Of a stretch of 64,000 nt of DNA, positions 1-64,000 are shown in pieces. The stretch spans positions 1-64,000 of the forward strand of contig QKYL01000010.1 of the NCBI GenBank assembly GCA_003255745.1, written 5' to 3'. Each line of letters begins with the position of its first letter. Within the stretch, counting starts at the first letter, position 1. The translations under genes were made by a program, and so were the position numbers. The notes under the pieces were generated by a model. The model was not told the origin of the DNA and ran no database searches. It saw only the letters and a list, made by a program, of their open reading frames with translations. Origin of the DNA: Paracoccus saliphilus (GTDB lineage Bacteria > Pseudomonadota > Alphaproteobacteria > Rhodobacterales > Rhodobacteraceae).

Positions 1-297
1 CCGCCTGTCCCAAATCATTCAACGACGGACAATCATGCATGGTCGGCACCTGTGAGGCGCAACTTCCGCAGGCCAAGACATGTTCCAGGTGCGCGCCGGG
101 ACCCTCACAAGTCTCGGCCTCGACAAACCGGTGGCCATTGACTGGCTTCGCCATCAAATTTCTGGCAATGCTTCCCGTCTGGACAACCCTAGCGAAACCA
201 CGGCATCAACAAGCTGAGGCGTCTTGCCAATTCAGCGCAGGAGACTGACACCTGAGACGGGAATGTGTTGCCGGTGAAAAACGGTATGTGAACCAAA
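1..297. other. left edge, no gene recognised
   Basis: No reading frame here resembles a known family. A 69-codon frame (39..248, plus) and a 45-codon frame beginning at 80 are open, but neither has a convincing ribosome-binding site or protein-like composition. It could be the eroded end of a gene lying outside the window. I see nothing else in it. Confidence 0.4.
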
Positions 298-322
298 GTG
301 CCCTGCGTCACCCGCAGGGCAC
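298..322 (-). terminator. hairpin terminator after the Hint-domain gene
   Basis: A perfect 10-bp stem (GTGCCCTGCG at 298-307 with its complement at 313-322) encloses a 5-nt loop. On the minus strand it lies 10 nt past the stop of the Hint-domain gene and is followed by TTTGGTT, a weak T tract. The position fits a Rho-independent terminator. Confidence 0.65.
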
Positions 323-332
323 CACCATGATA

Positions 333-1250
333 TCAGGCGGCTGCTGCCTGCCGTTCCGGCATTTCCTGAGCCTCAATCCAATTCGGAGCCGCAGGATCGG
401 CCGCGTGGCGCTGGACCAACTCTGGGAACTTTTGCGCCAAAGGTAGGTCCTTGGTCATCAGAAGGCTTTCCGCCTCGATGACCTTGCCTTCGGGTCCGGA
501 TTTGGCACGAAGCCAGCTATGGTTTTCAAGAAGGACGTGATAATATTTCAACCCGTTGATCCTCTCGCGGCGCAGGCTGACCTCCTTGGCCGGAACCCGA
601 TACTCACCCTGCAGGACACCGTGATTGGCTGAAAGGCTGACGCCCTCGATCTCGCAGGGGCGGTCCCGGAATTCGGTCGGCGTCCAAAAGTCGACCGAAA
701 GCACCGTCTGGACCCCCTTTGAGGACAGAATGCGATCGCCGACGCGGATCTCCTCCACGGCGCGCCAGCCGTCCTCCATCTGCAAAAGGGTGCCCTCGCC
801 AAAGCAGGGTCCGCCCAAGTCCAGGGGAACGCCCGACGGCGGAACCCCGCCGCTGCTGCTGCCTCCGTCACCGCCGCGCGAAGCAAAAAACAGGATCGCA
901 AGCGGGATCAGAGCCAACCAATAGTCATTCGGCCCCGCCATCGGGGTCGGCACTGCCGGGGGCGCAACCACGTCGATGATCGGAACGGCATAGCCACCTG
1001 CAAAGGCCGCATGGCCCGCACTCATCAGAAGGGCGGCAGGCGTCAACTTGGCAAGGCGTTTGCCGATCCCGCTCAGGCTGGCCATGCGGCGCGAGGGCGC
1101 GGCCACGAAAGCGGCGGTTCGGGACAAGAAGCGAGGTTCATGATCAACCTGCGCATTACATAGCGATTTATCCGCCACATGAGCAGTGGTGGGGCTGGTG
1201 CAGCCGTCACGATCGGTCGTCGCACTGTCAACAATCCAGGGTTGTGCCAT
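333..1250 (-). CDS. secreted or membrane-anchored Hint-domain protein
   Basis: This 305-aa protein has a C-terminal Hint (hedgehog/intein-type) domain starting at about residue 150. It shows the leading Cys of CFGEGTLLQ, the GDRI strand and a later SANHGV block with the conserved His. Hint domains of this bacterial group are common in Rhodobacteraceae and are thought to process or anchor exported proteins; the role here is inferred. Ahead of the domain are a signal-peptide-like segment (about residues 56-84, ending AGHAAFA), a hydrophobic stretch (YWLALIPLAILFF) and a Gly/Ser linker. The start at 1250 has a good upstream GAGGAAG. A start at 1085 would place the signal peptide at the N-terminus but lacks such a site. 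If 1250 is right, the signal peptide carries an unusually long N-terminal extension. No partner gene is adjacent. Confidence 0.75.
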   Translation of the reverse strand: MAQPWIVDSATTDRDGCTSPTTAHVADKSLCNAQVDHEPRFLSRTAAFVAAPSRRMASLSGIGKRLAKLTPAALLMSAGHAAFAGGYAVPIIDVVAPPAVPTPMAGPNDYWLALIPLAILFFASRGGDGGSSSGGVPPSGVPLDLGGPCFGEGTLLQMEDGWRAVEEIRVGDRILSSKGVQTVLSVDFWTPTEFRDRPCEIEGVSLSANHGVLQGEYRVPAKEVSLRRERINGLKYYHVLLENHSWLRAKSGPEGKVIEAESLLMTKDLPLAQKFPELVQRHAADPAAPNWIEAQEMPERQAAAA

Positions 1251-1660
1251 TTACTTGGACTTCCTCGTCAAAGCCGGAATGACCTAAATTATGACCTCCT
1301 GCTGCACCTTTAGAAACAGAAATTTTTAAAGACCGTGTGGGAGGATTTTCTGCCTTAGGTAGAAATACAAGTCACATCATGGCTCTAAGGAGGTGCTGTG
1401 CTATCCTTTCGATCAGATAAATAATAATCAAATGGTTAACAGATGAGCGAAAAAGGACACTCCAGCATCCTGCCAACAACCCTACGTTGCATTGTTGCTG
1501 GCAAGATCCCAATGATTCGTCGGGGGAAGGGGGCATAAAGTCGACAGGCGCTGGCGAAACTTTTGCCTGCGCCTGCCTGTATCCTGTTCGTCTAAAGCTA
1601 CGTCGGGCGCTCGGATCTAATGCACTCCAAGTTGCAGTGCCTGCGATAGGGGCAGCGGCC
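1251..1660. other. intergenic, no gene recognised
   Basis: This 410-nt stretch separates two minus-strand secreted-protein genes. It is more AT-rich than its surroundings (around 1300-1450), as expected of a promoter region for the Hint gene. An open frame on the minus strand (1372-1827) overlaps the protease gene and looks like a shadow. An imperfect inverted repeat with TGCCAACAA and TTGTTGCTGGCA arms lies near 1472-1503 and could end protease transcription. Confidence 0.4.
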
Positions 1661-2719
1661 TTAGTTGATGCGGGATGGTGCCAATGCCCGCGAAATGCTG
1701 GCTTGGCCGCGTCCATGCACAGCTGCCTTGTAGTTGTGGATGGTGTCGGTTCGCGCAGTGTCGAGCAGCCGTTTGCTGATCTGTGCGGGGTTGGCCGACT
1801 TGAACTTGCTGCCCAGGACCGCAGCATAGCCGCTGATCACCGGAGCGGCAAAGGACGTGCCATACAGGTTCGACAGATCACCGCGAACGCCAACTGCCAG
1901 GAACTGGCGCTGAACAGTCTGGTTCTTGCCAGCAAAGTTGGAATAGCTGGTCAGCTTTGCCTTTTGCTTCTTGGTGCCGTTCCGGTCCAGCGCCCCGACA
2001 AAGATCGCCGATGGCGTCCCCACGAGGGCCACATTCAGGTAGTCGGTATAGCCGGAGCGGGTCGGCGCCCCCACGGCCACGGCGTCGTTGCCGGCCGCTT
2101 TGGCGATCACGGCCGAACCCTTCCTGGCATAGCCGATCAGCGAAGTTTCCTGTGCGGACCAAGCTATCTGGTTCGGTCGGGTGCTGGACTTGGCGAACAT
2201 GCCATAGCTGAGATTGGCGACATTCAGCCCTGTCCGGCTGAGCGTCACCGAGCGGCCGGACGAGAAATCATGCGAGGCAAGGGCAGAGGAGGGTGCCAGC
2301 ATCGACCCCTTGAGCCGCGCCCACTCTCCGTGCCGCAGGGGCTTGCTGCCCGTGCCCAAGTTGCCGGATATGCGCCGGCTGCTGGAAAAATCGTCGACGA
2401 CGGTGATCGTGGCGCGCTGGCCGCGATAACCGGCGTTCCACGCGTCGATGATCTCGGGGCTCATCCAGGCCTGATAGCGCGGCTGCGCCACGGTGGCCAA
2501 GCTGCGGTGCTTGGCGGTCTGGGCAGAGCCGTTCTTTTTCTTGGCCTTCGGCTTTTTCCAAGACTTTCCAAGTGCCATAGGCTCGAACGCGCTGCTTTGC
2601 AGCACCGGTTCAACCGTCAGGGGTTCGGATCTGGCAGGATGCGCCAGGCACAAGGATGCGGACAGGCCCAGAAAGGCCGCCAGAATGAACAGGCTATGCT
2701 TTGGCACTGTGCGACTCAA
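1661..2719 (-). CDS. secreted S8 (subtilisin-like) serine peptidase
   Basis: This 352-aa protein is predicted to be exported: an N-terminal hydrophobic segment (FILAAFLGLSASLCLAHPA) ends in a plausible cleavage site near residue 31. The subtilase triad is recognisable. There is an Asp box (TITVVDDFSSS, about residue 107), an oxyanion Asn in KAAGND (about 215) and the nucleophile Ser in GTSFAAP (about 297). The His box is atypical: the only good candidate is RHGEW instead of the usual HGTHVAG. It may be a divergent member with altered specificity or a weakened enzyme. A basic Lys-rich stretch (KKPKAKKKNG) follows the signal peptide. It lies alone on the minus strand, not in an operon, beside the Hint gene and the degenerate region. 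The fold is fairly certain from the GTS block; activity and substrate are unknown. Confidence 0.75.
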   Translation of the reverse strand: MSRTVPKHSLFILAAFLGLSASLCLAHPARSEPLTVEPVLQSSAFEPMALGKSWKKPKAKKKNGSAQTAKHRSLATVAQPRYQAWMSPEIIDAWNAGYRGQRATITVVDDFSSSRRISGNLGTGSKPLRHGEWARLKGSMLAPSSALASHDFSSGRSVTLSRTGLNVANLSYGMFAKSSTRPNQIAWSAQETSLIGYARKGSAVIAKAAGNDAVAVGAPTRSGYTDYLNVALVGTPSAIFVGALDRNGTKKQKAKLTSYSNFAGKNQTVQRQFLAVGVRGDLSNLYGTSFAAPVISGYAAVLGSKFKSANPAQISKRLLDTARTDTIHNYKAAVHGRGQASISRALAPSRIN

Positions 2720-2989
2720 CTACTTGTGGTTGTGTCGCTGTATTAGCACAAGGCTGTTGCAGTTTTCAGAAGGAATGTTGGAAATTCCGTATAGTTTTAA
2801 CTATTCCTCTGCATCTTCCGGCACTTCAAAAAGTCTGGATCAATGATTGCAGCGGTAGGATGTAACAACCACTGGTTGTGTTCTTGGCCTTGGCACCGGG
2901 ATCATGTTGCGGTCCCAAGGGCCGTGATGTTTCAATCTGCGTCCGTCGCCGCGCAAGGTGAATGCACCTTGGACGCGGCCAAGGGTATT

Positions 2990-4170
2990 GCTTCATTTCG
3001 CACGTCAAGGCTTCCCAAGGCGATGTCCCAAGGCCCGGCGTCAACGGGGCTCCGGTCGCCCCGTGAACGATTACCGATCCACAGATGACCAGGCTGACCA
3101 CGTGCCAGATCACCGCCTCTCCGGTCCGATGCTCCATCAGCGACGCGTAATAGATGGCCGCCACGGCGATCGGCCCGAACCAGCCCATGAACAGGGATTC
3201 GGACGTGGTGCGAACATCGGGAAGCAGCGGTCGCAACAAAAGAAGCACGGGCGGGCGACGCAGCAGAAGAACCGCCGCCACCAGCAGCGGACCGGACGAC
3301 CCCAGTTCCAGCCAGCCCATTCAGGGAAGCACCGTTCCCAGAAGAACGATTATCGGAATGGCGAAGAAGCGGTTGACCGCCTCCTGGCCATGTTCCTCAT
3401 TCTTTCGGTCAGGCTGGTTGATGACCTGGGTAAAGGCGACGTCCACGGCCAAGACCAGCAGCACCTCGTCTCTCTTGATGATCCGGCCGATGCCCAAGGC
3501 CAAAAGGGCCTGCGACACCGTGTACACCAGCCGCCACTGGTCCGAAGATTGCATTCCGCCGCTCGGCCCGTTGCAGAATTCTGGCCGCGCCATACCCCAT
3601 CACCCCGCCGACCAGGGTGGCCAGGCCGATGTCCGATAGAAGCGATTTGGCCAGCCAATGGACAATCGCTTCCTCTGCAGGACGCGTCATCAGCAGGAAG
3701 GGCAGAAAGACGAAAATATAGGCCAGCCCGTCATTCATCTGACAATGGGGCTAGCCGCGACCGGATCAGTCGGCGTGATGATCGCATCAATCGACGCTGC
3801 CGGCCAGAAGGGAAGCCCCAGAAGCAGAAACACCGGCGCCGTGCTGATAAGCCACATCAGCACCATGCCAAGGCCGATCAGCTTGAGCATTTGCCTCCAG
3901 TGACGACGGGGATAAGCGGCCGGGATGCGCAGGGCGACGCCGACAAGGCCGATGCCCAAAACCAACCGCGCGGCCTTTTCCAAAAGGGATGCGCGATCAC
4001 CCATGGCATCAAGGCCGATCAGGTTCAGGACCTGCGGCCCGATGACCACCCCGATCATCAGGGCCAGCAGCGTCGGAGGAAAGGGGTTTTGGGACAACCG
4101 CTTGGATGGCAGACCCAAGGCCAATGGTGATCCCGCCAAGCAGCGCGATGAGGATGTTGAAGTCGTTCAT
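2990..4170 (-). pseudogene. broken cation/proton antiporter (NhaP/CPA1 type)
   Basis: Joined across frames, this region reads as one CPA1-type sodium/proton antiporter. The start at 4170 reads MNDFNILIALLGGITIG. The next frame gives LPSKRLSQNPFPPTLLALM and the family motif TPTDPVAASPIV. After that come DGLAYIFVFLP, QEAVNRFFAIPIIVLLG, FMGWFGPIAVAAIYYAS and WHVVSL. I see four lesions: a one-base insertion near 4112-4117; loss of about 23 codons plus a frameshift at about 3736, removing the usual stretch between SPIV and NDGLAY; another frameshift between about 3540 and 3560; and an in-frame TGA at 3321-3323 where the family has Trp. The C-terminal end is blurred; the last frame stays open to 2826 but loses family resemblance near 3040. 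The gene cannot make a full transporter. Confidence 0.85.
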
Positions 4171-4273
4171 CGCCCGACCCCTTTATGCAGCGTCTCAGGG
4201 CAGGTGGAGGGGCAGGCACATGCCCTTCATCCACATGCGCGGGCCGCCTGAAGCGTCGGCGGCCCTTGGTCCG

Positions 4274-4516
4274 TCAGTTGACAAGTTCACGCGCCGCGTC
4301 GGATGCGACCGCAGGCTGGCTGCCAGGGTTCTCGCGCAGCGACCGGATCGCGTCGGACCAGACTTTTGAGAGATTGGCCGTCGCATCGAAATCCGCCCGA
4401 CCGCTGACCTTTCGCCCGTCCCAGGCCAAGGCAAAACTGCCCATCTCCATGTTGCGGGTCATTTCCAGCTTCACCCCTCGAACAACGGTTTCGCCGATGA
4501 TGTCGTGATCGCTCAT
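4274..4516 (-). CDS. conserved hypothetical protein, 80 aa
   Basis: This small acidic, soluble-looking protein starts MSDHDIIGETVVRG and ends ARELVN. The start at 4516 is preceded by AAGGAGAG at good spacing, so I prefer it to the longer upstream reading of the frame, which runs through non-coding sequence. There is no signal peptide or membrane segment. It lies about 100 nt upstream of the broken antiporter and in the same direction, so it may have shared its transcript. I do not recognise the family. Confidence 0.6.
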   Translation of the reverse strand: MSDHDIIGETVVRGVKLEMTRNMEMGSFALAWDGRKVSGRADFDATANLSKVWSDAIRSLRENPGSQPAVASDAARELVN

Positions 4517-4685
4517 GATGCTCTCCTTGAACGCTTCCTTAGATAATAAGCGCGCAACCGCGATAAGTTCCCGTTGGCCTCCCGCTGATTTCGACATCGC
4601 GAACTTCTGGCGTTTCCTAATCGACCCCAAGATTGAACTTGCGCCATGAGCCGGGTCGCCACATCGGTCCGGGCGACAGTGGCGA

Positions 4686-5903
4686 ATGATGACCGATGAT
4701 AGGCTGGCGCTAGTCGTGTTGGTTGAGAAGCAGGCCGACAGCGATTTCGTGCGCCAGATGCTGGCCTTTGCCGCCGAGCGGATCATGAAAGCTGAGGTCT
4801 AGGCGCGGTGGGAAGCTGCCAAGGGCGCGTGAAGCCGGCTGCGGGAGGTTCAGCGCAACGGATACCGCGACTGCGATCAGGACGCCCCCGCCGGGCGGAT
4901 CACGCTGGAGATCCCGAAGCGCCGGAAGGGCAGATACTTCCCGAACTTTCTGGAACCGTGCCGCACAGCCGGGAAGGCCTTGGTGGCTGTTATCCAAGAA
5001 GCCTATGTTCACGGCGTTTTGACCCGTTCTGTCGCCGAGCTGATCAAGCCCATGGGCACGGGCGGCATGTGCAACAGCCAGGTCAGCCGCCTGTGCGTCA
5101 AGATCGATGGACGCCTTCTTATGCTGGCCGGTGGAAGGCGCGTGGCCCTGCGTGTGGGGCGACGCGACCCATCTGAAGGTCCGGAAAGGCGCGCGGATTG
5201 TCAGCCGCGCCGCGATGATCGCCGTCACCGTGATCGAGGACAACAAGCCTGAGGTGCTGGCGGTGGCCACCCGCGCCCCCCAAGGCCAAGGCATTCTGGA
5301 CAGAAGTCCTTCGCAGCCTTGCCGACCGCGGTTTGCGTGGCATGAAGCTGGTGATTGCCGACGACCACAAGGGCCTGCGGAATGCGGCACACCGGGTCTT
5401 CAACGCAACTTACGAAAGATGCCGGCTTCATCGGATGCGGAATGCCTTGGCCCATGCTCCTGCCAAAAGCCGCACCGCCGTGGCGATGCTGAAGATGATC
5501 TTCGCGCCAGAAACCAAGGCCGAAAAGCAGGGGGACATTGTCGCGGATGCGCTCCGCCAGAAGCAGCCGAAGCTGGGCGCCCTGATGGACGCCTCCCGGA
5601 ACGACGTCCTGGGCCAAAGGTTCTTTCCCGCAAGCACTGGGTCCAGATCGCCAGCACCAATCCGCTGGAACGGGTGAAGTGCGAGGTGAGGCGCCGTTCC
5701 GATGCCATCGGCGTTTGGGCCTTCCTTCGGACCAGTGGCAGTCGGCCCTCACTTCCCAACAACAGTGCCGTCGTCCGGCTGGTGGTGCGCCGATGCTCCA
5801 GACAAAGGACGAACGGAAGGTTGCGCGGCGCTACATCATCCTTAAAGCGTTTGCCCGCGTCACCGACAATTCCCATGTCAGTCTGCCTGCCGTGGCATCC
5901 TGA
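4686..5903 (+). mobile_element. decayed IS256-family transposase
   Basis: Read across frames, the whole length of a Mutator/IS256 transposase is present. It begins with EKQADSDFVRQMLAFAAER, followed by NGYRDCDQDAPAGRITLEIP, VIQEAYVHGVLTRSVAEL and SQVSRLC. Next come EGAWPCVWGDATHLKVRKGA (the catalytic DAT Asp region), MKLVIADDHKGL, CRLHRMRNALAHAP, IASTNPLERVKCEVRRR and finally RRYIILKAF before the stop at 5903. It carries in-frame stops at 4800-4802 and 4830-4832. Frame changes lie near 5130, 5290-5330, 5620-5640 and 5780-5800, so it is inactive. I did not find clear terminal inverted repeats or a target duplication. It abuts an IS110 relic on the other strand. Confidence 0.85.
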
Positions 5904-5944
5904 TTTGGTCCGGACCTCTCCAAGGGTCGGCGCCCCTCCACCAT

Positions 5945-6436
5945 TCCTTGGAAAACGTGGTTTGCGCAACAGCAGGCTACCTTGACAGGTTCGGGGCTGC
6001 GCTTCCTTGTGAACGCTACGCCTGATCACCACGCGATTGGCGCCAAGGATCGGCAGGCGCGGGGATTGTTCGCCCCTTCTGGTCGTCGCTCCAAGACGTT
6101 GCTTGCTCCCGGTCGAATGCCGTCGTGACACCAGACCAAGCGGCAAAGTCTTATGCCTTGCGGAAGTTTTCGGGTGGCGGAGCCAGAACCGCCACGGCCA
6201 TGGCAATCAGCAAGCCGCCCGTCGTGGTCCAGCTTGCCAATCTCGCGGCCCCAGAAATGGGCGCCGCCACAAGCATTCGTTGCAACCACGCAAGAAGGCA
6301 GCTGGCTGAAAAACTCCAGCAGCTGAGTGCCCCGCAACTTCTTGCGCAACGCGGTCCGTCCTGTGCTGTCGGCTCCATGCACCTGCAACACATTCTTCGC
6401 CAGGTCGAGCCCGACCGAGATGATCTTTAACACAAC
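5945..6436 (-). mobile_element. decayed, internally deleted IS110-family transposase
   Basis: The N-terminal part is intact to about residue 80. It reads IISVGLDLAKNVLQVHGAD with the catalytic Asp of the DEDD domain, then LRKKLRGTQLLEFFSQLP and CGGAHFWGREIGKL. The frame then jumps to sequence from the C-terminal domain: PPPENFRKA, DFAAWSG, and in another frame GLVSRRHSTGSKQRLGATTR and LPILGANRVV. The central coding region is missing and at least two frameshifts are present. Resemblance fades near 5945, about 40 nt from the end of the IS256 relic. Confidence 0.8.
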
Positions 6437-6487
6437 CGTTCCCCATTGTGGATCGTTGCAGACCCACCGGCGCACACCAAGGCCGTC

Positions 6488-6501
6488 GGGGGGGGGGGGG
6501 G
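6488..6501. repeat. run of 14 G
   Basis: An uninterrupted G tract lies between the IS110 relic and the terminator of the TerC-like gene. It is outside any gene I can support. Such tracts are slippage-prone, and they are also frequent sequencing or assembly errors. Confidence 0.9.
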
Positions 6502-6653
6502 CGGTCACATCAGCACAGTCGACACAGGTCCCAAGGTGCCGCGCGTTGGCGGTGGGTGGTCAAGGTCGCCATACAGCCTCTGCACGGCCACAGAATCAAT
6601 TCTGAACCCGCAACGGCGGAAACGCATGCAGTGAAATGGCGGGAAAAGAAAGG

Positions 6654-6675
6654 GCGGTGCGCCTTCGCGCACCGC
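6654..6675 (-). terminator. Rho-independent terminator after the TerC-like gene
   Basis: A 9-bp stem (GCGGTGCGC at 6654-6662 with its complement at 6667-6675) closes a CTTC loop (GAAG on the minus strand). On the minus strand it is followed by CCTTTCTTTTCCC. It lies 35 nt past the stop of the TerC-like gene. Confidence 0.85.
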
Positions 6676-6709
6676 ATGTCTGGTCAATCCTGCAGGGGCA
6701 ATGGCGATG

Positions 6710-7798
6710 TCACAAGGCGGGCGCCAGGTTCTTGCGGTTCCACCTGATCGAGGACCAGAGCGATATCCCGATCAGACCTGCTCCGGCCAGACCGGTGATG
6801 ACCTCGGGGATATGCACCAGCGCCTGTGCGAACATCACCACCGACAGGGCGATGATGGCGTAGAAGGCACCGTGCTCCAGATAACGGTATTCGGACAAGG
6901 TGCTGTTTTCGACCAGCATGATTGTCATCGACCGCACATACATCGCGCCGATCCCCAGGCCGATCGCGATCACGAACAGGTTCTGGCTGAGGGCAAAGGC
7001 TCCGATCACGCCGTCGAAGCTGAAAGACGCATCCAGCACCTCCAGATACAAAAATGCGCCCAGGCCCCCGCGGGCCGCGCCATGCAGCGTTTCCTGGCTG
7101 CTGTCCAGCAGGCCGCCCAGGACCTCGACCAGAAGAAACGTCATCAGCCCCCAGATCGCGGCACCAAAGAACACCTCGCGTGCGGCCCCTTCCAGAAGAT
7201 GGGAAAACCCAAGCACGAACAGCAGCACGACGGCCACCTCGACCCCCCGGATGCTGGCATGTTTCGCCATGTGCCGTTCGATCCAGTGAACCCAGTGCAC
7301 ATCCTTTTCGTGGTCAAAGAAGAAGCTGAGACCAACCATCATCAGGAAGGTCCCGCCAAAGGCCGCGATCGGCAAATGGGCATCGTGCATGATGCGGGCG
7401 TATTCCTCGGGCTGGCTTGCGGCCAGCAGCAGCGCCTGCCACGGCCCGATCCCGGCCGCGATCACGACGATCAGCAGCGGAAAGACGATTCGCATGCCGA
7501 AAACGGCGATCAGGATGCCCCAGGTCAGGAAGCGCCGCTGCCATTCCGGGCGCATTTCCTTGAGCTTGTTGGCATTGACGATGGCGTTGTCGAAGGACAG
7601 CGAGATTTCCAGAACGGCCAACACTGCGCAGATAAAGAGGATCGACAGCATTCCCGACAGGGTCCCGGTGGTCTGCCAGCCCAGAAGCGCACCAAGCGCA
7701 AGGCCAAGGACCGTCACGATGATGGCCCATTTCAGATAGGACAGCACCGGGCGGCCCCCATGCGGTCCTCCTGCCGGCGGCAAGGTTCCTTGGTTCAT
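6710..7798 (-). CDS. TerC-superfamily integral membrane protein (DUF475)
   Basis: This 362-aa inner-membrane protein has about nine hydrophobic segments, starting at about residue 22 (LKWAIIVTVLGLALGALLGW). It shows the TerC-type Asp/Asn motifs in membrane helices: LSFDNAIVNANKL early and a repeat-like SFSFDGVIGAFALSQN later. These acidic pairs are proposed to bind metal in TerC/DUF475 proteins, which are linked to metal homeostasis and tellurite resistance; the substrate is not evident. It is transcribed alone and ends at the strong hairpin at 6654-6675. A TerB-like protein occurs at 44.3-44.8 kb, but the two are not linked. Confidence 0.85.
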   Translation of the reverse strand: MNQGTLPPAGGPHGGRPVLSYLKWAIIVTVLGLALGALLGWQTTGTLSGMLSILFICAVLAVLEISLSFDNAIVNANKLKEMRPEWQRRFLTWGILIAVFGMRIVFPLLIVVIAAGIGPWQALLLAASQPEEYARIMHDAHLPIAAFGGTFLMMVGLSFFFDHEKDVHWVHWIERHMAKHASIRGVEVAVVLLFVLGFSHLLEGAAREVFFGAAIWGLMTFLLVEVLGGLLDSSQETLHGAARGGLGAFLYLEVLDASFSFDGVIGAFALSQNLFVIAIGLGIGAMYVRSMTIMLVENSTLSEYRYLEHGAFYAIIALSVVMFAQALVHIPEVITGLAGAGLIGISLWSSIRWNRKNLAPAL

Positions 7799-8080
7799 GA
7801 TGGATTAGGTCCAGGGGGCTGGAAAGGAACAGGTGCCGACATCACGAAAGCGCCGCCACTTTCGCCAGAGGGGCCCGGTCACCGCTCGACTGCGCCAAAG
7901 CGCCGCAGGCATCTAGCGCGGCGCGCGGCGAGTCGACAAGCGTCAAAACAGGCGCCGTTCCCGACGCTTGCAGGGTGCAACGACAGAAAAATGCCCCACC
8001 CGTAAGGGCAGGGCCAGTTCCAACAGGGAGTGCGGGTCAACAACCTGACGGCGAAAACGTTCCCGCCCCCCATGCAGCCT

Positions 8081-8233
8081 TCATTGATTTTCCTGCTTCT
8101 CGCCTCCGGGCTTGGCAGGGTTCATCACGTCGAATTCGTCCGGCGAATGCGGCACGCCGTGATGGTCGCCCTGGTCGTTCTGCCGGGGCGGGTCGGTTGC
8201 CGGATTGTCCTGTTTGGGTTTTTCCTGGGTCAT
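8081..8233 (-). CDS. small hydrophilic protein, 50 aa
   Basis: The peptide reads MTQEKPKQDNPATD, then a central HHGVPHSPDEFDVMNPAKP and a Lys/Glu/Gln tail. It is highly polar, Pro-rich and probably disordered, with no signal or membrane segment. The start at 8233 follows CAGGAGGAAC at ideal spacing, which is the main support. It lies 75 nt downstream of the YegD-type chaperone gene on the same strand and may be co-transcribed with it. I do not recognise the family. The 280 nt between it and the start of the TerC-like gene show nothing I can name. Confidence 0.55.
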   Translation of the reverse strand: MTQEKPKQDNPATDPPRQNDQGDHHGVPHSPDEFDVMNPAKPGGEKQENQ

Positions 8234-8308
8234 GATCAGTTCCTCCTGCAGGGTAACGGACCGGCGGGGTGGTTGTTCCCCCTGCGGACGCGGGCCAGGC
8301 CGGCGCTG

Positions 8309-9556
8309 TCAGCGTCCGGCGGCGATGGCCAGCCCGTCGGTCACGGCCGTGAAGACATCCTTGAAGGAATGGCCTGCGGCCGGAAACCGCGCCTTCATCG
8401 TGCCTGAAACCATCGACATCAGGCTGGAGCCGCCGACATAGACGACCTGGCGCACGTCCCCTGCATCAATGCCCGCAAGGCGCAGCGTCTCGTCGGCACC
8501 CTCGGCCAGCGCCGCGGCATGGCGGGCCAGGCTGTCAGTCAGCGCCTCGGGGGGCAAGGGGGCGTAAAGGCCGCGCTCGACCTGGTCCAGCAGGATGCGG
8601 GGCTGCGCCTCGCCTGCGTTGGCGGCGATCTTGCCTCGCTCGACCGCGAAGGCAAGGTCGTGGCCCAGTTCGTCCTCCAGCACGCGGGCCAGCCGTGACA
8701 GCCTGTCGGGCTGCTGGGCCAGGCGCAGCATCTCGGCCACCATCCGGCGGTTCTGGGGCGTATAGACGAAGGGGATCTTCTCCCAGGTGGCCAGGTCATT
8801 GTAGATGGCGTTCGGGATGGGCGATGTTCCGGGCCCCATCGCCTTGCGCAGCAGGCCGCCCTTGCCCAGCAGCGGCATCACCCGATCGATGTTGATCGCG
8901 CGGTCGAAATCGGTGCCGCCGATGCGCACCCCGTGATTGGCCAGGATCGTGATGCCGCCACCGTCCGACCGGAACAGCGAGAAGTCCGACGTGCCGCCCC
9001 CCACGTCCACGATCAGTCCGATGGTGCCCGGCTGATCCAGCGCGCCGGCCGCGATCGCCGCGGCCTGGGGCTCGGGCAGGAAATCGACCTCCAGGAACCC
9101 GGCCTCCAGATAGCAGCGGCGCAGATCCTCCTCGGCCAGCGGTTCGCGCGGATCGCCTGTGCCGTGAAAGACGACCGGCCGGCCCGACAGGACACGGTCG
9201 AAGGTCAGGCCGGTCTGTGCCTCGGCCCGGATCTTGATCTGGTTCAGGAAGCGCGCTATGATCTCGACGAAGGTCACGCTCCGGTTCAGGATCTGGCGCT
9301 TTTCGTGCATCAGGCCGGTGCCCAAAACCCGCTTCAGCGCGCGCATGAACCGGCCCTCGACCCCGTCCAGCAGCGCCTGGTTGGCAGGATCGCCAATCAG
9401 GGTGCGCCGGGTGTCGTAGTCGAAAAAGAAGGTCGTGGGCATCGTCGTCTGGCCCGGCGCCAGCTCGATCAGGCGCGGCCTGCCGTCGCTGAGATAACCC
9501 GCCGCGGAATTCGAGGTGCCAAAGTCGATGCCCAAGCTGCGGCCCTGCGGTGCCAT
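8309..9556 (-). CDS. yegD: YegD-type Hsp70-family protein
   Basis: This 415-aa protein is an actin/Hsp70-fold ATPase lacking the usual substrate-binding domain. Phosphate 1 is LGIDFGTSNSAAG (about residue 8), phosphate 2 is IVDVGGGTSDFSL (about 190), and the adenosine motif is VVYVGGSSLM near the C-terminus. The length matches YegD rather than DnaK (about 640 aa). The best start is 9556: AGGAGA lies 6 nt ahead of it, whereas an upstream in-frame ATG at 9562 directly abuts that site and one at 9580 lacks one. It is probably a cytoplasmic chaperone-like protein; clients are unknown. Confidence 0.85.
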   Translation of the reverse strand: MAPQGRSLGIDFGTSNSAAGYLSDGRPRLIELAPGQTTMPTTFFFDYDTRRTLIGDPANQALLDGVEGRFMRALKRVLGTGLMHEKRQILNRSVTFVEIIARFLNQIKIRAEAQTGLTFDRVLSGRPVVFHGTGDPREPLAEEDLRRCYLEAGFLEVDFLPEPQAAAIAAGALDQPGTIGLIVDVGGGTSDFSLFRSDGGGITILANHGVRIGGTDFDRAINIDRVMPLLGKGGLLRKAMGPGTSPIPNAIYNDLATWEKIPFVYTPQNRRMVAEMLRLAQQPDRLSRLARVLEDELGHDLAFAVERGKIAANAGEAQPRILLDQVERGLYAPLPPEALTDSLARHAAALAEGADETLRLAGIDAGDVRQVVYVGGSSLMSMVSGTMKARFPAAGHSFKDVFTAVTDGLAIAAGR

Positions 9557-9635
9557 GCCCATTCTCCTGGTTCGGAACAAGGCTGGCGGGGATAGGCAGG
9601 CATCCCCCGGCTGTCAAGCAAATCGCCCCCGCCCT

Positions 9636-10205
9636 TCAGCCGGGGGGCAGGTCCATCGTGCCCAAGGCGGTCCGGAAGGCCAGGCGACCCTTGCACCTTG
9701 AAAGATAGCCTGTCAGCGCCGGGCAGGCGTCAAACGAGGTCACCTGCGCCGCCGCCCAGAGCGAATAGCCGATCTGGCAATCCGCGCCCGAAAATTCGCT
9801 GAGCAGCCATTCCGATCCGTCCAGCCAGTCGTTTAGCAGGTTCAGGCCATGGGCCAGACGGTCCGATGCCCCCGGTTCGGCCCGCCGCGCGACCTGTTGC
9901 AAAAGGGTTTCAGAGTAATGCAGCCAGTCCAGCCAGCCAATCCGCCCCGAGGCGCCGGGCGCGCGCCACAGCTGCGGCGCGCGGGTTTCGCACAGCCATT
10001 CGGTCATGGCCCCGGTTTCGTGCATGGTGACCTTGCCATCCCGCAGCGCGGGCGGGCGCGGGGGATGCAGCGCCGCCTGCAGCGTATCTGGCGCATCAAG
10101 GCGCTTCAGCGCGTAATCGCAGCCGATCTCCTCCAGCAGCCACAGGATGCGGGCGGAACGCGAATGGGGCACATGCCACAGGGTCAGGCCGGTCGTCATC
10201 GGCAC
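9636..10205 (-). CDS. glutathione S-transferase-like protein
   Basis: This 189-aa protein has an N-terminal thioredoxin-fold segment (LTLWHVPHSRSARILWLLEE) typical of GSTs, with Ser/Arg in the active-site loop. A helical C-terminal domain follows (NLLNDWLDGSEWLLSEFSGA and ADCQIGYSLWAAA). At 189 aa it is slightly shorter than most GSTs (200-220), mainly because the link after the first strands is compressed (ALHPPRPPALRDGKVTMHET). The Pro before beta-3 and the ET pair that contact glutathione are recognisable. It is cytoplasmic; the substrate cannot be read from the sequence. It lies between the YegD gene and the last chemotaxis gene on the same strand, with gaps too large for coupling. Confidence 0.8.
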   Translation of the reverse strand: MPMTTGLTLWHVPHSRSARILWLLEEIGCDYALKRLDAPDTLQAALHPPRPPALRDGKVTMHETGAMTEWLCETRAPQLWRAPGASGRIGWLDWLHYSETLLQQVARRAEPGASDRLAHGLNLLNDWLDGSEWLLSEFSGADCQIGYSLWAAAQVTSFDACPALTGYLSRCKGRLAFRTALGTMDLPPG

Positions 10206-10252
10206 AGTAACGCACGGGACCCCGGCTTTCGCAATGGGGCCGGCATCGGGCC

Positions 10253-11977
10253 TCAGAACAGGATGTCGTCCAGATCCTCGGCATCATGCGGGGCCTGCCC
10301 TTCCTCAGGTTGTGCCGCGCCTTCCGATGAGCCGGTCAGGATGGCATCGTGGATGACCCGTTCCTGCTGCATGGAGTAGCGCATGCGCATGCGCGCCATC
10401 GCCTCGGCGGCGGGTGTTCCCGGCGCAAGCGGCAGGACCACGGCGGGCAGGGTGGCCCTCCGATGCGACAGCGCCAGTGCGAACCCTGCCAGACGGTCGC
10501 GAACGCCCAGATATCCCGACAGCAGGCGGACCCCTTCGCCCAACCGCACGGGCAAAACCCGTCCTGTGGCATCAAAGCCCGCCGCCGTGTCCAAGATCGC
10601 CTTCTCCCCCTGCTCGACAAGGGCTGCCAGGGCCTCGGCCGTCCGGCCCATGGACCGGGCCTGGCTTTCCAACTGATCGACGCTGGCGATGCCGACCCGG
10701 TTGGTGCAGGTGCGCATCGTGTCCAGTGAACCCTGCAGCCGGCTGACGATATGGTCGCTCTGGTCGGTCAGGGCGCGCAGCCAGCTTGCCAGTTCCCGCA
10801 GCGGCCGCCCGTCATTGCCCAGCTTGGCGCAGATCAGCACCGCATTCAGCCCCGACAGCCGCACGTGATGGGCGATCTGGCGCAGCGTTCGTTCATGCGC
10901 CAGGATCGTGTCCAGGCGATTGCCGACTTCGGTCGCCTGTCGGCGCATGGCGGCCAGTTCGTCACCCATCCGGCCCAGGCTCAGGGCCAGCCGGCTGTGC
11001 CGTTCGTGGGGGGGCACGCCGCGCTGCTGCGATGCGCCCGACAGATAGAACTCGCGGGCCGTGCCGATGGCCTCGGTGGCGCCGGACTGGACGTCGCGCA
11101 GCGCATCGACCGAACCCGACACTTCGGCCACCATGTCCGCGACAGCGCCGTCGATCAGTCCCTCGGCCAGGCTCAGGGCGGCATGTTCCACGTCGACGTC
11201 GCGCTCGGCCTTGCCCTCGATCACGACGGCGCGCGCACGTTCCAGCCGCTGCCGGGTGGAATCGCCGATCTGCATGGCGACGATCAAGCGCGACACCTCG
11301 GAAAACACCTGGCCCATCCGGGATGCCAGGTCGGCGCTGGCGCGGGCGGTCTGGTCCTGGTCCTTGAGAACGCCGGCGCCGGTCCGGGCCAGGCGCACGA
11401 TCAGGGGCATCACATCCATTGACACCGTTTCGCGCAGCTGGGTCGCGACCTTGCCCATCGTTTCGATGTCCTCGGTCACGCCGTCCATGGCGTCCTTGAC
11501 CTGCCGCAGCACGTCCTCGGCCTCGCTGGCCATTTCCGCCAGACGCTGGATGAAAGCCGTGACCTGCGGCTGCCGCGGGGTCAGCACGTTCCCCTGGATG
11601 CGGGCGTTGATGGCCACGTTCGACATGGTGCGCACGACGCGGTCCAGCTCCGACACCTCAACCCGGATGCCGTGAACCGCGCTGCGCAACCCCTGGCTGT
11701 CGTCCAAAAAGGATGCGAAATCCCGTTGAAGCCGGGCAATGTCGCCCTCGACCTGCGCGGTCAGTTCTTCCAGCGCGGCGCGGCTGTCGGGACCCAGGCT
11801 CTGCTCCAGGCGGGCGAAATGATCCTGCAGCGTCCGCAGGCTGTCCACGGCCACCTCCAGATGGCCTCCGGCGGCAAGGAACGTGTCCTCGGTGACGCGC
11901 AGCACCTCGTCCAGCGGCGCAAGGGCAGGGGCCGACCAGGCCGGATCAGGCCGCAGGGCCGTCGGTGTCTGGATCAT
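10253..11977 (-). CDS. soluble MCP-like helical protein ending the che operon
   Basis: This 574-aa protein has no signal peptide or membrane helix and is predicted to be almost all alpha-helical. Its start overlaps the cheB stop by ATGA, so it belongs to the chemotaxis operon. Residues 377-407 (LNAVLICAKLG to TDQS) align without gaps with the signalling tip of the receptor in this same operon ([11 protein letters not shown] to AERS), with 11 of 31 positions identical. The receptor's conserved Glu is absent. A weaker copy begins at about residue 119 (SNVAINARIQGN). Between them, residues 239-243 read DSTRQ inside a helix, reminiscent of the D-x-T-x-Q of CheZ phosphatases (QDLTGQ). The C-terminus is acidic (EDLDDILF). 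Possible roles are a soluble receptor-like scaffold or a CheY phosphatase. The operon has no CheC, CheX, CheD or CheZ. Function is inferred only. Confidence 0.75.
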   Translation of the reverse strand: MIQTPTALRPDPAWSAPALAPLDEVLRVTEDTFLAAGGHLEVAVDSLRTLQDHFARLEQSLGPDSRAALEELTAQVEGDIARLQRDFASFLDDSQGLRSAVHGIRVEVSELDRVVRTMSNVAINARIQGNVLTPRQPQVTAFIQRLAEMASEAEDVLRQVKDAMDGVTEDIETMGKVATQLRETVSMDVMPLIVRLARTGAGVLKDQDQTARASADLASRMGQVFSEVSRLIVAMQIGDSTRQRLERARAVVIEGKAERDVDVEHAALSLAEGLIDGAVADMVAEVSGSVDALRDVQSGATEAIGTAREFYLSGASQQRGVPPHERHSRLALSLGRMGDELAAMRRQATEVGNRLDTILAHERTLRQIAHHVRLSGLNAVLICAKLGNDGRPLRELASWLRALTDQSDHIVSRLQGSLDTMRTCTNRVGIASVDQLESQARSMGRTAEALAALVEQGEKAILDTAAGFDATGRVLPVRLGEGVRLLSGYLGVRDRLAGFALALSHRRATLPAVVLPLAPGTPAAEAMARMRMRYSMQQERVIHDAILTGSSEGAAQPEEGQAPHDAEDLDDILF

Positions 11978-13083
11978 GCGGTCTCTCCCGTTCGGTGGCG
12001 GCGGGCGAAATTCATGATCGCGGCGGCCATCTTGTCCAAAGGAAGGCTGAGGCCCACGGCCCCCGCCTGTACGGCTTCGCGCGGCATGCCATAGACCGCG
12101 CTTGTGGCTTCGTCCTGCGCAACGGTGGGCGATCCGGCCCGGCGCATCTCGGCCAGGCAGCGGGCGCCGTCGTCGCCCATGCCGGTCAGGATGATGCCCA
12201 TGGCATTCGCGCCCGCCGCCGTCGCCGCGGAGCGGAACAGAACATCGACCGAGGGTCTGTGCCGGCTGACGTAAGGCCCCCCCTGCACCGAGACGCGATA
12301 GGCGCCCGGACCGCGACGCAGCAGCAGGTGATGGTCCCCGCGCGCCACGACGACGCGGCCGGCACCCAGCTGCGCCCCGTCGGTCGCCTCGGCCACCGAA
12401 ACGGCGCAGGCCGCGTTCAGCCGCCGCGCAAAGGCGCCCGTGAAGCCCTCGGGCATGTGCTGGACGATGGCGATGGCGGGCGCGTCCGCGGGCAGCATCG
12501 TCAGGACCCGCAGCAACGCATCCGTGCCCCCGGTCGATGCACCGATGCAGACGATCGGTTCGGTCCGGGGGACAGGCCGCAGGAACGTGGGCGGTGGCAG
12601 GATCTCGTCCGCGGTCAGCTTGGGGCCCGGGGCATGGAACTGCGCCATCATCGCGGCCGAAGCCCCCCGCGTGCGCGCGGCCGCCCGCAGCGCGTCGCAG
12701 ATGCGGATGGCGCCTTCGGCGCGCTGCTGGGCATTGCCCTGGGCGGGCTTCAGGATCGCCTCGACCGCGCCCGCATCCAGGGCCGCGATGCTCTGGTCGG
12801 AACCGCGCTCGGTGGCGCCCGAACAGACAACGACCGGAATGGGATGCTGGGCCATGATCTTGCGCAGGAAGGTCAGCCCGTCCATGCCGGGCATTTCCAG
12901 GTCCAGCAGGATGACATCGGGCAGGCCCGACCGCATCGCCTTGGCCGCGGCCATGGCATCGGCCGCAACGGCCATCACCGTCAGGGCCGGATCGCTTTCG
13001 ACGATATGGCGCAGCATCGCCCGCGCCGATGGGGAATCATCAACGATCAGGACCTTGATCGCTTGTCCTGCCAAGGATGCCAT
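11974..13083 (-). CDS. cheB: CheB chemotaxis methylesterase/deamidase
   Basis: This 369-aa protein has an N-terminal receiver domain (IKVLIVDDSPSARAMLRHIV; phospho-acceptor Asp in VILLDLEMPGMDGL, about residue 60). A CheB catalytic domain follows with the Ser of CIGASTGGTDALL, the His of IVQHMPEGFT and the Asp of GIILTGMGDDGARC. It removes methyl groups from receptor glutamates, and phosphorylation by CheA activates it. The start at 13083 (MASLAGQAIKV) gives the normal length; the frame is open further upstream only because it overlaps cheR. It lies 4 nt after cheR and overlaps the next gene by 4 nt. Confidence 0.95.
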   Translation of the reverse strand: MASLAGQAIKVLIVDDSPSARAMLRHIVESDPALTVMAVAADAMAAAKAMRSGLPDVILLDLEMPGMDGLTFLRKIMAQHPIPVVVCSGATERGSDQSIAALDAGAVEAILKPAQGNAQQRAEGAIRICDALRAAARTRGASAAMMAQFHAPGPKLTADEILPPPTFLRPVPRTEPIVCIGASTGGTDALLRVLTMLPADAPAIAIVQHMPEGFTGAFARRLNAACAVSVAEATDGAQLGAGRVVVARGDHHLLLRRGPGAYRVSVQGGPYVSRHRPSVDVLFRSAATAAGANAMGIILTGMGDDGARCLAEMRRAGSPTVAQDEATSAVYGMPREAVQAGAVGLSLPLDKMAAAIMNFARRHRTGETA

Positions 13084-13087
13084 GGCG

Positions 13088-13927
13088 CTACTCCTTCCGG
13101 AAGATCGTGGGGCGTATCTGGCGCAGCCCCGGGTGACGGACGGCCATGGACTCTGAATGGCCGACCAGCAGATAGCCGCCCGGAGCCACATGCCTGACCA
13201 TCTTGGCGATCACCCTGTCCTTGTCCTCGGCCGAGAAATAGATCAGCACGTTGCGCAGCAGGATCACGTCGACATCCCGGTCCACCGGATAGGCGTCATC
13301 CATCAGGTTCAGGTGGCGAAAGCGGACCCGCCGCCGCAGTTCGGGCACCACGCGTGCCTTGCCGGACAGCGCGGGATCGGCCGAGGTCATGAAATAGCGC
13401 CGCCGAAGCGGGGGCGGGACGGTGTTCAGCTGGTCGATGCCATAAACCGCCGCCGTGGCCCGTTCCAGCACCTGGCTGGAAATGTCGGTGCCTAGGATTG
13501 CATAGTCGAAACGCCGTCCGGCCCGCTGCGCCTCGGCCAGGACCATGGCGGCGGTGAAGGCCTCGGCTCCCTCCGAGCTTGCCGCGCTCCACAGCTTCAG
13601 GCGCGGGGCCGAGCCGGTGCCGCGGCGGCCCAGGGTCGCGGGCAGGACCTCGTCCACCAGGAAATCGAAATGCGACGGTTCGCGGAAAAAGCTGGTGGTG
13701 TTCGTGGTGATCAGATCGATCACGATCCGCAGCTCGTCGGTCATGCCGCGATCTTCCAGCAGCATGCGCAGATAGGCCTCGGTATCAGGCAGGCCAAAGG
13801 CCAGCACCCGGCGTCGCAGGCGCTGGTCGATCATCTGCACCTTGTTGGCAGGCAGAATGATGCCCGTCAGCGACCCGATCAGGTCGCGGAAGCGGTCCCC
13901 ATAGGACAGCGGTGCAAGCAAGGTCAT
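13088..13927 (-). CDS. cheR: CheR chemotaxis protein methyltransferase
   Basis: This protein has 279 residues after the Met at 13927 (MTLLAPLSYGDRFR). It has the small N-terminal helical CheR domain (about 1-75, with LRRRVLAFGLPDTEAYL) and the SAM-binding methyltransferase domain. Signature motifs are TTNTTSFFREPSHFD, LWSAASSEGAEAFTAAMVL (the SAM-binding loop, where the family has CSTGEEPYS) and VILLRNVLIYFS. It methylates receptor glutamates. The upstream in-frame extension to 14014 overlaps cheW and is unlikely. The ribosome-binding site is weak and it starts 10 nt after cheW, which suggests coupling. Confidence 0.93.
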   Translation of the reverse strand: MTLLAPLSYGDRFRDLIGSLTGIILPANKVQMIDQRLRRRVLAFGLPDTEAYLRMLLEDRGMTDELRIVIDLITTNTTSFFREPSHFDFLVDEVLPATLGRRGTGSAPRLKLWSAASSEGAEAFTAAMVLAEAQRAGRRFDYAILGTDISSQVLERATAAVYGIDQLNTVPPPLRRRYFMTSADPALSGKARVVPELRRRVRFRHLNLMDDAYPVDRDVDVILLRNVLIYFSAEDKDRVIAKMVRHVAPGGYLLVGHSESMAVRHPGLRQIRPTIFRKE

Positions 13928-13937
13928 CGCAGCACCG

Positions 13938-14423
13938 TCATTCTGCCGCGTCCATCCGCGGCTGCACCGGGACGACCGGCACGGCCGTGAAAAGCTTGTC
14001 CAGGTTGAGGACACTGACCACCTCGCCCTTGCGGCGGCCGATCCCGGCCACCGCGCCGCCGGTCCATTGCAGCAGGCCCGCTTCGGTCATGGGCCGCAAT
14101 TCGGGTTCGTCGAGGCAGGTCACCTCGATCACCCGGTCGGTCCGGATGCCGATGATGGCGCGGTCCTGACCGCTGACCATCCAGACCACCAGGATGCGGG
14201 TCTGCGGCGTGTCGGGCGAGGGCGGCAGCCCCAGCAGGTTGCGCAGGTCAACCACCGGGACATTCTCTCCCCGCAGGTCAATGATGCCCAGCAGATGCGC
14301 GGGTGCGTTCGGCATGGGCGCGATGGGCCGAAGATCCAGGATCTCTTGCACGCGCGACACGAGGATCGCGTAAAGCGATCCGTCCGCCTCGAAGGTGACG
14401 ACGTCCGAACTTTCCTGCGTCAT
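13938..14423 (-). CDS. cheW: CheW adaptor (second copy in the operon)
   Basis: This 161-aa protein consists of one CheW domain. It begins with DVVTFEADGSLYAILVSRVQ, then LLGIIDLRGENVPVVDLRNL (the conserved NxRG-type turn, here DLRGENVPVVDLR). The last strands read EVVSVLNLDKLF. It couples receptors to CheA at the membrane array. It lies 14 nt after the receptor gene and 10 nt before cheR. It differs clearly from the other CheW at 16132-16611, so two adaptor types may coexist in the array. Confidence 0.93.
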   Translation of the reverse strand: MTQESSDVVTFEADGSLYAILVSRVQEILDLRPIAPMPNAPAHLLGIIDLRGENVPVVDLRNLLGLPPSPDTPQTRILVVWMVSGQDRAIIGIRTDRVIEVTCLDEPELRPMTEAGLLQWTGGAVAGIGRRKGEVVSVLNLDKLFTAVPVVPVQPRMDAAE

Positions 14424-14437
14424 GTCTTTCCCCTGCC

Positions 14438-16135
14438 TCAGGCCGCGTTGCTGCGCTTGAACCGGGTATCGAGGTCATCATCCTCGGTACCCAGATCGAA
14501 GTCGAAGCCACCGCCGGTCGCGGGCGCGGCTGCCTTGCGGGGGCGGGCCGGGGTGACCGCGGCAGACATGCCCGGACGCGGCGCCGTGGCGGCCGGTGCG
14601 GTGTGATTGCTGTCCGAGACGTTGAAGAAACCGATCGCGGCGGCAAGCTGGTCGGACTGGCTGGCCAGCTCCGTCGCGCTGGCCGACAGCTGTTCGGATG
14701 CGGCGGTGTTTTCCTGCGTGACCTTGTCCAGCTGCTGGATCGACATGCTGATCTGGGTGCTGCCGGTCGCCAGTTCGCGCGAGGCGACCGAGATCTCGGT
14801 CACCAGGGCCGAGGTTTTCTCGATGTCCGGAACCAGCCCCTGCAGCATCTCGCCCGCGCTTGCGGCGGTTCGCACCGTTGCCGCCGACAGGGACGAGATT
14901 TCGGCCGCCGCCGTCTGGCTGCGTTCGGCCAGCTTGCGCACCTCGGCTGCCACGACGGCGAAGCCGCGGCCATGCTCTCCGGCCCGCGCGGCCTCAACCG
15001 CTGCGTTCAGGGCCAGAAGGTCGGTCTGGCGCGCGATTTCCTGCACGATCATGATCCGGTCGGCGATGGTCTGCATCGCCTGCACGGCCTCGGCCACGGC
15101 CTTGCCGCTTTGGCGCGCATCGGCTGCGGATTTCATCGCGATCTGTTCGGTCGCGGTGGCATTGTCGGCGCTTTGCTTGATGTTGGCGGTCATCTGCTCG
15201 ACCGCCGCCGAAACCTCCTCGGTCGCCGAGGCCTGCTGGCTGGCGCCCTCCGACAGCTGTTCGGACGTGGCGGCCATTTCCGTGCTGCCCGAAGCGACGT
15301 TGCGCACGGCGTTGGACACGTTGCCCACGACCTCGCGCAGCTTGACGATCATGTCGTTCAGTCCGGCCAGCAGGTCGCCAACCTCGTCATTGCGCTTTTT
15401 GGTATCTGCCGAGCGCAGCTCGCCATCTGCCACGCGCCGCGTCTGCGCCACGGCCTGCGCCAGACCGCGCGAGATGGAGATGACAACAAGCGTTGCGCCC
15501 AAACCGCCAACAAGCAGCGAGATGACCAGCAGCACGATCAGTTCACGCTGCGCAAATGCGTAGCTTTCCGCGACCGTGGCGATATCGCTGTTGATCTCGG
15601 CCTCAAATGTACTGCGCGCTTCCAGAAGGGCGGCGATGGCCTGGTCGGTCAGAGCTGCAGCCTCGGTATGGTAGAGGGTGTTTGCACTATCCCCCTGGCC
15701 GGCCAGTTCCGACCGCACGATCCGCTGGTTCATCTCCCAAAGCTGTTCGCCGGCACTGCGATAGTTTTCCAGCGCCGCGATGATCACGGGCTTGTCACCC
15801 ACCTTCGCCAAGACCTCGGCGTACAGGGTATCGATCTGGCCTTTCGCGGTATCCATCTCGCTGCGCCGGGTAGAGATGTGCTGGTCGGGTGCATTGGGCA
15901 GGCCGATCAGGATTTCGGACACAATGGAACGAAGCCGCAGTTCCTTTCTGATGAGGTCCTCGTTCACCAGCAAGCCGGCGACTTCGACCTGCACCGTTTC
16001 GTTGTACTGGTCGTTCGACTTCTTGAGTTCCTTGAGGGCGATCAGCATGGATACACCTGCCAAGGCAAAGACAAAGGCGAAGATGGCCACAAGCTTGGCC
16101 TTGATCGTGAAACGCATCAGGGGGTTCCTTTTCAT
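14438..16135 (-). CDS. mcp: methyl-accepting chemotaxis protein
   Basis: This 565-aa transmembrane receptor has TM1 at about 11-33 ([20 protein letters not shown]) and a periplasmic four-helix-bundle-like sensor domain at about 34-195. TM2 lies at about 200-222 ([20 protein letters not shown]), followed by HAMP and a cytoplasmic signalling domain. The tip reads [20 protein letters not shown], continuing with the usual RGFAVVA block. A Pro/Ala-rich linker and an acidic tail ([10 protein letters not shown]) end the protein. The start overlaps the upstream cheW by ATGA. No CheR-docking pentapeptide of the NWETF type is seen at the end. The ligand is unknown. Confidence 0.95.
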
Positions 16136-16611
16136 GGGGTGTCCGCAGCCCTGCTGGCCTGGGCGGCAAAGATGTTGGTCAGGTCCGGGATCAGCACAAA
16201 GCCGTCAGGACTGTTATAAAGCCCGCTGATGTGATCGGCGGGCCAGGCGGTGGCAGAGGAAGGCGCAGGTTCGATCTGCGAGGCCTTGATGGTGGTCACC
16301 TCGTGAACCGCATCCGCCATGATCGCGACAGTGGCCAGATCGCCTTCCAGATCGACCTCCAGCACCATGATCCGACGCCGGTCGTCCTGTCCTTCGTCGG
16401 GGATGCCAAGCGCGTGGCGCAGGTTGGCCAGCGGCACGACCGAACCACGGACATTGACGACGCCCGGAACAAAGGGACCGGCACGGGGGACCCGCGTGAC
16501 GGGCAGGGGGTCCAGGATTTCGCGCAGGGCGCAGGCGGGGATCGCCAGCTTCTGCGCGCCGACCGTCAGGGTGATCACGGTCAGGTCGTCGCGGGGGGTG
16601 ATTGCGTTCAT
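16132..16611 (-). CDS. cheW: CheW adaptor (first copy in the operon)
   Basis: This 159-aa CheW-domain protein starts at 16611 ([20 protein letters not shown]). The conserved core reads [20 protein letters not shown], then [18 protein letters not shown] with the diagnostic NVRG turn. The end ([11 protein letters not shown]) matches the last CheW strands. Both flanks overlap neighbours by ATGA (cheA before, mcp after). The longer open frame upstream is the shadow of cheA. Confidence 0.94.
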
Positions 16612-18599
16612 GCTGCCACCTCGCGCGCGCGGGCGGACGGGTCGGGCAGTGTCTGCCCAAGCGCCAGAAGATGCATCACGTCCAGGATCAGTGCGACCGT
16701 GCCGTCGCCCAGGATCGTGGCGCCCGACACGGCGCGCACATTCGCATGCAGTTTCGACATCTGCTTGATCACCGTCTGGTTGGTGCCGATGATCCGGTCG
16801 ACCACGACACCGACGCGGGTGTCGCCAAGCGTGACGATGACGACATTCTGGTCCGGTTCCGGCTGGCCGTCGCAGGCGAACAGCTGGCGCAGGCGCAGAA
16901 AGGGAACAAAGCGGCCCCGGATCTCCAGAAAATCGCCGGCGCGGTTCGGAACCAGTTTCGATGCGGGCAGTTCCACGATCTCCTGCACCGCAGCCATCGG
17001 CAGGATGTAGCGTTCGCCCGCGACCTCGATCAGCAGGCCGTCGATGATGGCCAGGGTCAGCGGCAGGCGCAGCGTGACGGTTGTTCCTTCGCCAAGGCGC
17101 GATTCGATGCTGATGGCGCCGCGCAACCCGTCGATCGTCCGCCGCACCACATCCATGCCCACGCCGCGTCCCGAAATCTCGGTCACCGCGGCGGCGGTCG
17201 AAAATCCCGGCTCGAAGATCAGGGCAAAGCATTGCGCCTCGGTCAGGACCGCATCGGGCGCGATCAGCCCGGCGGCGACCGCCTTGGTGCGCAGCTTGTC
17301 CGGGTTCATGCCGCGGCCGTCGTCGCGGATGCGGATCAGCACCTCGGCGCCGGCATGTTCCGCCGACAGCTCTACCCGGCCCTCCGCGGGCTTTCCGGCG
17401 GCCAGGCGCTCTTCGGGCGTCTCCAGCCCGTGGTCCAGCGAGTTGCGCAGGATGTGCACGATCGGATCGGCCAGCTTCTCGATCACCGTCTTGTCCAGTT
17501 CCGTGTCCTCGCCCAGCACGTTGAAGCTGATCGGCTTGCCAAGCGTGTCCGACAGCCCCAGGACCAGCCTGCGAAAGCGTGCAACCAGGCTGCGCATCGG
17601 CACCATCCGCATCGTCATGGTGCTGTCGCGCAGGCGGGCGGCCAGGCGGGTGATCTGTTCGGCCGTGGCCATAAGGGCGGCGTCGCGGCTTTCGCGGGCC
17701 AGTTCGGTCAGGCGCGCTTCCAGGATGACCAGTTCGCCCACGCTGTCCATCAGCGCATCCAGCCGCTCTGCCGGCACGCGGATCGTGGCGCCGCCGCCCT
17801 GCGGGGCAGCCGCCCCCGCCGCAGATTCGACCCCGGCGCGCGGGGCGGCAGCAGGGGGCGCGGCGGTCGTTTCCCGGACAATCGTCGCCGCGGGTTCGAG
17901 GGCCAGGGCCTCGGCCGCCGCCGTGGGCGGGGGATCGCCGCGCCTCAGGCTCCAGTCGGCGTCGGCAAAGATGAAGACCTCCTCGATCTGCGCGTCGGTC
18001 ACGGCGGCCGGCAGGTCAAGATGCCAAACCAGGTGACAGGCGCCGGGCACCAGGCTGTCCAGGGGCGGCACGCCGCTTGTGTCGCAGGTTATGCCGGTGG
18101 CGCCCAGGGCGCGGAATTCGTCCAGGATGATGTCGGGCCGCGCGCCCATGGCAAAGGCGTCGCCCCGCAGGCCAAAGGTCAGCCGCGAAACGTCCTGAAC
18201 GGCGGCCGGGGCCGGAAAGGCCACCGGGACGCCCGCCGAGATCTGCGCCTCCAGCGCCTCCAGGATGGCTTGCCGCCGCCCCTCGGGGTCTGGCACGCCC
18301 TCGACCAGGCCGGGGATCTGGTCGCGCGCCTCAAGGGACAGGTGGATGATGTCCGAGGTGACGACGGCGGCACCCGACCTGATCTTGTCGAACAGGGTTT
18401 CAAAGCTGTGGATGAAGCCTGCCAGTTCGGCAAAGCCGAACATCGCGCCGCTGCCCTTCACGGTGTGCAGGTCGCGGAACACCTGGTTCACCAGCGCCAT
18501 GTCCTGCGGCGCCGCCTCCAGGTCCAGCAGCCCGCGCTCCAGGCTTTCCAGAAGGTCCCTCAGTTCCTCGCGGAAGATCGCGGCCATGTCGTCCATCAT
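16608..18599 (-). CDS. cheA: CheA chemotaxis histidine kinase
   Basis: This 663-aa cytoplasmic kinase has an Hpt (P1) domain at about 1-105 with phospho-acceptor His45 in DLHTVKGSGAMFGF. A P2-like region and an Ala/Pro linker follow to about 285. The dimerisation helices contain LMDSVGELVILEARL. The HATPase domain contains ILRNSLDHGLE (N box), IRDDGRGM (G1) and SGRGVGMDVVRRTI (G2). The C-terminal CheW-like P5 domain contains EIRGRFVPFLRL. It phosphorylates CheY and CheB. Its start overlaps the cheY stop (TGATG) and its end overlaps cheW (ATGA). Confidence 0.96.
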   Translation of the reverse strand: MMDDMAAIFREELRDLLESLERGLLDLEAAPQDMALVNQVFRDLHTVKGSGAMFGFAELAGFIHSFETLFDKIRSGAAVVTSDIIHLSLEARDQIPGLVEGVPDPEGRRQAILEALEAQISAGVPVAFPAPAAVQDVSRLTFGLRGDAFAMGARPDIILDEFRALGATGITCDTSGVPPLDSLVPGACHLVWHLDLPAAVTDAQIEEVFIFADADWSLRRGDPPPTAAAEALALEPAATIVRETTAAPPAAAPRAGVESAAGAAAPQGGGATIRVPAERLDALMDSVGELVILEARLTELARESRDAALMATAEQITRLAARLRDSTMTMRMVPMRSLVARFRRLVLGLSDTLGKPISFNVLGEDTELDKTVIEKLADPIVHILRNSLDHGLETPEERLAAGKPAEGRVELSAEHAGAEVLIRIRDDGRGMNPDKLRTKAVAAGLIAPDAVLTEAQCFALIFEPGFSTAAAVTEISGRGVGMDVVRRTIDGLRGAISIESRLGEGTTVTLRLPLTLAIIDGLLIEVAGERYILPMAAVQEIVELPASKLVPNRAGDFLEIRGRFVPFLRLRQLFACDGQPEPDQNVVIVTLGDTRVGVVVDRIIGTNQTVIKQMSKLHANVRAVSGATILGDGTVALILDVMHLLALGQTLPDPSARAREVAA

Positions 18600-18964
18600 C
18601 AGCCCAGGACCTTGCGGATGACGGCCAGCAGCTTGTCCTGACTGAAGGGCTTGACCATCCAGCCTAGGGCTCCCGCCTCGCGCGCCTGCTGCTTCAGCGC
18701 ATCCTCGGAATCGGTGGACAGCACGATGATGGGAATGCCCGCGCCCGACGGATGCTTGCGCAGCTCGCGGATGAAGCCCAACCCGTCCAGGTTGGGCATG
18801 TTCTGGTCGGTGATGATCGCGTCAAAGCGTTCGGATGTGGCCTTGCCCAGACCGTCGCGCCCGTCCACGGCCTCGACGACGCGATAGCCCGCATCGGTCA
18901 GGGTCATGGCAATCATGCGCCGGATCGAAGGGGAATCGTCCACCGTCAGCACTGTCTTGGTCAT
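18599..18964 (-). CDS. cheY: CheY-type response regulator
   Basis: This 121-aa protein is a single receiver domain. It has the acidic pair in LTVDDSPSIRR (about residue 9), phospho-acceptor Asp in DAIITDQNMPNLDGL (about 53), Thr/Ser in IIVLSTDSED and the Lys of GWMVKPFSQ (about 105). It carries the phosphoryl group from CheA to an output. No flagellar genes are in the window, so the target is not evident. The start overlaps the STAS gene by ATGA. Confidence 0.95.
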   Translation of the reverse strand: MTKTVLTVDDSPSIRRMIAMTLTDAGYRVVEAVDGRDGLGKATSERFDAIITDQNMPNLDGLGFIRELRKHPSGAGIPIIVLSTDSEDALKQQAREAGALGWMVKPFSQDKLLAVIRKVLG

Positions 18965-19272
18965 CTCGCGGCACCTTTTGCGTGTGTCTGTTCATTCCGG
19001 GAAACGGCGAAGGCGCGGTCCAGCCCCAGCCTGTCGGCCAGGGCTGCCGCGGCGCCCGACGCATCCATGCTGACCTGCAGCTCCTGCCCAGTTCGGGCAG
19101 CCATATGCTGCGCCGAGACAAGAAGTTGCAGGATGGCCGCGTCGGCCCCGATCAGTGCGGTGGCATCAATGCCGACCGCGCCCCGTGCCAGCGCGTCCTG
19201 CAGGGTCCGGGACAGCGCGTCGGCCTCTGCCAGGGTCATCTCTCCGCTCAGCGGCACCATCGTGGATGTCAT
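18961..19272 (-). CDS. STAS-domain protein, first gene of the che operon
   Basis: This 103-aa protein fits a STAS/anti-anti-sigma fold: LSGEMTLAEADALSRTLQ, then GAVGIDATALIGADAAILQL and a C-terminal helix-strand unit (AALADRLGLDRAFAV). The usual phosphorylatable Ser in D-S-x-G is not clearly present; the equivalent place reads DATALIGAD, so switching by serine phosphorylation is doubtful. It is the first gene of the operon and overlaps cheY by ATGA, which ties it to the pathway. It may be a scaffold or a partner switch. Confidence 0.8.
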   Translation of the reverse strand: MTSTMVPLSGEMTLAEADALSRTLQDALARGAVGIDATALIGADAAILQLLVSAQHMAARTGQELQVSMDASGAAAALADRLGLDRAFAVSRNEQTHAKGAAR

Positions 19273-19514
19273 GTTGTTCCCAATTGCCGAGCCGTCAGAG
19301 CCAGCTGCACGTCAGGCCGCACCGTTCCGGGCGTCGGCCTTTTGTCCAGTGTTGCAAGTTACGGACAACCTGGGCGGGCTCTTTAGATCGTTTTCCAAAT
19401 GGGTGGGGCATCCGCCGAACGGATGTGTCCGTGGCGGTAATGCTGCCTCGCGCTACTTTCGTCTTTTGTTAAGGGCGATGCGCGGCGGCCGGCTGCTCCG
19501 TGGTGGCGGCCGCC

Positions 19515-19740
19515 TGACGATGGCAGATGCGGCGAACGCCGCCGGCGTCTCCACGGCCATTGTGGACCGGGTGCTGAACGGCGGCATGAAGCGGTCCGCC
19601 GTGTTCATGAGGCGCCCAAGAAGATTGGCCATCCTGCGGCGAATGCCATCCGGCACCGGATGCTGACCGCCCGGAACTGCGCCTTCTTGGTCTGCAAAAC
19701 CCAGGCACCGGAGGCGGACGCCAGCCAGAAAGCAGCCTTC
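19515..19740 (+). pseudogene. remnant of a LacI-family regulator
   Basis: The segment LTMADAANAAGVSTAIVDRV, followed by LNGG, matches the N-terminal helix-turn-helix of LacI-type regulators. After a frame change it continues AVRRVHEAPKKIGH and AANAIRHRMLTAR, the usual hinge and start of the effector domain. A further frame change gives DRPELRLLGLQ. The effector domain is then lost. At least two frameshifts and a truncation make it a relic. Confidence 0.7.
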
Positions 19741-20343
19741 GACTGATCGATCACGGTGAAATGGCGCAGACGCCTGAAAGTGTGTCTGTGGGTCCAGGCA
19801 TCCATCCGACACTGGACCAGAGGCTGGGCGGCCTGACCGTTCGGGTAAAACCAGAGGGTCAAGGTTGTGGAGACCGTATCCTTTACGTCCGTCTTGCTGA
19901 TCATCGATAAGCTGACCAACGCTTTTCGCGAAATCGTAATGAAGCAGCCGTTTCGCATGATGAGCGAGCTGTCCAGGATCGCCAATGAAGCGGCCGTTTC
20001 CGCGACGGCAGGTATAGTGGCGCGCAGGACGTCGATTGCGATTATGTCTTCAAGATGATGGTCGGCCGCGTGATCACCAACATCCTCTCGTTGACCGGCT
20101 GCGCGATCGGCAGGACGATCCCGAAGGTGCGCGACCTGACCCTGCCAAGGGCTTTCCAGCATGTCAGCTTCATCCTGCGCCGGAGTAGAATTCCGGGCGC
20201 AGCGGGCTGGGGCGAAGCGTGTCGGTGAAACGTGGCCGAGGCGGTTTCAGGGGTGCCGCAACTGTGGCGTTTCGTTCCGAGGCCCCAAAGGGGCGCAGAT
20301 CGTCACCCGCGACACCGGACGGCGGCCAAGGCCGGAACTGGTG
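19741..20343. other. degenerate stretch without a recognisable gene
   Basis: Between the LacI relic and the hybrid kinase, no frame gives a protein I can identify. Short protein-like pieces occur in different frames, for instance FREIVMKQPFRMMSELSR near 19923 and VFKMMVGRVITNILSL near 20048. This suggests further decayed coding sequence. The 130 nt between the che operon and the LacI relic hold the operon's promoter region; no clear -35/-10 pair was found. Confidence 0.45.
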
Positions 20344-22932
20344 CTAGCGCGCCGCCGCCGGAGCGCCCGATGCACGGGCCGGAATCATCGCCTGCAGCGC
20401 CGCGACCTGGCGCTGCAGGTCGCCGGCCGCCTCGACCTTGCCCGCCTGCGCGAGGGCGTCCGTTTCCAGCTGGGCAAAGGCCCGGTGCATCCGGGTGAAT
20501 CCCACCAGGGCCGCCGACCCGGCCAGCTTGTGCGACAGGCGCGAAAGATCCTCGAAATCCGCAGGCCGGTGCGCCATTTCCGAAAGCCGGACCAGGCCAT
20601 CGTGCAGTTCGGCCAGAATGCGGTCAAGCATGACGCCAGCGCGGTCGGGGCCAAGGGTGTCGGCCAGCATGGCCTGCGCCTCGGACAGCAGCGTATCCTC
20701 TGTCGACTTCTCATCCACGGTGTCTGCGGCTTGGACCTGGTCTGGGGTCGGGCCGCGAAGACCCGGAATGCCCGCCATGGCCGCGTCGAGCCGGTTCATG
20801 GACAAGGGTTTGGTCAGGGCGGCGTTCATCCCTGATTCCTCGAAATGGCGCAGATCCTCGGGCAGCGCATGGGCGGTCAGCGCGATGATCGGGGTCCGCA
20901 TGTTCGGCCCGCCCTGCCGGATCTGTCGGGTGGCGCTGACCCCGTCCATGCGGGGCATGCTGATGTCCATCAGGATCAGGTCGAAGCGGCGGTCCTGGGC
21001 CAGCTGCACGCCTTCCTGCCCATCGCAGGCTTCGGTCACGCGGCACCGACGCTGTTTCAGCATCTCGCGCACGATCAGTCGGTTGGTGTCATTGTCCTCG
21101 ACCACAAGCACGTCCAGCAGGGAAAGCGTCGCAGGGGCGGGCGGAGGGGACAGCGGCGCGGGGGCCGCGTCGGACGGGGCGGGTGCATGTTCGGGCAGGG
21201 TCAGGATCACGGCAAAGACCGAGCCCCGGCCAGGCTGGCTGTCCACCTTCAGCTGCCCGCCCATCAGCGACACCAGCCTGCGCACGATGCCCAGCCCAAG
21301 GCCGGTGCCTTCGACCACCCGGTTGTACGACGAATCCAGCGTCACGAATTCGTCGAAGATCTTGTCCAGATCGGCGGCGGGAATGCCGATGCCGGTGTCC
21401 TTGACCCGGAACTCGACCTTGCCGCGACCGGCGCTGCGGTCGATTTCGACCGTGATGCGACCGTTTTCGGTGAACTTGATCGCGTTGCCGACCAGGTTGA
21501 CCAGGATCTGAGACAGACGCCCCGGATCGCCAACCAGCATCGGCTGGCGCGCCCCGATCATGTTCAGCGACAGCAGGTTGCCGCGCTTTTCGGCCTGGGC
21601 CTGCAGGCCGTCCAGCACGTCGGAGACGACCTGGGTGGGACAGAACGGCTGGCTGGCCAGCTGTACGTTGCCGCTGTCCACCCGAGAGATATCCAGAACG
21701 TCGTTCACATGCGACAGCAGCATCCGCCCCGACCGCTCCATCACCTCCAGAAGGTGGCGCTGCGTGGCATCAAGCCGGGTGGTCTTCAGCAGGTCCATCG
21801 TTCCCAGAACCCCGTTCAGCGGGGTGCGCATCTCGTGGCTCATCACGGCCAGCATCTTGGCCTTAGTCCGCTCTCCGGCGACGGCATGGTCGCGGGCGCG
21901 GATCAGTTCGGCCTGTTCAGCCGCGCGCCGCGAGATGTCGCGCACGAAGGCCACCAGCACCGGACCGTAATGGCTGGCGGCACTGGAGATTGCCACCTCG
22001 ACCGGAAAAACCTCGCCCGAGCGGCGGCGCGCGGTTGCCTCCACCGGGTCGATCCGGACGCGGGTGCGGGGATTGCGGCGCATCTGCTGCAACAACGCCA
22101 TCGCCTGGCGGCGGTGACTTTCGGGAACAACCAGATCCGTCAGCTTGGCGCCGATCGCCTCGTCGGCGGAATAGCCGTACATCCGGCAGGCTGCCTCGTT
22201 GAAATCCAGAATGCGGCCGTTGGCACCGGCCACCAGAATCGCGTCAATCGAGGTGCCGATCACGGCCTGAAGCCGGTTGCGGGTCGCCTCGGTGCTGGCG
22301 GCCTGCCGGCTGGAATTCCGGAACAGGATGGCCAGCGCCATCACCACCGCCAGCAGCGCGGCAAACAGGATCAGCACGATCAGCGCAAGATCCGACAGCG
22401 CGTCGGCCAGTTCGACCCGCTGAATGTCCAGTTTGCCGGCATAAACGCGCACCCCGCTGAGCGACACGGCCCGCATCGTGGAGCGCATTTTCTCGGCGGC
22501 CACCCTAAGCTGGGGCAGGGCCGCGGCCAGTCCCTCGTCCGGCCCATCGATCCAGCCGATCGCAAGGTCCAGGAAGTCATAGGCCTCGGCCAGCCCGGCT
22601 GCCGCCTCGGGGTCCATGCGGACGCGTTCGAACACGGCCGAGGTCCGCATCATGTCCAGCCGCGAATAGAGCACATCAAAGCGCTGGCGCAGCTTGTCCA
22701 GTTCCGCCGGGCGATCCTGAGGCGCGGCCAGTGTGGCCCTGTAGATGTAGGACAACATCGCCATTGTCTCGACCTCGCCCTGGGCCAGGGACCAGCGGGC
22801 GCTGTCGGTGCTGGCGGTGGCCAGCTCCTCGATCTTGCTGCGGGCATCGGCGCTGATCAGCCAGATGGTCAGGGCGAGAACGCTGACGGACAGGAAAAAA
22901 CCGCCCAAAACTAGATAAAATCTGCAGCGCAT
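20344..22932 (-). CDS. hybrid sensor histidine kinase (PAS-HisKA-HATPase-REC-Hpt)
   Basis: This 862-aa inner-membrane kinase starts at 22932 (MRCRFYLVLGGFFLSVSVLA). TM1 is at about 5-27 and a helical periplasmic region runs to about 190. TM2 is at about 195-220 (LALIVLILFAALLAVVMALA). A PAS domain follows (IIGTSIDAI-like start, FNEAACRMYGYSADEAIG). HisKA carries the His of MSHEMRTPLNGVLG. HATPase has NLVGNAIKF, DTGIGIPAAD and GTGLGLGIV. The receiver has DVLVVEDNDTNR and Asp in LILMDISMPRMDG, and the Hpt has His in LSHKLAGSAALVG. The frame is open upstream to 23181, but that stretch looks non-coding. It is a paralogue of the kinase at 46155-48716. No sensor partner or output regulator adjoins it. 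Confidence 0.93.
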   Translation of the reverse strand: MRCRFYLVLGGFFLSVSVLALTIWLISADARSKIEELATASTDSARWSLAQGEVETMAMLSYIYRATLAAPQDRPAELDKLRQRFDVLYSRLDMMRTSAVFERVRMDPEAAAGLAEAYDFLDLAIGWIDGPDEGLAAALPQLRVAAEKMRSTMRAVSLSGVRVYAGKLDIQRVELADALSDLALIVLILFAALLAVVMALAILFRNSSRQAASTEATRNRLQAVIGTSIDAILVAGANGRILDFNEAACRMYGYSADEAIGAKLTDLVVPESHRRQAMALLQQMRRNPRTRVRIDPVEATARRRSGEVFPVEVAISSAASHYGPVLVAFVRDISRRAAEQAELIRARDHAVAGERTKAKMLAVMSHEMRTPLNGVLGTMDLLKTTRLDATQRHLLEVMERSGRMLLSHVNDVLDISRVDSGNVQLASQPFCPTQVVSDVLDGLQAQAEKRGNLLSLNMIGARQPMLVGDPGRLSQILVNLVGNAIKFTENGRITVEIDRSAGRGKVEFRVKDTGIGIPAADLDKIFDEFVTLDSSYNRVVEGTGLGLGIVRRLVSLMGGQLKVDSQPGRGSVFAVILTLPEHAPAPSDAAPAPLSPPPAPATLSLLDVLVVEDNDTNRLIVREMLKQRRCRVTEACDGQEGVQLAQDRRFDLILMDISMPRMDGVSATRQIRQGGPNMRTPIIALTAHALPEDLRHFEESGMNAALTKPLSMNRLDAAMAGIPGLRGPTPDQVQAADTVDEKSTEDTLLSEAQAMLADTLGPDRAGVMLDRILAELHDGLVRLSEMAHRPADFEDLSRLSHKLAGSAALVGFTRMHRAFAQLETDALAQAGKVEAAGDLQRQVAALQAMIPARASGAPAAAR

Positions 22933-23461
22933 GGGTGCGTACCGAAACAATATGTGGGGCAGGGCCGCAACCGGTCGCGGCGTCTGCGGGACGTACAGCG
23001 CGGGCCAGGCCGCGCCGGTTGCTGGTGCTGCTCGGCCGATCCTGCGCAGGCGCAAGATGCGGTCCGACAGTGGGAAGGACAGACCCGTCAGGGCCGGCAG
23101 CCGCGCTTTCCCGAGGAGCAGCCGGCAAGGGAATTTCCCATGTTTGTCCGCAGGTTCTCCTTGCGTCCAGATCCTGTTCAATTTTTCACAGCCGGATTGA
23201 TGGCGCGCGATAGATAAAGGCTAAGTTGCAGTTCCAAAGGTATAGGCCCCCACACGAACCGGACTGACGTCGGGACATAGCGCCCAGCATCCGGCCCCGG
23301 CAGGCGACAAATGGCGGCTGTGCCGGACGCCGGGCGCTTTTCGGCATCATCTGCCCAGGTGCCTTCATGCCCTTCTTTTGGACTTGCGCACTATCCTTTT
23401 GCGCACTCCATTTCATCCGGGCAGCGGCTAGAGTGACGGTATTCCAATAAGGAAACGTTAC
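22933..23461. other. intergenic, no gene recognised
   Basis: About 530 nt lie between the divergent hybrid kinase and the 42-aa gene. Several short open frames on both strands look like chance reading in GC-rich DNA. A minus-strand frame (23186-23713) runs antisense through the 42-aa gene and is not supported. The last 100 nt carry the promoter and ribosome-binding site of the 42-aa gene. Confidence 0.4.
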
Positions 23462-23590
23462 ATGCTTCGCACCATCTCGATCGGGAACTACATTTTCGTT
23501 CAGGGCATCTTCGAAGGCGCTGCGCTTGACGGAAACATCAAGGTCCGCGTGGGCAGCCGCGTCTATCAGGGCAAACCGGTCGGCTGCTGA
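23462..23590 (+). CDS. small protein, 42 aa, beta-rich
   Basis: The peptide begins MLRTISIGNYIFVQGIFEG and ends VGSRVYQGKPVGC. Alternating hydrophobic positions and Gly turns suggest a small beta-barrel or hairpin, with no signal or membrane segment. AAGGAA lies 7 nt ahead of the ATG and the codon use is ordinary for the genome, so I consider it a real gene. I recall similar tiny proteins in Rhodobacteraceae, but their function is not known to me. It stands alone. Confidence 0.6.
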   Translation: MLRTISIGNYIFVQGIFEGAALDGNIKVRVGSRVYQGKPVGC

Positions 23591-23734
23591 GGCACCAGGT
23601 TCAGGGCGCGTCCGGACCCCCCTTCGCGACGCGTCCTGATGCAGGCAAGGGCACGCAGAGGCCCGATAAACGTCGGATTGGCGGTTCTTCCGCCAGGCCG
23701 CCGTCATAACCACAGGCGATAAACATGTGGGTTT

Positions 23735-23764
23735 GGTGCACTTGTCCTGCAGGACAAGTGCACC
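23735..23764. terminator. 30-bp perfect palindrome, likely bidirectional terminator
   Basis: The half-site GGTGCACTTGTCCTG is followed directly by its exact reverse complement, so the palindrome has no loop and 15 bp per arm. It lies 13 nt beyond the stop of the Bat operon on the minus strand and is followed by TTTTGC on the plus strand. A hairpin terminator is the simplest reading. A protein-binding or resolution site is also possible because perfect symmetry with no loop is unusual. Confidence 0.6.
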
Positions 23765-23777
23765 TTTTGCTTTCCGC

Positions 23778-24938
23778 CTATCGCCGGAACTGTGTCAGCC
23801 AGCGCGCCAGATCCAGGTCATCCGAGCGTTTGGGTCCGAAGATGCTGTTGTCCAACTGCCCCAGCAGGCGGCTCTGTCGGACGGTGGTCTGTCCCCGCCA
23901 TGCAAGATGCCGGGCGGCGGCGGCGCGAAGGGCGTGCAGATCGCCTGTGCGGACGGCCTGCTCCATCTCGGCCAGATGCGGGCTGCGGCGAACGGCCCGC
24001 AGCAGGGGGGCAAGGCTGGGGATGCGGTCCCACAGGCAGGCCGTCAGCGCCGCCCCGAACGCCAGCGCGACAAGGGCGGTCAGAATCAGCCTGAACCTGA
24101 CGCCATCCGCCTCTCGGGCGCCAAAGTTGTTGCCGAAGCCAGCAAAGCCGAAGGGGATGGGCTTCATCGGGGCCACCTCCATCTGGCGGCTGTCGGTGTC
24201 GAACCAGGGAAAGGCCACCGCCGGCAGGACCCCCGGCTCTCCGGTGCGGGGGCGCAGCTGCCATTCCCAAACCACGCGCGATACCGGCCCCTGCGGGGTG
24301 GGGATGGTTTCGCGCAGTTCGGGTTGGGTAAAGCTGATCAGCCAAGGCTGCTGCAGGTCGGGGCGGGGCGGCAGGTGATGGGCCAGGGCGCCAAGCGCCT
24401 CGATGGTGACGCGCCGGGTCAGAACCTCGTCCTTTTGCAGCTTGCCGGGTTCGGCCGACAATTCGTCCGTCAGCACCAGCGCATGCGCGGCCAGCGGGCG
24501 GCGGTCGCCCGGATAGGGCCGGACGGTGATCTGCGCGGGGGCCGAGGTGACGCTGCGCTTTTCCCGCATCCCCTTGTCCAGCACATGCGTCAGGTCATGG
24601 GTAATCGCCGGAACCGTCAGCATGCCAGCCCGGCGCGGGAACAGCGCGATGTCGCGTTCAAAGACCTGGATCATGCGGCCGCCGATGCGTTCCTTGAACC
24701 ACCGGTCGCGGTCGATCTGCATCCAGTCATAGCTTTCGGAATCCGGAAAGCGCAGGTCTTCCAGCGACACGGTCAGGTCGTATTCGCCGCGCAGGGTCAG
24801 GCGCACCATTTCGGCCACGACGGGGTTTCCATGGTCGTGCAGGATCAGCAGGCGCGCCTCGCTCGAGGCTAGGGGACGGGACGGTTCGGCCTGCAGCGGC
24901 CCCACCAGCAGCACCAGCAGCAAAAGGGCCAGACGCAT
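23778..24938 (-). CDS. batD: BatD-like membrane protein
   Basis: This 386-aa protein has a signal peptide (LALLLLVLLVGPLQA, about 1-17). A periplasmic beta-rich region contains two repeat-like units (MVRLTLRGEYDLTVSL and RRVTIEA). One membrane helix lies at about 283-303 (LILTALVALAFGAALTACLW), with a cytoplasmic helical tail. This matches the Bat (Bacteroides aerotolerance) D layout: exported beta domains anchored by a C-terminal helix. The start codon overlaps the preceding stop (TGATG); two GTG codons lie just upstream as alternatives. It is the last gene of the operon. Confidence 0.8.
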   Translation of the reverse strand: MRLALLLLVLLVGPLQAEPSRPLASSEARLLILHDHGNPVVAEMVRLTLRGEYDLTVSLEDLRFPDSESYDWMQIDRDRWFKERIGGRMIQVFERDIALFPRRAGMLTVPAITHDLTHVLDKGMREKRSVTSAPAQITVRPYPGDRRPLAAHALVLTDELSAEPGKLQKDEVLTRRVTIEALGALAHHLPPRPDLQQPWLISFTQPELRETIPTPQGPVSRVVWEWQLRPRTGEPGVLPAVAFPWFDTDSRQMEVAPMKPIPFGFAGFGNNFGAREADGVRFRLILTALVALAFGAALTACLWDRIPSLAPLLRAVRRSPHLAEMEQAVRTGDLHALRAAAARHLAWRGQTTVRQSRLLGQLDNSIFGPKRSDDLDLARWLTQFRR

Positions 24939-25555
24939 CACCACGGGTCACCTTCCTCGGGACGGATCAGGCCCATCTGCGCACGGCGTTCGTATTCCGC
25001 ACGGATGCGCAGGCGCAGGAATTCGCCGGGGTCGTCGACGATGGTTTCCAGCCATTCGTCGCTGGCGGCCAGGCCACGCGCGCCCAAGGGCCGGCGCCAG
25101 CTTTCGGCGGCGGCATTGGTCAGCGCATTGCGGATCTCTTCGGCGGGGGCGGGGCGGCCGCCGCGCCCGATGATGCGGCCGGGAACGGTGCTGTCGCCGC
25201 GATGCGGCGGGTACATGGTCGCCACCAGGTCGCGATTGGCGCGGGCCTGTTCGTCGGCCGGGTTGGCGAACAGCACCGCGTCGAAATAGGCCACCGACAG
25301 CGGGTATTCGCCGGTCGCGGCCAAGCTGAGCCCGCGGTTATAGGTCTGCGACCGTCCGGCCCCGGCAAAGGCCGCATCGGCCTGGGCATGACGGCCCTGA
25401 CGGTAAAGCGCGATCCCCCGCGCCGCCGGATCGTCCAGCGTCATCAGCACAACCGGGTCCCAGCCAAGCCGCAGGGCCAGCGCGCCGATCCCCGCCGGTC
25501 CCGCCAGCCCCAGCAGCAGCGCCGCCAGCGCCAGCAGCGCGGCCCCGACCCTCAC
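24938..25555 (-). CDS. BatC-like TPR membrane protein
   Basis: This 205-aa protein has an N-terminal membrane or signal segment (ALLALAALLLGLAGPAG). A short TPR-type region follows (ARGIALYRQGRHAQADAAFA, then YNRGLSLAATGEYPLSVAYF and FDAVLFANP). The rest is a polar helical tail (EWLETIVDDPGEFLRLRIRA). Position and content match BatC of Bat operons and, more distantly, MxaK. It overlaps the VWA gene before it by ATGA and batD after it by one base. Confidence 0.75.
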   Translation of the reverse strand: MRVGAALLALAALLLGLAGPAGIGALALRLGWDPVVLMTLDDPAARGIALYRQGRHAQADAAFAGAGRSQTYNRGLSLAATGEYPLSVAYFDAVLFANPADEQARANRDLVATMYPPHRGDSTVPGRIIGRGGRPAPAEEIRNALTNAAAESWRRPLGARGLAASDEWLETIVDDPGEFLRLRIRAEYERRAQMGLIRPEEGDPW

Positions 25556-26454
25556 CGCTGCCTCCGCAGCATCATCAGCAGGGGAAACGCCGAAAAGGCC
25601 GCCAGGAACGGTCCCAGGTCGCGATAGCCAAGCGCCTTCAGCGCCGGGTCGCGCAACCGGTTGCCCCCTTCGCGCAGGCGCGCGGCCAAGCGGTCGGCAT
25701 CGCGCGCCTCCATGTCCCGGCCGCCGCCGCGCGTCAGGCGGGCCAGCGCATTGGACGGGGGCAGGGGCGCGCCCTCGGCCAAGCCCTCCAGCCGCAGGGT
25801 CCAGATCCGCACGCCAAGCGCGGCCAGCCGGTCGGCCTCGGCCAGGGCCTGGCGGTCCACGCCGCCGCCGTCCGAAAGCAGGACCAGATCCGCCCGTTGC
25901 GGATCGGCCAGCATCTGCGCGGCCATGCCGATGGCTGCGGCGGGGCGGCTGCCCTTGCCGGGCACCGTCTCAGCGTCCAGCACCGCCACCAGCGTTTCCA
26001 GCGCGCGGGGATCGGTGGTCGGGGCCGAGGCATTATAGGCCTCGCCGCCATAGAGGATCAGGCCCACGGGGCGTCCCGCCAGCCCCTGCAGCAGCGCGGC
26101 GCTGGCCTGCTGCGCCATCGACAGGGCCGCGCCGCCGGTGATCGACGGCGACAGGTCCACCGCGATCAGGACCGTGTCGGTGCGCGCCAGCACCGGCATG
26201 TCGGTGCGGCGCATCCCCGGCCCGGCAAGCCCCAGGATCAGCGGCAAAAGCGCCAGGCAGGGCAGCATCCGCACCCAGCCCCCCGCGGTCCCTGTGATCG
26301 CCCCCATCGCCTGCATCGCGGTCAGCATCTGCGGCGGCATCACGTTCTCCCAACCCCCGGCCGAGGGCGCGCGCAAGATCCGCCAAAGCACCAATGCCGC
26401 CCAGGGCAGCAGTGCGGCCAGCCACCAGGGCCGCAGCAGGATCAGGCCGCCCAT
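25552..26454 (-). CDS. batB: BatB-like VWA-domain membrane protein
   Basis: This 300-aa protein has two N-terminal membrane helices (LLRPWWLAALLPWAALVLW and MLPCLALLPLILGLAG). A von Willebrand factor A domain follows at about 90-270. Its metal-ion-dependent adhesion site begins IAVDLSPSITGG (D-x-S-x-S) and continues with a DLVLLSDGGG strand carrying the Asp. A C-terminal helix (FLAAFSAFPLLMML) re-enters the membrane. The start at 26454 (MGGLILLRPWW) is chosen because the upstream frame overlaps the previous gene; the two overlap by 13 nt. Confidence 0.85.
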   Translation of the reverse strand: MGGLILLRPWWLAALLPWAALVLWRILRAPSAGGWENVMPPQMLTAMQAMGAITGTAGGWVRMLPCLALLPLILGLAGPGMRRTDMPVLARTDTVLIAVDLSPSITGGAALSMAQQASAALLQGLAGRPVGLILYGGEAYNASAPTTDPRALETLVAVLDAETVPGKGSRPAAAIGMAAQMLADPQRADLVLLSDGGGVDRQALAEADRLAALGVRIWTLRLEGLAEGAPLPPSNALARLTRGGGRDMEARDADRLAARLREGGNRLRDPALKALGYRDLGPFLAAFSAFPLLMMLRRQR

Positions 26455-27392
26455 CGGGGTCGTCCCACGCCCGCCAGCGCCAGCAGCGCGACTGCCGCCG
26501 CGGCGGGCCAGATCCACAGCTGCTGCCAATAGCGCAGGGGCGGACGGTCACCGGGGTTCGGCTCCAGCCGGTCCAGCGCCTTGGTCATCGCCTCAAGATC
26601 TTGGGCCTGCCGGACACGGAACATCTGCCCCTGGGCCAGTTCGGCGATGCTGCGCAGCGTCGCGACATCGACCGCGTCGCGGGCGGTGGGCATGTTCTCC
26701 AGATCCTCGGGGCCCAGGGCGATCGTGTGGATACGGATGCCGTGGTCGGCCGCCAGCCGCGCCACCTCGGTCGCCTGCACGCTGCCCGAGGTGTCGACGC
26801 CGTCCGACAGCAGGATCGCCACGCGGCCCGGCGCGTCGCTGGCGTCCAGCCGCCGGATCGCCAGGCCCAAGCCGTCCGCAATCGCCGTGCCCCGCCCCGA
26901 GATGCCGATCTGCGCCTCGTCAATGGCCTGCGCGACCGCGCCCAGGTCAAAGGTCAGGGGCGCCGCCACATAGGCGCGGCCGCCAAAGATCACCAGCCCG
27001 ATCCTGTCCCCCTTGCGGCTGGTGACAAAGCGGGACGCAGTGCGCTTGACCGCCTCCAGCCGGGTGACGGCCTCTCCGTCCAGTTGGAAGTCCTGCTGCT
27101 CCATGCTGCCCGACAGGTCCAGCGCCAGCATGATGTCGCGACCGCTGGCGGGGGTGACATCGGCCACCCGCTCGACCCGCGGACCGGCCAGCGCCAGGAC
27201 CAGCAGCACCCAGGCCGCAGCGGCCAGCCAAGGTCGTGCAGGCCTGTCCCCCCGCTGGCCGGGCCGCAGCGCCGGCACCAGATAGGCGGGCAGGCGCAGG
27301 GCCGGTTGCGGGCGGCCCAAGGGCGGGGCAAACCACCGCAGCAGCAGGGGCAGGGGGATCAGCACCAGTAGATAGGGCAGCGCCAGGCTCAT
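26442..27392 (-). CDS. batA: BatA-like VWA-domain membrane protein
   Basis: This 316-aa protein has N-terminal membrane segments (LALPYLLVLIPLPLLLRWFA and WLAAAAWVLLVLALAG). The VWA domain has a canonical metal site, IMLALDLSGSMEQQD (D-x-S-G-S), plus ISGRGTAIADGLG and VAILLSDGVDTSG. A C-terminal helix follows (LWIWPAAAAVALLALAG). The start at 27392 overlaps the preceding gene by ATGA. It probably forms a periplasm-facing complex with the second VWA protein, assembled with help from the MoxR ATPase. MxaC is a similar protein in methanol oxidation clusters, but no methanol dehydrogenase genes are here. Confidence 0.88.
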   Translation of the reverse strand: MSLALPYLLVLIPLPLLLRWFAPPLGRPQPALRLPAYLVPALRPGQRGDRPARPWLAAAAWVLLVLALAGPRVERVADVTPASGRDIMLALDLSGSMEQQDFQLDGEAVTRLEAVKRTASRFVTSRKGDRIGLVIFGGRAYVAAPLTFDLGAVAQAIDEAQIGISGRGTAIADGLGLAIRRLDASDAPGRVAILLSDGVDTSGSVQATEVARLAADHGIRIHTIALGPEDLENMPTARDAVDVATLRSIAELAQGQMFRVRQAQDLEAMTKALDRLEPNPGDRPPLRYWQQLWIWPAAAAVALLALAGVGRPRWAA

Positions 27393-27751
27393 CGGCGGAT
27401 GCCCCGGACCAGTTGCGTCAGCCGGGCGCGCCGGGCAATGCGCTCGATCCGGTCGTCGGGCGGCGGCGGTGCGGCGCCATAGGCCGCATCGCGCAGCGGC
27501 GGGGGCAGGTGGCCCAGATGCCGTGCCAGGACCAGCATCCGTTGCGGCACCGGCAGGGCGCGCAGCCCAGGCAGCCGCAGGCGGTTGCGCGGCGCGCGGC
27601 TGCGGGTGAAAGGCAGGATCAGCGCGGCGGCCAGCACTCCCGCCGCCAGCCCCAGGCCCAGCAGGGCCAGCAGTTCGGGCAGGGACAGCCAGGCCATTTC
27701 GGTCGGCAGGCGGGCAGGGGCCAGTTGCTGCAGCATCTCCTGATGGGTCAT
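27389..27751 (-). CDS. single-helix membrane protein in the Bat operon (DUF4381 position)
   Basis: This 120-aa protein has a short N-terminal region and one membrane helix at about 21-48 (LPELLALLGLGLAAGVLAAA). A basic cytoplasmic tail follows (RIERIARRARLTQLVRGIRR). Its place between the DUF58 and first VWA genes, its size and its topology match the DUF4381-type component of such operons; the sequence itself is too divergent for me to confirm the family. It overlaps both neighbours by ATGA. Confidence 0.7.
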   Translation of the reverse strand: MTHQEMLQQLAPARLPTEMAWLSLPELLALLGLGLAAGVLAAALILPFTRSRAPRNRLRLPGLRALPVPQRMLVLARHLGHLPPPLRDAAYGAAPPPPDDRIERIARRARLTQLVRGIRR

Positions 27752-28557
27752 GGGGCAACCTTCAGGGACGTTGCGCCCATCGCGGCAAGCCGCGCGATGC
27801 GGTCGCCCAGATCGACAGGGGCCAGCCGCGCGACCAACGGCCGTGCCCCAAGCGTGACCGGCAGCGCCCGGTCGGGCGGCGACACGTCCAGCGGGTCCAG
27901 CATCAGCGCGACCTCCAGCCGCCGGCCGCGCGCAAGGCGCGTCAGCATGGCATCTGCGCCTTCGCAGCCGTCGGGGGCGGTGGCCAGCGTGATCCGTGCC
28001 CCCGGCGGCGCGATGCGCGCGGCAAGGGCCAGCGCCTCGCTCAGCGGTATCTGGAGCCGGGGGTCGTCCAGCGCCGCCCGGTGGCGGTCGGCCATCATCG
28101 CGCAGATCGCGGCCATCTGCGCGTCCCCCGCAGCGGGCGGGATCGAAAATACCTGCCCTGCGGCCATTGCGACCAGTCCCACCGCCCCCTGCTGCGCCAC
28201 GGCCTGCCAGCCGGTCCGTGCAAGGTGGCGGGCAGCCAGGACCGACCGCAGCCGCGCGCCCGTTCCCCACAGCATGGCGGGGCGGAAATCGGCAATCAGC
28301 AACGCGATGTCGTCACGATCCTCGTGCAGCGCGCGCACATGCGGGCGGCCGGTCCGCGCGGTGGCCGAGGGGTCCAGACGGCGGGGGTCGTCACCGGGGA
28401 CATAGGCGCGGATCTCCCTCAGGTCCATGCCGCTGCCGGGCAGGCGCGACGGCGCGACACCGGCCCGGCGGGTGGCCGGGCGGTGCCGCGCAGCGCCATA
28501 AACCTCGTCGCGCAGCGCCAGCAGGTCCTGGGCATCCAGATGGATACCGGGGGCCAT
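27748..28557 (-). CDS. DUF58-domain protein of the Bat operon
   Basis: This 269-aa protein carries the DUF58 signature MDLREIRAYVPGDDPRRLDP (about residues 43-62) followed by SATARTGRPHVRALHEDRD. A VWA-like fold follows (IALLIADFRPAM). DUF58 proteins sit next to MoxR ATPases and are thought to be their substrate-recruiting partners; MxaS is the methylotrophy version. The start at 28557 (MAPGIHLDAQDLL) lies 17 nt after the moxR stop. The upstream frame extension overlaps moxR and is rejected. Confidence 0.85.
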   Translation of the reverse strand: MAPGIHLDAQDLLALRDEVYGAARHRPATRRAGVAPSRLPGSGMDLREIRAYVPGDDPRRLDPSATARTGRPHVRALHEDRDDIALLIADFRPAMLWGTGARLRSVLAARHLARTGWQAVAQQGAVGLVAMAAGQVFSIPPAAGDAQMAAICAMMADRHRAALDDPRLQIPLSEALALAARIAPPGARITLATAPDGCEGADAMLTRLARGRRLEVALMLDPLDVSPPDRALPVTLGARPLVARLAPVDLGDRIARLAAMGATSLKVAP

Positions 28558-28574
28558 ACGCCAGCGCGGAGCCG

Positions 28575-29546
28575 CTACCACGGCCGGATCGCCTGCAGCG
28601 CCTCGGCGATCAGCGACCGGCCGTCGCGGCCCTCGCTGGCTGTTTTCCAGGTCGGGACAAGGCGGTGGGCCAGCGCGTCGGCGGCCAGCGCCTCGGCATC
28701 CTCGGGCAGGCCGTGATCGCGATTGTGCAGCCAAGCCCGTGCCCGGACCGCCGCCGCCAGGGCCAGCGTGCCGCGCGGCGAAACGGGATGTTCGATCGCA
28801 TCAGCCAGCAGCCCGCCGCGCCGCGTCGCCACCACAAGGCGGATGATGAAATCCTTGAGCACCGGCGCCAGGTGAACGCCCGCAACCTCGGCCCGCGCGC
28901 CGGCCAGCGCCTCAGGCGACAACCGGTCCGTGGCAAGGGTCGGGGCCCCGCGTCCCTCGGCCTCGACCAGGTCCAGGATGGCCAGTTCAGCGTCAGCGTC
29001 GGGCAGATCCAGGCGCAGGTGCAGCAGAAAGCGGTCCAGCTGCGCCTCGGGCAAGGGAAACGTGCCCTCATGCTCGATCGGATTTTGGGTCGCCACGACC
29101 ATGAAGGGCTGGGCCAGGGGGCGGGTGATGCCGGCAGTCGTCACCTGCCCCTCGGCCATCGCTTCCAACAAGGCCGACTGGACCTTGGGCGGGGCGCGGT
29201 TGATCTCGTCCACCAGCACCAGGTTGTGAAAGATCGGACCGGGCAGAAAGTCGAACCGCCCCGTTTCCGGGCGATAGATCTGGCTGCCGGTCAGGTCCGA
29301 GGGCAGCAGGTCGGGCGTGCACTGGATGCGCGCATGTTCCCCAGGCAGCCGTGCCGCCAGCTGCTTGACGGCGCGGGTCTTGGCAATGCCGGGCGGCCCT
29401 TCCAGGAGGACATGACCGCCGACAAGAAACGCGATCAGCAGACGCTCGACCAGCCAGTCATGGCCGATCAGCGTGGCGGATACCGCATCCGCCAGTGCCC
29501 GGACGCTGTCGCGAGCGACAAAGCCCTGCGCAGGTTCGTGACCCAT
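28575..29546 (-). CDS. moxR: MoxR-family AAA+ ATPase
   Basis: This 323-aa cytoplasmic AAA+ protein has the Walker A motif EGPPGIAKT at about 49-57 and Walker B LVLVDEINRAPP at about 107. Also visible are a sensor-1 block (MVVATQNPIEHEG) and an arginine-finger block (LPEAQLDRFLLHLRL). It probably acts as a chaperone assembling or activating the VWA proteins encoded downstream. The start at 29546 (MGHEPAQGFVARD) gives the family length; the frame is open further upstream into sequence that looks non-coding. It is the first gene of a seven-gene operon. Confidence 0.92.
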   Translation of the reverse strand: MGHEPAQGFVARDSVRALADAVSATLIGHDWLVERLLIAFLVGGHVLLEGPPGIAKTRAVKQLAARLPGEHARIQCTPDLLPSDLTGSQIYRPETGRFDFLPGPIFHNLVLVDEINRAPPKVQSALLEAMAEGQVTTAGITRPLAQPFMVVATQNPIEHEGTFPLPEAQLDRFLLHLRLDLPDADAELAILDLVEAEGRGAPTLATDRLSPEALAGARAEVAGVHLAPVLKDFIIRLVVATRRGGLLADAIEHPVSPRGTLALAAAVRARAWLHNRDHGLPEDAEALAADALAHRLVPTWKTASEGRDGRSLIAEALQAIRPW

Positions 29547-30149
29547 TGGCGTCTCCCTGTTGCCTGCGCATCGTGCAACCAGCGACCCTGCCATTTCCAG
29601 AGCGTCGTGGCCTTCTGCCACCAAAGTCTGGCAGCCGCCCCGCAGCCAAGGCGGTCGCGGGATCTCCGTCTCCGGCTACCCATGCCTTGGCGCGGATCCC
29701 GCCAAGTTCGTATCGGCAGAACCACGGCCCGCACAGGTAACATCGCTGCGCCTGCTTTTGCGCGGACGCGGGCATCATGCCGGCGTGCATGGCATGGGTC
29801 ATGTCGGGGTCCGGCGTCGGATCGAGCTGGCATTGTTGCGCATCCGGGCCAGGATTTGCGGCAGCTTGTCGGGGATCAGTTCGTTTTTGGTGGCGGCGCG
29901 GTCCGGCAGGTCGAAATGGGCGCAGCATAGGAATATGGATTTTCCGTGATTTCAGGTCAGCCTCGACTGGGTCAGGTTCGGATGTCGCTCCACCGCAGTT
30001 TTACTCTGTCGGCCCTTTGGTCCCAGTGGGCGTGCATCTCCTTGACGTCGGGCAGCATCGAAGGCTGTGGCGGGCAGGGCAACGCGGGTGCATTGTTCCC
30101 GCCGCCGGGCCACGCTAGCCTCGACCTGCGGCCCGAGAAGGAGAGCAGC
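29547..30149. other. intergenic, possible eroded gene on the minus strand
   Basis: No intact gene is seen in 600 nt. On the minus strand, protein-like pieces lie in different frames. AATKNELIPDKLPQILARMR occurs near 29840-29900, AQRCYLCGPWFCRYELGGIR near 29705-29765, and RLWWQKATTLWKWQGRWLHD near 29575-29635. Together they could be one frameshifted small gene that once preceded moxR. I do not recognise its family. Confidence 0.35.
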
Positions 30150-31355
30150 ATGGACTTTACCATTTCCCCCGCGCTGGAGGATCTGCGCACCCGGATTGCG
30201 GGCTTTGTCGCCGATCGTGTCCTGCCGCTGGAATCGGACCGGGCATCCTATGACGGACATGGCAACATCAATCCCGCGCTGCTGTCGCGACTGCGGGCCG
30301 AGGCGCGTGCGGCGGGGCTGTGGTGCCTGCAGTTGCCCCCCGAGGATGGCGGACTGGGCGTCGGGCTGCAGGGCATGGCGGTCTGCTACGAGGAGATGAA
30401 CCGCTCGATCTTTGGCCCTGTGGTCTTCAACGCGGCGGCGCCGGATGACGGCAACATGATGGTCCTGTCCCGGCTGGCCACGCCTGCGCAGAAGGCACGC
30501 TGGTTGCAGCCGATCGTGGAGGGCCGGGTGCGCTCGGCATTCGCGATGACCGAACCGGCGCCGGGGGGCGGATCGGACCCTTCCATGATCCGCACCTGGG
30601 CGCGTCGGCAGGGGGACCGCTATGTCGTGACCGGGCGCAAGTGGTTCATCACCGGGGCCGAAGGGGCGCAGCATTTCATCCTGCTGGCGCGCACATCCCA
30701 GGGGCCGTCGGACGCGCTGACCGCGCTGCTGTTCGACGCGGACCAGCCCGGCTGGCGCATTCTGCGGCGCATCGGCATCATGGGACCCGAGGAGCATGGG
30801 GGCCATTGCGAACTGGAATTCGACGGGCTGGAAATCCCTGTCGAAAACGTGCTGCTGGCCGAGGGCAAGGGCATGCGCGTCACCCAGACCCGCCTTGCGC
30901 CCGCGCGGCTGACCCATTGCATGCGTTGGCTGGGGCTGGCCCGCCGCTGCATGGAGATCGCGCAGGATTACGCGCAGTCGCGCGAGGGGTTCGGCATCCG
31001 GCTGGCCGACCGGGAAAGCGTGCAGATGATGCTGGGCGACCTGGCCATGCGGATCGAGATCGGGCGGCTGCTGGTCATGAAGGCCGCATGGGAACTGGAT
31101 CGCGGCAGCCGCGCGGGGCCGCAGATCTCGATGGCCAAGATCCATGTGGCGAACCTGCTGCATGACGCGGCCGACCGGGCCATCCAGATCAACGGTGCGC
31201 GCGGCTATTCCACCGATACGGTGCTGGAATGGATCTATCGCTATGCCCGTCAGGCGCGGCTGGTCGATGGCGCGGACGAGGTGCACAAGATGGTGCTGTC
31301 CCGGCACCTGGCCGGGCAGGGGCGTGACTTCTGGTCCTGGCAGGTGACGGCATGA
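30150..31355 (+). CDS. acyl-CoA dehydrogenase family protein (ACAD10/11-like)
   Basis: This 401-aa flavoprotein has an N-terminal helical domain (DFTISPALEDLRTRIAGFVA). Middle-domain motifs are AFAMTEPAPGGGSDPSMIRT and KWFITGAEGA. The C-terminal helices include INGARGYSTDTVLEWIYR and a DGADEVHKMVLSR block. The start at 30150 follows AAGGAGAGC; the upstream open frame is not coding. Its stop overlaps the start of a phosphotransferase gene by ATGA. In animals, ACAD11 fuses an APH-type kinase with an acyl-CoA dehydrogenase of this subgroup, and in Pseudomonas LvaA/LvaC act together on 4-hydroxyacyl-CoA. A role in 4-hydroxy-acid breakdown is therefore likely but inferred. Confidence 0.88.
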   Translation: MDFTISPALEDLRTRIAGFVADRVLPLESDRASYDGHGNINPALLSRLRAEARAAGLWCLQLPPEDGGLGVGLQGMAVCYEEMNRSIFGPVVFNAAAPDDGNMMVLSRLATPAQKARWLQPIVEGRVRSAFAMTEPAPGGGSDPSMIRTWARRQGDRYVVTGRKWFITGAEGAQHFILLARTSQGPSDALTALLFDADQPGWRILRRIGIMGPEEHGGHCELEFDGLEIPVENVLLAEGKGMRVTQTRLAPARLTHCMRWLGLARRCMEIAQDYAQSREGFGIRLADRESVQMMLGDLAMRIEIGRLLVMKAAWELDRGSRAGPQISMAKIHVANLLHDAADRAIQINGARGYSTDTVLEWIYRYARQARLVDGADEVHKMVLSRHLAGQGRDFWSWQVTA

Positions 31356-32365
31356 GCGATGCCCGCTTTGCTGGCCTGGGGGACTGGCTGCGCGGGCAGT
31401 TCGGGACGGATCGCCATACGTTGCAGCCCATCGCGGGCGGGCAGTCGAACCCGACCTGCATGCTGGACGTGGCGGGGCGCCGGATGGTCCTGCGCACGCA
31501 GCCCCTGGGGCCGATCCTCAAGGGTGCCCATGCCATCGATCGGGAGTATCGTGTTCTGCAGGCGCTGGTGGATACGGACGTCCCCGTCCCGCGCCCGATC
31601 GTCTACTGCGCGGACGAAAGGATCATCGGCCGGCCCTTTTACCTGATGGAGCGGCTGGAGGGGCGGGTTTTTCACGATACAGCGCTGCCCGGCATCGCGC
31701 CTGGCGAACGCGCGGCCATTTATGCCGAAATGGCGCGTGTGATGGCGCGCCTGCACGCCTTGGACCCGGCGGCCGTCGGATTGAACGACTATGGCAGGCC
31801 CCAGGGATATTACCCGCGCCAGATTGCGCGGTGGGGGCGGCAATGGCAAGAATCCACCCTGATGGCCACGCATCCTATTGCCGCCTTGCCGGCCTTGGAG
31901 GACTGGCTGGTCGCGCATCTGCCGGAAGCCGAGGAGCGGGCGTCGATCACGCATGGCGATTTCCGGATGGGCAACCTGATTTTTGCTCCCGATGCGCCCC
32001 GCGTGATCGGCATCCTGGATTGGGAGCTTTCAACGTTGGGCCCCGCGCTGGCGGATCTGGGGTTTTGCTGCATGGCCTGGCGCACATTGCCAGAGGAATT
32101 CGGCGGCATCCGCGGACTGGATCTGGCTGCGGCGGGAATTCCGGAACGCAAAGAATTTGTGACAGAATATCAGGGGAACGCGCTGCCGGGGCCACCCTTG
32201 AAGCCGTTTCATGAGGCTTTCGCCCTGTTCCGTTTCGCGGCGATCTTCGTGGGAATTGCCGATCGTGCCGCAACCGGCAATGCTGCCGGCAAAAATGCCG
32301 CGCAGTTGGCTCCCTTGGCCGCGACCTTTGCCGCGCGCGGGCTTGAGGTGGCAGAGCGCGGCTGA
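31352..32365 (+). CDS. APH-family phosphotransferase (ACAD10/11 kinase-like)
   Basis: This 337-aa kinase-fold protein has a glycine-rich start (IAGGQSNPTCMLDVAGRRMV) with a likely ATP-binding lysine replaced by Arg in VLRTQP. Family motifs follow: YLMERLEGRVFHDTALPG, the catalytic loop ITHGDFRMGNLIF (Asp as base) and the metal-binding ILDWELSTLG. These match the kinase half of ACAD10/11 and LvaA more closely than antibiotic kinases. It overlaps the dehydrogenase gene by ATGA, so the pair is translated together. The expected substrate is a 4-hydroxyacyl-CoA, phosphorylated before the partner enzyme acts. Confidence 0.85.
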   Translation: MSDARFAGLGDWLRGQFGTDRHTLQPIAGGQSNPTCMLDVAGRRMVLRTQPLGPILKGAHAIDREYRVLQALVDTDVPVPRPIVYCADERIIGRPFYLMERLEGRVFHDTALPGIAPGERAAIYAEMARVMARLHALDPAAVGLNDYGRPQGYYPRQIARWGRQWQESTLMATHPIAALPALEDWLVAHLPEAEERASITHGDFRMGNLIFAPDAPRVIGILDWELSTLGPALADLGFCCMAWRTLPEEFGGIRGLDLAAAGIPERKEFVTEYQGNALPGPPLKPFHEAFALFRFAAIFVGIADRAATGNAAGKNAAQLAPLAATFAARGLEVAERG

Positions 32366-32392
32366 TCCTTCAGCCGCGCCCAGTGCCGTCGA

Positions 32393-32842
32393 TCAGATCG
32401 TTTCGGCAGTCCGCTGCATCCATTCGCGGTGGCGCCGTTCGTCGGCCAGCGCCTTTTCAAAGAACATCCGCGTCTTGTCGATCGCACCGGGATGTTCGCA
32501 GGCGCGCTCGTATGCGGCGACGGTGTCTTCCTCATTGGTGCGCATGGCCTTAAGAATGGCGGCGTCGCCGAACAGGTCCGCCATGGCAATCTTGCCGGTG
32601 GTCAGGATCTGCTTCATGTCGCCTTCAACCGGGGCATCGGCCCCTGCCTCACGGGCGATTTCGCGCAGCACCTCCAGATGGGACAGGTGGTCCTGCCGGA
32701 AGTTCTCGATCTGGCTGCTGAGTGCACTGTTGGACAGGCGTTCGGCGGTCGATTCGTACGCCGCGATCGCGTCATGTTCCAGCAAGATCAAGTTGGTGAC
32801 CAGATCGTTGAAGTCGCTTTCGGTTCCGACGGTGGTGACCAT
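32393..32842 (-). CDS. ferritin-like four-helix protein
   Basis: This 149-aa protein is all helical and carries the spaced acidic/His residues of ferritin-like proteins. These are ILLEHDAIAAYE (helix 1), FRQDHLSHLEVLRE (helix 2), TNEEDTVAAYERA (helix 3) and ALADERRHREWMQ (helix 4). The E-x-x-H pairs fit a di-metal site. It resembles the PA2169/DUF2383-type group. It has no signal peptide, lies alone, and is convergent with the APH-type kinase gene. A stress or metal role is possible. Confidence 0.8.
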   Translation of the reverse strand: MVTTVGTESDFNDLVTNLILLEHDAIAAYESTAERLSNSALSSQIENFRQDHLSHLEVLREIAREAGADAPVEGDMKQILTTGKIAMADLFGDAAILKAMRTNEEDTVAAYERACEHPGAIDKTRMFFEKALADERRHREWMQRTAETI

Positions 32843-33068
32843 TGTCGTTCCTTTCTTGTGTCTGTGACCAAGGGCAAGAGCCCTGCGTCATCTGGCCCCT
32901 GGACATGGAAAATCCCCACGGGCCGGGCTTCAAGGAAACGGGATGCGCAATGATTTGTTCCAGCGGGTCGTCGGCGTGCCTGCGCATGACCGGCAACGGC
33001 CGCTGGAACAATCACGCGGGGTCACGGTTCGGTGACGGACTGCGCAATCGAACAAAGGATTCCGGCGG

Positions 33069-35495
33069 ATGATGATGACGCTGACATCGGGGCTTTTCGC
33101 GCTGCTGGGATTGGCCCTGGCAATCGGCGGCGGCTGGCTGGCTGTGCTGGGGGGCAGCTGGTATTACCTGATCGCCGGGCTGTTGCTGCTAGTGAACGCC
33201 TGGTTGATCCGCGCGCGGCACCCTGCCGCGACATGGCTTTATGCGGGGATCATGCTGGGCACGTTGGCTTGGGCGCTTTGGGAAGTGGGGCTGGACTGGT
33301 GGCAGCTTGCGCCGCGCGGCGGGATCATTGTGGTTCTTGGTCTGTGGCTGCTCTTGCCCGGCGCCCGGCGCCCGGCGCATCGTGCGCCCCATGATCCCGC
33401 CACATCCGTCAACCGGCGGCTGCCGGCGCTGCCTGTGGCGGTCGCAAGCGTGGTCTGCGTGGCAATCGCGGTCTATGCGATGTTTCAGGATCCACATGAT
33501 CTGCCGGGGCGGCTGCCGGAACAGGCTCTGGTGCAGGAACCGGCCACCGGAGCCGATTTCGCCGATGGAGAATGGCACCAGTACGGTCGCACGAACTATG
33601 GCCAGCGCTATTCCCCGTTGGCCCAGATCACCCCGGCCAATGTGTCGGAGCTGGACCTGGTCTGGAGCTATCAGACCGGCGACGTGAAACTGCCCCAGGA
33701 TGTGACGGAAACCACCTATCAGGTCACCCCGCTGAAGGTAGGTGACACGCTTTACGTTTGCACGCCTCACAATATTGCCATCGCCATCGATGCGGGTACG
33801 GGGCAGGAACGTTGGCGTTATGATGCCAATTCCGGCCTGAACCCGGACCGTCAGCACCAGACCTGCCGCGGCGTGACCTACTGGGAGGATCCGGCACCTG
33901 CCGCTGTGGCGACACCGTCGGTGACGCCCTTGCCCGGCGGCGAAGCCCCGGCGCCCGCCGCAACGGCCGCAAGCGCCGCCCTGTGCGCCCGTCGCGTCTA
34001 TATGCCGACCGCCGATGCGCGTCTTGTCGCGCTGGACGCCGACACAGGTGAACGCTGCACCTTCTTTGCCGACGACGGAGAGCTGCATCTGGAAGCGGGC
34101 ATGCCCTATAATCCCGAGGGCTATTACTATTCCACCTCGCCCCCGGTGGCCGTGGACGGCCTGATCATCATCGGCGGGGCGGTCAACGACAACTTCTCGA
34201 TCTATTCGCAGTCGGGCGTCATCCGCGCCTTTGACATCGATACGGGCGAGCTGGTCTGGAACTGGGATTCTGCCAACCCGGAACAGACCGAACCGATCGA
34301 CATCGCGGGCGGCGAAACCTATACGCCCAATTCGCCCAACAGCTGGTCGATCTTTTCGGTCGATGAGGAACTGGGGCTCGTCTACATCCCGCTTGGCAAC
34401 CAGGTTCCCGATCAGTTGGGCATGGGCCGCAGCGAGGCGGTGGAGGAACATTCATCATCCGTCGTGGCCTTGGATGTGGCAATGGGGCAGCGCGAATGGG
34501 TGTTCCAGACGGTGCACCACGACCTGTGGGACATGGATGTGCCGGCGCAGCCGGTGCTGGTGGACCTGACGCAGGAGGATGGCGAAGCCGTGCCGGCGCT
34601 GGTTCAGGCCACGAAACAGGGGGACATCTATGTTCTGGACCGCCGCACCGGTGAACCGCTGCTGGACGTGACCGAACATCCCGCGCCCGGCGGGGCCATC
34701 CCCGAGGATTTCACCGCCCCCACGCAGCCGCGCTCAGCGCTCAGCTTCATGCCGGATCCACTGACCGGCGCGGACATGTGGGGCGTCACGATGCTGGACC
34801 AGCTGGTCTGCCGCATCCAGCTGCACCGGCTGAACTATGAGGGTCGCTATACCCCGCCATCGATCAAGGGCACGATCGTCCATCCGGGCAACTTCGGGGT
34901 GTTCAACTGGGGCTCGGTCGCGGTTGATCCGGTGCGGCAGGTAATGTTCGGGATGCCGACCTATCTGCCCTTCACGTCGCGGCTGGTGCCGCGCGACCAG
35001 ATCCCCGAACCGTCCGAGGGCGAAACCGCCAGCGAACAGGGGCTGAACCGCAACGAAGGGGCGCCCTATGGTGTGGTGATGGGACCCTTCCTGGGACCGC
35101 TGCAGGTGCCTTGTTCGGCGCCGCCTTGGGGCTATGTCGCGGGGGCCGACCTGCGCACCGGCGAAATCCTGTGGCAGCACAGGAACGGCACCGTGCGGGA
35201 CATGACGCCGCTGCCGTTGCCGTTCGAACTGGGCGTGCCGGGCATCGGCGGTCCGATCATCACCGCGGGCGGCGTCGTCTTTCTGGGGGCGACGGTCGAC
35301 AATTATCTGCGCGGCTATGACCTGACCACCGGGGCCGAGATCTGGCGCACGCGCCTGCCGGCGGGGGGCCAGTCCACGCCGATGACCTATGAACATCAGG
35401 GGCGCCAGTATGTCGTGATGGTGGCCGGCGGCCACGGCTCGGTCGGCACCAAGCCTGGCGACTATATTCTGGCCTATGCGCTGCCTGACGCTTAA
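33069..35495 (+). CDS. gcd: membrane-bound PQQ-dependent glucose/quinate/shikimate-type dehydrogenase
   Basis: This 808-aa protein has five membrane helices within about 1-145 and a large periplasmic eight-bladed PQQ propeller. Tryptophan-docking-like blocks are present: WHQYGRTNYGQRYSPLAQI, GTGQERWRYDA, FQTVHHDLWDMDVPAQPVLV, WGSVAVDPVRQVMFG and GGVVFLGATVDNYLRGYD. The layout matches Gcd/QuiA, which oxidise sugars or cyclic polyols in the periplasm and pass electrons to ubiquinone. Substrate (glucose versus quinate/shikimate) cannot be fixed by reading. Three ATG codons follow one another at the start. A small membrane-protein gene follows 24 nt downstream. PQQ synthesis genes are not in the window. 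Confidence 0.92.
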   Translation: MMMTLTSGLFALLGLALAIGGGWLAVLGGSWYYLIAGLLLLVNAWLIRARHPAATWLYAGIMLGTLAWALWEVGLDWWQLAPRGGIIVVLGLWLLLPGARRPAHRAPHDPATSVNRRLPALPVAVASVVCVAIAVYAMFQDPHDLPGRLPEQALVQEPATGADFADGEWHQYGRTNYGQRYSPLAQITPANVSELDLVWSYQTGDVKLPQDVTETTYQVTPLKVGDTLYVCTPHNIAIAIDAGTGQERWRYDANSGLNPDRQHQTCRGVTYWEDPAPAAVATPSVTPLPGGEAPAPAATAASAALCARRVYMPTADARLVALDADTGERCTFFADDGELHLEAGMPYNPEGYYYSTSPPVAVDGLIIIGGAVNDNFSIYSQSGVIRAFDIDTGELVWNWDSANPEQTEPIDIAGGETYTPNSPNSWSIFSVDEELGLVYIPLGNQVPDQLGMGRSEAVEEHSSSVVALDVAMGQREWVFQTVHHDLWDMDVPAQPVLVDLTQEDGEAVPALVQATKQGDIYVLDRRTGEPLLDVTEHPAPGGAIPEDFTAPTQPRSALSFMPDPLTGADMWGVTMLDQLVCRIQLHRLNYEGRYTPPSIKGTIVHPGNFGVFNWGSVAVDPVRQVMFGMPTYLPFTSRLVPRDQIPEPSEGETASEQGLNRNEGAPYGVVMGPFLGPLQVPCSAPPWGYVAGADLRTGEILWQHRNGTVRDMTPLPLPFELGVPGIGGPIITAGGVVFLGATVDNYLRGYDLTTGAEIWRTRLPAGGQSTPMTYEHQGRQYVVMVAGGHGSVGTKPGDYILAYALPDA

Positions 35496-35519
35496 TCGAA
35501 CCAAAGGAAGAACCGGACC

Positions 35520-35660
35520 ATGAACAACCGAGTGATGATGATGCTGCTGCTGGTCGTGCTGATCGCCGCTGTCTTGGCCGCCGTGGCCTTTCTGCGCGCG
35601 CCCGCGGATGTCGAGGGGATGGAGGCAGGCAGCCCGCCCCATGCGGTCGTGCAGGAGTGA
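35520..35660 (+). CDS. small single-helix membrane protein, 46 aa
   Basis: The peptide is MNNRVMMMLLLVVLIAAVLA followed by a few more helix residues and a polar tail ending PPHAVVQE. AAAGGAAG lies at good distance before the ATG, and the gene starts 24 nt after the gcd stop, so the two are probably co-transcribed. It could be an accessory or assembly subunit of the dehydrogenase. I know of no described family. Confidence 0.65.
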   Translation: MNNRVMMMLLLVVLIAAVLAAVAFLRAPADVEGMEAGSPPHAVVQE

Positions 35661-35706
35661 CCGCATCGAAGCGGACGCGGCCACAACACGACAAGGACAA
35701 GAACAA

Positions 35707-36195
35707 ATGAACAATCCCGACCCAATGGCCGAACGCATGAAGCGCCTTCTGGCCCGCATGTGTGACCGCGACCTGAAAGTGGCCACCGCCGAAAGCTGCA
35801 CTGGGGGACTGGTGGCTGCACGGATGACCGATATCGAGGGTTGTTCCCATGCCTTCGATCGTGGTTTCGTCACCTATACGGATGACGCAAAACGCGAACT
35901 TCTGGGCGTCGATGCGGATCTGCTGCAGCACAAGGGCGCCGTATCGCAAGAGGTGGCAATCATGATGGCGGAAAAGGCAATCAAGCGGTCCCACGCGGAT
36001 ATCGCTGTTTCGGTGACGGGATATGCGGGCTCTCCGGGCGGTGATGCCGAGGAGGGGCTGGTGCATTTCGCGCTGGCCCGGCGCGACGGTGAAACGCTGC
36101 ACCGCAAGGAACAGTTCGGCGCCATCGGCCGCGACCCGATCCGGGAAGCCTGCCTGAAGACCGTTGTCGAGATGATGGAGGGTGCCGTTTCGTGA
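35707..36195 (+). CDS. pncC: CinA C-terminal family protein, likely NMN amidohydrolase
   Basis: This 162-aa protein has the PncC/CinA-C signature KVATAESCTGGLVAARMTDI (catalytic Ser) followed by FDRGFVTYTDDAKRELLGV and SVTGYAGSPGG. PncC deamidates nicotinamide mononucleotide to nicotinate mononucleotide, returning it to NAD synthesis. The start at 35707 (MNNPDPMAERMKRLL) is preceded by AAGGACAAG. Its stop overlaps the GTG start of the NAD synthetase gene, which strongly supports this role. Confidence 0.9.
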   Translation: MNNPDPMAERMKRLLARMCDRDLKVATAESCTGGLVAARMTDIEGCSHAFDRGFVTYTDDAKRELLGVDADLLQHKGAVSQEVAIMMAEKAIKRSHADIAVSVTGYAGSPGGDAEEGLVHFALARRDGETLHRKEQFGAIGRDPIREACLKTVVEMMEGAVS

Positions 36196-38246
36196 CCGAA
36201 CTTTCCTTTGCCGCCCTGCACCGCCACGGCTTTGTCCGCGTGGCCACCTCGACCCCCCGCGTGCGCCCGGCCGACGTGTCCTTCAACCGTGACAACATCA
36301 TCGCCGAGGCGGAACGTGCCGATGCGGCCGGTGTCGACCTGCTGGTCTATCCCGAACTGTGCCTGTCCTCCTATGCCATCGACGACCTGCACCTGCAGGA
36401 CGCGGTCCTGTTGTCGGTCGAACGGGCCGTGGGGAAGGTTATCGAGGCCAGCGCCAAGCTGGCCCCCGTGCTGCTGATCGGCGCGCCGCTGCGCCGCGAC
36501 GGGCGGCTTTACAACTGCGCCCTGATCATTGCGCGGGGCGAACTGCTGGGCGTGGTGCCAAAATCCTACCTGCCCAACTATCGCGAATTCTATGAAAAGC
36601 GCTGGTTTGCGCATGGTCGCGGGATCACCGGCCAGCAGATCGAGGTGGCCGGGGTCACGGCCCCCTTCGGCACGGACCTGATCTTTCAGGCCAGCGACCT
36701 GCCGGGACTGACCTTCCACACCGAGATCTGCGAGGATCTGTGGACGCCCGCACCGCCGTCATCGGATGCGGCGATGGCGGGGGCGGTGATCCTGACCAAC
36801 CTGTCCGCGTCGAACATCGTCATAGGGAAATCTTCGGACCGCCACCTGCTGTGCCAGTCGCAGTCGATGCGCGCCTTTGCGGCCTATGCCTATTCGGCGG
36901 CGGGTCCGGGCGAAAGCACCACCGACCTGGCTTGGGACGGGCAGGGGCTGATCTATGAACTTGGCGACCTTTTGGCGGAATCGGCGCGTTTCCCGACCGA
37001 GCCGCAGCTGCTGATGGCGGATGTGGACACCGGCCGCATCCTGTCGGAACGCATGCGCACCGGCAGCTTCAACGATGCCGCCCGTCAGGTCGATCCGCAA
37101 TTCCGCCGCATCGCCTTCCGGCACCGCCCGCACGGGCGCGACGCGGGGCTGATCCGTCCCGTGGCGCGCTTTCCCTATGTCCCGAACCGCGCCAGCCACC
37201 TGGACCTGGACTGCTATGAGGCGTTCAACATCCAGGTCGAGGGCCTGCGCCGCCGTTTTGAATCCACCCGCGGTGACAATCTGGTCATCGGCGTGTCCGG
37301 GGGCCTCGATTCCACCCACGCGCTGATCGTCGCGGCCAAGACCTGCGATCGCCTTGGCCTGCCGCGCGACCGCATCCTGGGCTTTACCATGCCCGGTTTC
37401 GCGACCTCTGAAGGCACGAAGTCGAACGCCTGGAAGCTGATGCGCGCCATGGGCATCCAGGCCGAGGAGATCGACATCCGCCCCGCCGCGACCCAGATGC
37501 TGCAGGACATGGGCCATCCCTTTGCCGAAGGGCAGCCCGTTTACGACATCGCCTTTGAAAATGTCCAGGCGGGTCTGCGCACCGATTATCTGTTCCGTCT
37601 GGCCAACCAGCGGAACGGCTTTGTTATCGGCACGGGAGACTTGTCCGAGCTGGCGCTGGGCTGGTGCACCTATGGCGTCGGCGACCAGATGAGCCATTAC
37701 GCCGTCAATGCAGGCGTACCCAAGACGCTGATCCAGTACCTGATCCGCTGGACCGCCCGCACCGGCCAGTTCGACGAGGCCACGGCCGCGGTGCTGGAGT
37801 CGATCCTGGACACGGAAATCTCGCCCGAACTGGTCCCGGCCGACGGCGACGAGGGGATGCAAAGCACGGAATCGAAGATCGGCCCTTATGCGCTGAACGA
37901 TTTTTTCCTGTTCCACATCATGCGCTATGGCCTGCCGCCGTCCAAGGTCGCCTTCCTGGCTTGGCATGCCTGGCATGACACGACACAGGGCATCTGGCCG
38001 GATGCCTTCCCCGAAGCCAAGAAGAACGCCTATGACCTGGCGACCATCCGGCACTGGCTGGAACGCTTCCTGATCCGCTTCTTCGCCACCAGCCAGTTCA
38101 AGCGGTCGGCCCTGCCGAACGGCCCCAAGGTGTCGGCCGGCGGCGCCCTCAGCCCGCGGGGCGACTGGCGCGCGCCTTCGGACAGCGTGGCGACGCCTTG
38201 GCTTGAGGAACTGGAGGCGGTCCCGAAGGCGTGGCCCGGCAGTTGA
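36192..38246 (+). CDS. nadE: glutamine-dependent NAD+ synthetase
   Basis: This 684-aa two-domain enzyme has an N-terminal nitrilase-type glutaminase (Glu in [13 protein letters not shown], Lys in [14 protein letters not shown], Cys in [11 protein letters not shown]). The C-terminal NAD synthase domain has the PP-loop [16 protein letters not shown] and [15 protein letters not shown]. It amidates nicotinate adenine dinucleotide with ammonia from glutamine in the cytoplasm. The length matches the bacterial glutamine-dependent type of about 680 aa. Translation starts at GTG (36192) overlapping the pncC stop (GTGA). Confidence 0.95.
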
Positions 38247-38286
38247 GCGGGAGAGAGTTGGCGGGCTCTTTGAGGGAGGAACCGGG

Positions 38287-39030
38287 ATGCAGGATCGGAT
38301 GTGGACCGCATCGGCGCTAGCCTTGGGGTTTGCCCTTGGTGGCTTCTTTGATGGCGTGCTGTTGCACCAGATCCTGCAATGGCACCACCTGCTGAGCCTG
38401 GTTCCGGGCATCACTGATCTGCGCCAGCAGATCCTGTGGGACGGGTATTTTCACGCAGTCATGTACCTTGTGGCGCTGTTCGGGTTGATCGGGCTGTGGC
38501 GCGGGCGGAACCAAGGCGCGTCAGGCACTGTGCTGGCAGGGCGACTTCTGGTCGGCTTCGGGTTGTGGCACACAACTGACGCCGTGCTGTCCCATTGGCT
38601 GCTGGGCATCCATCGCATCCGGGTGGACAGTGCCTTTCCCCTGCTGTGGGACATTGGGTGGCTGATCTTTTTCGGGCTGTTGCCGCTCGCCTTCGGCTGG
38701 TTGCTGACGCGGCGGGGTGGGGGTCCTGGTGGCGGGCGGTGGCCGGTCCTGCTGGCGGGTATCCTGGCCTTCGGACTGGGGGCTTGGGCCTTGCGCCCGC
38801 CCGAAGGCATGCCCCTGACCGCCGTCGTTTTCCGTGCTGGGTTGGGCGAGGATCAGATTGCAGCCGTTCTGGAACAGGCCGGTGCCCGCCTTGTCTGGGC
38901 CGATCTGACAACAGGCGTGGTGCTGGTCGACATGGACCTGAGGCATCGTCTGGGGCTTTACAGGCAGGGCGCCCTTCTGGTGGGCGGTTCCTTGCTGCCT
39001 GCAGGCTGCTTTGCATGGAGCCGTGCCTGA
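38287..39030 (+). CDS. DUF2243 integral membrane protein
   Basis: This 247-aa protein has a conserved N-terminal block (LGFALGGFFDGVLLHQILQW, then HHLL) typical of DUF2243. It has about five membrane helices with conserved His residues (QWHHLL, YFHAVMYL, LLGIHRI) that could bind metal or haem. A C-terminal extension of about 75 aa (from VVFRAGLGEDQIAAVLEQAG) looks like a separate soluble domain, ending in another hydrophobic strand. The start at 38287 follows GGGAGGA; the upstream frame overlaps nadE and is rejected. It starts 40 nt after nadE. Confidence 0.82.
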   Translation: MQDRMWTASALALGFALGGFFDGVLLHQILQWHHLLSLVPGITDLRQQILWDGYFHAVMYLVALFGLIGLWRGRNQGASGTVLAGRLLVGFGLWHTTDAVLSHWLLGIHRIRVDSAFPLLWDIGWLIFFGLLPLAFGWLLTRRGGGPGGGRWPVLLAGILAFGLGAWALRPPEGMPLTAVVFRAGLGEDQIAAVLEQAGARLVWADLTTGVVLVDMDLRHRLGLYRQGALLVGGSLLPAGCFAWSRA

Positions 39031-39046
39031 CGCGGAACAGGATATT

Positions 39047-39123
39047 TGGCGACCCCGGAAGGACTTGAACCCTCAACCACAGACTTAGAAGGTCCGTGCT
39101 CTATCCAGTTGAGCTACGGGGCC
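39047..39123 (-). tRNA. tRNA-Arg (anticodon UCU)
   Basis: The 77-nt minus-strand sequence folds as a cloverleaf. The acceptor arm is GGCCCCG with CGGGGTC. The D-loop carries AGCTCAACTGGATAGAGC. The anticodon stem CGGAC/GTCTG encloses CTTCTAA, giving anticodon TCT. The T-loop reads GGTTCAAGTCC, and CCA is encoded at the 3' end. It reads AGA/AGG arginine codons. Confidence 0.97.
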
Positions 39124-39172
39124 GCATGCGCGGTCGTCCGATCGCGCGCCTGTCATAACGCGGACCGACGGA

Positions 39173-39637
39173 TCACGCCAGAGCCATCGTCATGAAGACC
39201 GAGTTCGGGTCGGCGCGATAGCTGCCGAAGGGCGGGCATTCGCTGAACCCTTCGCGCGTGTAGAGGGTGCGGGCGGCCAGAAAGCCGGGCTGCACGCCGG
39301 TTTCCAGTGACAGGCGCGACCGGGCTGCCTTTTGCGCGTGACCAATCAGGTGGCGCAGCAGCATGCGCGACAGGCCGCGGCCGCGATGCTCGGCCAGGAC
39401 ATGCATCGACTTGACCTCGGCCTCGGTGCCGTCCAGGTCCTTCAGCGCTCCCATGGCGACCGGATGCCCGGCATCGCGGATCACGAAGAAGGCGATGGCT
39501 GGATCGTTCAGCTCGGCGCGGGGCAGCATGTGGATGGATTCGGGGGGCGTGTCGGCCCGCATTTCAGCGGTATGGCGCTGGAACAGCAGGTCCAGATCCG
39601 CGCCCATCGGGCTTTCCCGGTCGATGGTCAGCGTCAT
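39173..39637 (-). CDS. GNAT-family acetyltransferase
   Basis: This protein has 154 residues from the ATG at 39637 (MTLTIDRESPMGADLDLLF). It shows the GNAT core: AFFVIRDAGHPVAMGALKDL, VKSMHVLAEHRGRGLSRMLL with the acetyl-CoA loop R-G-R-G, and ARTLYTREGFSECPPFGSY at the end. A GTG at 39661 extends the frame by eight codons but lies inside a hairpin, so the ATG is preferred. Substrate unknown; small-molecule or protein N-acetylation is likely. Confidence 0.85.
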   Translation of the reverse strand: MTLTIDRESPMGADLDLLFQRHTAEMRADTPPESIHMLPRAELNDPAIAFFVIRDAGHPVAMGALKDLDGTEAEVKSMHVLAEHRGRGLSRMLLRHLIGHAQKAARSRLSLETGVQPGFLAARTLYTREGFSECPPFGSYRADPNSVFMTMALA

Positions 39638-39657
39638 CTGCGGCACCCTGAGTTTCG

Positions 39658-39682
39658 TCACGCCGGACCTAGCCCGGCGTGA
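39658..39682. terminator. 9-bp hairpin between aminotransferase and GNAT genes
   Basis: TCACGCCGG and its perfect complement enclose a 7-nt loop, 16 nt past the aminotransferase stop on the minus strand. There is no T tract, so termination would be weak or Rho-assisted. Confidence 0.45.
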
Positions 39683-39697
39683 CGGGCGCGTAAAGCC

Positions 39698-40825
39698 CTA
39701 GAGGACTGTATCGAAGACCGCCGACAGGCGCGCCGCTGTTCCCTCGACATCCTTCAGCTTGTCCAGCCCGAACAGGCCGATCCGGAAGGTCGAGAACTCG
39801 GCACCCTCGTTGATGGCCAGCGGAACCCCGGCGGCGATCTGGGTGCCTTGGGCCGCAAAGGCGCGGCCGGTCTTGACCTCGGGATCGGCGGTATAGCTGA
39901 CGACGACGCCCGGTGCCTGGAATCCCTCTGCCGCGACCGAACGGATGCCGCGCGCAGCCAGATCGGCGCGGATGGCGCGACCAAGACGCCACTGCGCCTC
40001 GCGCGCTGATTCAAAGCCCATCTGGCGCGTTTCCTCCATCGCGTCGCGCAGGCCCAGCAGCGCGTCGGTCGGCATGGTGGCGTGATAGGCGTGGCCGCCG
40101 TCCTCATAGGCCTGCATGATCGCGCGCCATTTCTTCAGGTCCAGCGCAAAGCTGTCGCTGTCGGTGGCGGCCAGCCGTTCGGCCGCGCGATCGGACAGCA
40201 TGACCAGCCCTGCGGCGGGCGAGGCCGACCAGCCCTTTTGCGGGGCCGAGATCAGCACGTCCACGCCCGTCGCCTGCATGTCCACCCAGATCGCGCCAGA
40301 GGCGATGCAGTCCAGCACCATCAGCGCGCCGACGTCATGCGCGGCATCGGCCAGCGCGGTGATATAGTCGTCGGGCAGGATTAGTCCGGCCGAGGTTTCC
40401 ACATGCGGCGCGAAAACGGCATCGGGGCGAGCCTCGCGGATCTTTGCCACGACCTCGTCCAGGGGCGGGGGTGCATAGGCGGGCTGGGGTTCGTTGCCCT
40501 GCGGGCGGGCCATGGCGACCGTCACCTCGCGGGCGAAGCCGCCGGCGTCAAAGATCTGGCTCCAGCGATAGCTGAACCAGCCGTTGCGCACGACCAGCGC
40601 GTGGCCGTCGCGGCCGAACTGCCGGGCCACGGCCTCCATCGCATAGCTGCCGCCGCCCGGCACGATCGCGACCTGCGCCGCGCCATAAACCTCGCACAGG
40701 GTGGCCGACAGGTCGCGCATCACCTGCTGGAACCGCTGCGACATGTGGTTCAGCGACCGGTCGGTGAAGACGACCGAAAACTCGTCCAGACCCTCGGGGT
40801 CGATCTCGGGGCGCTGATGGGGCAT
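39698..40825 (-). CDS. class V aminotransferase
   Basis: This 375-aa PLP enzyme of the serine-pyruvate/alanine-glyoxylate aminotransferase group has substrate- and cofactor-binding motifs IVPGGGSYAMEAVARQFG, FAPHVETSAGLILP and the PLP Asp in MVLDCIASGAIWVD. The Schiff-base Lys is in ISAPQKGWSASPAAGLVML. It is cytoplasmic. The substrate pair cannot be fixed from sequence; glyoxylate or pyruvate acceptors are usual. It is divergent from the gamma-glutamyl polyamine operon, which may hint at a related amine or amino acid pathway. Confidence 0.87.
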   Translation of the reverse strand: MPHQRPEIDPEGLDEFSVVFTDRSLNHMSQRFQQVMRDLSATLCEVYGAAQVAIVPGGGSYAMEAVARQFGRDGHALVVRNGWFSYRWSQIFDAGGFAREVTVAMARPQGNEPQPAYAPPPLDEVVAKIREARPDAVFAPHVETSAGLILPDDYITALADAAHDVGALMVLDCIASGAIWVDMQATGVDVLISAPQKGWSASPAAGLVMLSDRAAERLAATDSDSFALDLKKWRAIMQAYEDGGHAYHATMPTDALLGLRDAMEETRQMGFESAREAQWRLGRAIRADLAARGIRSVAAEGFQAPGVVVSYTADPEVKTGRAFAAQGTQIAAGVPLAINEGAEFSTFRIGLFGLDKLKDVEGTAARLSAVFDTVL

Positions 40826-40972
40826 GGGGGCGTCCTTTCGCTGCTGTCCGGGGGAATCTAGCGCGGCCCGCGCCTCGGTGCCAGACCGCCAAAGGGGGCA
40901 GGCGGGATCACCCCTTGCGGTGCCCCCGTATGCGCGACTACCTTCGGGTCGGCAGCAACATCAAGGTTTTCA

Positions 40973-41683
40973 ATGCGCATCGGCATACTTCAATGCGGCC
41001 AGTCCCCAGCCCAGTTGAAGGACAGCCTGGGGGATTACCCGGACATGTTCATCCGCCTGCTGGATGGGCGCGGCTTCGATTTCCGCACCTGGCACGTCGA
41101 GGAGATGGAGTTTCCCGACGACGTCACGGCGGCCGAAGGCTGGCTGCTGACCGGGTCGCGTCACGGCGCGTACGAGGATCACGCCTTTATCCCGCCGCTG
41201 GAGGATTTCATCCGCCGCGCCCATGACGCGGGCGTGCCTATGGTGGGCATCTGCTTTGGCCACCAGATCATCGCCCAGGCCCTGGGCGGCACGGTCGTCA
41301 AGCATCCCGGCGGCTGGTCGGTCGGCACGCAGGATTACGATTTCAACGGCGAGACCGTGACGCTGAACGCCTGGCACCAGGACCAGGTCGTGGCCCTGCC
41401 GCCGGGCGCGCAGGTCGCGGGAAAGAACGCCTTTTGCGAAAACGCGGCCCTGATCTATGGTGACCGGGCCTTTACGGTTCAGGCGCATCCCGAATTCAGC
41501 GACGACTTCATCCAGGGGCTGATGGACACCCGCGCCAAGGGCGTCGTTCCCCCTGATTTGCTGGCGCAGGCCGCCGCGCGGATGGGCGAGCGCAAGGGCT
41601 CGGACCTCTTGGCCGACCGGATCGAGGCATTCTTCAAGCAACCGCGCGCGATGACGCGCCACGACGCCCAAGGTGCCGCATGA
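40973..41683 (+). CDS. class I glutamine amidotransferase-like hydrolase
   Basis: This 236-aa protein has the catalytic Cys in MVGICFGHQIIAQALGG and the His-x-Glu pair in VQAHPEFSDDF. It is a stand-alone GATase of the GuaA-like type. In operons with a gamma-glutamylamine synthetase and an oxidase it probably hydrolyses the gamma-glutamyl product, in place of PuuD, which belongs to a related but distinct group. AAGG lies 6 nt before the start. It overlaps the next gene by ATGA. Confidence 0.85.
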   Translation: MRIGILQCGQSPAQLKDSLGDYPDMFIRLLDGRGFDFRTWHVEEMEFPDDVTAAEGWLLTGSRHGAYEDHAFIPPLEDFIRRAHDAGVPMVGICFGHQIIAQALGGTVVKHPGGWSVGTQDYDFNGETVTLNAWHQDQVVALPPGAQVAGKNAFCENAALIYGDRAFTVQAHPEFSDDFIQGLMDTRAKGVVPPDLLAQAAARMGERKGSDLLADRIEAFFKQPRAMTRHDAQGAA

Positions 41684-43035
41684 GCGATTGGACCGACAAG
41701 CTGCCGCAGGCCGCGCGCGACTTCATGGCCGGGCGCCGGCTGGACGAGGTCGAATGCATCGTGGCCGACATCGCGGGCGTGGCCCGGGGCAAGGCAATGC
41801 CCGCGTCCAAATTCGCCCGCCAGAACCAGTTCTATCTGCCCAATTCGATCTTCCTGCAGACGATCACCGGGGAATGGGCCGACAACCCGTCCGGCGCCTT
41901 CACCGAACCCGACATGGTGATGGTGCCCGACTATTCAACAGCCACCGCTGCGCCCTGGACCGCCGACTGGACGATCCAGGTGATCCATGACGCCACCGAC
42001 CAGCAGGGCAACCCCATGCCCATCGCGCCGCGCAACGTCCTCAAGCGCGTCGTCCAGATGTACCGCGACAAGGGCTGGAATCCGGTTGTCGCGCCCGAAA
42101 TGGAGTTCTTCCTGGTTGCGCGCAACGTCGACCCGAACCAGCCGATCATCCCGCCGATGGGGCGGACGGGGCGTCGCGCGGCGGCGAAGCAGGCCTATTC
42201 CATGTCGGCCGTGGACGAATACGGCAAGGTCATCGACGACATCTATGATTTCGCCGAGGCGCAGGGATTCGAGATCGACGGCATCCTGCAGGAAGGCGGC
42301 GCGGGCCAGGTCGAGATCAACCTGAACCACGGCGACCCGGTCGCGCTGGCCGACGAAATCTTCTATTTCAAGCGCCTGATCCGCGAGGCGGCGCTGCGCC
42401 ATGACTGCTTTGCCACCTTTATGGCCAAACCGATCGAGGGCGAGCCGGGCAGCGCGATGCATATCCATCATTCGGTGACGGATATTGCCACCGGGCAGAA
42501 CATCTTTTCGGACGCCAAGGGCCGCGAGACGCCGGCCTTCCTGCATTTCATCGCGGGTATGCAGCGGCACCTGCCGGCGGCGGTCGCGCTGCTGGCGCCC
42601 TATGTGAACAGCTATCGCCGCTATGTCCCCGACTTCGCCGCACCCATCAACCTGGAATGGGGCCGCGACAATCGCACCACGGGCCTGCGGGTGCCGATAT
42701 CGTCGCCCGAGGCGCGGCGGATCGAGAACCGGCTGGCGGGCATGGACTGCAACCCCTATCTGGGCATCGCCGCCAGCCTGGCCTGCGGATACCTGGGCCT
42801 TGTGGAGGCCGAGAACCCCCGCGCCGAATGCCTGGGCGACGCCTACATGTCCGAGGACGAGTTGCCCTACAACCTGGGCGACGCGCTGGACCTGATGATC
42901 GAGAACGAGGCCATGCGCGGAGTTCTGGGCGAGGAATTCACCGCCGTCTATGAGGCCGTCAAGCGCAACGAATACAAGGAGTTCCTGCAGGTCATCAGCC
43001 CGTGGGAACGCGAACACCTGCTGCTGAACGTATGA
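41680..43035 (+). CDS. puuA: glutamine synthetase family, gamma-glutamylputrescine synthetase-like
   Basis: This 451-aa protein has the glutamine synthetase fold with catalytic motifs VVAPEMEFFLVA, QEGGAGQVEINLNH, GSAMHIHHSVTD, NSYRRYVPDFAAP and RDNRTTGLRVPIS. It lacks the C-terminal adenylylation motif of GlnA, which places it with PuuA-type enzymes that ligate glutamate to amines such as putrescine. It sits between the hydrolase and the oxidase genes with ATGA overlaps on both sides. Confidence 0.87.
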   Translation: MSDWTDKLPQAARDFMAGRRLDEVECIVADIAGVARGKAMPASKFARQNQFYLPNSIFLQTITGEWADNPSGAFTEPDMVMVPDYSTATAAPWTADWTIQVIHDATDQQGNPMPIAPRNVLKRVVQMYRDKGWNPVVAPEMEFFLVARNVDPNQPIIPPMGRTGRRAAAKQAYSMSAVDEYGKVIDDIYDFAEAQGFEIDGILQEGGAGQVEINLNHGDPVALADEIFYFKRLIREAALRHDCFATFMAKPIEGEPGSAMHIHHSVTDIATGQNIFSDAKGRETPAFLHFIAGMQRHLPAAVALLAPYVNSYRRYVPDFAAPINLEWGRDNRTTGLRVPISSPEARRIENRLAGMDCNPYLGIAASLACGYLGLVEAENPRAECLGDAYMSEDELPYNLGDALDLMIENEAMRGVLGEEFTAVYEAVKRNEYKEFLQVISPWEREHLLLNV

Positions 43036-44342
43036 ACCTGCTGCACCTGAACGACCAGCCCGGAGCCTATCCCCCCAGCCTCTATGCCGCGCAGTCCGGA
43101 GAGGGGGACAAGCGTTCGCCGCTGGGGGGCGACCGGCGGGCCGACGTGGCGGTGATCGGGGCGGGCTATACCGGCCTGTCGGCCGCACTGCACCTGGCGC
43201 GGCAGGGCCTGTCGGTCGTGGTGCTGGAGGCGCATCGCGTTGGCTTTGGCGCCTCGGGGCGCAATGGCGGGCAGATCGGGTCCGGGCAGCGGCAGGAGGT
43301 CGACTGGCTGGAACAGCATCTGGGCGCCGAGGCCGCCCGCCGCCTGTGGGACCTGGGCGAGGAGGCCAAGGCCCTGACCCGCGCCCTGGCGGCCGAGGCG
43401 GGCGTGTCCGTCCGCGACGGCATCGCCCATGCCTGCCGGACGCCATCCGAGGTGGATCATGCGCGGCACATGGCGGATCACCTGGCGCGGCATTATGGCT
43501 ATGACCAGGTGACGCCGCTGGACCGTGACCGGCTGGCCGAGGCGCTTGGCAGCAATGTCTATGCAGGCGGCGATCTGGATCGCGGGGCGGGCCATGTGCA
43601 GCCGCTGGCGCTGGCCGTGGGGCTGGCGCGCCTGGCCGAGGCCGCCGGTGCCACGATCTGCGAGCGCAGCGAGGTGATCGACATCATCCATGCCGCGCGC
43701 GCCGGTCAGGAAAGCCGCATCAGCACCCGCGACGGCAGCCTTCGGGCCGGTCACGTCATCCTGGCCTGCAACGGCTATCTGGGCCGGCTGGACCGGCATG
43801 TCGCGGCCCGGGTCATGCCGATCAACAACTATATTGTCGCCACCCGCCCGCTGGGTTCCGACTTCCCCGAGATCCTGCCGCAGCGCAACGCGGTGGCCGA
43901 TACCAAGTTCGTGGTGAACTACTGGCGGCTGGACGATGAGCGTCGGCTGGTGTTCGGCGGCGGCGAGACCGTGACCTATCGCTTTCCGCGCGACATCCGC
44001 GCGGTCGTTCGCCCACACCTGCTGTCGGTCTATCCGCAGCTGAAGGGCGTCGAACTGACCCATGCCTGGGGCGGCACGCTGGCCATCACGATGAACCGCA
44101 TGCCCTGTTTTGCCCGTCCGGCTCCGAACTGCCTGTCGGCCAGCGGTTATTCGGGCCATGGCGTCGCGCTGGCCACCCTGGCCGGGCGCCTGATGGCCGA
44201 GGCAGTGGCGGGGCAGGCGGGGCGCTTTGATGTCATGGCGGCTGTGCCCACCCGCGCCTTTCCGGGTGGCGCGATGCTGCGCCAGCCGCTGCTGGTCGCG
44301 GGCATGGCCTGGTTCGGGTTGCGCGACAGGCTGGGGTTCTAG
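43032..44342 (+). CDS. puuB: FAD-dependent oxidoreductase, gamma-glutamylputrescine oxidase-like
   Basis: This 436-aa DAO-family flavoprotein has a dinucleotide-binding motif, VAVIGAGYTGLSAALHLARQ, at about 40. Further blocks are VGFGASGRNGGQIGSGQRQE, CNGYLGRLDRHVAARVMPIN and a C-terminal ASGYSGHGVALATLAGRL. This order matches PuuB and glycine-oxidase-like enzymes. It would oxidise the gamma-glutamyl amine to an aldehyde. No aldehyde dehydrogenase (PuuC) is adjacent. The start at 43032 overlaps puuA by ATGA. Its end overlaps the convergent TerB-like gene by 4 nt. Confidence 0.87.
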   Translation: MNLLHLNDQPGAYPPSLYAAQSGEGDKRSPLGGDRRADVAVIGAGYTGLSAALHLARQGLSVVVLEAHRVGFGASGRNGGQIGSGQRQEVDWLEQHLGAEAARRLWDLGEEAKALTRALAAEAGVSVRDGIAHACRTPSEVDHARHMADHLARHYGYDQVTPLDRDRLAEALGSNVYAGGDLDRGAGHVQPLALAVGLARLAEAAGATICERSEVIDIIHAARAGQESRISTRDGSLRAGHVILACNGYLGRLDRHVAARVMPINNYIVATRPLGSDFPEILPQRNAVADTKFVVNYWRLDDERRLVFGGGETVTYRFPRDIRAVVRPHLLSVYPQLKGVELTHAWGGTLAITMNRMPCFARPAPNCLSASGYSGHGVALATLAGRLMAEAVAGQAGRFDVMAAVPTRAFPGGAMLRQPLLVAGMAWFGLRDRLGF

Positions 44343-44800
44343 TCGCGGGGCAGGCCCATGCGGTCCATGACCTCTTGGCGGATCTGGGCCGATTCCCGGT
44401 CGCTGATGCCCAAAAGGCCCGTCACCAGCCGGATCAGGGTTTCCTCATCCGTGCCCCGATCGGCATCGGCATAGGCCACCTCCCACATGGCGGCCAGAAC
44501 ACCGGCGCGGTCCTCCAGCGCGATGCGGTCCTTGATCTGGCGGGTAAAGCGGACGGTGTCGCTGGCCTCGGCCTCCATCGCCTCGGCGTCGGCGCGGCGG
44601 CCGGCCGCTTGCTGCGGCGTTAAACCCCGCCGGCAGGCCAGGATGCGGTCGATGCGCTGGCGTTCGGACTGGTCATAATGGTCATCGGCGCGAGCCACGC
44701 GGACCAGCAGCGCCGCGATGGCCAGCTCGGCATCCTCGGCCGCCAGTTTCGTGGGGCCGGTGGCATCGCCGGTCAGCCGGGCAAGAAGGTCCTTGAACAT
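44339..44800 (-). CDS. TerB-like protein
   Basis: This 153-aa all-helical protein has two TerB-type repeats: AIAALLVRVARADDHYDQSE with acidic D-D-H-Y-D (about 36) and AMWEVAYADADRGTDEE (about 104). These paired acidic loops bind metal in TerB proteins of tellurite resistance and related membrane-stress systems. It is cytoplasmic, single, and convergent with puuB, overlapping its stop codon. Confidence 0.82.
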   Translation of the reverse strand: MFKDLLARLTGDATGPTKLAAEDAELAIAALLVRVARADDHYDQSERQRIDRILACRRGLTPQQAAGRRADAEAMEAEASDTVRFTRQIKDRIALEDRAGVLAAMWEVAYADADRGTDEETLIRLVTGLLGISDRESAQIRQEVMDRMGLPRD

Positions 44801-44899
44801 GTCGGCTGCGATCTCTCTCTTGTACGGTTTCCCGGCATTATGGCAGTTGCGACCAGTTCTGCCAACGCGCCGGCGGACGTGCCGTTCCCTGACGCCGGG

Positions 44900-45994
44900 T
44901 CAGGTTAATTCCGAAGCGCCTGCCTGTGGCCGCGGCCGGGCAAGGGCGCTGATCAGGTCGGTGCGGGTCACGATGCCCAGAATACGGCCGCCCACCAGAA
45001 CCGGCACGGCGTCGACCTGTCCGTCCGCCATCAGCGGCAACAGCGCGCCAAGTGGCGTGGCGGGGGCCGCCTGCGGGATCTGGGTCTGCATGATGGCACG
45101 GGCCGCGTAGCCTTGAGCCTGCCCGCCGATCAGGTGGATCTGGAAGATCACGCCCAGATAGCGGTCGCCCGGCCCCACGACCGGGATCGAGGTAAAGCGA
45201 TGCTGCCGGAACAACGCGGCCACGCGTTCACCCGGCGCATCCGGTGAAACCGTCACCAGGTCGCGGGACATGATGTCGGCGGCTGTCACCGGTCCGACGC
45301 GTTGTGCGGCGGCCTGCAGTTCAGCGGCGCCGACCAGCCGGGCCAGATCCTCGGCCCCCAGGTTGAAGCTTTGGCGATAGCGTTCAAGGATGTCGTTCAG
45401 CTGCGCCTCGGACAGGCCAAGACGGTGATCGGGGGCGGGGTCGCGGGTCCGGTTGGGGTGGTGTTCATCGAACTGGCGCAGCGGATAGTGGCGCCCGGTC
45501 AGCCGGGCATACACGGCCGCCAGCGCCACCAGCAGGATGGTTCCCGCCGCAACAGGTGCCAGTGCAAAGCGGAATCCCAAGTCGGCCACGGCGTCCGGGC
45601 TCATGGCGGCGGTCATGGCCACGGCCCCGGCTGGCGGGTGCAGGGCGCGGCAGAGGATCGTGGCCGTGATCGCACAACCCACGGCCAGCGCGATCCGCAG
45701 CGCGGGGTCCGCAATCAGCAGGCAGGCCGCGACCCCGATCAGCGCCGCGACGGTGTTGCCCACCACCGCCGCCCAAGGCTGGGCCAAGGGGCTGTTGGGA
45801 ACCGCGAAAAGCAGCACCGAGCTGGCTCCGAAAGGTGCAATCAGGTAAAGTCCCAGGTCCCGGTCGATCGCGGGGGACATGGCGAAAAGACCCGCCACGG
45901 CCAGCCCCGCCACGGCACCAAATCCGGCGCGGACCGCTTCGGCCGGTGGGGTCGAGGCGACGGCGGGACCAAGGGCGCGCAAGATCCTGGACAT
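44900..45994 (-). CDS. HPP-family membrane protein with C-terminal CBS pair
   Basis: This protein has 364 residues from 45994 (MSRILRALGPAVASTPPAEA). The first 165 residues hold four or five membrane helices with the HPP signature (LCRALHPPAGAVAMTAAMS) and APFGASSVLLF. After a linker come two CBS modules at about 228-355: ADIMSRDLVTVSPDAPGERV and RAIMQTQIPQAAPATPLGA. HPP proteins are linked to nitrite or anion transport, and CBS domains sense adenine nucleotides. Alternative starts at 46045 and 46267 exist without good ribosome-binding sites. Confidence 0.82.
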   Translation of the reverse strand: MSRILRALGPAVASTPPAEAVRAGFGAVAGLAVAGLFAMSPAIDRDLGLYLIAPFGASSVLLFAVPNSPLAQPWAAVVGNTVAALIGVAACLLIADPALRIALAVGCAITATILCRALHPPAGAVAMTAAMSPDAVADLGFRFALAPVAAGTILLVALAAVYARLTGRHYPLRQFDEHHPNRTRDPAPDHRLGLSEAQLNDILERYRQSFNLGAEDLARLVGAAELQAAAQRVGPVTAADIMSRDLVTVSPDAPGERVAALFRQHRFTSIPVVGPGDRYLGVIFQIHLIGGQAQGYAARAIMQTQIPQAAPATPLGALLPLMADGQVDAVPVLVGGRILGIVTRTDLISALARPRPQAGASELT

Positions 45995-46154
45995 GTCTAA
46001 GGGCACGGGATGAACCTCCGGGCATGAGACTGCCCGTGGTTTCATCGAAATGCCCAAAAGTAAAGCAGCAAGCGGATCAGGCACCAGCGGTCCCGGCTGC
46101 CGCTTTGGCCATCGGAACCTTGCGCCTTCGGGCGCGGCCAGCGGCTGGACCTGG

Positions 46155-48716
46155 TCAGGTTGTCGGGGTGTCAGCGCCGACGGAGGGGGCCATCGCCCGA
46201 AGTTCCGCCAGATGCGCGACCAGCCCGGCCTGGTCGGGTGATGATGCGGCACGGGCCTCGGTTTCAAGCCGGTTCAGGCTTTGGCGGATGTCGTCAAAGC
46301 CGATCATCGCCACGGATCCCGCCATCCGATGGGCCAGGCGCGCGACGTCGTCGTTCCGGGCCGGGTCCTGGATCATGTCCTGCAGGCGGGTCAGCCCGTC
46401 GTCGAGTTCCTTCAGGATGCGGTCCACGACCTGGACGGCGCGCTCGGGTCCGATGCTTTCCGCCAGATGGGCACGCGCGGCCTCTTTCCGGTTGGTAACC
46501 GGGCGTGGCTTGGCCCGTGCCTGGGCGGGGGCTTTGGTTGTGCCGGTAAAGCGCTTCAGGATGTCGTCCAGCGCCTTGAACGACAGCGGCTTGGTCAGGG
46601 TCGCCAACATTCCGGCCTTTGCGAACTTTGCCTGGTCCGCCGGCAGGGCATGGGCCGTCAGCGCGATGATGGGCGTGGCGGTGTTGGGACCATTGCGCCG
46701 GATCGCCTGCGCCGCCGTCACCCCGTCCATGCGGGGCATGCTGATGTCCATCAGGATCAGGTCAAAGCGCCGGCGCCCCGCCTCGGTGACCCCCTCCTGT
46801 CCGTCACAGGCCTCGATCACGCGGCAATTGCGCGAAGCCAGCATCTCTCCGACCACCATGCGGTTGATCTGGTTGTCCTCGACCACCAGAACCTGCAGCT
46901 GGCTTGGTGCTGCCGGGGCTGCCGGTTCGGGCGCCTGGGGGGCGGGGAGGGCCTCGGGTTCTGCGACCTGCTCGGGCAGGGGCAGCCGCACGGTAAAGCA
47001 GGACCCCTCGCCGGGCTGGCTGTCCACCGTCACCCATCCACCCATCAGCCCGGCCAGGCGGCGCACGATGCCAAGGCCAAGGCCCGTTCCCTCGACCTCG
47101 CGCTGGAACGAGGGGTCGAGCGTCACGAACTCGTCGAAGATCCGCTGCTGATCCTCGGTCGCGATGCCGATGCCGGTGTCGGTCACGCGGAACTCGACAT
47201 GGCCCGCCCCCACGCTGCGGTCGATCTCGACCAGAATATGCCCGCCTTCAGTGAACTTGATCGCGTTGCCCACCAGGTTCATCAGGATCTGTGTCAGCCG
47301 GCTTTGGTCGCCCATCAGCGGCCGGCGGTTGTCGCCGATCATCGCCAGCGACAGGACGTTCCCGCGCTGCTGCGCCTGCGCCTGCAACCCGTCAAGGATC
47401 TGCGAGACCAGCAGCCGGGGATCAAAAGGCCGCCAGGCCAGCTCGATCACCCCGGCATCGGCGCGCGAAATATCGAGAACATTGTTCACGTGTCGCAGCA
47501 GCAGGTGTCCCGACTGCGCCATCACCTGCGCATAGCGGCGCTGGCGGTCATCCAGTTGGGTGGTCATCAGCAGGTCCAGCGTGCCCATCAGCCCGTTCAG
47601 CGGGGTCCGCATTTCGTGGCTCATGACGGCCAGCATGTCGGCCTTGGCCTTTTCGCCGGCAAGGGCACGATCGCGGGCGCGGATCAGTTCGGCCTCGTTC
47701 GCGACCCGGCGCGAAATGTCGCGGACAAAGCAGACCATCACGGGGCCCGTCTCGCTTTCCGCGCGCGCCACCGACACCTCAATGGGAAATATCTCACCCG
47801 ACTTCCGCATCGCCTTGGCGGGTTCCGGGTTTTCGGGCATTTCTGCCCAGCTGGTGCTGTCGCGCAGCGATGCGACCCTGGCCCGCACATAGTCCCGCAG
47901 CTGTTCAGGCACGATCAGCGACACCATGTCCGCGCCAAGCGCCTCCTCCAGCGAATAGCCATAGATGCGGACGGCCACGTCGTTGAAGTCGATGATGCGT
48001 CCCTGCGCATCGGCGACGACAATGGCATCGATGGATGTGGCGATCACGGCGCGCAAGCGGCTGTGGGTCAGCGCCATGCTCGTGGCTTGGTTTCGTGCGT
48101 TTTGCGCCATAAAGGCCAGCGCCAGGACCACTGCGACCAGCGCCAGGAACAGCATCGCCACCAGCAAGGCCAGATCCTCCAGCGCGGAGGCGACCTGAGC
48201 GCGCTGCCGGTCCGAGTGCATCGAGTTGGTGCGGACCCCCTCCAGCGAGATTTCCCTGACCGATGGACGCAGTGCCTTGGCCCGCGCGCGCAATTCGGGC
48301 AGCGCCTCGATCAGCTGGGCATCGGGCCCATCGACCAGCGGGATCGCATACGCGAGAAAGTCGCTGATTTCGACCAGCGCGTCCTGGACCCCCTCATGTT
48401 GGCGCACGTGATCAAAGACGGTGCCGATGTTCAGGGTCCGGTTGCGGGAATAGAAGATGTCGAATCTCTGACGAAACTGCGCCAGCGCGGCGGCCTGTTC
48501 CTCCGGCGCGATCTGCTGGATCTGCCCGAGCAACTCGAGCATGGTCAGCAGCTCGACCTCGGACTGGGCCAGGGCCCATTGCACGCTTTCAAGATTGGCG
48601 ATGGCCAGCCTGTCGATCTGGCGGCGGGCGTCGGCGCTGATCATCCAGATCGCTCCGGCACAAACCGAAACAACAAGAATGAACCCGGCAAGTGTCAGGC
48701 CAAATCGGGGTTGCAT
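46155..48716 (-). CDS. hybrid sensor histidine kinase, paralogue of the 20-kb kinase
   Basis: This 853-aa kinase has TM1 at about 6-27 (LTLAGFILVVSVCAGAIWMI), a helical periplasmic region, and TM2 at about 185-207 (LLVAMLFLALVAVVLALAFM). A PAS domain (IDFNDVAVRIYGYSLEEALG) precedes HisKA (His in MSHEMRTPLNGLMG). HATPase follows (NLVGNAIKFTEGG, DTGIGIATED, GTGLGLGIV), then a receiver (VLVVEDNQINRM, Asp in LILMDISMPRMDG) and an Hpt (His in LAHRMAGSVAMIG). It matches the kinase at 20344-22932 domain by domain. The start is 46 nt downstream of a periplasmic SUOX-fold gene on the same strand, which may supply the signal. Confidence 0.93.
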   Translation of the reverse strand: MQPRFGLTLAGFILVVSVCAGAIWMISADARRQIDRLAIANLESVQWALAQSEVELLTMLELLGQIQQIAPEEQAAALAQFRQRFDIFYSRNRTLNIGTVFDHVRQHEGVQDALVEISDFLAYAIPLVDGPDAQLIEALPELRARAKALRPSVREISLEGVRTNSMHSDRQRAQVASALEDLALLVAMLFLALVAVVLALAFMAQNARNQATSMALTHSRLRAVIATSIDAIVVADAQGRIIDFNDVAVRIYGYSLEEALGADMVSLIVPEQLRDYVRARVASLRDSTSWAEMPENPEPAKAMRKSGEIFPIEVSVARAESETGPVMVCFVRDISRRVANEAELIRARDRALAGEKAKADMLAVMSHEMRTPLNGLMGTLDLLMTTQLDDRQRRYAQVMAQSGHLLLRHVNNVLDISRADAGVIELAWRPFDPRLLVSQILDGLQAQAQQRGNVLSLAMIGDNRRPLMGDQSRLTQILMNLVGNAIKFTEGGHILVEIDRSVGAGHVEFRVTDTGIGIATEDQQRIFDEFVTLDPSFQREVEGTGLGLGIVRRLAGLMGGWVTVDSQPGEGSCFTVRLPLPEQVAEPEALPAPQAPEPAAPAAPSQLQVLVVEDNQINRMVVGEMLASRNCRVIEACDGQEGVTEAGRRRFDLILMDISMPRMDGVTAAQAIRRNGPNTATPIIALTAHALPADQAKFAKAGMLATLTKPLSFKALDDILKRFTGTTKAPAQARAKPRPVTNRKEAARAHLAESIGPERAVQVVDRILKELDDGLTRLQDMIQDPARNDDVARLAHRMAGSVAMIGFDDIRQSLNRLETEARAASSPDQAGLVAHLAELRAMAPSVGADTPTT

Positions 48717-48762
48717 TCAGGACCCTTCGGCGCGCGGGAACAGCGCGCCCTGCTGCATTAGG

Positions 48763-49245
48763 TTACGGGGCCGGCGCGATGCGGTTCAGCTGCCAGATGC
48801 TGCGGGAATAGATCACCTCGGCGCGCAGCTTTTCGTCGCTGTCAAAGGGATAGATGATCCACAACGGCCCCTTGTCGCGGATCGACATGGGTTCGCCGTC
48901 AAGATGATAGGCGACGACGGGATAATCCTCGGTGATCTCGGCCAGAGGGATCTCCACGGCATAGTCGTTGATCGCGGTGGCCAGAATGCTGCCTTCGGTA
49001 ACGCCGGCATGCTCCAGCAGTTTCAGCAGCGGAACCCCGGTGTATTCATGCGGCGCATTGGTCCAGATCGTGGTCGTGGTAAAGGTCACCGGCTCCATCG
49101 CCTCCAGCCCCGCCAGGTCATAGCTGGTGGTTCCCTGCGGTCCCTCGACCGTCAGGATCGGCTCTTCGCTGGCGGCGGGCATGGCCGTGACGGCCAGCCC
49201 TGCAGTGACGGCGGCGAAAGCTGCGATAAGGGCGGGGCGTGTCAT
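48763..49245 (-). CDS. periplasmic protein with sulfite-oxidase/YedY-like fold
   Basis: This 160-aa protein has a signal peptide (ALIAAFAAVTAGLAVTAMPA, cleaved near ASEEP). A single domain resembles the oxidoreductase molybdopterin-binding fold, with FTTTTIWTNAPHEYTGVPL and YHLDGEPMSIRDKGPLWIIY. It has no Cys in the mature part, so the molybdenum ligand is missing. It is about half the usual enzyme size and is more likely a binding or sensing protein. The start at 49245 is chosen because the signal peptide begins there. It precedes the hybrid kinase by 46 nt and is divergent from a response regulator. Confidence 0.75.
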   Translation of the reverse strand: MTRPALIAAFAAVTAGLAVTAMPAASEEPILTVEGPQGTTSYDLAGLEAMEPVTFTTTTIWTNAPHEYTGVPLLKLLEHAGVTEGSILATAINDYAVEIPLAEITEDYPVVAYHLDGEPMSIRDKGPLWIIYPFDSDEKLRAEVIYSRSIWQLNRIAPAP

Positions 49246-49490
49246 GCGCGATCCTGTGCTATCGGGGTGGGGTGGTCCGGAACTGAAATCTCTCATATAT
49301 GCGGGTAGGCTGCATTATTTCGTTCGTATTCACCTTTACCCGAAAGTATAGTCCAGACATCCTAAGGCCGGCCAAGGTCGGAATTTTTGAACAGGATGGG
49401 ATGGTCTTTTGCATCTTTTGCAGTATCACGAAATCTTGTGATCGTCATATTCATTTCCTTTGCCCACAGATTACACAAAAGAGGTGCCCC

Positions 49491-50102
49491 GTGAAAATCC
49501 TGATCGCAGATGATCATGACCTGATCCGGGAGACGCTGGTGATGTTTCTCAGCAGCCAGAATGTCGGAGACATCACCGAGGTCGGCGATGTTGCCGAAGC
49601 CGAGGCTGCGATTTCCAAGGCCGGGCCGGACGGGTTCGATCTGGTGCTTCTGGATTACGACATGCCCGGCATGGACGGGCTGGCCGGGCTGGCGCGCATC
49701 CGCAAGTTGATGGCGGGGAAGCCGGTCGCGATCCTGTCGGGCACCGCCTCGGCCACGGTCGCGCGCGAGGCGATCGAGGCGGGCGCGCGGGGGTTCCTGC
49801 CCAAAACGATGGGCGCGCGGTCGCTGGCCTCGGCCATCAGCTTCATCGCGGGCGGCGACGTCTTTGTGCCCTATGGCTTTCTGGACCAGGCTGGTCCCAA
49901 GCCTGTGGGCGATCTGACGCTGCGCGAGACGCAGGTCCTGCGCGGCCTGACCGAGGGGCGGTCGAATAAGGACATCGCACGCGAACTGGGCCTGCAGGAG
50001 GTGACGATCAAGCTGCACGTCAAGACGCTGTGCCGCAAGCTGGACGCGCGCAACCGCACCCAAGCCGCGATGATCGCACGGGACAGGCGGCTGATCAGCT
50101 AA
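49491..50102 (+). CDS. NarL/LuxR-type response regulator
   Basis: This 203-aa DNA-binding regulator has an N-terminal receiver (MKILIADDHDLIRETL; Asp in LVLLDYDMPGMDGLAG, about 54; Lys in GFLPKTMGA). The C-terminal LuxR-type helix-turn-helix reads LTLRETQVLRGLTEGRSNKD, then IARELGLQEVTIKLHVKTLC. Translation starts at GTG (49491) with AAGAGG 6 nt upstream. It is divergent from the SUOX-fold and hybrid kinase genes, the best candidates for its signalling partners. A hairpin terminator follows. Confidence 0.9.
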   Translation: MKILIADDHDLIRETLVMFLSSQNVGDITEVGDVAEAEAAISKAGPDGFDLVLLDYDMPGMDGLAGLARIRKLMAGKPVAILSGTASATVAREAIEAGARGFLPKTMGARSLASAISFIAGGDVFVPYGFLDQAGPKPVGDLTLRETQVLRGLTEGRSNKDIARELGLQEVTIKLHVKTLCRKLDARNRTQAAMIARDRRLIS

Positions 50103-50119
50103 GGGCAAGGCATGGAAAA

Positions 50120-50141
50120 GGCGCCGTTTCAGGGCGGCGCC
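50120..50141. terminator. bidirectional hairpin terminator
   Basis: GGCGCCG (50120-50126) and CGGCGCC (50135-50141) form a 7-bp GC stem with an 8-nt loop, flanked by AAAA on the left and CTTTCTT on the right. It lies between the convergent response-regulator gene and rhaI and suits termination from both sides. Confidence 0.8.
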
Positions 50142-50160
50142 CTTTCTTGCCATCGGCGGT

Positions 50161-51435
50161 TCAGACGATACCGCCGCCGCCGCCCGTTGACTTCGGGCGC
50201 CTGGCCGCGACTTGCGCGCGGTAGCCCGAGGCCCGAAAGGCCGCCACCGGATCGATTGCCGCATCTGCGCGCAGCCGCGCCATCTGCAGGATCGGATCGA
50301 CATCGGTGCGGAAGGCGGCGCGCAGGGTCGCGGCCGCCATCAGCGCATCATTGTTCTGCCGGAACCCTTCCAGCGCGGCACGGTCCATCAGCGACGCCTG
50401 CACAAAAGCGCGCTGGATTTCCACCGCCGAGATGATCAGGCTTTCGATCGGGTCGGTGACGTTGTGGCTCTGGTCGATCATGTGCGACAGGTCCAGGTCC
50501 GGCGTGTCCTCCAGTTCGACCAGCTCGTTGAAGACCAGGAACAGGCGGAACGGGTCGATCGTGCCGGCGTCCAGGTCGTCGTCGCCATACTTGCTGTCGT
50601 TGAAATGGAACCCGCCCAGCTTTCCCGCCCGGATCAGGCGCGCGACGATCATCTCGATATTGACGTTGGGCGCGTGGTGGCCGAGGTCCACCAGGCACTG
50701 CGCCTTGGGACCCAATTCCTGCGCGGTCATCAGGCTGGTGCCCCAGTCCTGCACGACGGTCGAATAGAAGGCCGGCTCATAGATCTTGTGTTCGGAAAAG
50801 ATCCGCCAGTCATCCGGCAGCCCGGCATAGACCTGCTTCATCGCCTCCAGATAGCGGTCGAACTGGCGCGAGAGTGACGTCTGGCCTGGAAAGTTCGACC
50901 CGTCCCCGATCCAGACCGTCAGCGCGCGTGACCCGATGGCCTGGCCGATCTCGATGCATTCCAGGTTGTGCTCGACGGCCTGCCGGCGCGTGGCCGCATC
51001 CGTGTGGGACAGCGAACCGAACTTGTAGCTGTGGGCCTGGTCCGGCTGGTCCTGGAACGTGTTCGAGTTCATGGCGTCAAAGCCAAGCCCGACCTCCTGG
51101 GCCTTTTCGCGCAGCAGGGCGGGGTCGGCTTTATCCCACGGGATGTGCAGGCTGACGCGTGGCGTGGCGGCTGTCAGCTGGTGGATGACACCGCAATCGT
51201 CCAGCTTGTCCATGATGCCGCGCGGCTCGCCTGCGCCCGGGAAGCGGGCAAAGCGGGTTCCGCCGGTGCCGGTGCCCCAGCTGGGGATCGCGACGCCAAA
51301 GGACATGGCGCGGGCGGTCAGCGCCTCGATATCGACACCACGTCGTGCCAGCCGCGCCCCAAGGGCGTCGTAATCGGCTGTCAGGTCTGTCCGGCGCGTG
51401 TCGTTCTGCGCCTTGATGATGCTGTTGTCGATCAT
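50161..51435 (-). CDS. rhaI: L-rhamnose isomerase (RhaI type)
   Basis: This 424-aa TIM-barrel enzyme converts L-rhamnose to L-rhamnulose. Conserved metal and substrate residues are visible: VSLHIPWDKAD, GFDAMNSNTFQD, IFSEHKIYEPAF (Glu/Lys), LVDLGHHAPNVNIEM (Asp, His) and GGFHFNDSKYGDDDLDAG (His, Asp). It belongs to the RhaI/Pseudomonas-type isomerases, not the E. coli RhaA type. The C-terminus is a poly-Gly tail. It starts 3 nt after rhaD in the same operon. Confidence 0.93.
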   Translation of the reverse strand: MIDNSIIKAQNDTRRTDLTADYDALGARLARRGVDIEALTARAMSFGVAIPSWGTGTGGTRFARFPGAGEPRGIMDKLDDCGVIHQLTAATPRVSLHIPWDKADPALLREKAQEVGLGFDAMNSNTFQDQPDQAHSYKFGSLSHTDAATRRQAVEHNLECIEIGQAIGSRALTVWIGDGSNFPGQTSLSRQFDRYLEAMKQVYAGLPDDWRIFSEHKIYEPAFYSTVVQDWGTSLMTAQELGPKAQCLVDLGHHAPNVNIEMIVARLIRAGKLGGFHFNDSKYGDDDLDAGTIDPFRLFLVFNELVELEDTPDLDLSHMIDQSHNVTDPIESLIISAVEIQRAFVQASLMDRAALEGFRQNNDALMAAATLRAAFRTDVDPILQMARLRADAAIDPVAAFRASGYRAQVAARRPKSTGGGGGIV

Positions 51436-51438
51436 GGC

Positions 51439-53541
51439 TTACCTCGTGAAGGCCTGGACGTTGCCTGCATCCACGTTCAGGATGTTGCCGGTCGACTTGG
51501 CCGACAGGTCCGAGGCGAAGAAATACGCACCCTCGGCGATATCCTCGGGCAGGACCGACCGTTTCAGCATCGAGCGCTTGCGATACATCTCCTCCAGCCC
51601 GTCCTTGTCGGTGCCATAGGTGCTGGCGCGCTGGTCCAGCCACTCGCCTTCCCAGATCCGCGACCCGCGCAGGACCGCATCGGGGTTCACCACATTGACA
51701 CGTATGCCCCCTTCGGCCCCTTCCAGCGCCAGGCAGCGGGCCAAGTGGATCTCGGCTGCCTTGGCGGTGCAATAGGCGCTGGCGTTCGGGCTGGCGGCCA
51801 GGCCGTTCTTGGAGGCCACGAAGATCACCGAACCGCCGATGTCCTGCGCCCGGAAGGTCTTGAACGCCTCGCGCGAGACCAGGAAATAGCCCGTGGACAG
51901 GATGTCCATGTTCTTGTTCCACAGCGCCAGCGAGGTTTCCTCGATGGGCGCGGACGAGGCGATGCCCGCGTTCGACACCAGGATGTCGATGCCGCCGAAC
52001 TCGACCGCCATCTCGGCATAGGCGCGGGCGACCTGGGTCTCGTCGGTGACGTTCATCTGCACGCTGCGGACCACGTCGCCGCCAAAGCTGTCGGCCAGCC
52101 CCTCATGCGCGGTCTGCAGCGCACCCGCGTCGATATCGGCCAGCATGACACAGGCGCCTTCGCGCAGGAAGCGTTCGGCCGTCGCAGCCCCGATGCCGCC
52201 CGCGCCGCCGGTGACCAGCGCCACGCGGCCCGCCAGCGATTTGGGTTTGGGCATGCGCTGCAGCTTAGCCTCCTCCAGCAGCCAGTATTCGATGTCGAAG
52301 GCTTCCTGCTCGGGCAGGCCCTGATAGGTGCTGACGGCGCTGGCGCCGCGCATCACGTTGATCGCATTCACATAGAACTCGGCCGAGACGCGGGCCGTGG
52401 CCTTGTCCAGCGCGAATGTCAGCATGCCGACGCCCGGAACCAGGTAAACAACCGCATTCGGATCGCGCAGGGCCGGGCTGTCTGGCTTTTTACAGCGATC
52501 ATAATAGGCGGCGTAATCGTCACGATAGGCGGCGACGGCATTGCCCAGCCCGGCAATGGTGGCATCAAGATCGGGGTTCGCCGGGTCGAAGTCGACAACC
52601 AGCGGGCGGATCTTGGTACGCAGGAAATGGTCGGGACAGGATGTGCCCATCGGCGCCAGCGTCTCCAGCGCGTTGGAGCCGACGAATTCCAGCACCGCAG
52701 GCTGGTCGTCGAAGTGCCCGACCTTGTGGCGGTCCCTGGAGATCAGCCCTCGGATCACCGGCATCAGGCGGGCGGCAATGTCGCGGCGGGCGGCAGGCTC
52801 CAGCGCCGGCACCTTGGCGCCGCCAAAGGCGGGCCGGCCCGCCGTCCGTTCCTCAAGCCAGGCAGCGGCCTTGTTGATGATTTCAAGCGTGGTCAGGTAG
52901 CAGTCCTTGGCGTCATCGGCCCAGGTGAACAGCCCGTGGCTTTCCAGCACCGCGCCGCGCATGTTTGGGTTCTCGGTCGCCAGCTTTTCCAGCCACAGGC
53001 CCAACTCGTATCCCGGCTTTTTCCACGGCAGCCAGCCGATGTCGTTGCCGAAGATCTCGGTCGTGAGGGCGCGGGAATTGACCGATGCGGCGATGGCGAT
53101 GATCGCGTCGGAATGAACGTGATCAACATGCCTGCGGGGCACATAGGCGTGCAGCGGCGTGTCGATGCTGGCCGCGCGCGGGTTCAGCGCAAAGGTGCAG
53201 TGGGGCAGATAGCCCACCATCTCGTCCTCGTGGGCAACGCCGCGATACTTGCCCTTCAGCGCCCGCAGCTTGTCCATGTAGAGGGTCGAAAAGCCGTCCA
53301 TCTTCATCGACCCGATGTCGCCGCCCGAGCCCTTGACCCACAGCACCTCAACCTGTTCGCCGGTCAACGGGTCGGTCTCCATCACCTTGGCCGAGGTGTT
53401 GCCGCCGCCGTAATTGGTGACGCGCTTGTCCGAACCCAGCAGGTTCGAGCGATAGAGCAGCTTTTCGGGTTCGCTCATCGACGCGGCCTGCGCGTCGTTC
53501 CACAGGTTTTGCAGCCGTTCGGGGGCAAGAGTGGCGGTCAT
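51439..53541 (-). CDS. rhaD: bifunctional rhamnulose-1-phosphate aldolase/alcohol dehydrogenase
   Basis: This 700-aa fusion has an N-terminal class II aldolase domain, about 1-420 (NYGGGNTSAKVMETD, zinc His in HVDHVHSDAIIAIA and ESHGLFTWADDAKD). The C-terminal short-chain dehydrogenase, about 430-700, has RVALVTGGAGGIGAATAERF, NAGIASSAPIEE and the catalytic YCTAK. The aldolase splits rhamnulose-1-phosphate into dihydroxyacetone phosphate and L-lactaldehyde, and the SDR half oxidises or reduces the lactaldehyde. The same fusion is known in Rhizobium and Bacillus. It is first in the rhaDI operon, divergent from rhaR. Confidence 0.94.
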   Translation of the reverse strand: MTATLAPERLQNLWNDAQAASMSEPEKLLYRSNLLGSDKRVTNYGGGNTSAKVMETDPLTGEQVEVLWVKGSGGDIGSMKMDGFSTLYMDKLRALKGKYRGVAHEDEMVGYLPHCTFALNPRAASIDTPLHAYVPRRHVDHVHSDAIIAIAASVNSRALTTEIFGNDIGWLPWKKPGYELGLWLEKLATENPNMRGAVLESHGLFTWADDAKDCYLTTLEIINKAAAWLEERTAGRPAFGGAKVPALEPAARRDIAARLMPVIRGLISRDRHKVGHFDDQPAVLEFVGSNALETLAPMGTSCPDHFLRTKIRPLVVDFDPANPDLDATIAGLGNAVAAYRDDYAAYYDRCKKPDSPALRDPNAVVYLVPGVGMLTFALDKATARVSAEFYVNAINVMRGASAVSTYQGLPEQEAFDIEYWLLEEAKLQRMPKPKSLAGRVALVTGGAGGIGAATAERFLREGACVMLADIDAGALQTAHEGLADSFGGDVVRSVQMNVTDETQVARAYAEMAVEFGGIDILVSNAGIASSAPIEETSLALWNKNMDILSTGYFLVSREAFKTFRAQDIGGSVIFVASKNGLAASPNASAYCTAKAAEIHLARCLALEGAEGGIRVNVVNPDAVLRGSRIWEGEWLDQRASTYGTDKDGLEEMYRKRSMLKRSVLPEDIAEGAYFFASDLSAKSTGNILNVDAGNVQAFTR

Positions 53542-53619
53542 GGTATCCTCCCATCCTGGCGGCAGGACGCCGCGCCGTCAGGATGCGGATAGCGCGGCAT
53601 TCGGCTCAAAGTCAATCAG

Positions 53620-53704
53620 TTTCGATCATAAACGATCATTATGCAGGTGCAGAAACAGTTTCTGCGCGCGAAAATGATTGACACTGCGCGGTTATGATGG
53701 AAAC
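53620..53704. promoter_or_regulatory. divergent rhaD/rhaR control region with operator-like repeats
   Basis: GTTTCGATCAT (53620-53630) is matched in inverted orientation by ATGATGGAAAC (53694-53704), with 10 of 11 positions complementary. Between them lies CAGAAA-N3-TTTCTG (53650-53664). CGATCAT is repeated at 53624 and 53634, exactly one helical turn apart. The cluster sits midway between the rhaD and rhaR starts and is the natural binding region for the DeoR-type RhaR. Confidence 0.55.
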
Positions 53705-53728
53705 TGAGCGAGATACAGGAGGGGACAC

Positions 53729-54538
53729 ATGCTGGAGACGGAACGACATCGCATCATCCTGTCCGCCGTGCAGGAACGTCCCGTGGTCAGCGTGTCGGAC
53801 CTGTGCGCGCTGACCGGCGCCTCCGAGGCGACGGTCAGGCGCGACATCGCCCAGCTGCATGTCGCCAAGAAGCTGCGCCGCATCCGGGGCGGAGCCGAAG
53901 CAATCGCGCCCCCGCAGTTCGTGGGCATCAACGCGCGTCCCTTTGCCGTCAACCAGGTGATCAACATCGCGCAAAAGCGTGCCATCGCGCAGGCGGCGGT
54001 CGACCTGTGCGAGGATGGCGACGCGATCATCATCAACGGCGGCACCACGACCTTCCAGATGGTGCATCCGCTGACGACAAAGCGGCTGCAGGTTTTCACC
54101 AACAGCTTTCCCATCGCAGAACACCTGCTGAAGCAGTCGAAGAACACCGTCCTGGTGCCGGCAGGCGCGATCTATCGCGAACAGAACATCATCCTGTCGC
54201 CTTTTGACGAAGATGGCAGCCGGCATTTCCACGCGCGGCGCATGTTCATGGGCTGCCGGGGCCTGGGACCCCTGGGCCTGATGGAGGGCGACCCGCTGCT
54301 GGTGCAGGCCGAACAGAAGCTGATCGGCCAGGCGGACCAGCTGATCGTGCTGGCCGACAGTTCCAAGTTCCGCCAGCGGTCCAGTCTGCTGCTGTGCCCG
54401 CTGAACCGCATCCATGCCGTCGTCACCGATGACGGGATCGAGGATCGTGCCGCCCAGATGCTGGAAGCGGCCGAAGTCCGGCTGATCGTGGCCCCTGTGG
54501 CCGCGGCCGACCGCAAGAGCCGCGCGCAGGAGGAGTGA
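53729..54538 (+). CDS. rhaR: DeoR-family regulator of rhamnose catabolism
   Basis: This 269-aa protein has an N-terminal winged helix-turn-helix (VSVSDLCALTGASEATVRRD, then LRRIRGGAEAI). The DeoR sugar-phosphate effector domain has IIINGGTTTFQMVHPL, VFTNSFPIAEHL and ADSSKFRQRS. It is probably a repressor relieved by a phosphorylated rhamnose intermediate. AGGAGG precedes the ATG. It is divergent from rhaDI and followed 27 nt later by rhaS. The order rhaR-S-T-P-Q-U-K matches the Rhizobium cluster. Confidence 0.9.
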   Translation: MLETERHRIILSAVQERPVVSVSDLCALTGASEATVRRDIAQLHVAKKLRRIRGGAEAIAPPQFVGINARPFAVNQVINIAQKRAIAQAAVDLCEDGDAIIINGGTTTFQMVHPLTTKRLQVFTNSFPIAEHLLKQSKNTVLVPAGAIYREQNIILSPFDEDGSRHFHARRMFMGCRGLGPLGLMEGDPLLVQAEQKLIGQADQLIVLADSSKFRQRSSLLLCPLNRIHAVVTDDGIEDRAAQMLEAAEVRLIVAPVAAADRKSRAQEE

Positions 54539-54565
54539 CGCGGCACCGCTCATAGGGAGGATCAC

Positions 54566-55558
54566 ATGAGCATTCTGAGAAAGGCACTGACCACCGCCGC
54601 CATCGCATCAGTGCTGATGGCAGGCGCGGCCCAGGCCGAGACGACCCGCATTGCGCTGGTGGTCAAGGCCCTGGGGATCGGCTTTTTCGAGGCTGCAAAA
54701 AAGGGCGCCGAGGAGGCCGCGGCCGAACTGGGCGATGTCGAGATCATCTATACCGGGCCCACCGACACCACGGCCGAAGGCCAGATCGAGGTGCTGAACA
54801 GCCTGATCGCGCAGCGCGTGGACGCAATTGCCGTCAGCGCGAACGACACTGACGCGCTGGCGCCGACGCTGAAGCGCGCAATGGATCGCGGCATCACCGT
54901 CATCAGCTGGGACAGCGGCGTGGCCCCCGAGGGGCGCGAGATGCACCTGAACCCGTCCTCGGCCCCGCTGATCGGCAACATGATCATCAAGCTGGCGGCA
55001 GACAACCTGCCCGAGGGTGGCGACGTGGCGGTGCTGTCGGCGACCACCACATCGACCAACCAGAACACCTGGATCGAGGAGATGAACAAGGTCGCGGGCG
55101 ATTATCCGAACGTGAACGTGGTCGCGACGGTTTATGGTGACGACCTGGCGGACAAGTCCTATCGCGAGGCGCAGGGCCTGATGCAGAGCCACCCGGACCT
55201 CAAGGCGATCATCGCGCCGACCAGCGTGGGCATTGTCGCGGCCGCGCAGGCGGTGACGGATGCGGGCAAGATCGGAGAGGTCAACGTGACCGGGCTGGGC
55301 CTGCCGTCGGAGATGGCCGGCCATGTGAAATCGGGCGCATCGAAAAGCTTTGCGATCTGGAACCCGATCGATCTGGGCTATTCGGCCACGATGATCGCCT
55401 ATCACCTGGCCAAGGACGAGGCCACGGCCGAGCCGGGCGCCACCATCCCCATCGGCCGCATGGGCGAGATCACGCTGGACGAGAACAACGAGGCCGCGAT
55501 GGCCGACCCCTTCGTCTATGACAGCAGCAACATCGACGAGTTCAGCTCGATCTTCTGA
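54566..55558 (+). CDS. rhaS: rhamnose ABC transporter substrate-binding protein
   Basis: This 330-aa periplasmic binding protein has a signal peptide (ALTTAAIASVLMAGAAQAE, cleaved near residue 25). The Peripla_BP_4 fold is shown by IALVVKALGIGFFEAAKKG, DAIAVSANDTDALAP, ITVISWDSGVAPEG and IIAPTSVGIVAAAQAVTD. It binds rhamnose and delivers it to RhaPQ. AGGGAGG precedes the start. A stable hairpin follows the stop, as is usual where the binding protein is made in excess. Confidence 0.93.
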   Translation: MSILRKALTTAAIASVLMAGAAQAETTRIALVVKALGIGFFEAAKKGAEEAAAELGDVEIIYTGPTDTTAEGQIEVLNSLIAQRVDAIAVSANDTDALAPTLKRAMDRGITVISWDSGVAPEGREMHLNPSSAPLIGNMIIKLAADNLPEGGDVAVLSATTTSTNQNTWIEEMNKVAGDYPNVNVVATVYGDDLADKSYREAQGLMQSHPDLKAIIAPTSVGIVAAAQAVTDAGKIGEVNVTGLGLPSEMAGHVKSGASKSFAIWNPIDLGYSATMIAYHLAKDEATAEPGATIPIGRMGEITLDENNEAAMADPFVYDSSNIDEFSSIF

Positions 55559-55569
55559 TCGCCGAACCT

Positions 55570-55594
55570 GCCCCGGCGCGCCATGTGCCGGGGC
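55570..55594 (+). promoter_or_regulatory. intercistronic hairpin between rhaS and rhaT
   Basis: An 8-bp perfect stem (GCCCCGGC with GCCGGGGC) closes a 9-nt loop 11 nt after the rhaS stop and is followed by CTTTCC. It probably acts as a partial terminator or a barrier to 3' exonucleases, keeping rhaS mRNA more abundant than the downstream genes. Confidence 0.65.
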
Positions 55595-55615
55595 CTTTCC
55601 AGCAGGACATTTCCC

Positions 55616-57151
55616 ATGCAGGCTGATCCCCCGGCCGCGGCCGGCCCCGTGCTGTCGCTTGACGGCATCGTCAAGACGTTCCCCGGCGTGCGCGCCCTGG
55701 ACGGCGTGCGGCTGCAGCTGCATGCGGGCCAGGTGACCGCGCTGATCGGTGAAAACGGCGCCGGCAAATCCACCATCGTCAAGCTGCTGACCGGCATCTA
55801 TCAACCCGATGAAGGCCAGATCAGGGTGGACGGCCGCCCCGTCACATTTCCGACCGCACAGGCGGCGGGCCGGGCCGGCGTCACCGCCATCCACCAGGAA
55901 ACAGTGCTGTTCGACGAGCTGACCGTGGCCGAGAACATCTTCATCGGCCACGCGCCGCGCACGCGGCTTGGCCTGATCGACCGGCGCGCGATGCGTGACC
56001 GGGCGGGCGACATCCTGCGCTCGATCGGGGCCGACCTGGACCCGGCCGCGCGGCTGCGCGACCTGGGTATCGCCAGCCGCCACCTGGTCGCCATCGCCCG
56101 CGCCCTCTCCATCGACGCGCGCGTGGTCATCATGGACGAACCAACCGCTGCGCTGTCCCACAAGGAGATCGCCGAGCTGTACGACCTGGTCGAGACGCTG
56201 AAGGCACAGGGCAAGGCGATCCTGTTCATCAGCCACAAGTTCGACGAGATATTCCGCATCGCCGACCGCTGGACCGTGTTCCGCGACGGGCAGTTCGTGG
56301 GCGAGGGGATGATGGCCGACGTCACGGAAGCCGAGCTGGTCAACCTGATGGTCGGGCGTTCGGTGGACCAGATATTTCCCAAGCGCCCAGCCCGGATCGG
56401 CGCGCCGCTGCTGACGGTCGCGGGCTATTGCCACCCGACGGAGTTCGAGGACATCACATTTACCCTGCATGCAGGCGAGATCCTGGGTTTTTACGGGCTG
56501 GTCGGTGCCGGCCGGTCCGAGGTGATGCAGTCGCTGTTCGGCATCACGCAGCCGTCGAAGGGCGCCTGCCGGATCGAGGGGCAGGTGCGCGTCGTCCGCA
56601 CCACCGCGCAGGCGGTGGAGGCGGGCATCGTCTATGTCCCCGAGGATCGCGGCCGCCAGGGCGCGGTCAAGGGGCTGCCGATCTTCCAGAACGTCACGCT
56701 GCCGTCGCTGGCGCGGACCAGTCGGGCAGGGTTCCTGCGGCTGGCCGAGGAATTTGCGCTGGCCCGCGACTATACGCAGCGGCTGGACCTGCGCGCCGCC
56801 AGCCTGGACCAGGACATCGCCCTGCTGTCGGGCGGCAACCAGCAGAAGGTGGTCATCGCCAAGTGGCTGGCCACGAAACCCCGCGTCATCATCCTGGACG
56901 AGCCGACGAAGGGCATCGACATCGGGTCCAAGGCCGCCGTTCATGACTTCATGTCGGAACTGGCCGCCGAAGGCCTGGCCGTCATCATGGTCAGCAGCGA
57001 GATCCCCGAGGTCCTGGGCATGTCCGACCGCGTCTTCGTCATGCGCGAGGGCCGCCTGGCGGCCGAATTCACCGGCACCGCCATGACGCCCGAAAACCTG
57101 GTCCGTGCCGCCGTGGGCCTGGACCGCCAACGCGAAGGAGAGGCCGCATGA
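55616..57151 (+). CDS. rhaT: rhamnose ABC transporter ATPase
   Basis: This 511-aa duplicated sugar ATPase of the CUT2 type has Walker A GENGAGKST and Walker B VVIMDEPTAALSH in the first half. In the second half Walker A is degenerate (YGLVGAGRSEV), as usual for this class, but LLSGGNQQKVVIAKWL and IILDEPTKGIDIG are intact. The start at 55616 (MQADPPAAAGPVL) is preferred over an upstream ATG in the hairpin region. Its end overlaps rhaP by ATGA. Note that E. coli uses the name rhaT for an unrelated permease. Confidence 0.93.
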   Translation: MQADPPAAAGPVLSLDGIVKTFPGVRALDGVRLQLHAGQVTALIGENGAGKSTIVKLLTGIYQPDEGQIRVDGRPVTFPTAQAAGRAGVTAIHQETVLFDELTVAENIFIGHAPRTRLGLIDRRAMRDRAGDILRSIGADLDPAARLRDLGIASRHLVAIARALSIDARVVIMDEPTAALSHKEIAELYDLVETLKAQGKAILFISHKFDEIFRIADRWTVFRDGQFVGEGMMADVTEAELVNLMVGRSVDQIFPKRPARIGAPLLTVAGYCHPTEFEDITFTLHAGEILGFYGLVGAGRSEVMQSLFGITQPSKGACRIEGQVRVVRTTAQAVEAGIVYVPEDRGRQGAVKGLPIFQNVTLPSLARTSRAGFLRLAEEFALARDYTQRLDLRAASLDQDIALLSGGNQQKVVIAKWLATKPRVIILDEPTKGIDIGSKAAVHDFMSELAAEGLAVIMVSSEIPEVLGMSDRVFVMREGRLAAEFTGTAMTPENLVRAAVGLDRQREGEAA

Positions 57152-58119
57152 CCCTGCTGAAATCGCGCGAGGCGATCCTGGCGCTGGCGATCATGGCGCT
57201 GCTGGTGCTGATCGCCAGCCGCTTTCCGGCTTTTGTCGCCCCCGCCAATCTGGCGCGGGTGTTCACGGACACCTCGCCCCTGATCCTGCTGGCGCTTGGC
57301 CAGATGGCGGTGATCCTGACGAAATGCATCGACCTGTCAGTGGCCGCGAACCTGGCGCTCTGCGGCATGGTCGCCGCGCTGATGAACGGCGCGGGCGTGC
57401 CGCTGCCGCTGATCCTGCTGACGGTGATCGCGCTTGGCGCCGCCCTTGGCGCCTTCAACGGGGTGCTGGTCTGGGCGCTTGGCATCCCATCGATCGTGGT
57501 GACGCTGGGCACCATGACGATTTATCGCGGCTCGATCTTCCTGATGACGGATGGGGCCTGGGTGAACGCCCACCAGATGAGCGCAGGCTTCAAGGCGTTT
57601 CCGCGCCAGGTGATCCTGGGCCTGCCGGTCATGGCTTGGATCGCGGTCCTGGCCGTGGCGCTGGTCGCGCTGCTGATGACGCGCACCCCCCTGGGGCGCG
57701 CCTTCCTGGCGGTCGGGGGCAACCCGCATGCGGCGGTTTATACCGGCATCTCGGTCGGGCGGACGCAGTTCGCGGCCTTTGTGCTGTCGGGGGCGCTGGC
57801 CGGGCTGACAGGTTACCTGTGGGTCGCGCGCTATGCGGTGGCCTATGTCGACATCGCCAGCGGGTTCGAACTGGACGTGGTCGCCGCCTGCGTGATCGGC
57901 GGCATCGCCATCGCCGGCGGATCGGGCAGCGTCGCGGGCGCCGTGCTGGGGGCGCTGTTCCTGGGCATCATCAAGAACGCCCTGCCGGTTGTCGGGATCT
58001 CTCCCTTCTGGCAGATGGCGATTTCGGGGGCCGCGATCCTGCTGGCCATCGCCTTCAACGCCATGAGCCGCCGCGAACCCGGCCGGATCATCCTGAAACG
58101 CGCCGAGGTGCGGACATGA
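57148..58119 (+). CDS. rhaP: rhamnose ABC transporter permease 1
   Basis: This 323-aa BPD_transp_2-type permease has about nine membrane helices. The conserved block [20 protein letters not shown] and the cytoplasmic loop [17 protein letters not shown] are visible, and later [20 protein letters not shown]. It pairs with RhaQ in the inner membrane. ATGA overlaps link it to rhaT and rhaQ. Confidence 0.92.
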
Positions 58120-59105
58120 ACACCCCCACCGCCCGCCAGATCCCCGACCGCCTGACGGGCCCCGCCGCCCGCGCCCTGAAAAGCTGGGAGGCGCTGCTGC
58201 TGGTCGTGGCCATCGCGATCTTTGTGCTGAACGCGATGGCCTCACCCTATTTCCTCGACCCTTGGAACCTGTCGGACGCCAGTTTCAACTTCACCGAAAA
58301 GGCGATGATCGCCTTTGCCATGGCCATGCTGATCGTGGCGGGCGAAATCGACCTGTCCGTGGGTGCGATCATTGCGCTGGCCTCGACCGTGATGGGCGTG
58401 GCGATGGCCGCGGGGGCGCCTACGCCCGTGCTGGTGCTGCTGGGCCTGGGCACGGGTCTGGCCTGCGGGGCCTTCAACGGGCTGATGGTGGCGCGCTTTG
58501 GCCTGCCGTCGATCGTGGTCACCATCGGCACCATGAGCCTCTTTCGCGGGATCAGCTTTATCGTGCTGGGGGACGGTGCTTTTACCGGCTATCCGGCCAG
58601 CTTCGCCTGGTTCGGACAGGGCTATGTCTTCTGGGTGATCACGGTCGAGCTGGTGATCTTTGCCCTGTCGGCGATGATCTTCGGGATACTGCTGCACCGG
58701 ACCAGCTTTGGCCGCACCGTTTATGCGATTGGCAACAATGCCACCGCCGCGCGGTTTTCGGGCATCCGTGTGGACCGCGTCCGCTTTATCCTGTTCCTGC
58801 TGACCGGGGTCATGAGCGGCATCGCCGCGATCTGCCTGACCTCGCGTCTCGGCTCGACCCGGCCCTCCATCGCCTCGGGGTTCGAACTGGAGGTCGTGAC
58901 CATTGTGGTTCTGGGCGGCGTCAGCATCCTGGGCGGGTCGGGCAGCATCCTGGGCGTCGTTCTGGCGGCGCTGGTCATGGGGCTGGTGACCTTTGGCCTG
59001 GGGCTGATGAACGTGCCGGGGATCGTCATGTCGATCGTCGTGGGCGCGCTGCTGATCGCGGTTATCGCGGTCCCGCGCCTGCTGGTCCTGCTGCGGAGGA
59101 GATGA
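58116..59105 (+). CDS. rhaQ: rhamnose ABC transporter permease 2
   Basis: This 329-aa permease is homologous to Rha[41 protein letters not shown] and [20 protein letters not shown]. It has nine or ten helices and a 35-residue polar N-terminus that RhaP lacks. The start at 58116 overlaps the rhaP stop (ATGA), and its stop overlaps the mutarotase start (TGATG). Confidence 0.92.
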
Positions 59106-59419
59106 TGCAGAAATACGCCTTCCGGATGATGCTGAACCCCGGCATGGCCGAGGAATACCGCCGCCGCCATGACCAGATCTGGCCTGAACTTGTCACGCTA
59201 CTGAAGGATGCGGGGGTTCAGGATTACTCGATCCACCTGGACCCGCAGACGGACGCGCTGTTCGGCGTCCTGTGGCGGCGCGACGATCACGGCATGGACG
59301 ACCTGCCCGACCACCCGGTGATGCGCCGCTGGTGGGCGCATATGGCCGACATCATGGCGACCCAGCCCGACGGTGCGCCGGTCGCCGTGCCGCTGATCCC
59401 GATGTTCCACCTGCCATGA
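59105..59419 (+). CDS. rhaU: L-rhamnose mutarotase
   Basis: This 104-aa protein interconverts alpha- and beta-L-rhamnose for uptake and metabolism. Family residues are [20 protein letters not shown] (catalytic His near residue 20), [16 protein letters not shown] and [19 protein letters not shown] codons at 59102 and 59105 are both in frame; the second lies at better distance from GGAGGA and makes a TGATG overlap with rhaQ. The E. coli equivalent is named rhaM. Confidence 0.93.
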
Positions 59420-60780
59420 CCCACATCGCCGTCATCGACATCGGCAAGACGAACGCCAAGCTGGCCCTGGTGGACGGGAACACGCTGGCCGAGATTGCCG
59501 TTCTGACACGCCCGAACCGGCCGCTGCCCGGCCCCCCTTGGCCGCATATGGACCTGGAGGGGCATTGGCAATTCTTCCTGGAGGGGCTGGCGGCGCTTCA
59601 GGCCGAACATGGCGTCGATGCGATCTCGGTCACAACGCATGGCGCGGCGGCGGTGCTGCTGGATGCGGAGGGCCAGGTTGCGGTCCCGATGCTGGATTAT
59701 GAACATCCCGGCCCCGACACGCTGGCGGTGGAATATGACCGGCTGCGCCCGGATTTCGCACAGACCGGCTCTCCCCGGCTGCCGGCGGGCCTGAACCTGG
59801 GCGCGCAGCTGCACTGGCTGTTTCACACGCAGCCCGACCTGCACAGGCGGGTGGCGCATGTGGTGACCTATCCGCAATACTGGGGCTGGCGGCTGACCGG
59901 CGAACTGGCCAGCGACGTGACTTCGCTTGGCTGCCACACCGACCTGTGGGACCCGTGGCGGCGCCGCTTTTCGGATCTGGTCGATCGGCTGGATCTGGCG
60001 GGCAAGATTGCCCCTGCGCGCCGCGCGGACGAGGTGCTGGGCGGGCTTGTGCCCGTGGTCGCGGCGCGGACCGGCATCCCGGCCGGAATTCCGGTGGCGG
60101 TCGGCATCCATGACAGCAATGCCTCGCTCTATCCGCATGTGCTGGGCCGCCCCGCGCCCTTTGGGGTCGTCTCGACCGGGACCTGGGTCGTGGCCATGGC
60201 TGTCGGCGGCGGGGCGGCGGTGCTGGACCCGGCCCGCGACGTGCTGGTGAACGTGAACGCACTGGGGCAGCCTGTGCCCTCGGCGCGCTTCATGGGCGGG
60301 CGGGAATTCGAGATCATCCGCGCAGGTTGCATGATCCAGCCGGGCGCTGCGGACCGCGCAATGGCGCTGGACGAAGGGGTGATGATCCTGCCTGCGGTCG
60401 AGCCGGGGTCCGGCCCCTTCCGCAGTCGTCGGATGGAGTGGATCAACAAGCCCCAGGATGACGGCCCGCGCATGGTGGCGCTGTCCTGGTACCTGGCGCT
60501 GATGACCGCCACCTGCCTGGACCTGATCGCCGCCCAAGGGCCCACGGTCATCGAAGGTCCATTCGCCCGCAACCCGGATTTCCTGGACATGCTGGCGGCG
60601 CTGCGGACAGGGGGCGTGGAAACCGCGACCTCGGCCACCGGGACCTCGGCAGGGGCGGCGCTTTTGTGCCTCCCGCGGCGCAGGGCGCCCGCGACGCAGG
60701 CTTGGCCAATGCCGGCACATGCCGAGGCGCTGCGGACCTATGCCGCCGACTGGCGCGCGAGGGTCGGGTGTCAGCTGTAG
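59416..60780 (+). CDS. rhaK: rhamnulokinase-type FGGY sugar kinase
   Basis: This 454-aa kinase has the N-terminal phosphate motif [18 protein letters not shown], the catalytic Asp in [15 protein letters not shown] and ADP-binding [13 protein letters not shown]. It phosphorylates rhamnulose, or rhamnose in the Rhizobium model, where RhaK is needed for transport as well. It overlaps rhaU by ATGA and ends 10 nt inside the 3' end of the convergent iclR gene. Confidence 0.92.
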
Positions 60781-61565
60781 CCGAGTGCCGCCGAGGCGGC
60801 CTGTCCCGCATCCGTCAGCAGGCGCACGTATTCGGATTTGCGCGTCTCATCAAAGCGGACCAGTGGAAAGGCGATGCTGATCGCCGCGACCGACTTGCCC
60901 GCATGGTCCAGCACCGGTGCCGCCATGCAGCGCACCCCCGCCTCGCTTTCCTCGATCTCTTCGGAATAGCCGCGCGCGCGGGTCTGCATCAACTCGTCAA
61001 ACAGCAGGCCGGGGTCGGTGATCGTGCGCGGGGCCAGCTTCTTCAGCTCCATCGCGGCGATCCGCTCGCGGATCTCGTCGTCGTCGCGAAAGGCCAGCAG
61101 CGCCTTGCCAAGCGAGGTCGAATGCAGCGGGTTCCGCTTGCCCAGTGTGGACTGCATCGACAGGTTATAGGCGCTGTCGTATTTGTGGATATAGGCCACG
61201 CGCTGGTCGAAATCGTCCATGACGCCCAGGTTGATCGATTCCCCCGTAGCGCGCGACAGCTTGCCCATTTCGCGGTCGCAGGCCCGCAGCAGGTCCTGCT
61301 GGCCGCGCAGGATGCGCGCGCCTAAGCCGAACAGCTTCAGCGTCAGGCCGTATTTTTCATTGTCGGCTTCCTGTTCGACATAGCCCAGGTCGACCATCGT
61401 CTGCAGCAGGCGATGCGCGGTCGTCTTGGAGGTCATCGCCCGCTGCGCGATGTCGGCCAGGCTGGCGCGGCGTTCCTCGGCCAATGATTCAAGCACCGCG
61501 AACACCTTCAGCACGGCAGCGGCATTTTCGGTCTTCTGCGGTTTCTGGGTCATGGCGTTGTTCAT
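60771..61565 (-). CDS. IclR-family regulator
   Basis: This 264-aa protein has an N-terminal winged helix-turn-helix (ASLADIAQRAMTSKTTAHRL) and a C-terminal IclR effector domain (YSEEIEESEAGVRCMAAPVL, then SVAAISIAFPL). By position it controls the divergent GH105-TRAP genes. An operator-like motif lies 5 nt upstream of its start, which implies autoregulation. An in-frame ATG at 61553 is an alternative; neither start has a clear ribosome-binding site. Its 3' end overlaps rhaK. Confidence 0.9.
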   Translation of the reverse strand: MNNAMTQKPQKTENAAAVLKVFAVLESLAEERRASLADIAQRAMTSKTTAHRLLQTMVDLGYVEQEADNEKYGLTLKLFGLGARILRGQQDLLRACDREMGKLSRATGESINLGVMDDFDQRVAYIHKYDSAYNLSMQSTLGKRNPLHSTSLGKALLAFRDDDEIRERIAAMELKKLAPRTITDPGLLFDELMQTRARGYSEEIEESEAGVRCMAAPVLDHAGKSVAAISIAFPLVRFDETRKSEYVRLLTDAGQAASAALGYS

Positions 61566-61569
61566 TATT

Positions 61570-61590
61570 TTTCGGAACTACATTCTGGAA
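61570..61590. promoter_or_regulatory. IclR operator candidate 1
   Basis: The motif TTTCGGAA-N5-TTCTGGAA directly precedes the iclR start. It matches candidate 2 at 17 of 21 positions. Each half contains the near-palindrome TTCNGGAA. Binding here would repress iclR itself. Confidence 0.6.
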
Positions 61591-61714
61591 ATTTTACATC
61601 CTGCTGTCAAGGACGGCGTAACCTGCAATATATGCTCGAATATTTGCAAAGCAGCTTTTGAATGGGCCAGGTCGGCTAGGGCTTGATTTTCGAAATGGAC
61701 TGTGGTTCCTTCAA

Positions 61715-61735
61715 TTCCGGAACAGCATTCCGGAA
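61715..61735. promoter_or_regulatory. IclR operator candidate 2
   Basis: TTCCGGAA-N5-TTCCGGAA is an exact repeat of the palindrome TTCCGGAA, giving an inverted repeat GGAA-N5-TTCC at its core. It lies 19 nt upstream of the GH105 start, overlapping the expected promoter or leader. Confidence 0.65.
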
Positions 61736-61754
61736 TGTATAAGGGGAGATCGTC

Positions 61755-62873
61755 ATGCATCCGCTTTTGCGGCAGAAGGAACGCTTCATCTCGCGCGGCG
61801 AAGTGTCGGGGCTGATCGAGCGCCTGGCCGACAACCTCGTCAACATCACCGACGAGACCGGAGAGTTCCTGCTGCGGCTGGACGACGGGCGCGTGATCGA
61901 CACCAAGGGCTGGGCGGGCTGGGAATGGACCCACGGCATTGGCCTTTACGGGCTGCTGCAATACTGGCAGCTGACCGGCAGCGACAAGGCAATGGGCATC
62001 ATCCGCGACTGGTTCGACGCCCGCCTGTCCGAAGGGACGCCGACCAAGAACATCAACACCGTCGCGCCCTTCCTGACGCTGGCCCATCTTTACGAACGCG
62101 ACCGCAACCCGATGTGGCTGCCCTATCTGGACACCTGGGCCGAATGGGTCATGCACGAGATGCCGCGCACCCGCGAAGGCGGGCTGCAGCACATCGTCTA
62201 CAACAGCGTCAACGACCAGCAGTTGTGGGACGACACGCTGATGATGTCGGTGATGCCCCTGGCCAAGATCGGCTTGGTGCTGGACCGCCCGCATTACGTG
62301 GACGAAGCCAAGTACCAGTTCCTGCTGCACGCGCAGTATCTGGCCGACACGCAATCGGGCTTGTGGTTCCACGGCTGGACCTTTGATGGCGACCACAACT
62401 TTGCCCGCGCGCTGTGGGCGCGGGGAAACAGCTGGATCACCATCGTGATCCCCGAGTTCATCGAGCTCTTGAACCTGCCCGAAGGCGACCCGACCCGCCG
62501 CCACCTGTTGTCGCTGTTCAACCGGCAGGCCGCCGCGCTGCGGGACACGCAGGACGACAGCGGGTTGTGGCACACGCTGCTGGATGACAAGGACAGCTAT
62601 CTGGAAACCTCGGCCGCGGCGGGTTTCGCGTATGGCCTGCTGAAGGGCGTGCGGCGCCGTTACCTGCCCGCCGACTATGCCCCCGTGGCCGAACGCGCGA
62701 TCCGCGCCGTGATCGACAACATCAGCCCCGAGGGCGAGTTGCGGAACGTGTCCTTCGGCACCGCGATGGGCGGCGACCTGGATTACTACCGCCAGATCAA
62801 GCAGACCTCGATGCCCTACGGGCAGGCGATGGCGATGCTGGCGCTGGCCGAATACCTGCGCGGCTATATCTGA
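61755..62873 (+). CDS. glycoside hydrolase family 105 (unsaturated rhamnogalacturonyl hydrolase)
   Basis: This 372-aa alpha/alpha-barrel enzyme has repeated helical Trp/His motifs: WEWTHGIGLYGLLQYWQLTG, NINTVAPFLTLAHLYE, QLWDDTLMMSVMPLAKIG (catalytic Asp region), ARGNSWITIVIPEF and GLWHTLLDDKDSYLETSAAA. The order matches YteR/RhiN, which remove unsaturated galacturonate from rhamnogalacturonan oligomers. There is no signal peptide, so it acts in the cytoplasm on imported disaccharides. AAGGGGAGA precedes the ATG. It is transcribed with the TRAP genes. Confidence 0.92.
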   Translation: MHPLLRQKERFISRGEVSGLIERLADNLVNITDETGEFLLRLDDGRVIDTKGWAGWEWTHGIGLYGLLQYWQLTGSDKAMGIIRDWFDARLSEGTPTKNINTVAPFLTLAHLYERDRNPMWLPYLDTWAEWVMHEMPRTREGGLQHIVYNSVNDQQLWDDTLMMSVMPLAKIGLVLDRPHYVDEAKYQFLLHAQYLADTQSGLWFHGWTFDGDHNFARALWARGNSWITIVIPEFIELLNLPEGDPTRRHLLSLFNRQAAALRDTQDDSGLWHTLLDDKDSYLETSAAAGFAYGLLKGVRRRYLPADYAPVAERAIRAVIDNISPEGELRNVSFGTAMGGDLDYYRQIKQTSMPYGQAMAMLALAEYLRGYI

Positions 62874-62900
62874 CGCGCCATTGTCCTTGGAGGAGGAGAC

Positions 62901-63872
62901 ATGATGACCCGCATGACGACGATGACGGCCCTGGCGCTGATCCTGGCCTCGGGCGCAGCCCAGGCCGAGACGCTGCGTTTCGGCTATGCCCAGAACGCGA
63001 CGCCCACGGTCGAGGCGATGCAGAAATTCGCGGAACTGGTCGAGGAAAAGACCGGCGGCGAAGTGACCGTCCAGTTCTTTCCCGACGGCCAGCTGGGCGG
63101 CGAACGCGAGATGGTCGAGATGGTGCAGGGCGGCGCGCTGGACATGACCAAGGTGTCAGGCGGGTTGCTGGAAAGTTTCGCCCCCGTCTATGGCGTTTTT
63201 CCGATGCCCTACCTGTTCGACGACCAGGACCATTTCTACCGAGTGATGGACGACGCGGCGATCATGCAGCCGATCTATGATGCGACCCGCGACCTGGGCT
63301 TTCTGGGCTTGACCTACTACAATTCGGGTGCGCGGAACTTCTACACCGTGAACAAGCCCGTGGAGACGGTCGAGGACCTGAAGGGCCTCAAGATCCGCGT
63401 GCTGCAAAGTCCCACTGCGATCCGCATGACCGAACTGCTGGGCGCCACGCCCGTCGCCATGGGCCAGGCCGAGGTCTATACCTCGCTGCAGCAGGGCGTC
63501 CTGGACGGGGCCGAAAACAACGAGTTCGCCCTGACCATCGCCCGCCATGCCGAGGTTGCCAACCATTACAGCGAGGACGGCCACAGCCGCATCCCCGACA
63601 TCCTGCTGATCGGCACCGCCGCGATGGACCGCCTGACCGACGAGCAGCGCACCGCCGTGACCGAAGCCGCAAAGGAATCGACCGAGTTCCACAAGTCGGT
63701 CTGGGACGCGGCCGTCGAGGCGGCGGCCAAGGAATCGGCCGAACAGTTCGGCGTGACCTTCCACCAGGTCGACAACGCGCCCTTCCGCGAGGCCGTCCAG
63801 CCGATGTATGACGAACTGCAGGGCGAGACGGCCGATGTCGTCGCGGCCATCCGCGGCGCCGGGGCACAGTGA
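62901..63872 (+). CDS. TRAP transporter substrate-binding protein (DctP family)
   Basis: This 323-aa periplasmic protein has a signal peptide (TALALILASGAAQAE, cleaved near residue 24). DctP motifs are EKTGGEVTVQFFPDGQLGGE, REMVEMVQGGALDM, LKGLKIRVLQSPTAIRM (with the conserved Arg) and QQGVLDGAENNEFAL. Next to a GH105 gene it probably binds rhamnogalacturonan-derived oligosaccharides, like the RhiA component of Rhi systems. GGAGGAGG precedes the start. Its stop overlaps the next gene (TGATG). Confidence 0.92.
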   Translation: MMTRMTTMTALALILASGAAQAETLRFGYAQNATPTVEAMQKFAELVEEKTGGEVTVQFFPDGQLGGEREMVEMVQGGALDMTKVSGGLLESFAPVYGVFPMPYLFDDQDHFYRVMDDAAIMQPIYDATRDLGFLGLTYYNSGARNFYTVNKPVETVEDLKGLKIRVLQSPTAIRMTELLGATPVAMGQAEVYTSLQQGVLDGAENNEFALTIARHAEVANHYSEDGHSRIPDILLIGTAAMDRLTDEQRTAVTEAAKESTEFHKSVWDAAVEAAAKESAEQFGVTFHQVDNAPFREAVQPMYDELQGETADVVAAIRGAGAQ

Positions 63873-64000
63873 TGGACAGGCTGCGGCGCGGGCTGGACAT
63901 GGTTCTGGGCGCCCTGTGCTGCAGCCTTCTGCTGGCGCTGGTCGCGGTCCTGGCATGGCAGGTCATCAGCCGCTATGCCCTGAGCGCACCGTCGTCGATG
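63872..64000 (+). CDS. TRAP transporter small permease (DctQ family), partial
   Basis: The first 43 codons are present: MDRLRRGLDMVLGALCCSLL, then LALVAVLAWQVISRY, the first membrane helix and the conserved Q-V-x-x-R-Y motif of DctQ subunits. The window edge cuts the gene. A DctM large permease should follow. Confidence 0.88.
   Translation, partial: MDRLRRGLDMVLGALCCSLLLALVAVLAWQVISRYALSAPSSM

Follow-up and report, generated by a model that had tools for sequence, protein, structure and literature searches.

The che operon and its terminal gene

The window, by which is meant the whole stretch of 64,000 nucleotides analysed, contains on its minus strand a chemotaxis operon with the order STAS-CheY-CheA-CheW-MCP-CheW-CheR-CheB-X. 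The first gene encodes a STAS-domain protein (18961..19272), assigned from the STAS annotation in a Methylosinus relative. It is followed by cheY (18599..18964), encoding a single receiver domain that is the presumed substrate of X, cheA (16608..18599, with a PF02895 match at contig positions 17610-17789), cheW1 (16132..16611), the gene for the membrane receptor or MCP (14438..16135), cheW2 (13938..14423) and cheR (13088..13927), all assigned from open reading frames and homology. The cheB gene (11974..13083) was identified with phmmer and has its likely start at 13083. The last gene, X (10253..11977), encodes a protein (P0001) which, based on the open reading frame, family alignments and an AF2 model, is a predicted CheZ-type phosphatase of phosphorylated CheY (CheY-P) on a fused receptor-hairpin scaffold.

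The start codon of X is an ATG in a 4-bp ATGA overlap with cheB, so translation of the two genes is probably coupled. The GC content by codon position (0.74/0.47/0.84) was that of a typical coding sequence for the source. Since hydropathy over 19 residues reached a maximum of only 1.3, X is without a membrane segment. The 574-residue reading frame without a membrane segment that the original prediction placed at 10253-11977 was borne out, and it is on the minus strand. Downstream of X on the same strand are an Hsp70-like open reading frame (8309-9580) and a glutathione-S-transferase-like one (9636-10205), neither of which adjoined X in the relatives examined. The first part of a further minus-strand reading frame (6026-6508) resembles by eye the start of an IS110-type transposase and is probably a remnant. 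A second che cluster is located beside flagellar genes on the same contig at approximately 73.6-84 kb (73589-84000), outside the window, and includes a large CheA-like reading frame (73589-76717) and a short one near 83.5 kb.

Of 149 sampled genomes of the taxonomic family, 15 contained homologues of X, as did 14 of 195 genomes of an order sample, the own genome being included; the weakest matches in the order sample were fragments or ordinary MCPs. Rhodobacterales with X include Rhodobacter, Tabrizicola, Gemmobacter, Marivivens, Paradonghicola and Seohaeicola among others, and homologues also occurred in three further families of this class. P0001 as the lone query gave no match in the contig search; the X-family alignment (A5) gave 25 loci. 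In the class-wide profile search the full-length alignment returned mostly ordinary MCPs through the second hairpin described below, and the N-terminal half alone was therefore taken as the query. A second set of 24 full-length X proteins was obtained, 21 of them from loci outside the first set.

Divergence within the family is large, with a median pairwise identity of 19% among 24 members, in which E30, L40, Q236, G238, D239, Q243, R244, N378, Y534, E539, R540 and the start methionine are invariant. Searches of P0001 and relatives against Pfam and NCBIfam returned weak coiled-coil noise and sub-threshold MCP matches alone; the best Pfam match, DUF1664, was set aside as a match of coiled-coil composition.

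The gene set upstream of X is the same in the operons of relatives. Of 23 loci, 20 had X directly after cheB, and so did 24 of 24 loci of the second set (21 of them new); the three exceptions had X beside an MCP gene in a rearranged cluster (L022, L023) or divergent from cheY (L029). Although FliM (PF02154) escaped detection in several genomes with X, a reading of X operons as a mark of non-flagellate cells was dropped, since detection may fail in this family.

To our knowledge, such chemosensory operons have no recognised way to erase CheY-P. The original prediction had stated that CheZ, CheC, CheX and CheD are missing from the operon, and none was found in the whole of the own genome, where PF04509 and PF13690, the models used for the CheC/CheX/FliY phosphatases, gave no match, P0001 included. 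Genomes of the taxonomic family without X also lack CheZ and CheC, and the results consequently show a vacancy, not a correlation. With respect to the proposed survey of other CheY phosphatases, the known ones are absent from the own genome, but that absence is not specific to X.

Receptor-like hairpins and predicted fold

The AF2 model of X, built with 24 sequences, was all helical with a mean pLDDT of 86.4. It comprises a first hairpin (residues 63-234, 11276..11791, with helices 63-131 and 137-234), a motif helix (236-257), a second hairpin (residues 261-489, 10511..11197, with helices 261-317 and 323-489) and a disordered segment (552-568). The N-terminal half aligned with its C-terminal half by profile at E 2.8e-8 with the two tips in register, indicating that X consists of two receptor hairpins in tandem. 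The X family profile found MCP structures at 6e-16, in an alignment that pairs the LNA tips. PF00015 matched 8 of 21 relatives (best 3.4e-5), below the Pfam cut-off, and gave no match in P0001.

Both tips are decayed. The LNAxxE..AGE residues of MCP tips are represented in X by the conserved Asn, and the first Glu is lost in both. Tip 1 (residues 116-130, RTMSNVAINARIQGN, 11588..11632) has Asn124 in 18 of 24 homologues, and tip 2 (residues 374-404, LSGLNAVLICAKLGNDGRPLRELASWLRALT, 10766..10858) has an invariant Asn378. The ungapped match of residues 377-407 to the tip of the operon MCP noted earlier was reproduced at exactly 11 of 31 identical positions, with Ile in place of the LNAxxE glutamate; since 46 of 2000 shuffles of X also reached 11/31, this identity taken singly is weak evidence. 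The weaker tip-like stretch placed near residue 119 has only 3 of 31 identities to the same tip, yet its assignment held, as hairpins 1 and 2 align with their tips in register.

In comparisons with VIA-align, X superposed through residues 28-239 on 3g6b, a soluble chemoreceptor (Z 9.6, rmsd 2.5 over 210), and through residues 257-513 on Tsr (8c5v_I) with Z 10.5 and an rmsd of 5.0 over 253. Residues 83-440 matched a four-helix bundle designed as a single chain, at Z 18.5 and an rmsd of 2.2 over 195. Scores in this range are common among long helices and hence supportive only. TTYH channels, ClyA/Ahl pore proteins and axonemal coiled coils among the Foldseek and VIA matches were treated as long-helix look-alikes. 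The model and the VIA matches show receptor-type hairpins in one chain arranged as a four-helix bundle, and the modelled fold is consistent with a single-chain version of the receptor dimer. The structural check suggested earlier gave receptor-type hairpins (3g6b, Tsr); CheZ was not among the Foldseek or VIA matches, a result not counted as evidence against it. Overall, the alignments and structural matches confirm the receptor origin of X.

X shares long antiparallel helical hairpins and the LNA tip with the MCP signalling domain (PF00015; Tm14 2ch7, soluble 3g6b, Tsr), and differs in lacking a membrane segment, the tip Glu and a CheR-docking pentapeptide (0/24) and in having a DxxxQ motif and a CheZ-like tail. 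Natural soluble single-chain MCP signalling domains are described in PMC4692393 (citing Berleman and Bauer 2005) for Rhodospirillum centenum and a few other microbes, their function being reported there as unknown, and an engineered single-chain Tsr is described as working. Like these, X has two signalling hairpins fused in one soluble chain.

The CheZ-like motif, the C-terminal tail and the F2 family

The motif (residues 235-248, MQIGDSTRQRLERA, 11234..11275) includes D239 (11261-11263) and Q243 (11249-11251), both of which were invariant in 24 of 24 homologues and present in all 24 full-length proteins of the second set. The consensus LQxGDxxRQRxEHV is the most conserved spot of X across 24 divergent homologues. 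DSTRQ at residues 239-243, whose likeness to CheZ the original prediction drew on, is the sole D-x-[ST]-x-Q in X; weak evidence when taken singly, it gains its weight from the invariance of D239 and Q243 across the homologues. The catalytic pair of E. coli CheZ is D143/Q147, within the motif QDFQDLTGQVIKRM. Measured from the hydrophobic face of the motif helix, Asp and Gln lie at 173 and 147 degrees in X, at 165 and 155 in the F2 family described below, and at 176 and 144 in CheZ. This geometry predicts that D239 and Q243 form the same exposed pair as in CheZ, the exposure being judged from the amphipathicity of the helix. At the matching position of hairpin 2 there is no DxxxQ (R493/A497), and X would therefore have one site per bundle versus two in the CheZ dimer.

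Near the C-terminus a disordered linker (residues 552-568, 10274..10324, pLDDT below 50) leads to the tail AEDLDDILF (residues 566-574, 10256..10282), a predicted CheZ-like CheY-docking peptide with the conserved end DxLxDI[FL]F. In the AF2 model the tail forms a short helix (569-572) of low confidence. Among the 24 full-length proteins of the second set 22 end in F, and nearly all of the 24 have a DDLDDIFF-like tail. The acidic-hydrophobic sequence resembles the CheY-binding C-terminus of CheZ (QVDDLLDSLGF in E. coli) and would constitute a second CheZ-like feature, one absent from the original prediction. A reading of the tail as a CheR/CheB docking pentapeptide was ruled out, as it fits none of 24 X and none of 14 F2 proteins. 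Upstream of the linker, a Y-[ST]-M-x-x-E-R-x-x-H motif (residues 534-543, 10349..10378) is almost as conserved as the D/Q site, with Y, E and R in 24, M in 23 and H in 22 of 24 homologues. It is also found in some F2 proteins, and no counterpart was recognised.

The search with the N-terminal half of X also returned F2, a large family of soluble proteins of 350-540 residues (L091-L110; further operon-context loci L128-L141). F2 proteins have intact MCP tips, and those scanned matched PF00015 at E 1e-16 to 1e-30 with MCPsignal as the only Pfam match. They carry an FQDRTxQRLEHV motif and an acidic tail ending DDIELF; in the F2 alignment (A4) the tip residues, Q270, Q272, D273, Q277 and F366 are invariant. 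Most F2 genes belong to other che operons, in which they immediately follow cheB or immediately precede cheY-cheA-cheW-cheR. The F2 model (pLDDT 77), nearest to MCP structures, consists of one long hairpin, whose return helix bears the motif, and a tail that is disordered. In the model of one member (L095, 1288-2385, minus strand) a short beta hairpin (E86-89, E92-95) breaks the N-terminal helix. Profile alignment of X with F2 gave E 7.2e-15, and the N-terminal half of X matched F2 at 1.9e-15 (hhalign) through the motif; both X hairpins resemble F2. The tip Asn and the motif Asp are 115 residues apart in X hairpin 1 and in 14 of 14 F2 proteins; within the X family the distance is 111-119. X and F2 share the MCP hairpin, this motif spacing, the acidic F-ending tail and the che-operon site, whereas F2 has one hairpin, an intact tip and FQ before the Asp and X has two hairpins and IG.

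Comparison of F2 with CheZ placed Asp and Gln in register at E 4e-6, with a score of 50.5 where 120 shuffles reached at most 24. Direct comparison of X with CheZ was marginal (E 1.8e-4, D/Q in the same register); after gap trimming E was 0.019, a level also reached by the reversed profile and by one block shuffle in 60. Since this match is not clearly above shuffles, the link between X and CheZ rests mainly on F2. The Pfam CheZ model (PF04344) gave no match for P0001 at E <= 1, for members of the X-family alignment at 0.01 or for F2 at E <= 10. CheZ of three X-bearing genomes has the motif FQD[LI]TGQRxxKV and tails such as SQADIDALFG. F2 as a strict replacement of CheZ was ruled out, as CheZ is present in 16 of the 18 genomes of the F2 search.

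X and CheZ have in common a che linkage, long helical hairpins in which DxxxQ occupies a helix face predicted to be exposed, and a flexible linker followed by a C-terminal acidic-amphipathic peptide, for which CheY binding is predicted in X. They differ in length, X having 574 residues and CheZ about 210-280. X further departs from CheZ in its receptor-like tips, in combining two hairpins and a single motif in one chain, and in lacking both the FQ before the Asp and a Pfam CheZ match. The AXXFQ element beside the CheZ DxxxQ, reported to affect CheZ localisation (PMC7750401), is represented in X by LQxG, with IG for FQ, and F2 keeps the FQ without the A.

Proposed function of X

The reading of X that we consider probable, from features of the sequence, is that of a CheZ-type CheY-P phosphatase on a fused and decayed receptor scaffold, serving as the signal-termination enzyme of its operon. 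The two MCP-like helical hairpins in one chain would fold into a four-helix bundle, and the motif helix after hairpin 1 would present D239 and Q243 on its putatively exposed face. By analogy with D143 and Q147 of E. coli CheZ, the predicted roles are contact with the CheY active site for D239 and orientation of the attacking water for Q243, and the tail on its flexible linker is predicted to capture CheY-P. The phosphatase is the best reading because of the invariant D/Q pair with CheZ geometry, the tail on a linker, the near-constant position in che operons and the absence of a known rival phosphatase. Within this class, CheT of Sinorhizobium meliloti provides a precedent for DxxxQ phosphatases of a non-classical type: encoded in a che operon, it has DxxxQ, accelerates the dephosphorylation of one CheY and is CheZ-like by AlphaFold (review PMC12654446). 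X is likewise an alphaproteobacterial che-operon protein with DxxxQ, and by description CheT is set apart from it in that no receptor hairpins are reported for CheT.

The original prediction had offered two roles for a protein derived from a soluble receptor, a new class of CheY phosphatase or a component of the array. Its phosphatase half is supported by the D/Q pair, the tail and the che linkage, and the receptor origin stands, whereas the array half is less supported for X since the tips are without the conserved receptor residues. Their decay speaks against X still docking in CheA/CheW arrays in the manner of receptors. A purely structural role, in which X as a soluble single-chain receptor joins or blocks such arrays and DxxxQ is structural only, would agree with the clear receptor ancestry and with the natural soluble single-chain signalling domains noted in PMC4692393; it is nonetheless improbable, the decay of the tips and the conservation of D, Q and the tail being the opposite of what it predicts. 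Somewhat less improbable, and still unlikely, is that X is a CheY-P-binding output or sink in which the tail captures CheY-P, the rod passes the signal to another target and D/Q serve in binding. The tail resembles CheY-binding peptides in general, beyond that of CheZ, and nothing corresponding to the nearly invariant Y-[ST]-M-x-x-E-R-x-x-H motif is recognised in CheZ, as such a role would allow; pure binding does not, however, predict a D/Q pair at i,i+4 in the register and on the helix face of CheZ. Dephosphorylation of CheB-P or another receiver in place of CheY-P appears the least probable. It draws on the ATGA overlap and on cheB being usually the direct neighbour of X, but CheZ-type tails bind the CheY surface, and X is apart from cheB in L022, L023 and L029, facing cheY in the last.

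Whereas X is the probable CheY-P phosphatase of its own operon, F2 with its intact tips is a better candidate than X for a phosphatase tethered in arrays, an activity predicted from its motif and tail. We tentatively propose, as a possibility that may well prove wrong, that X and F2 are widespread alphaproteobacterial receptor-derived CheY phosphatases, in which F2 would reside in arrays via its intact tips, its site 115 residues down the rod being switched by the conformational signal that controls CheA, and X would be a fusion of two such units with one site lost and the tips decayed. Should X and F2 prove to be phosphatases, a receptor rod would have been reused as an enzyme scaffold, which would point to phosphatases anchored in the arrays. 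The missing enzyme would then have been hidden by looking like receptors or like nothing known, and annotated accordingly. An F2-like protein on two plasmid records is annotated 'methyl-accepting chemotaxis protein', and in the one named X relative checked, on a plasmid of Methylosinus sp. C49, X is at the end of the same operon and annotated 'hypothetical protein'.
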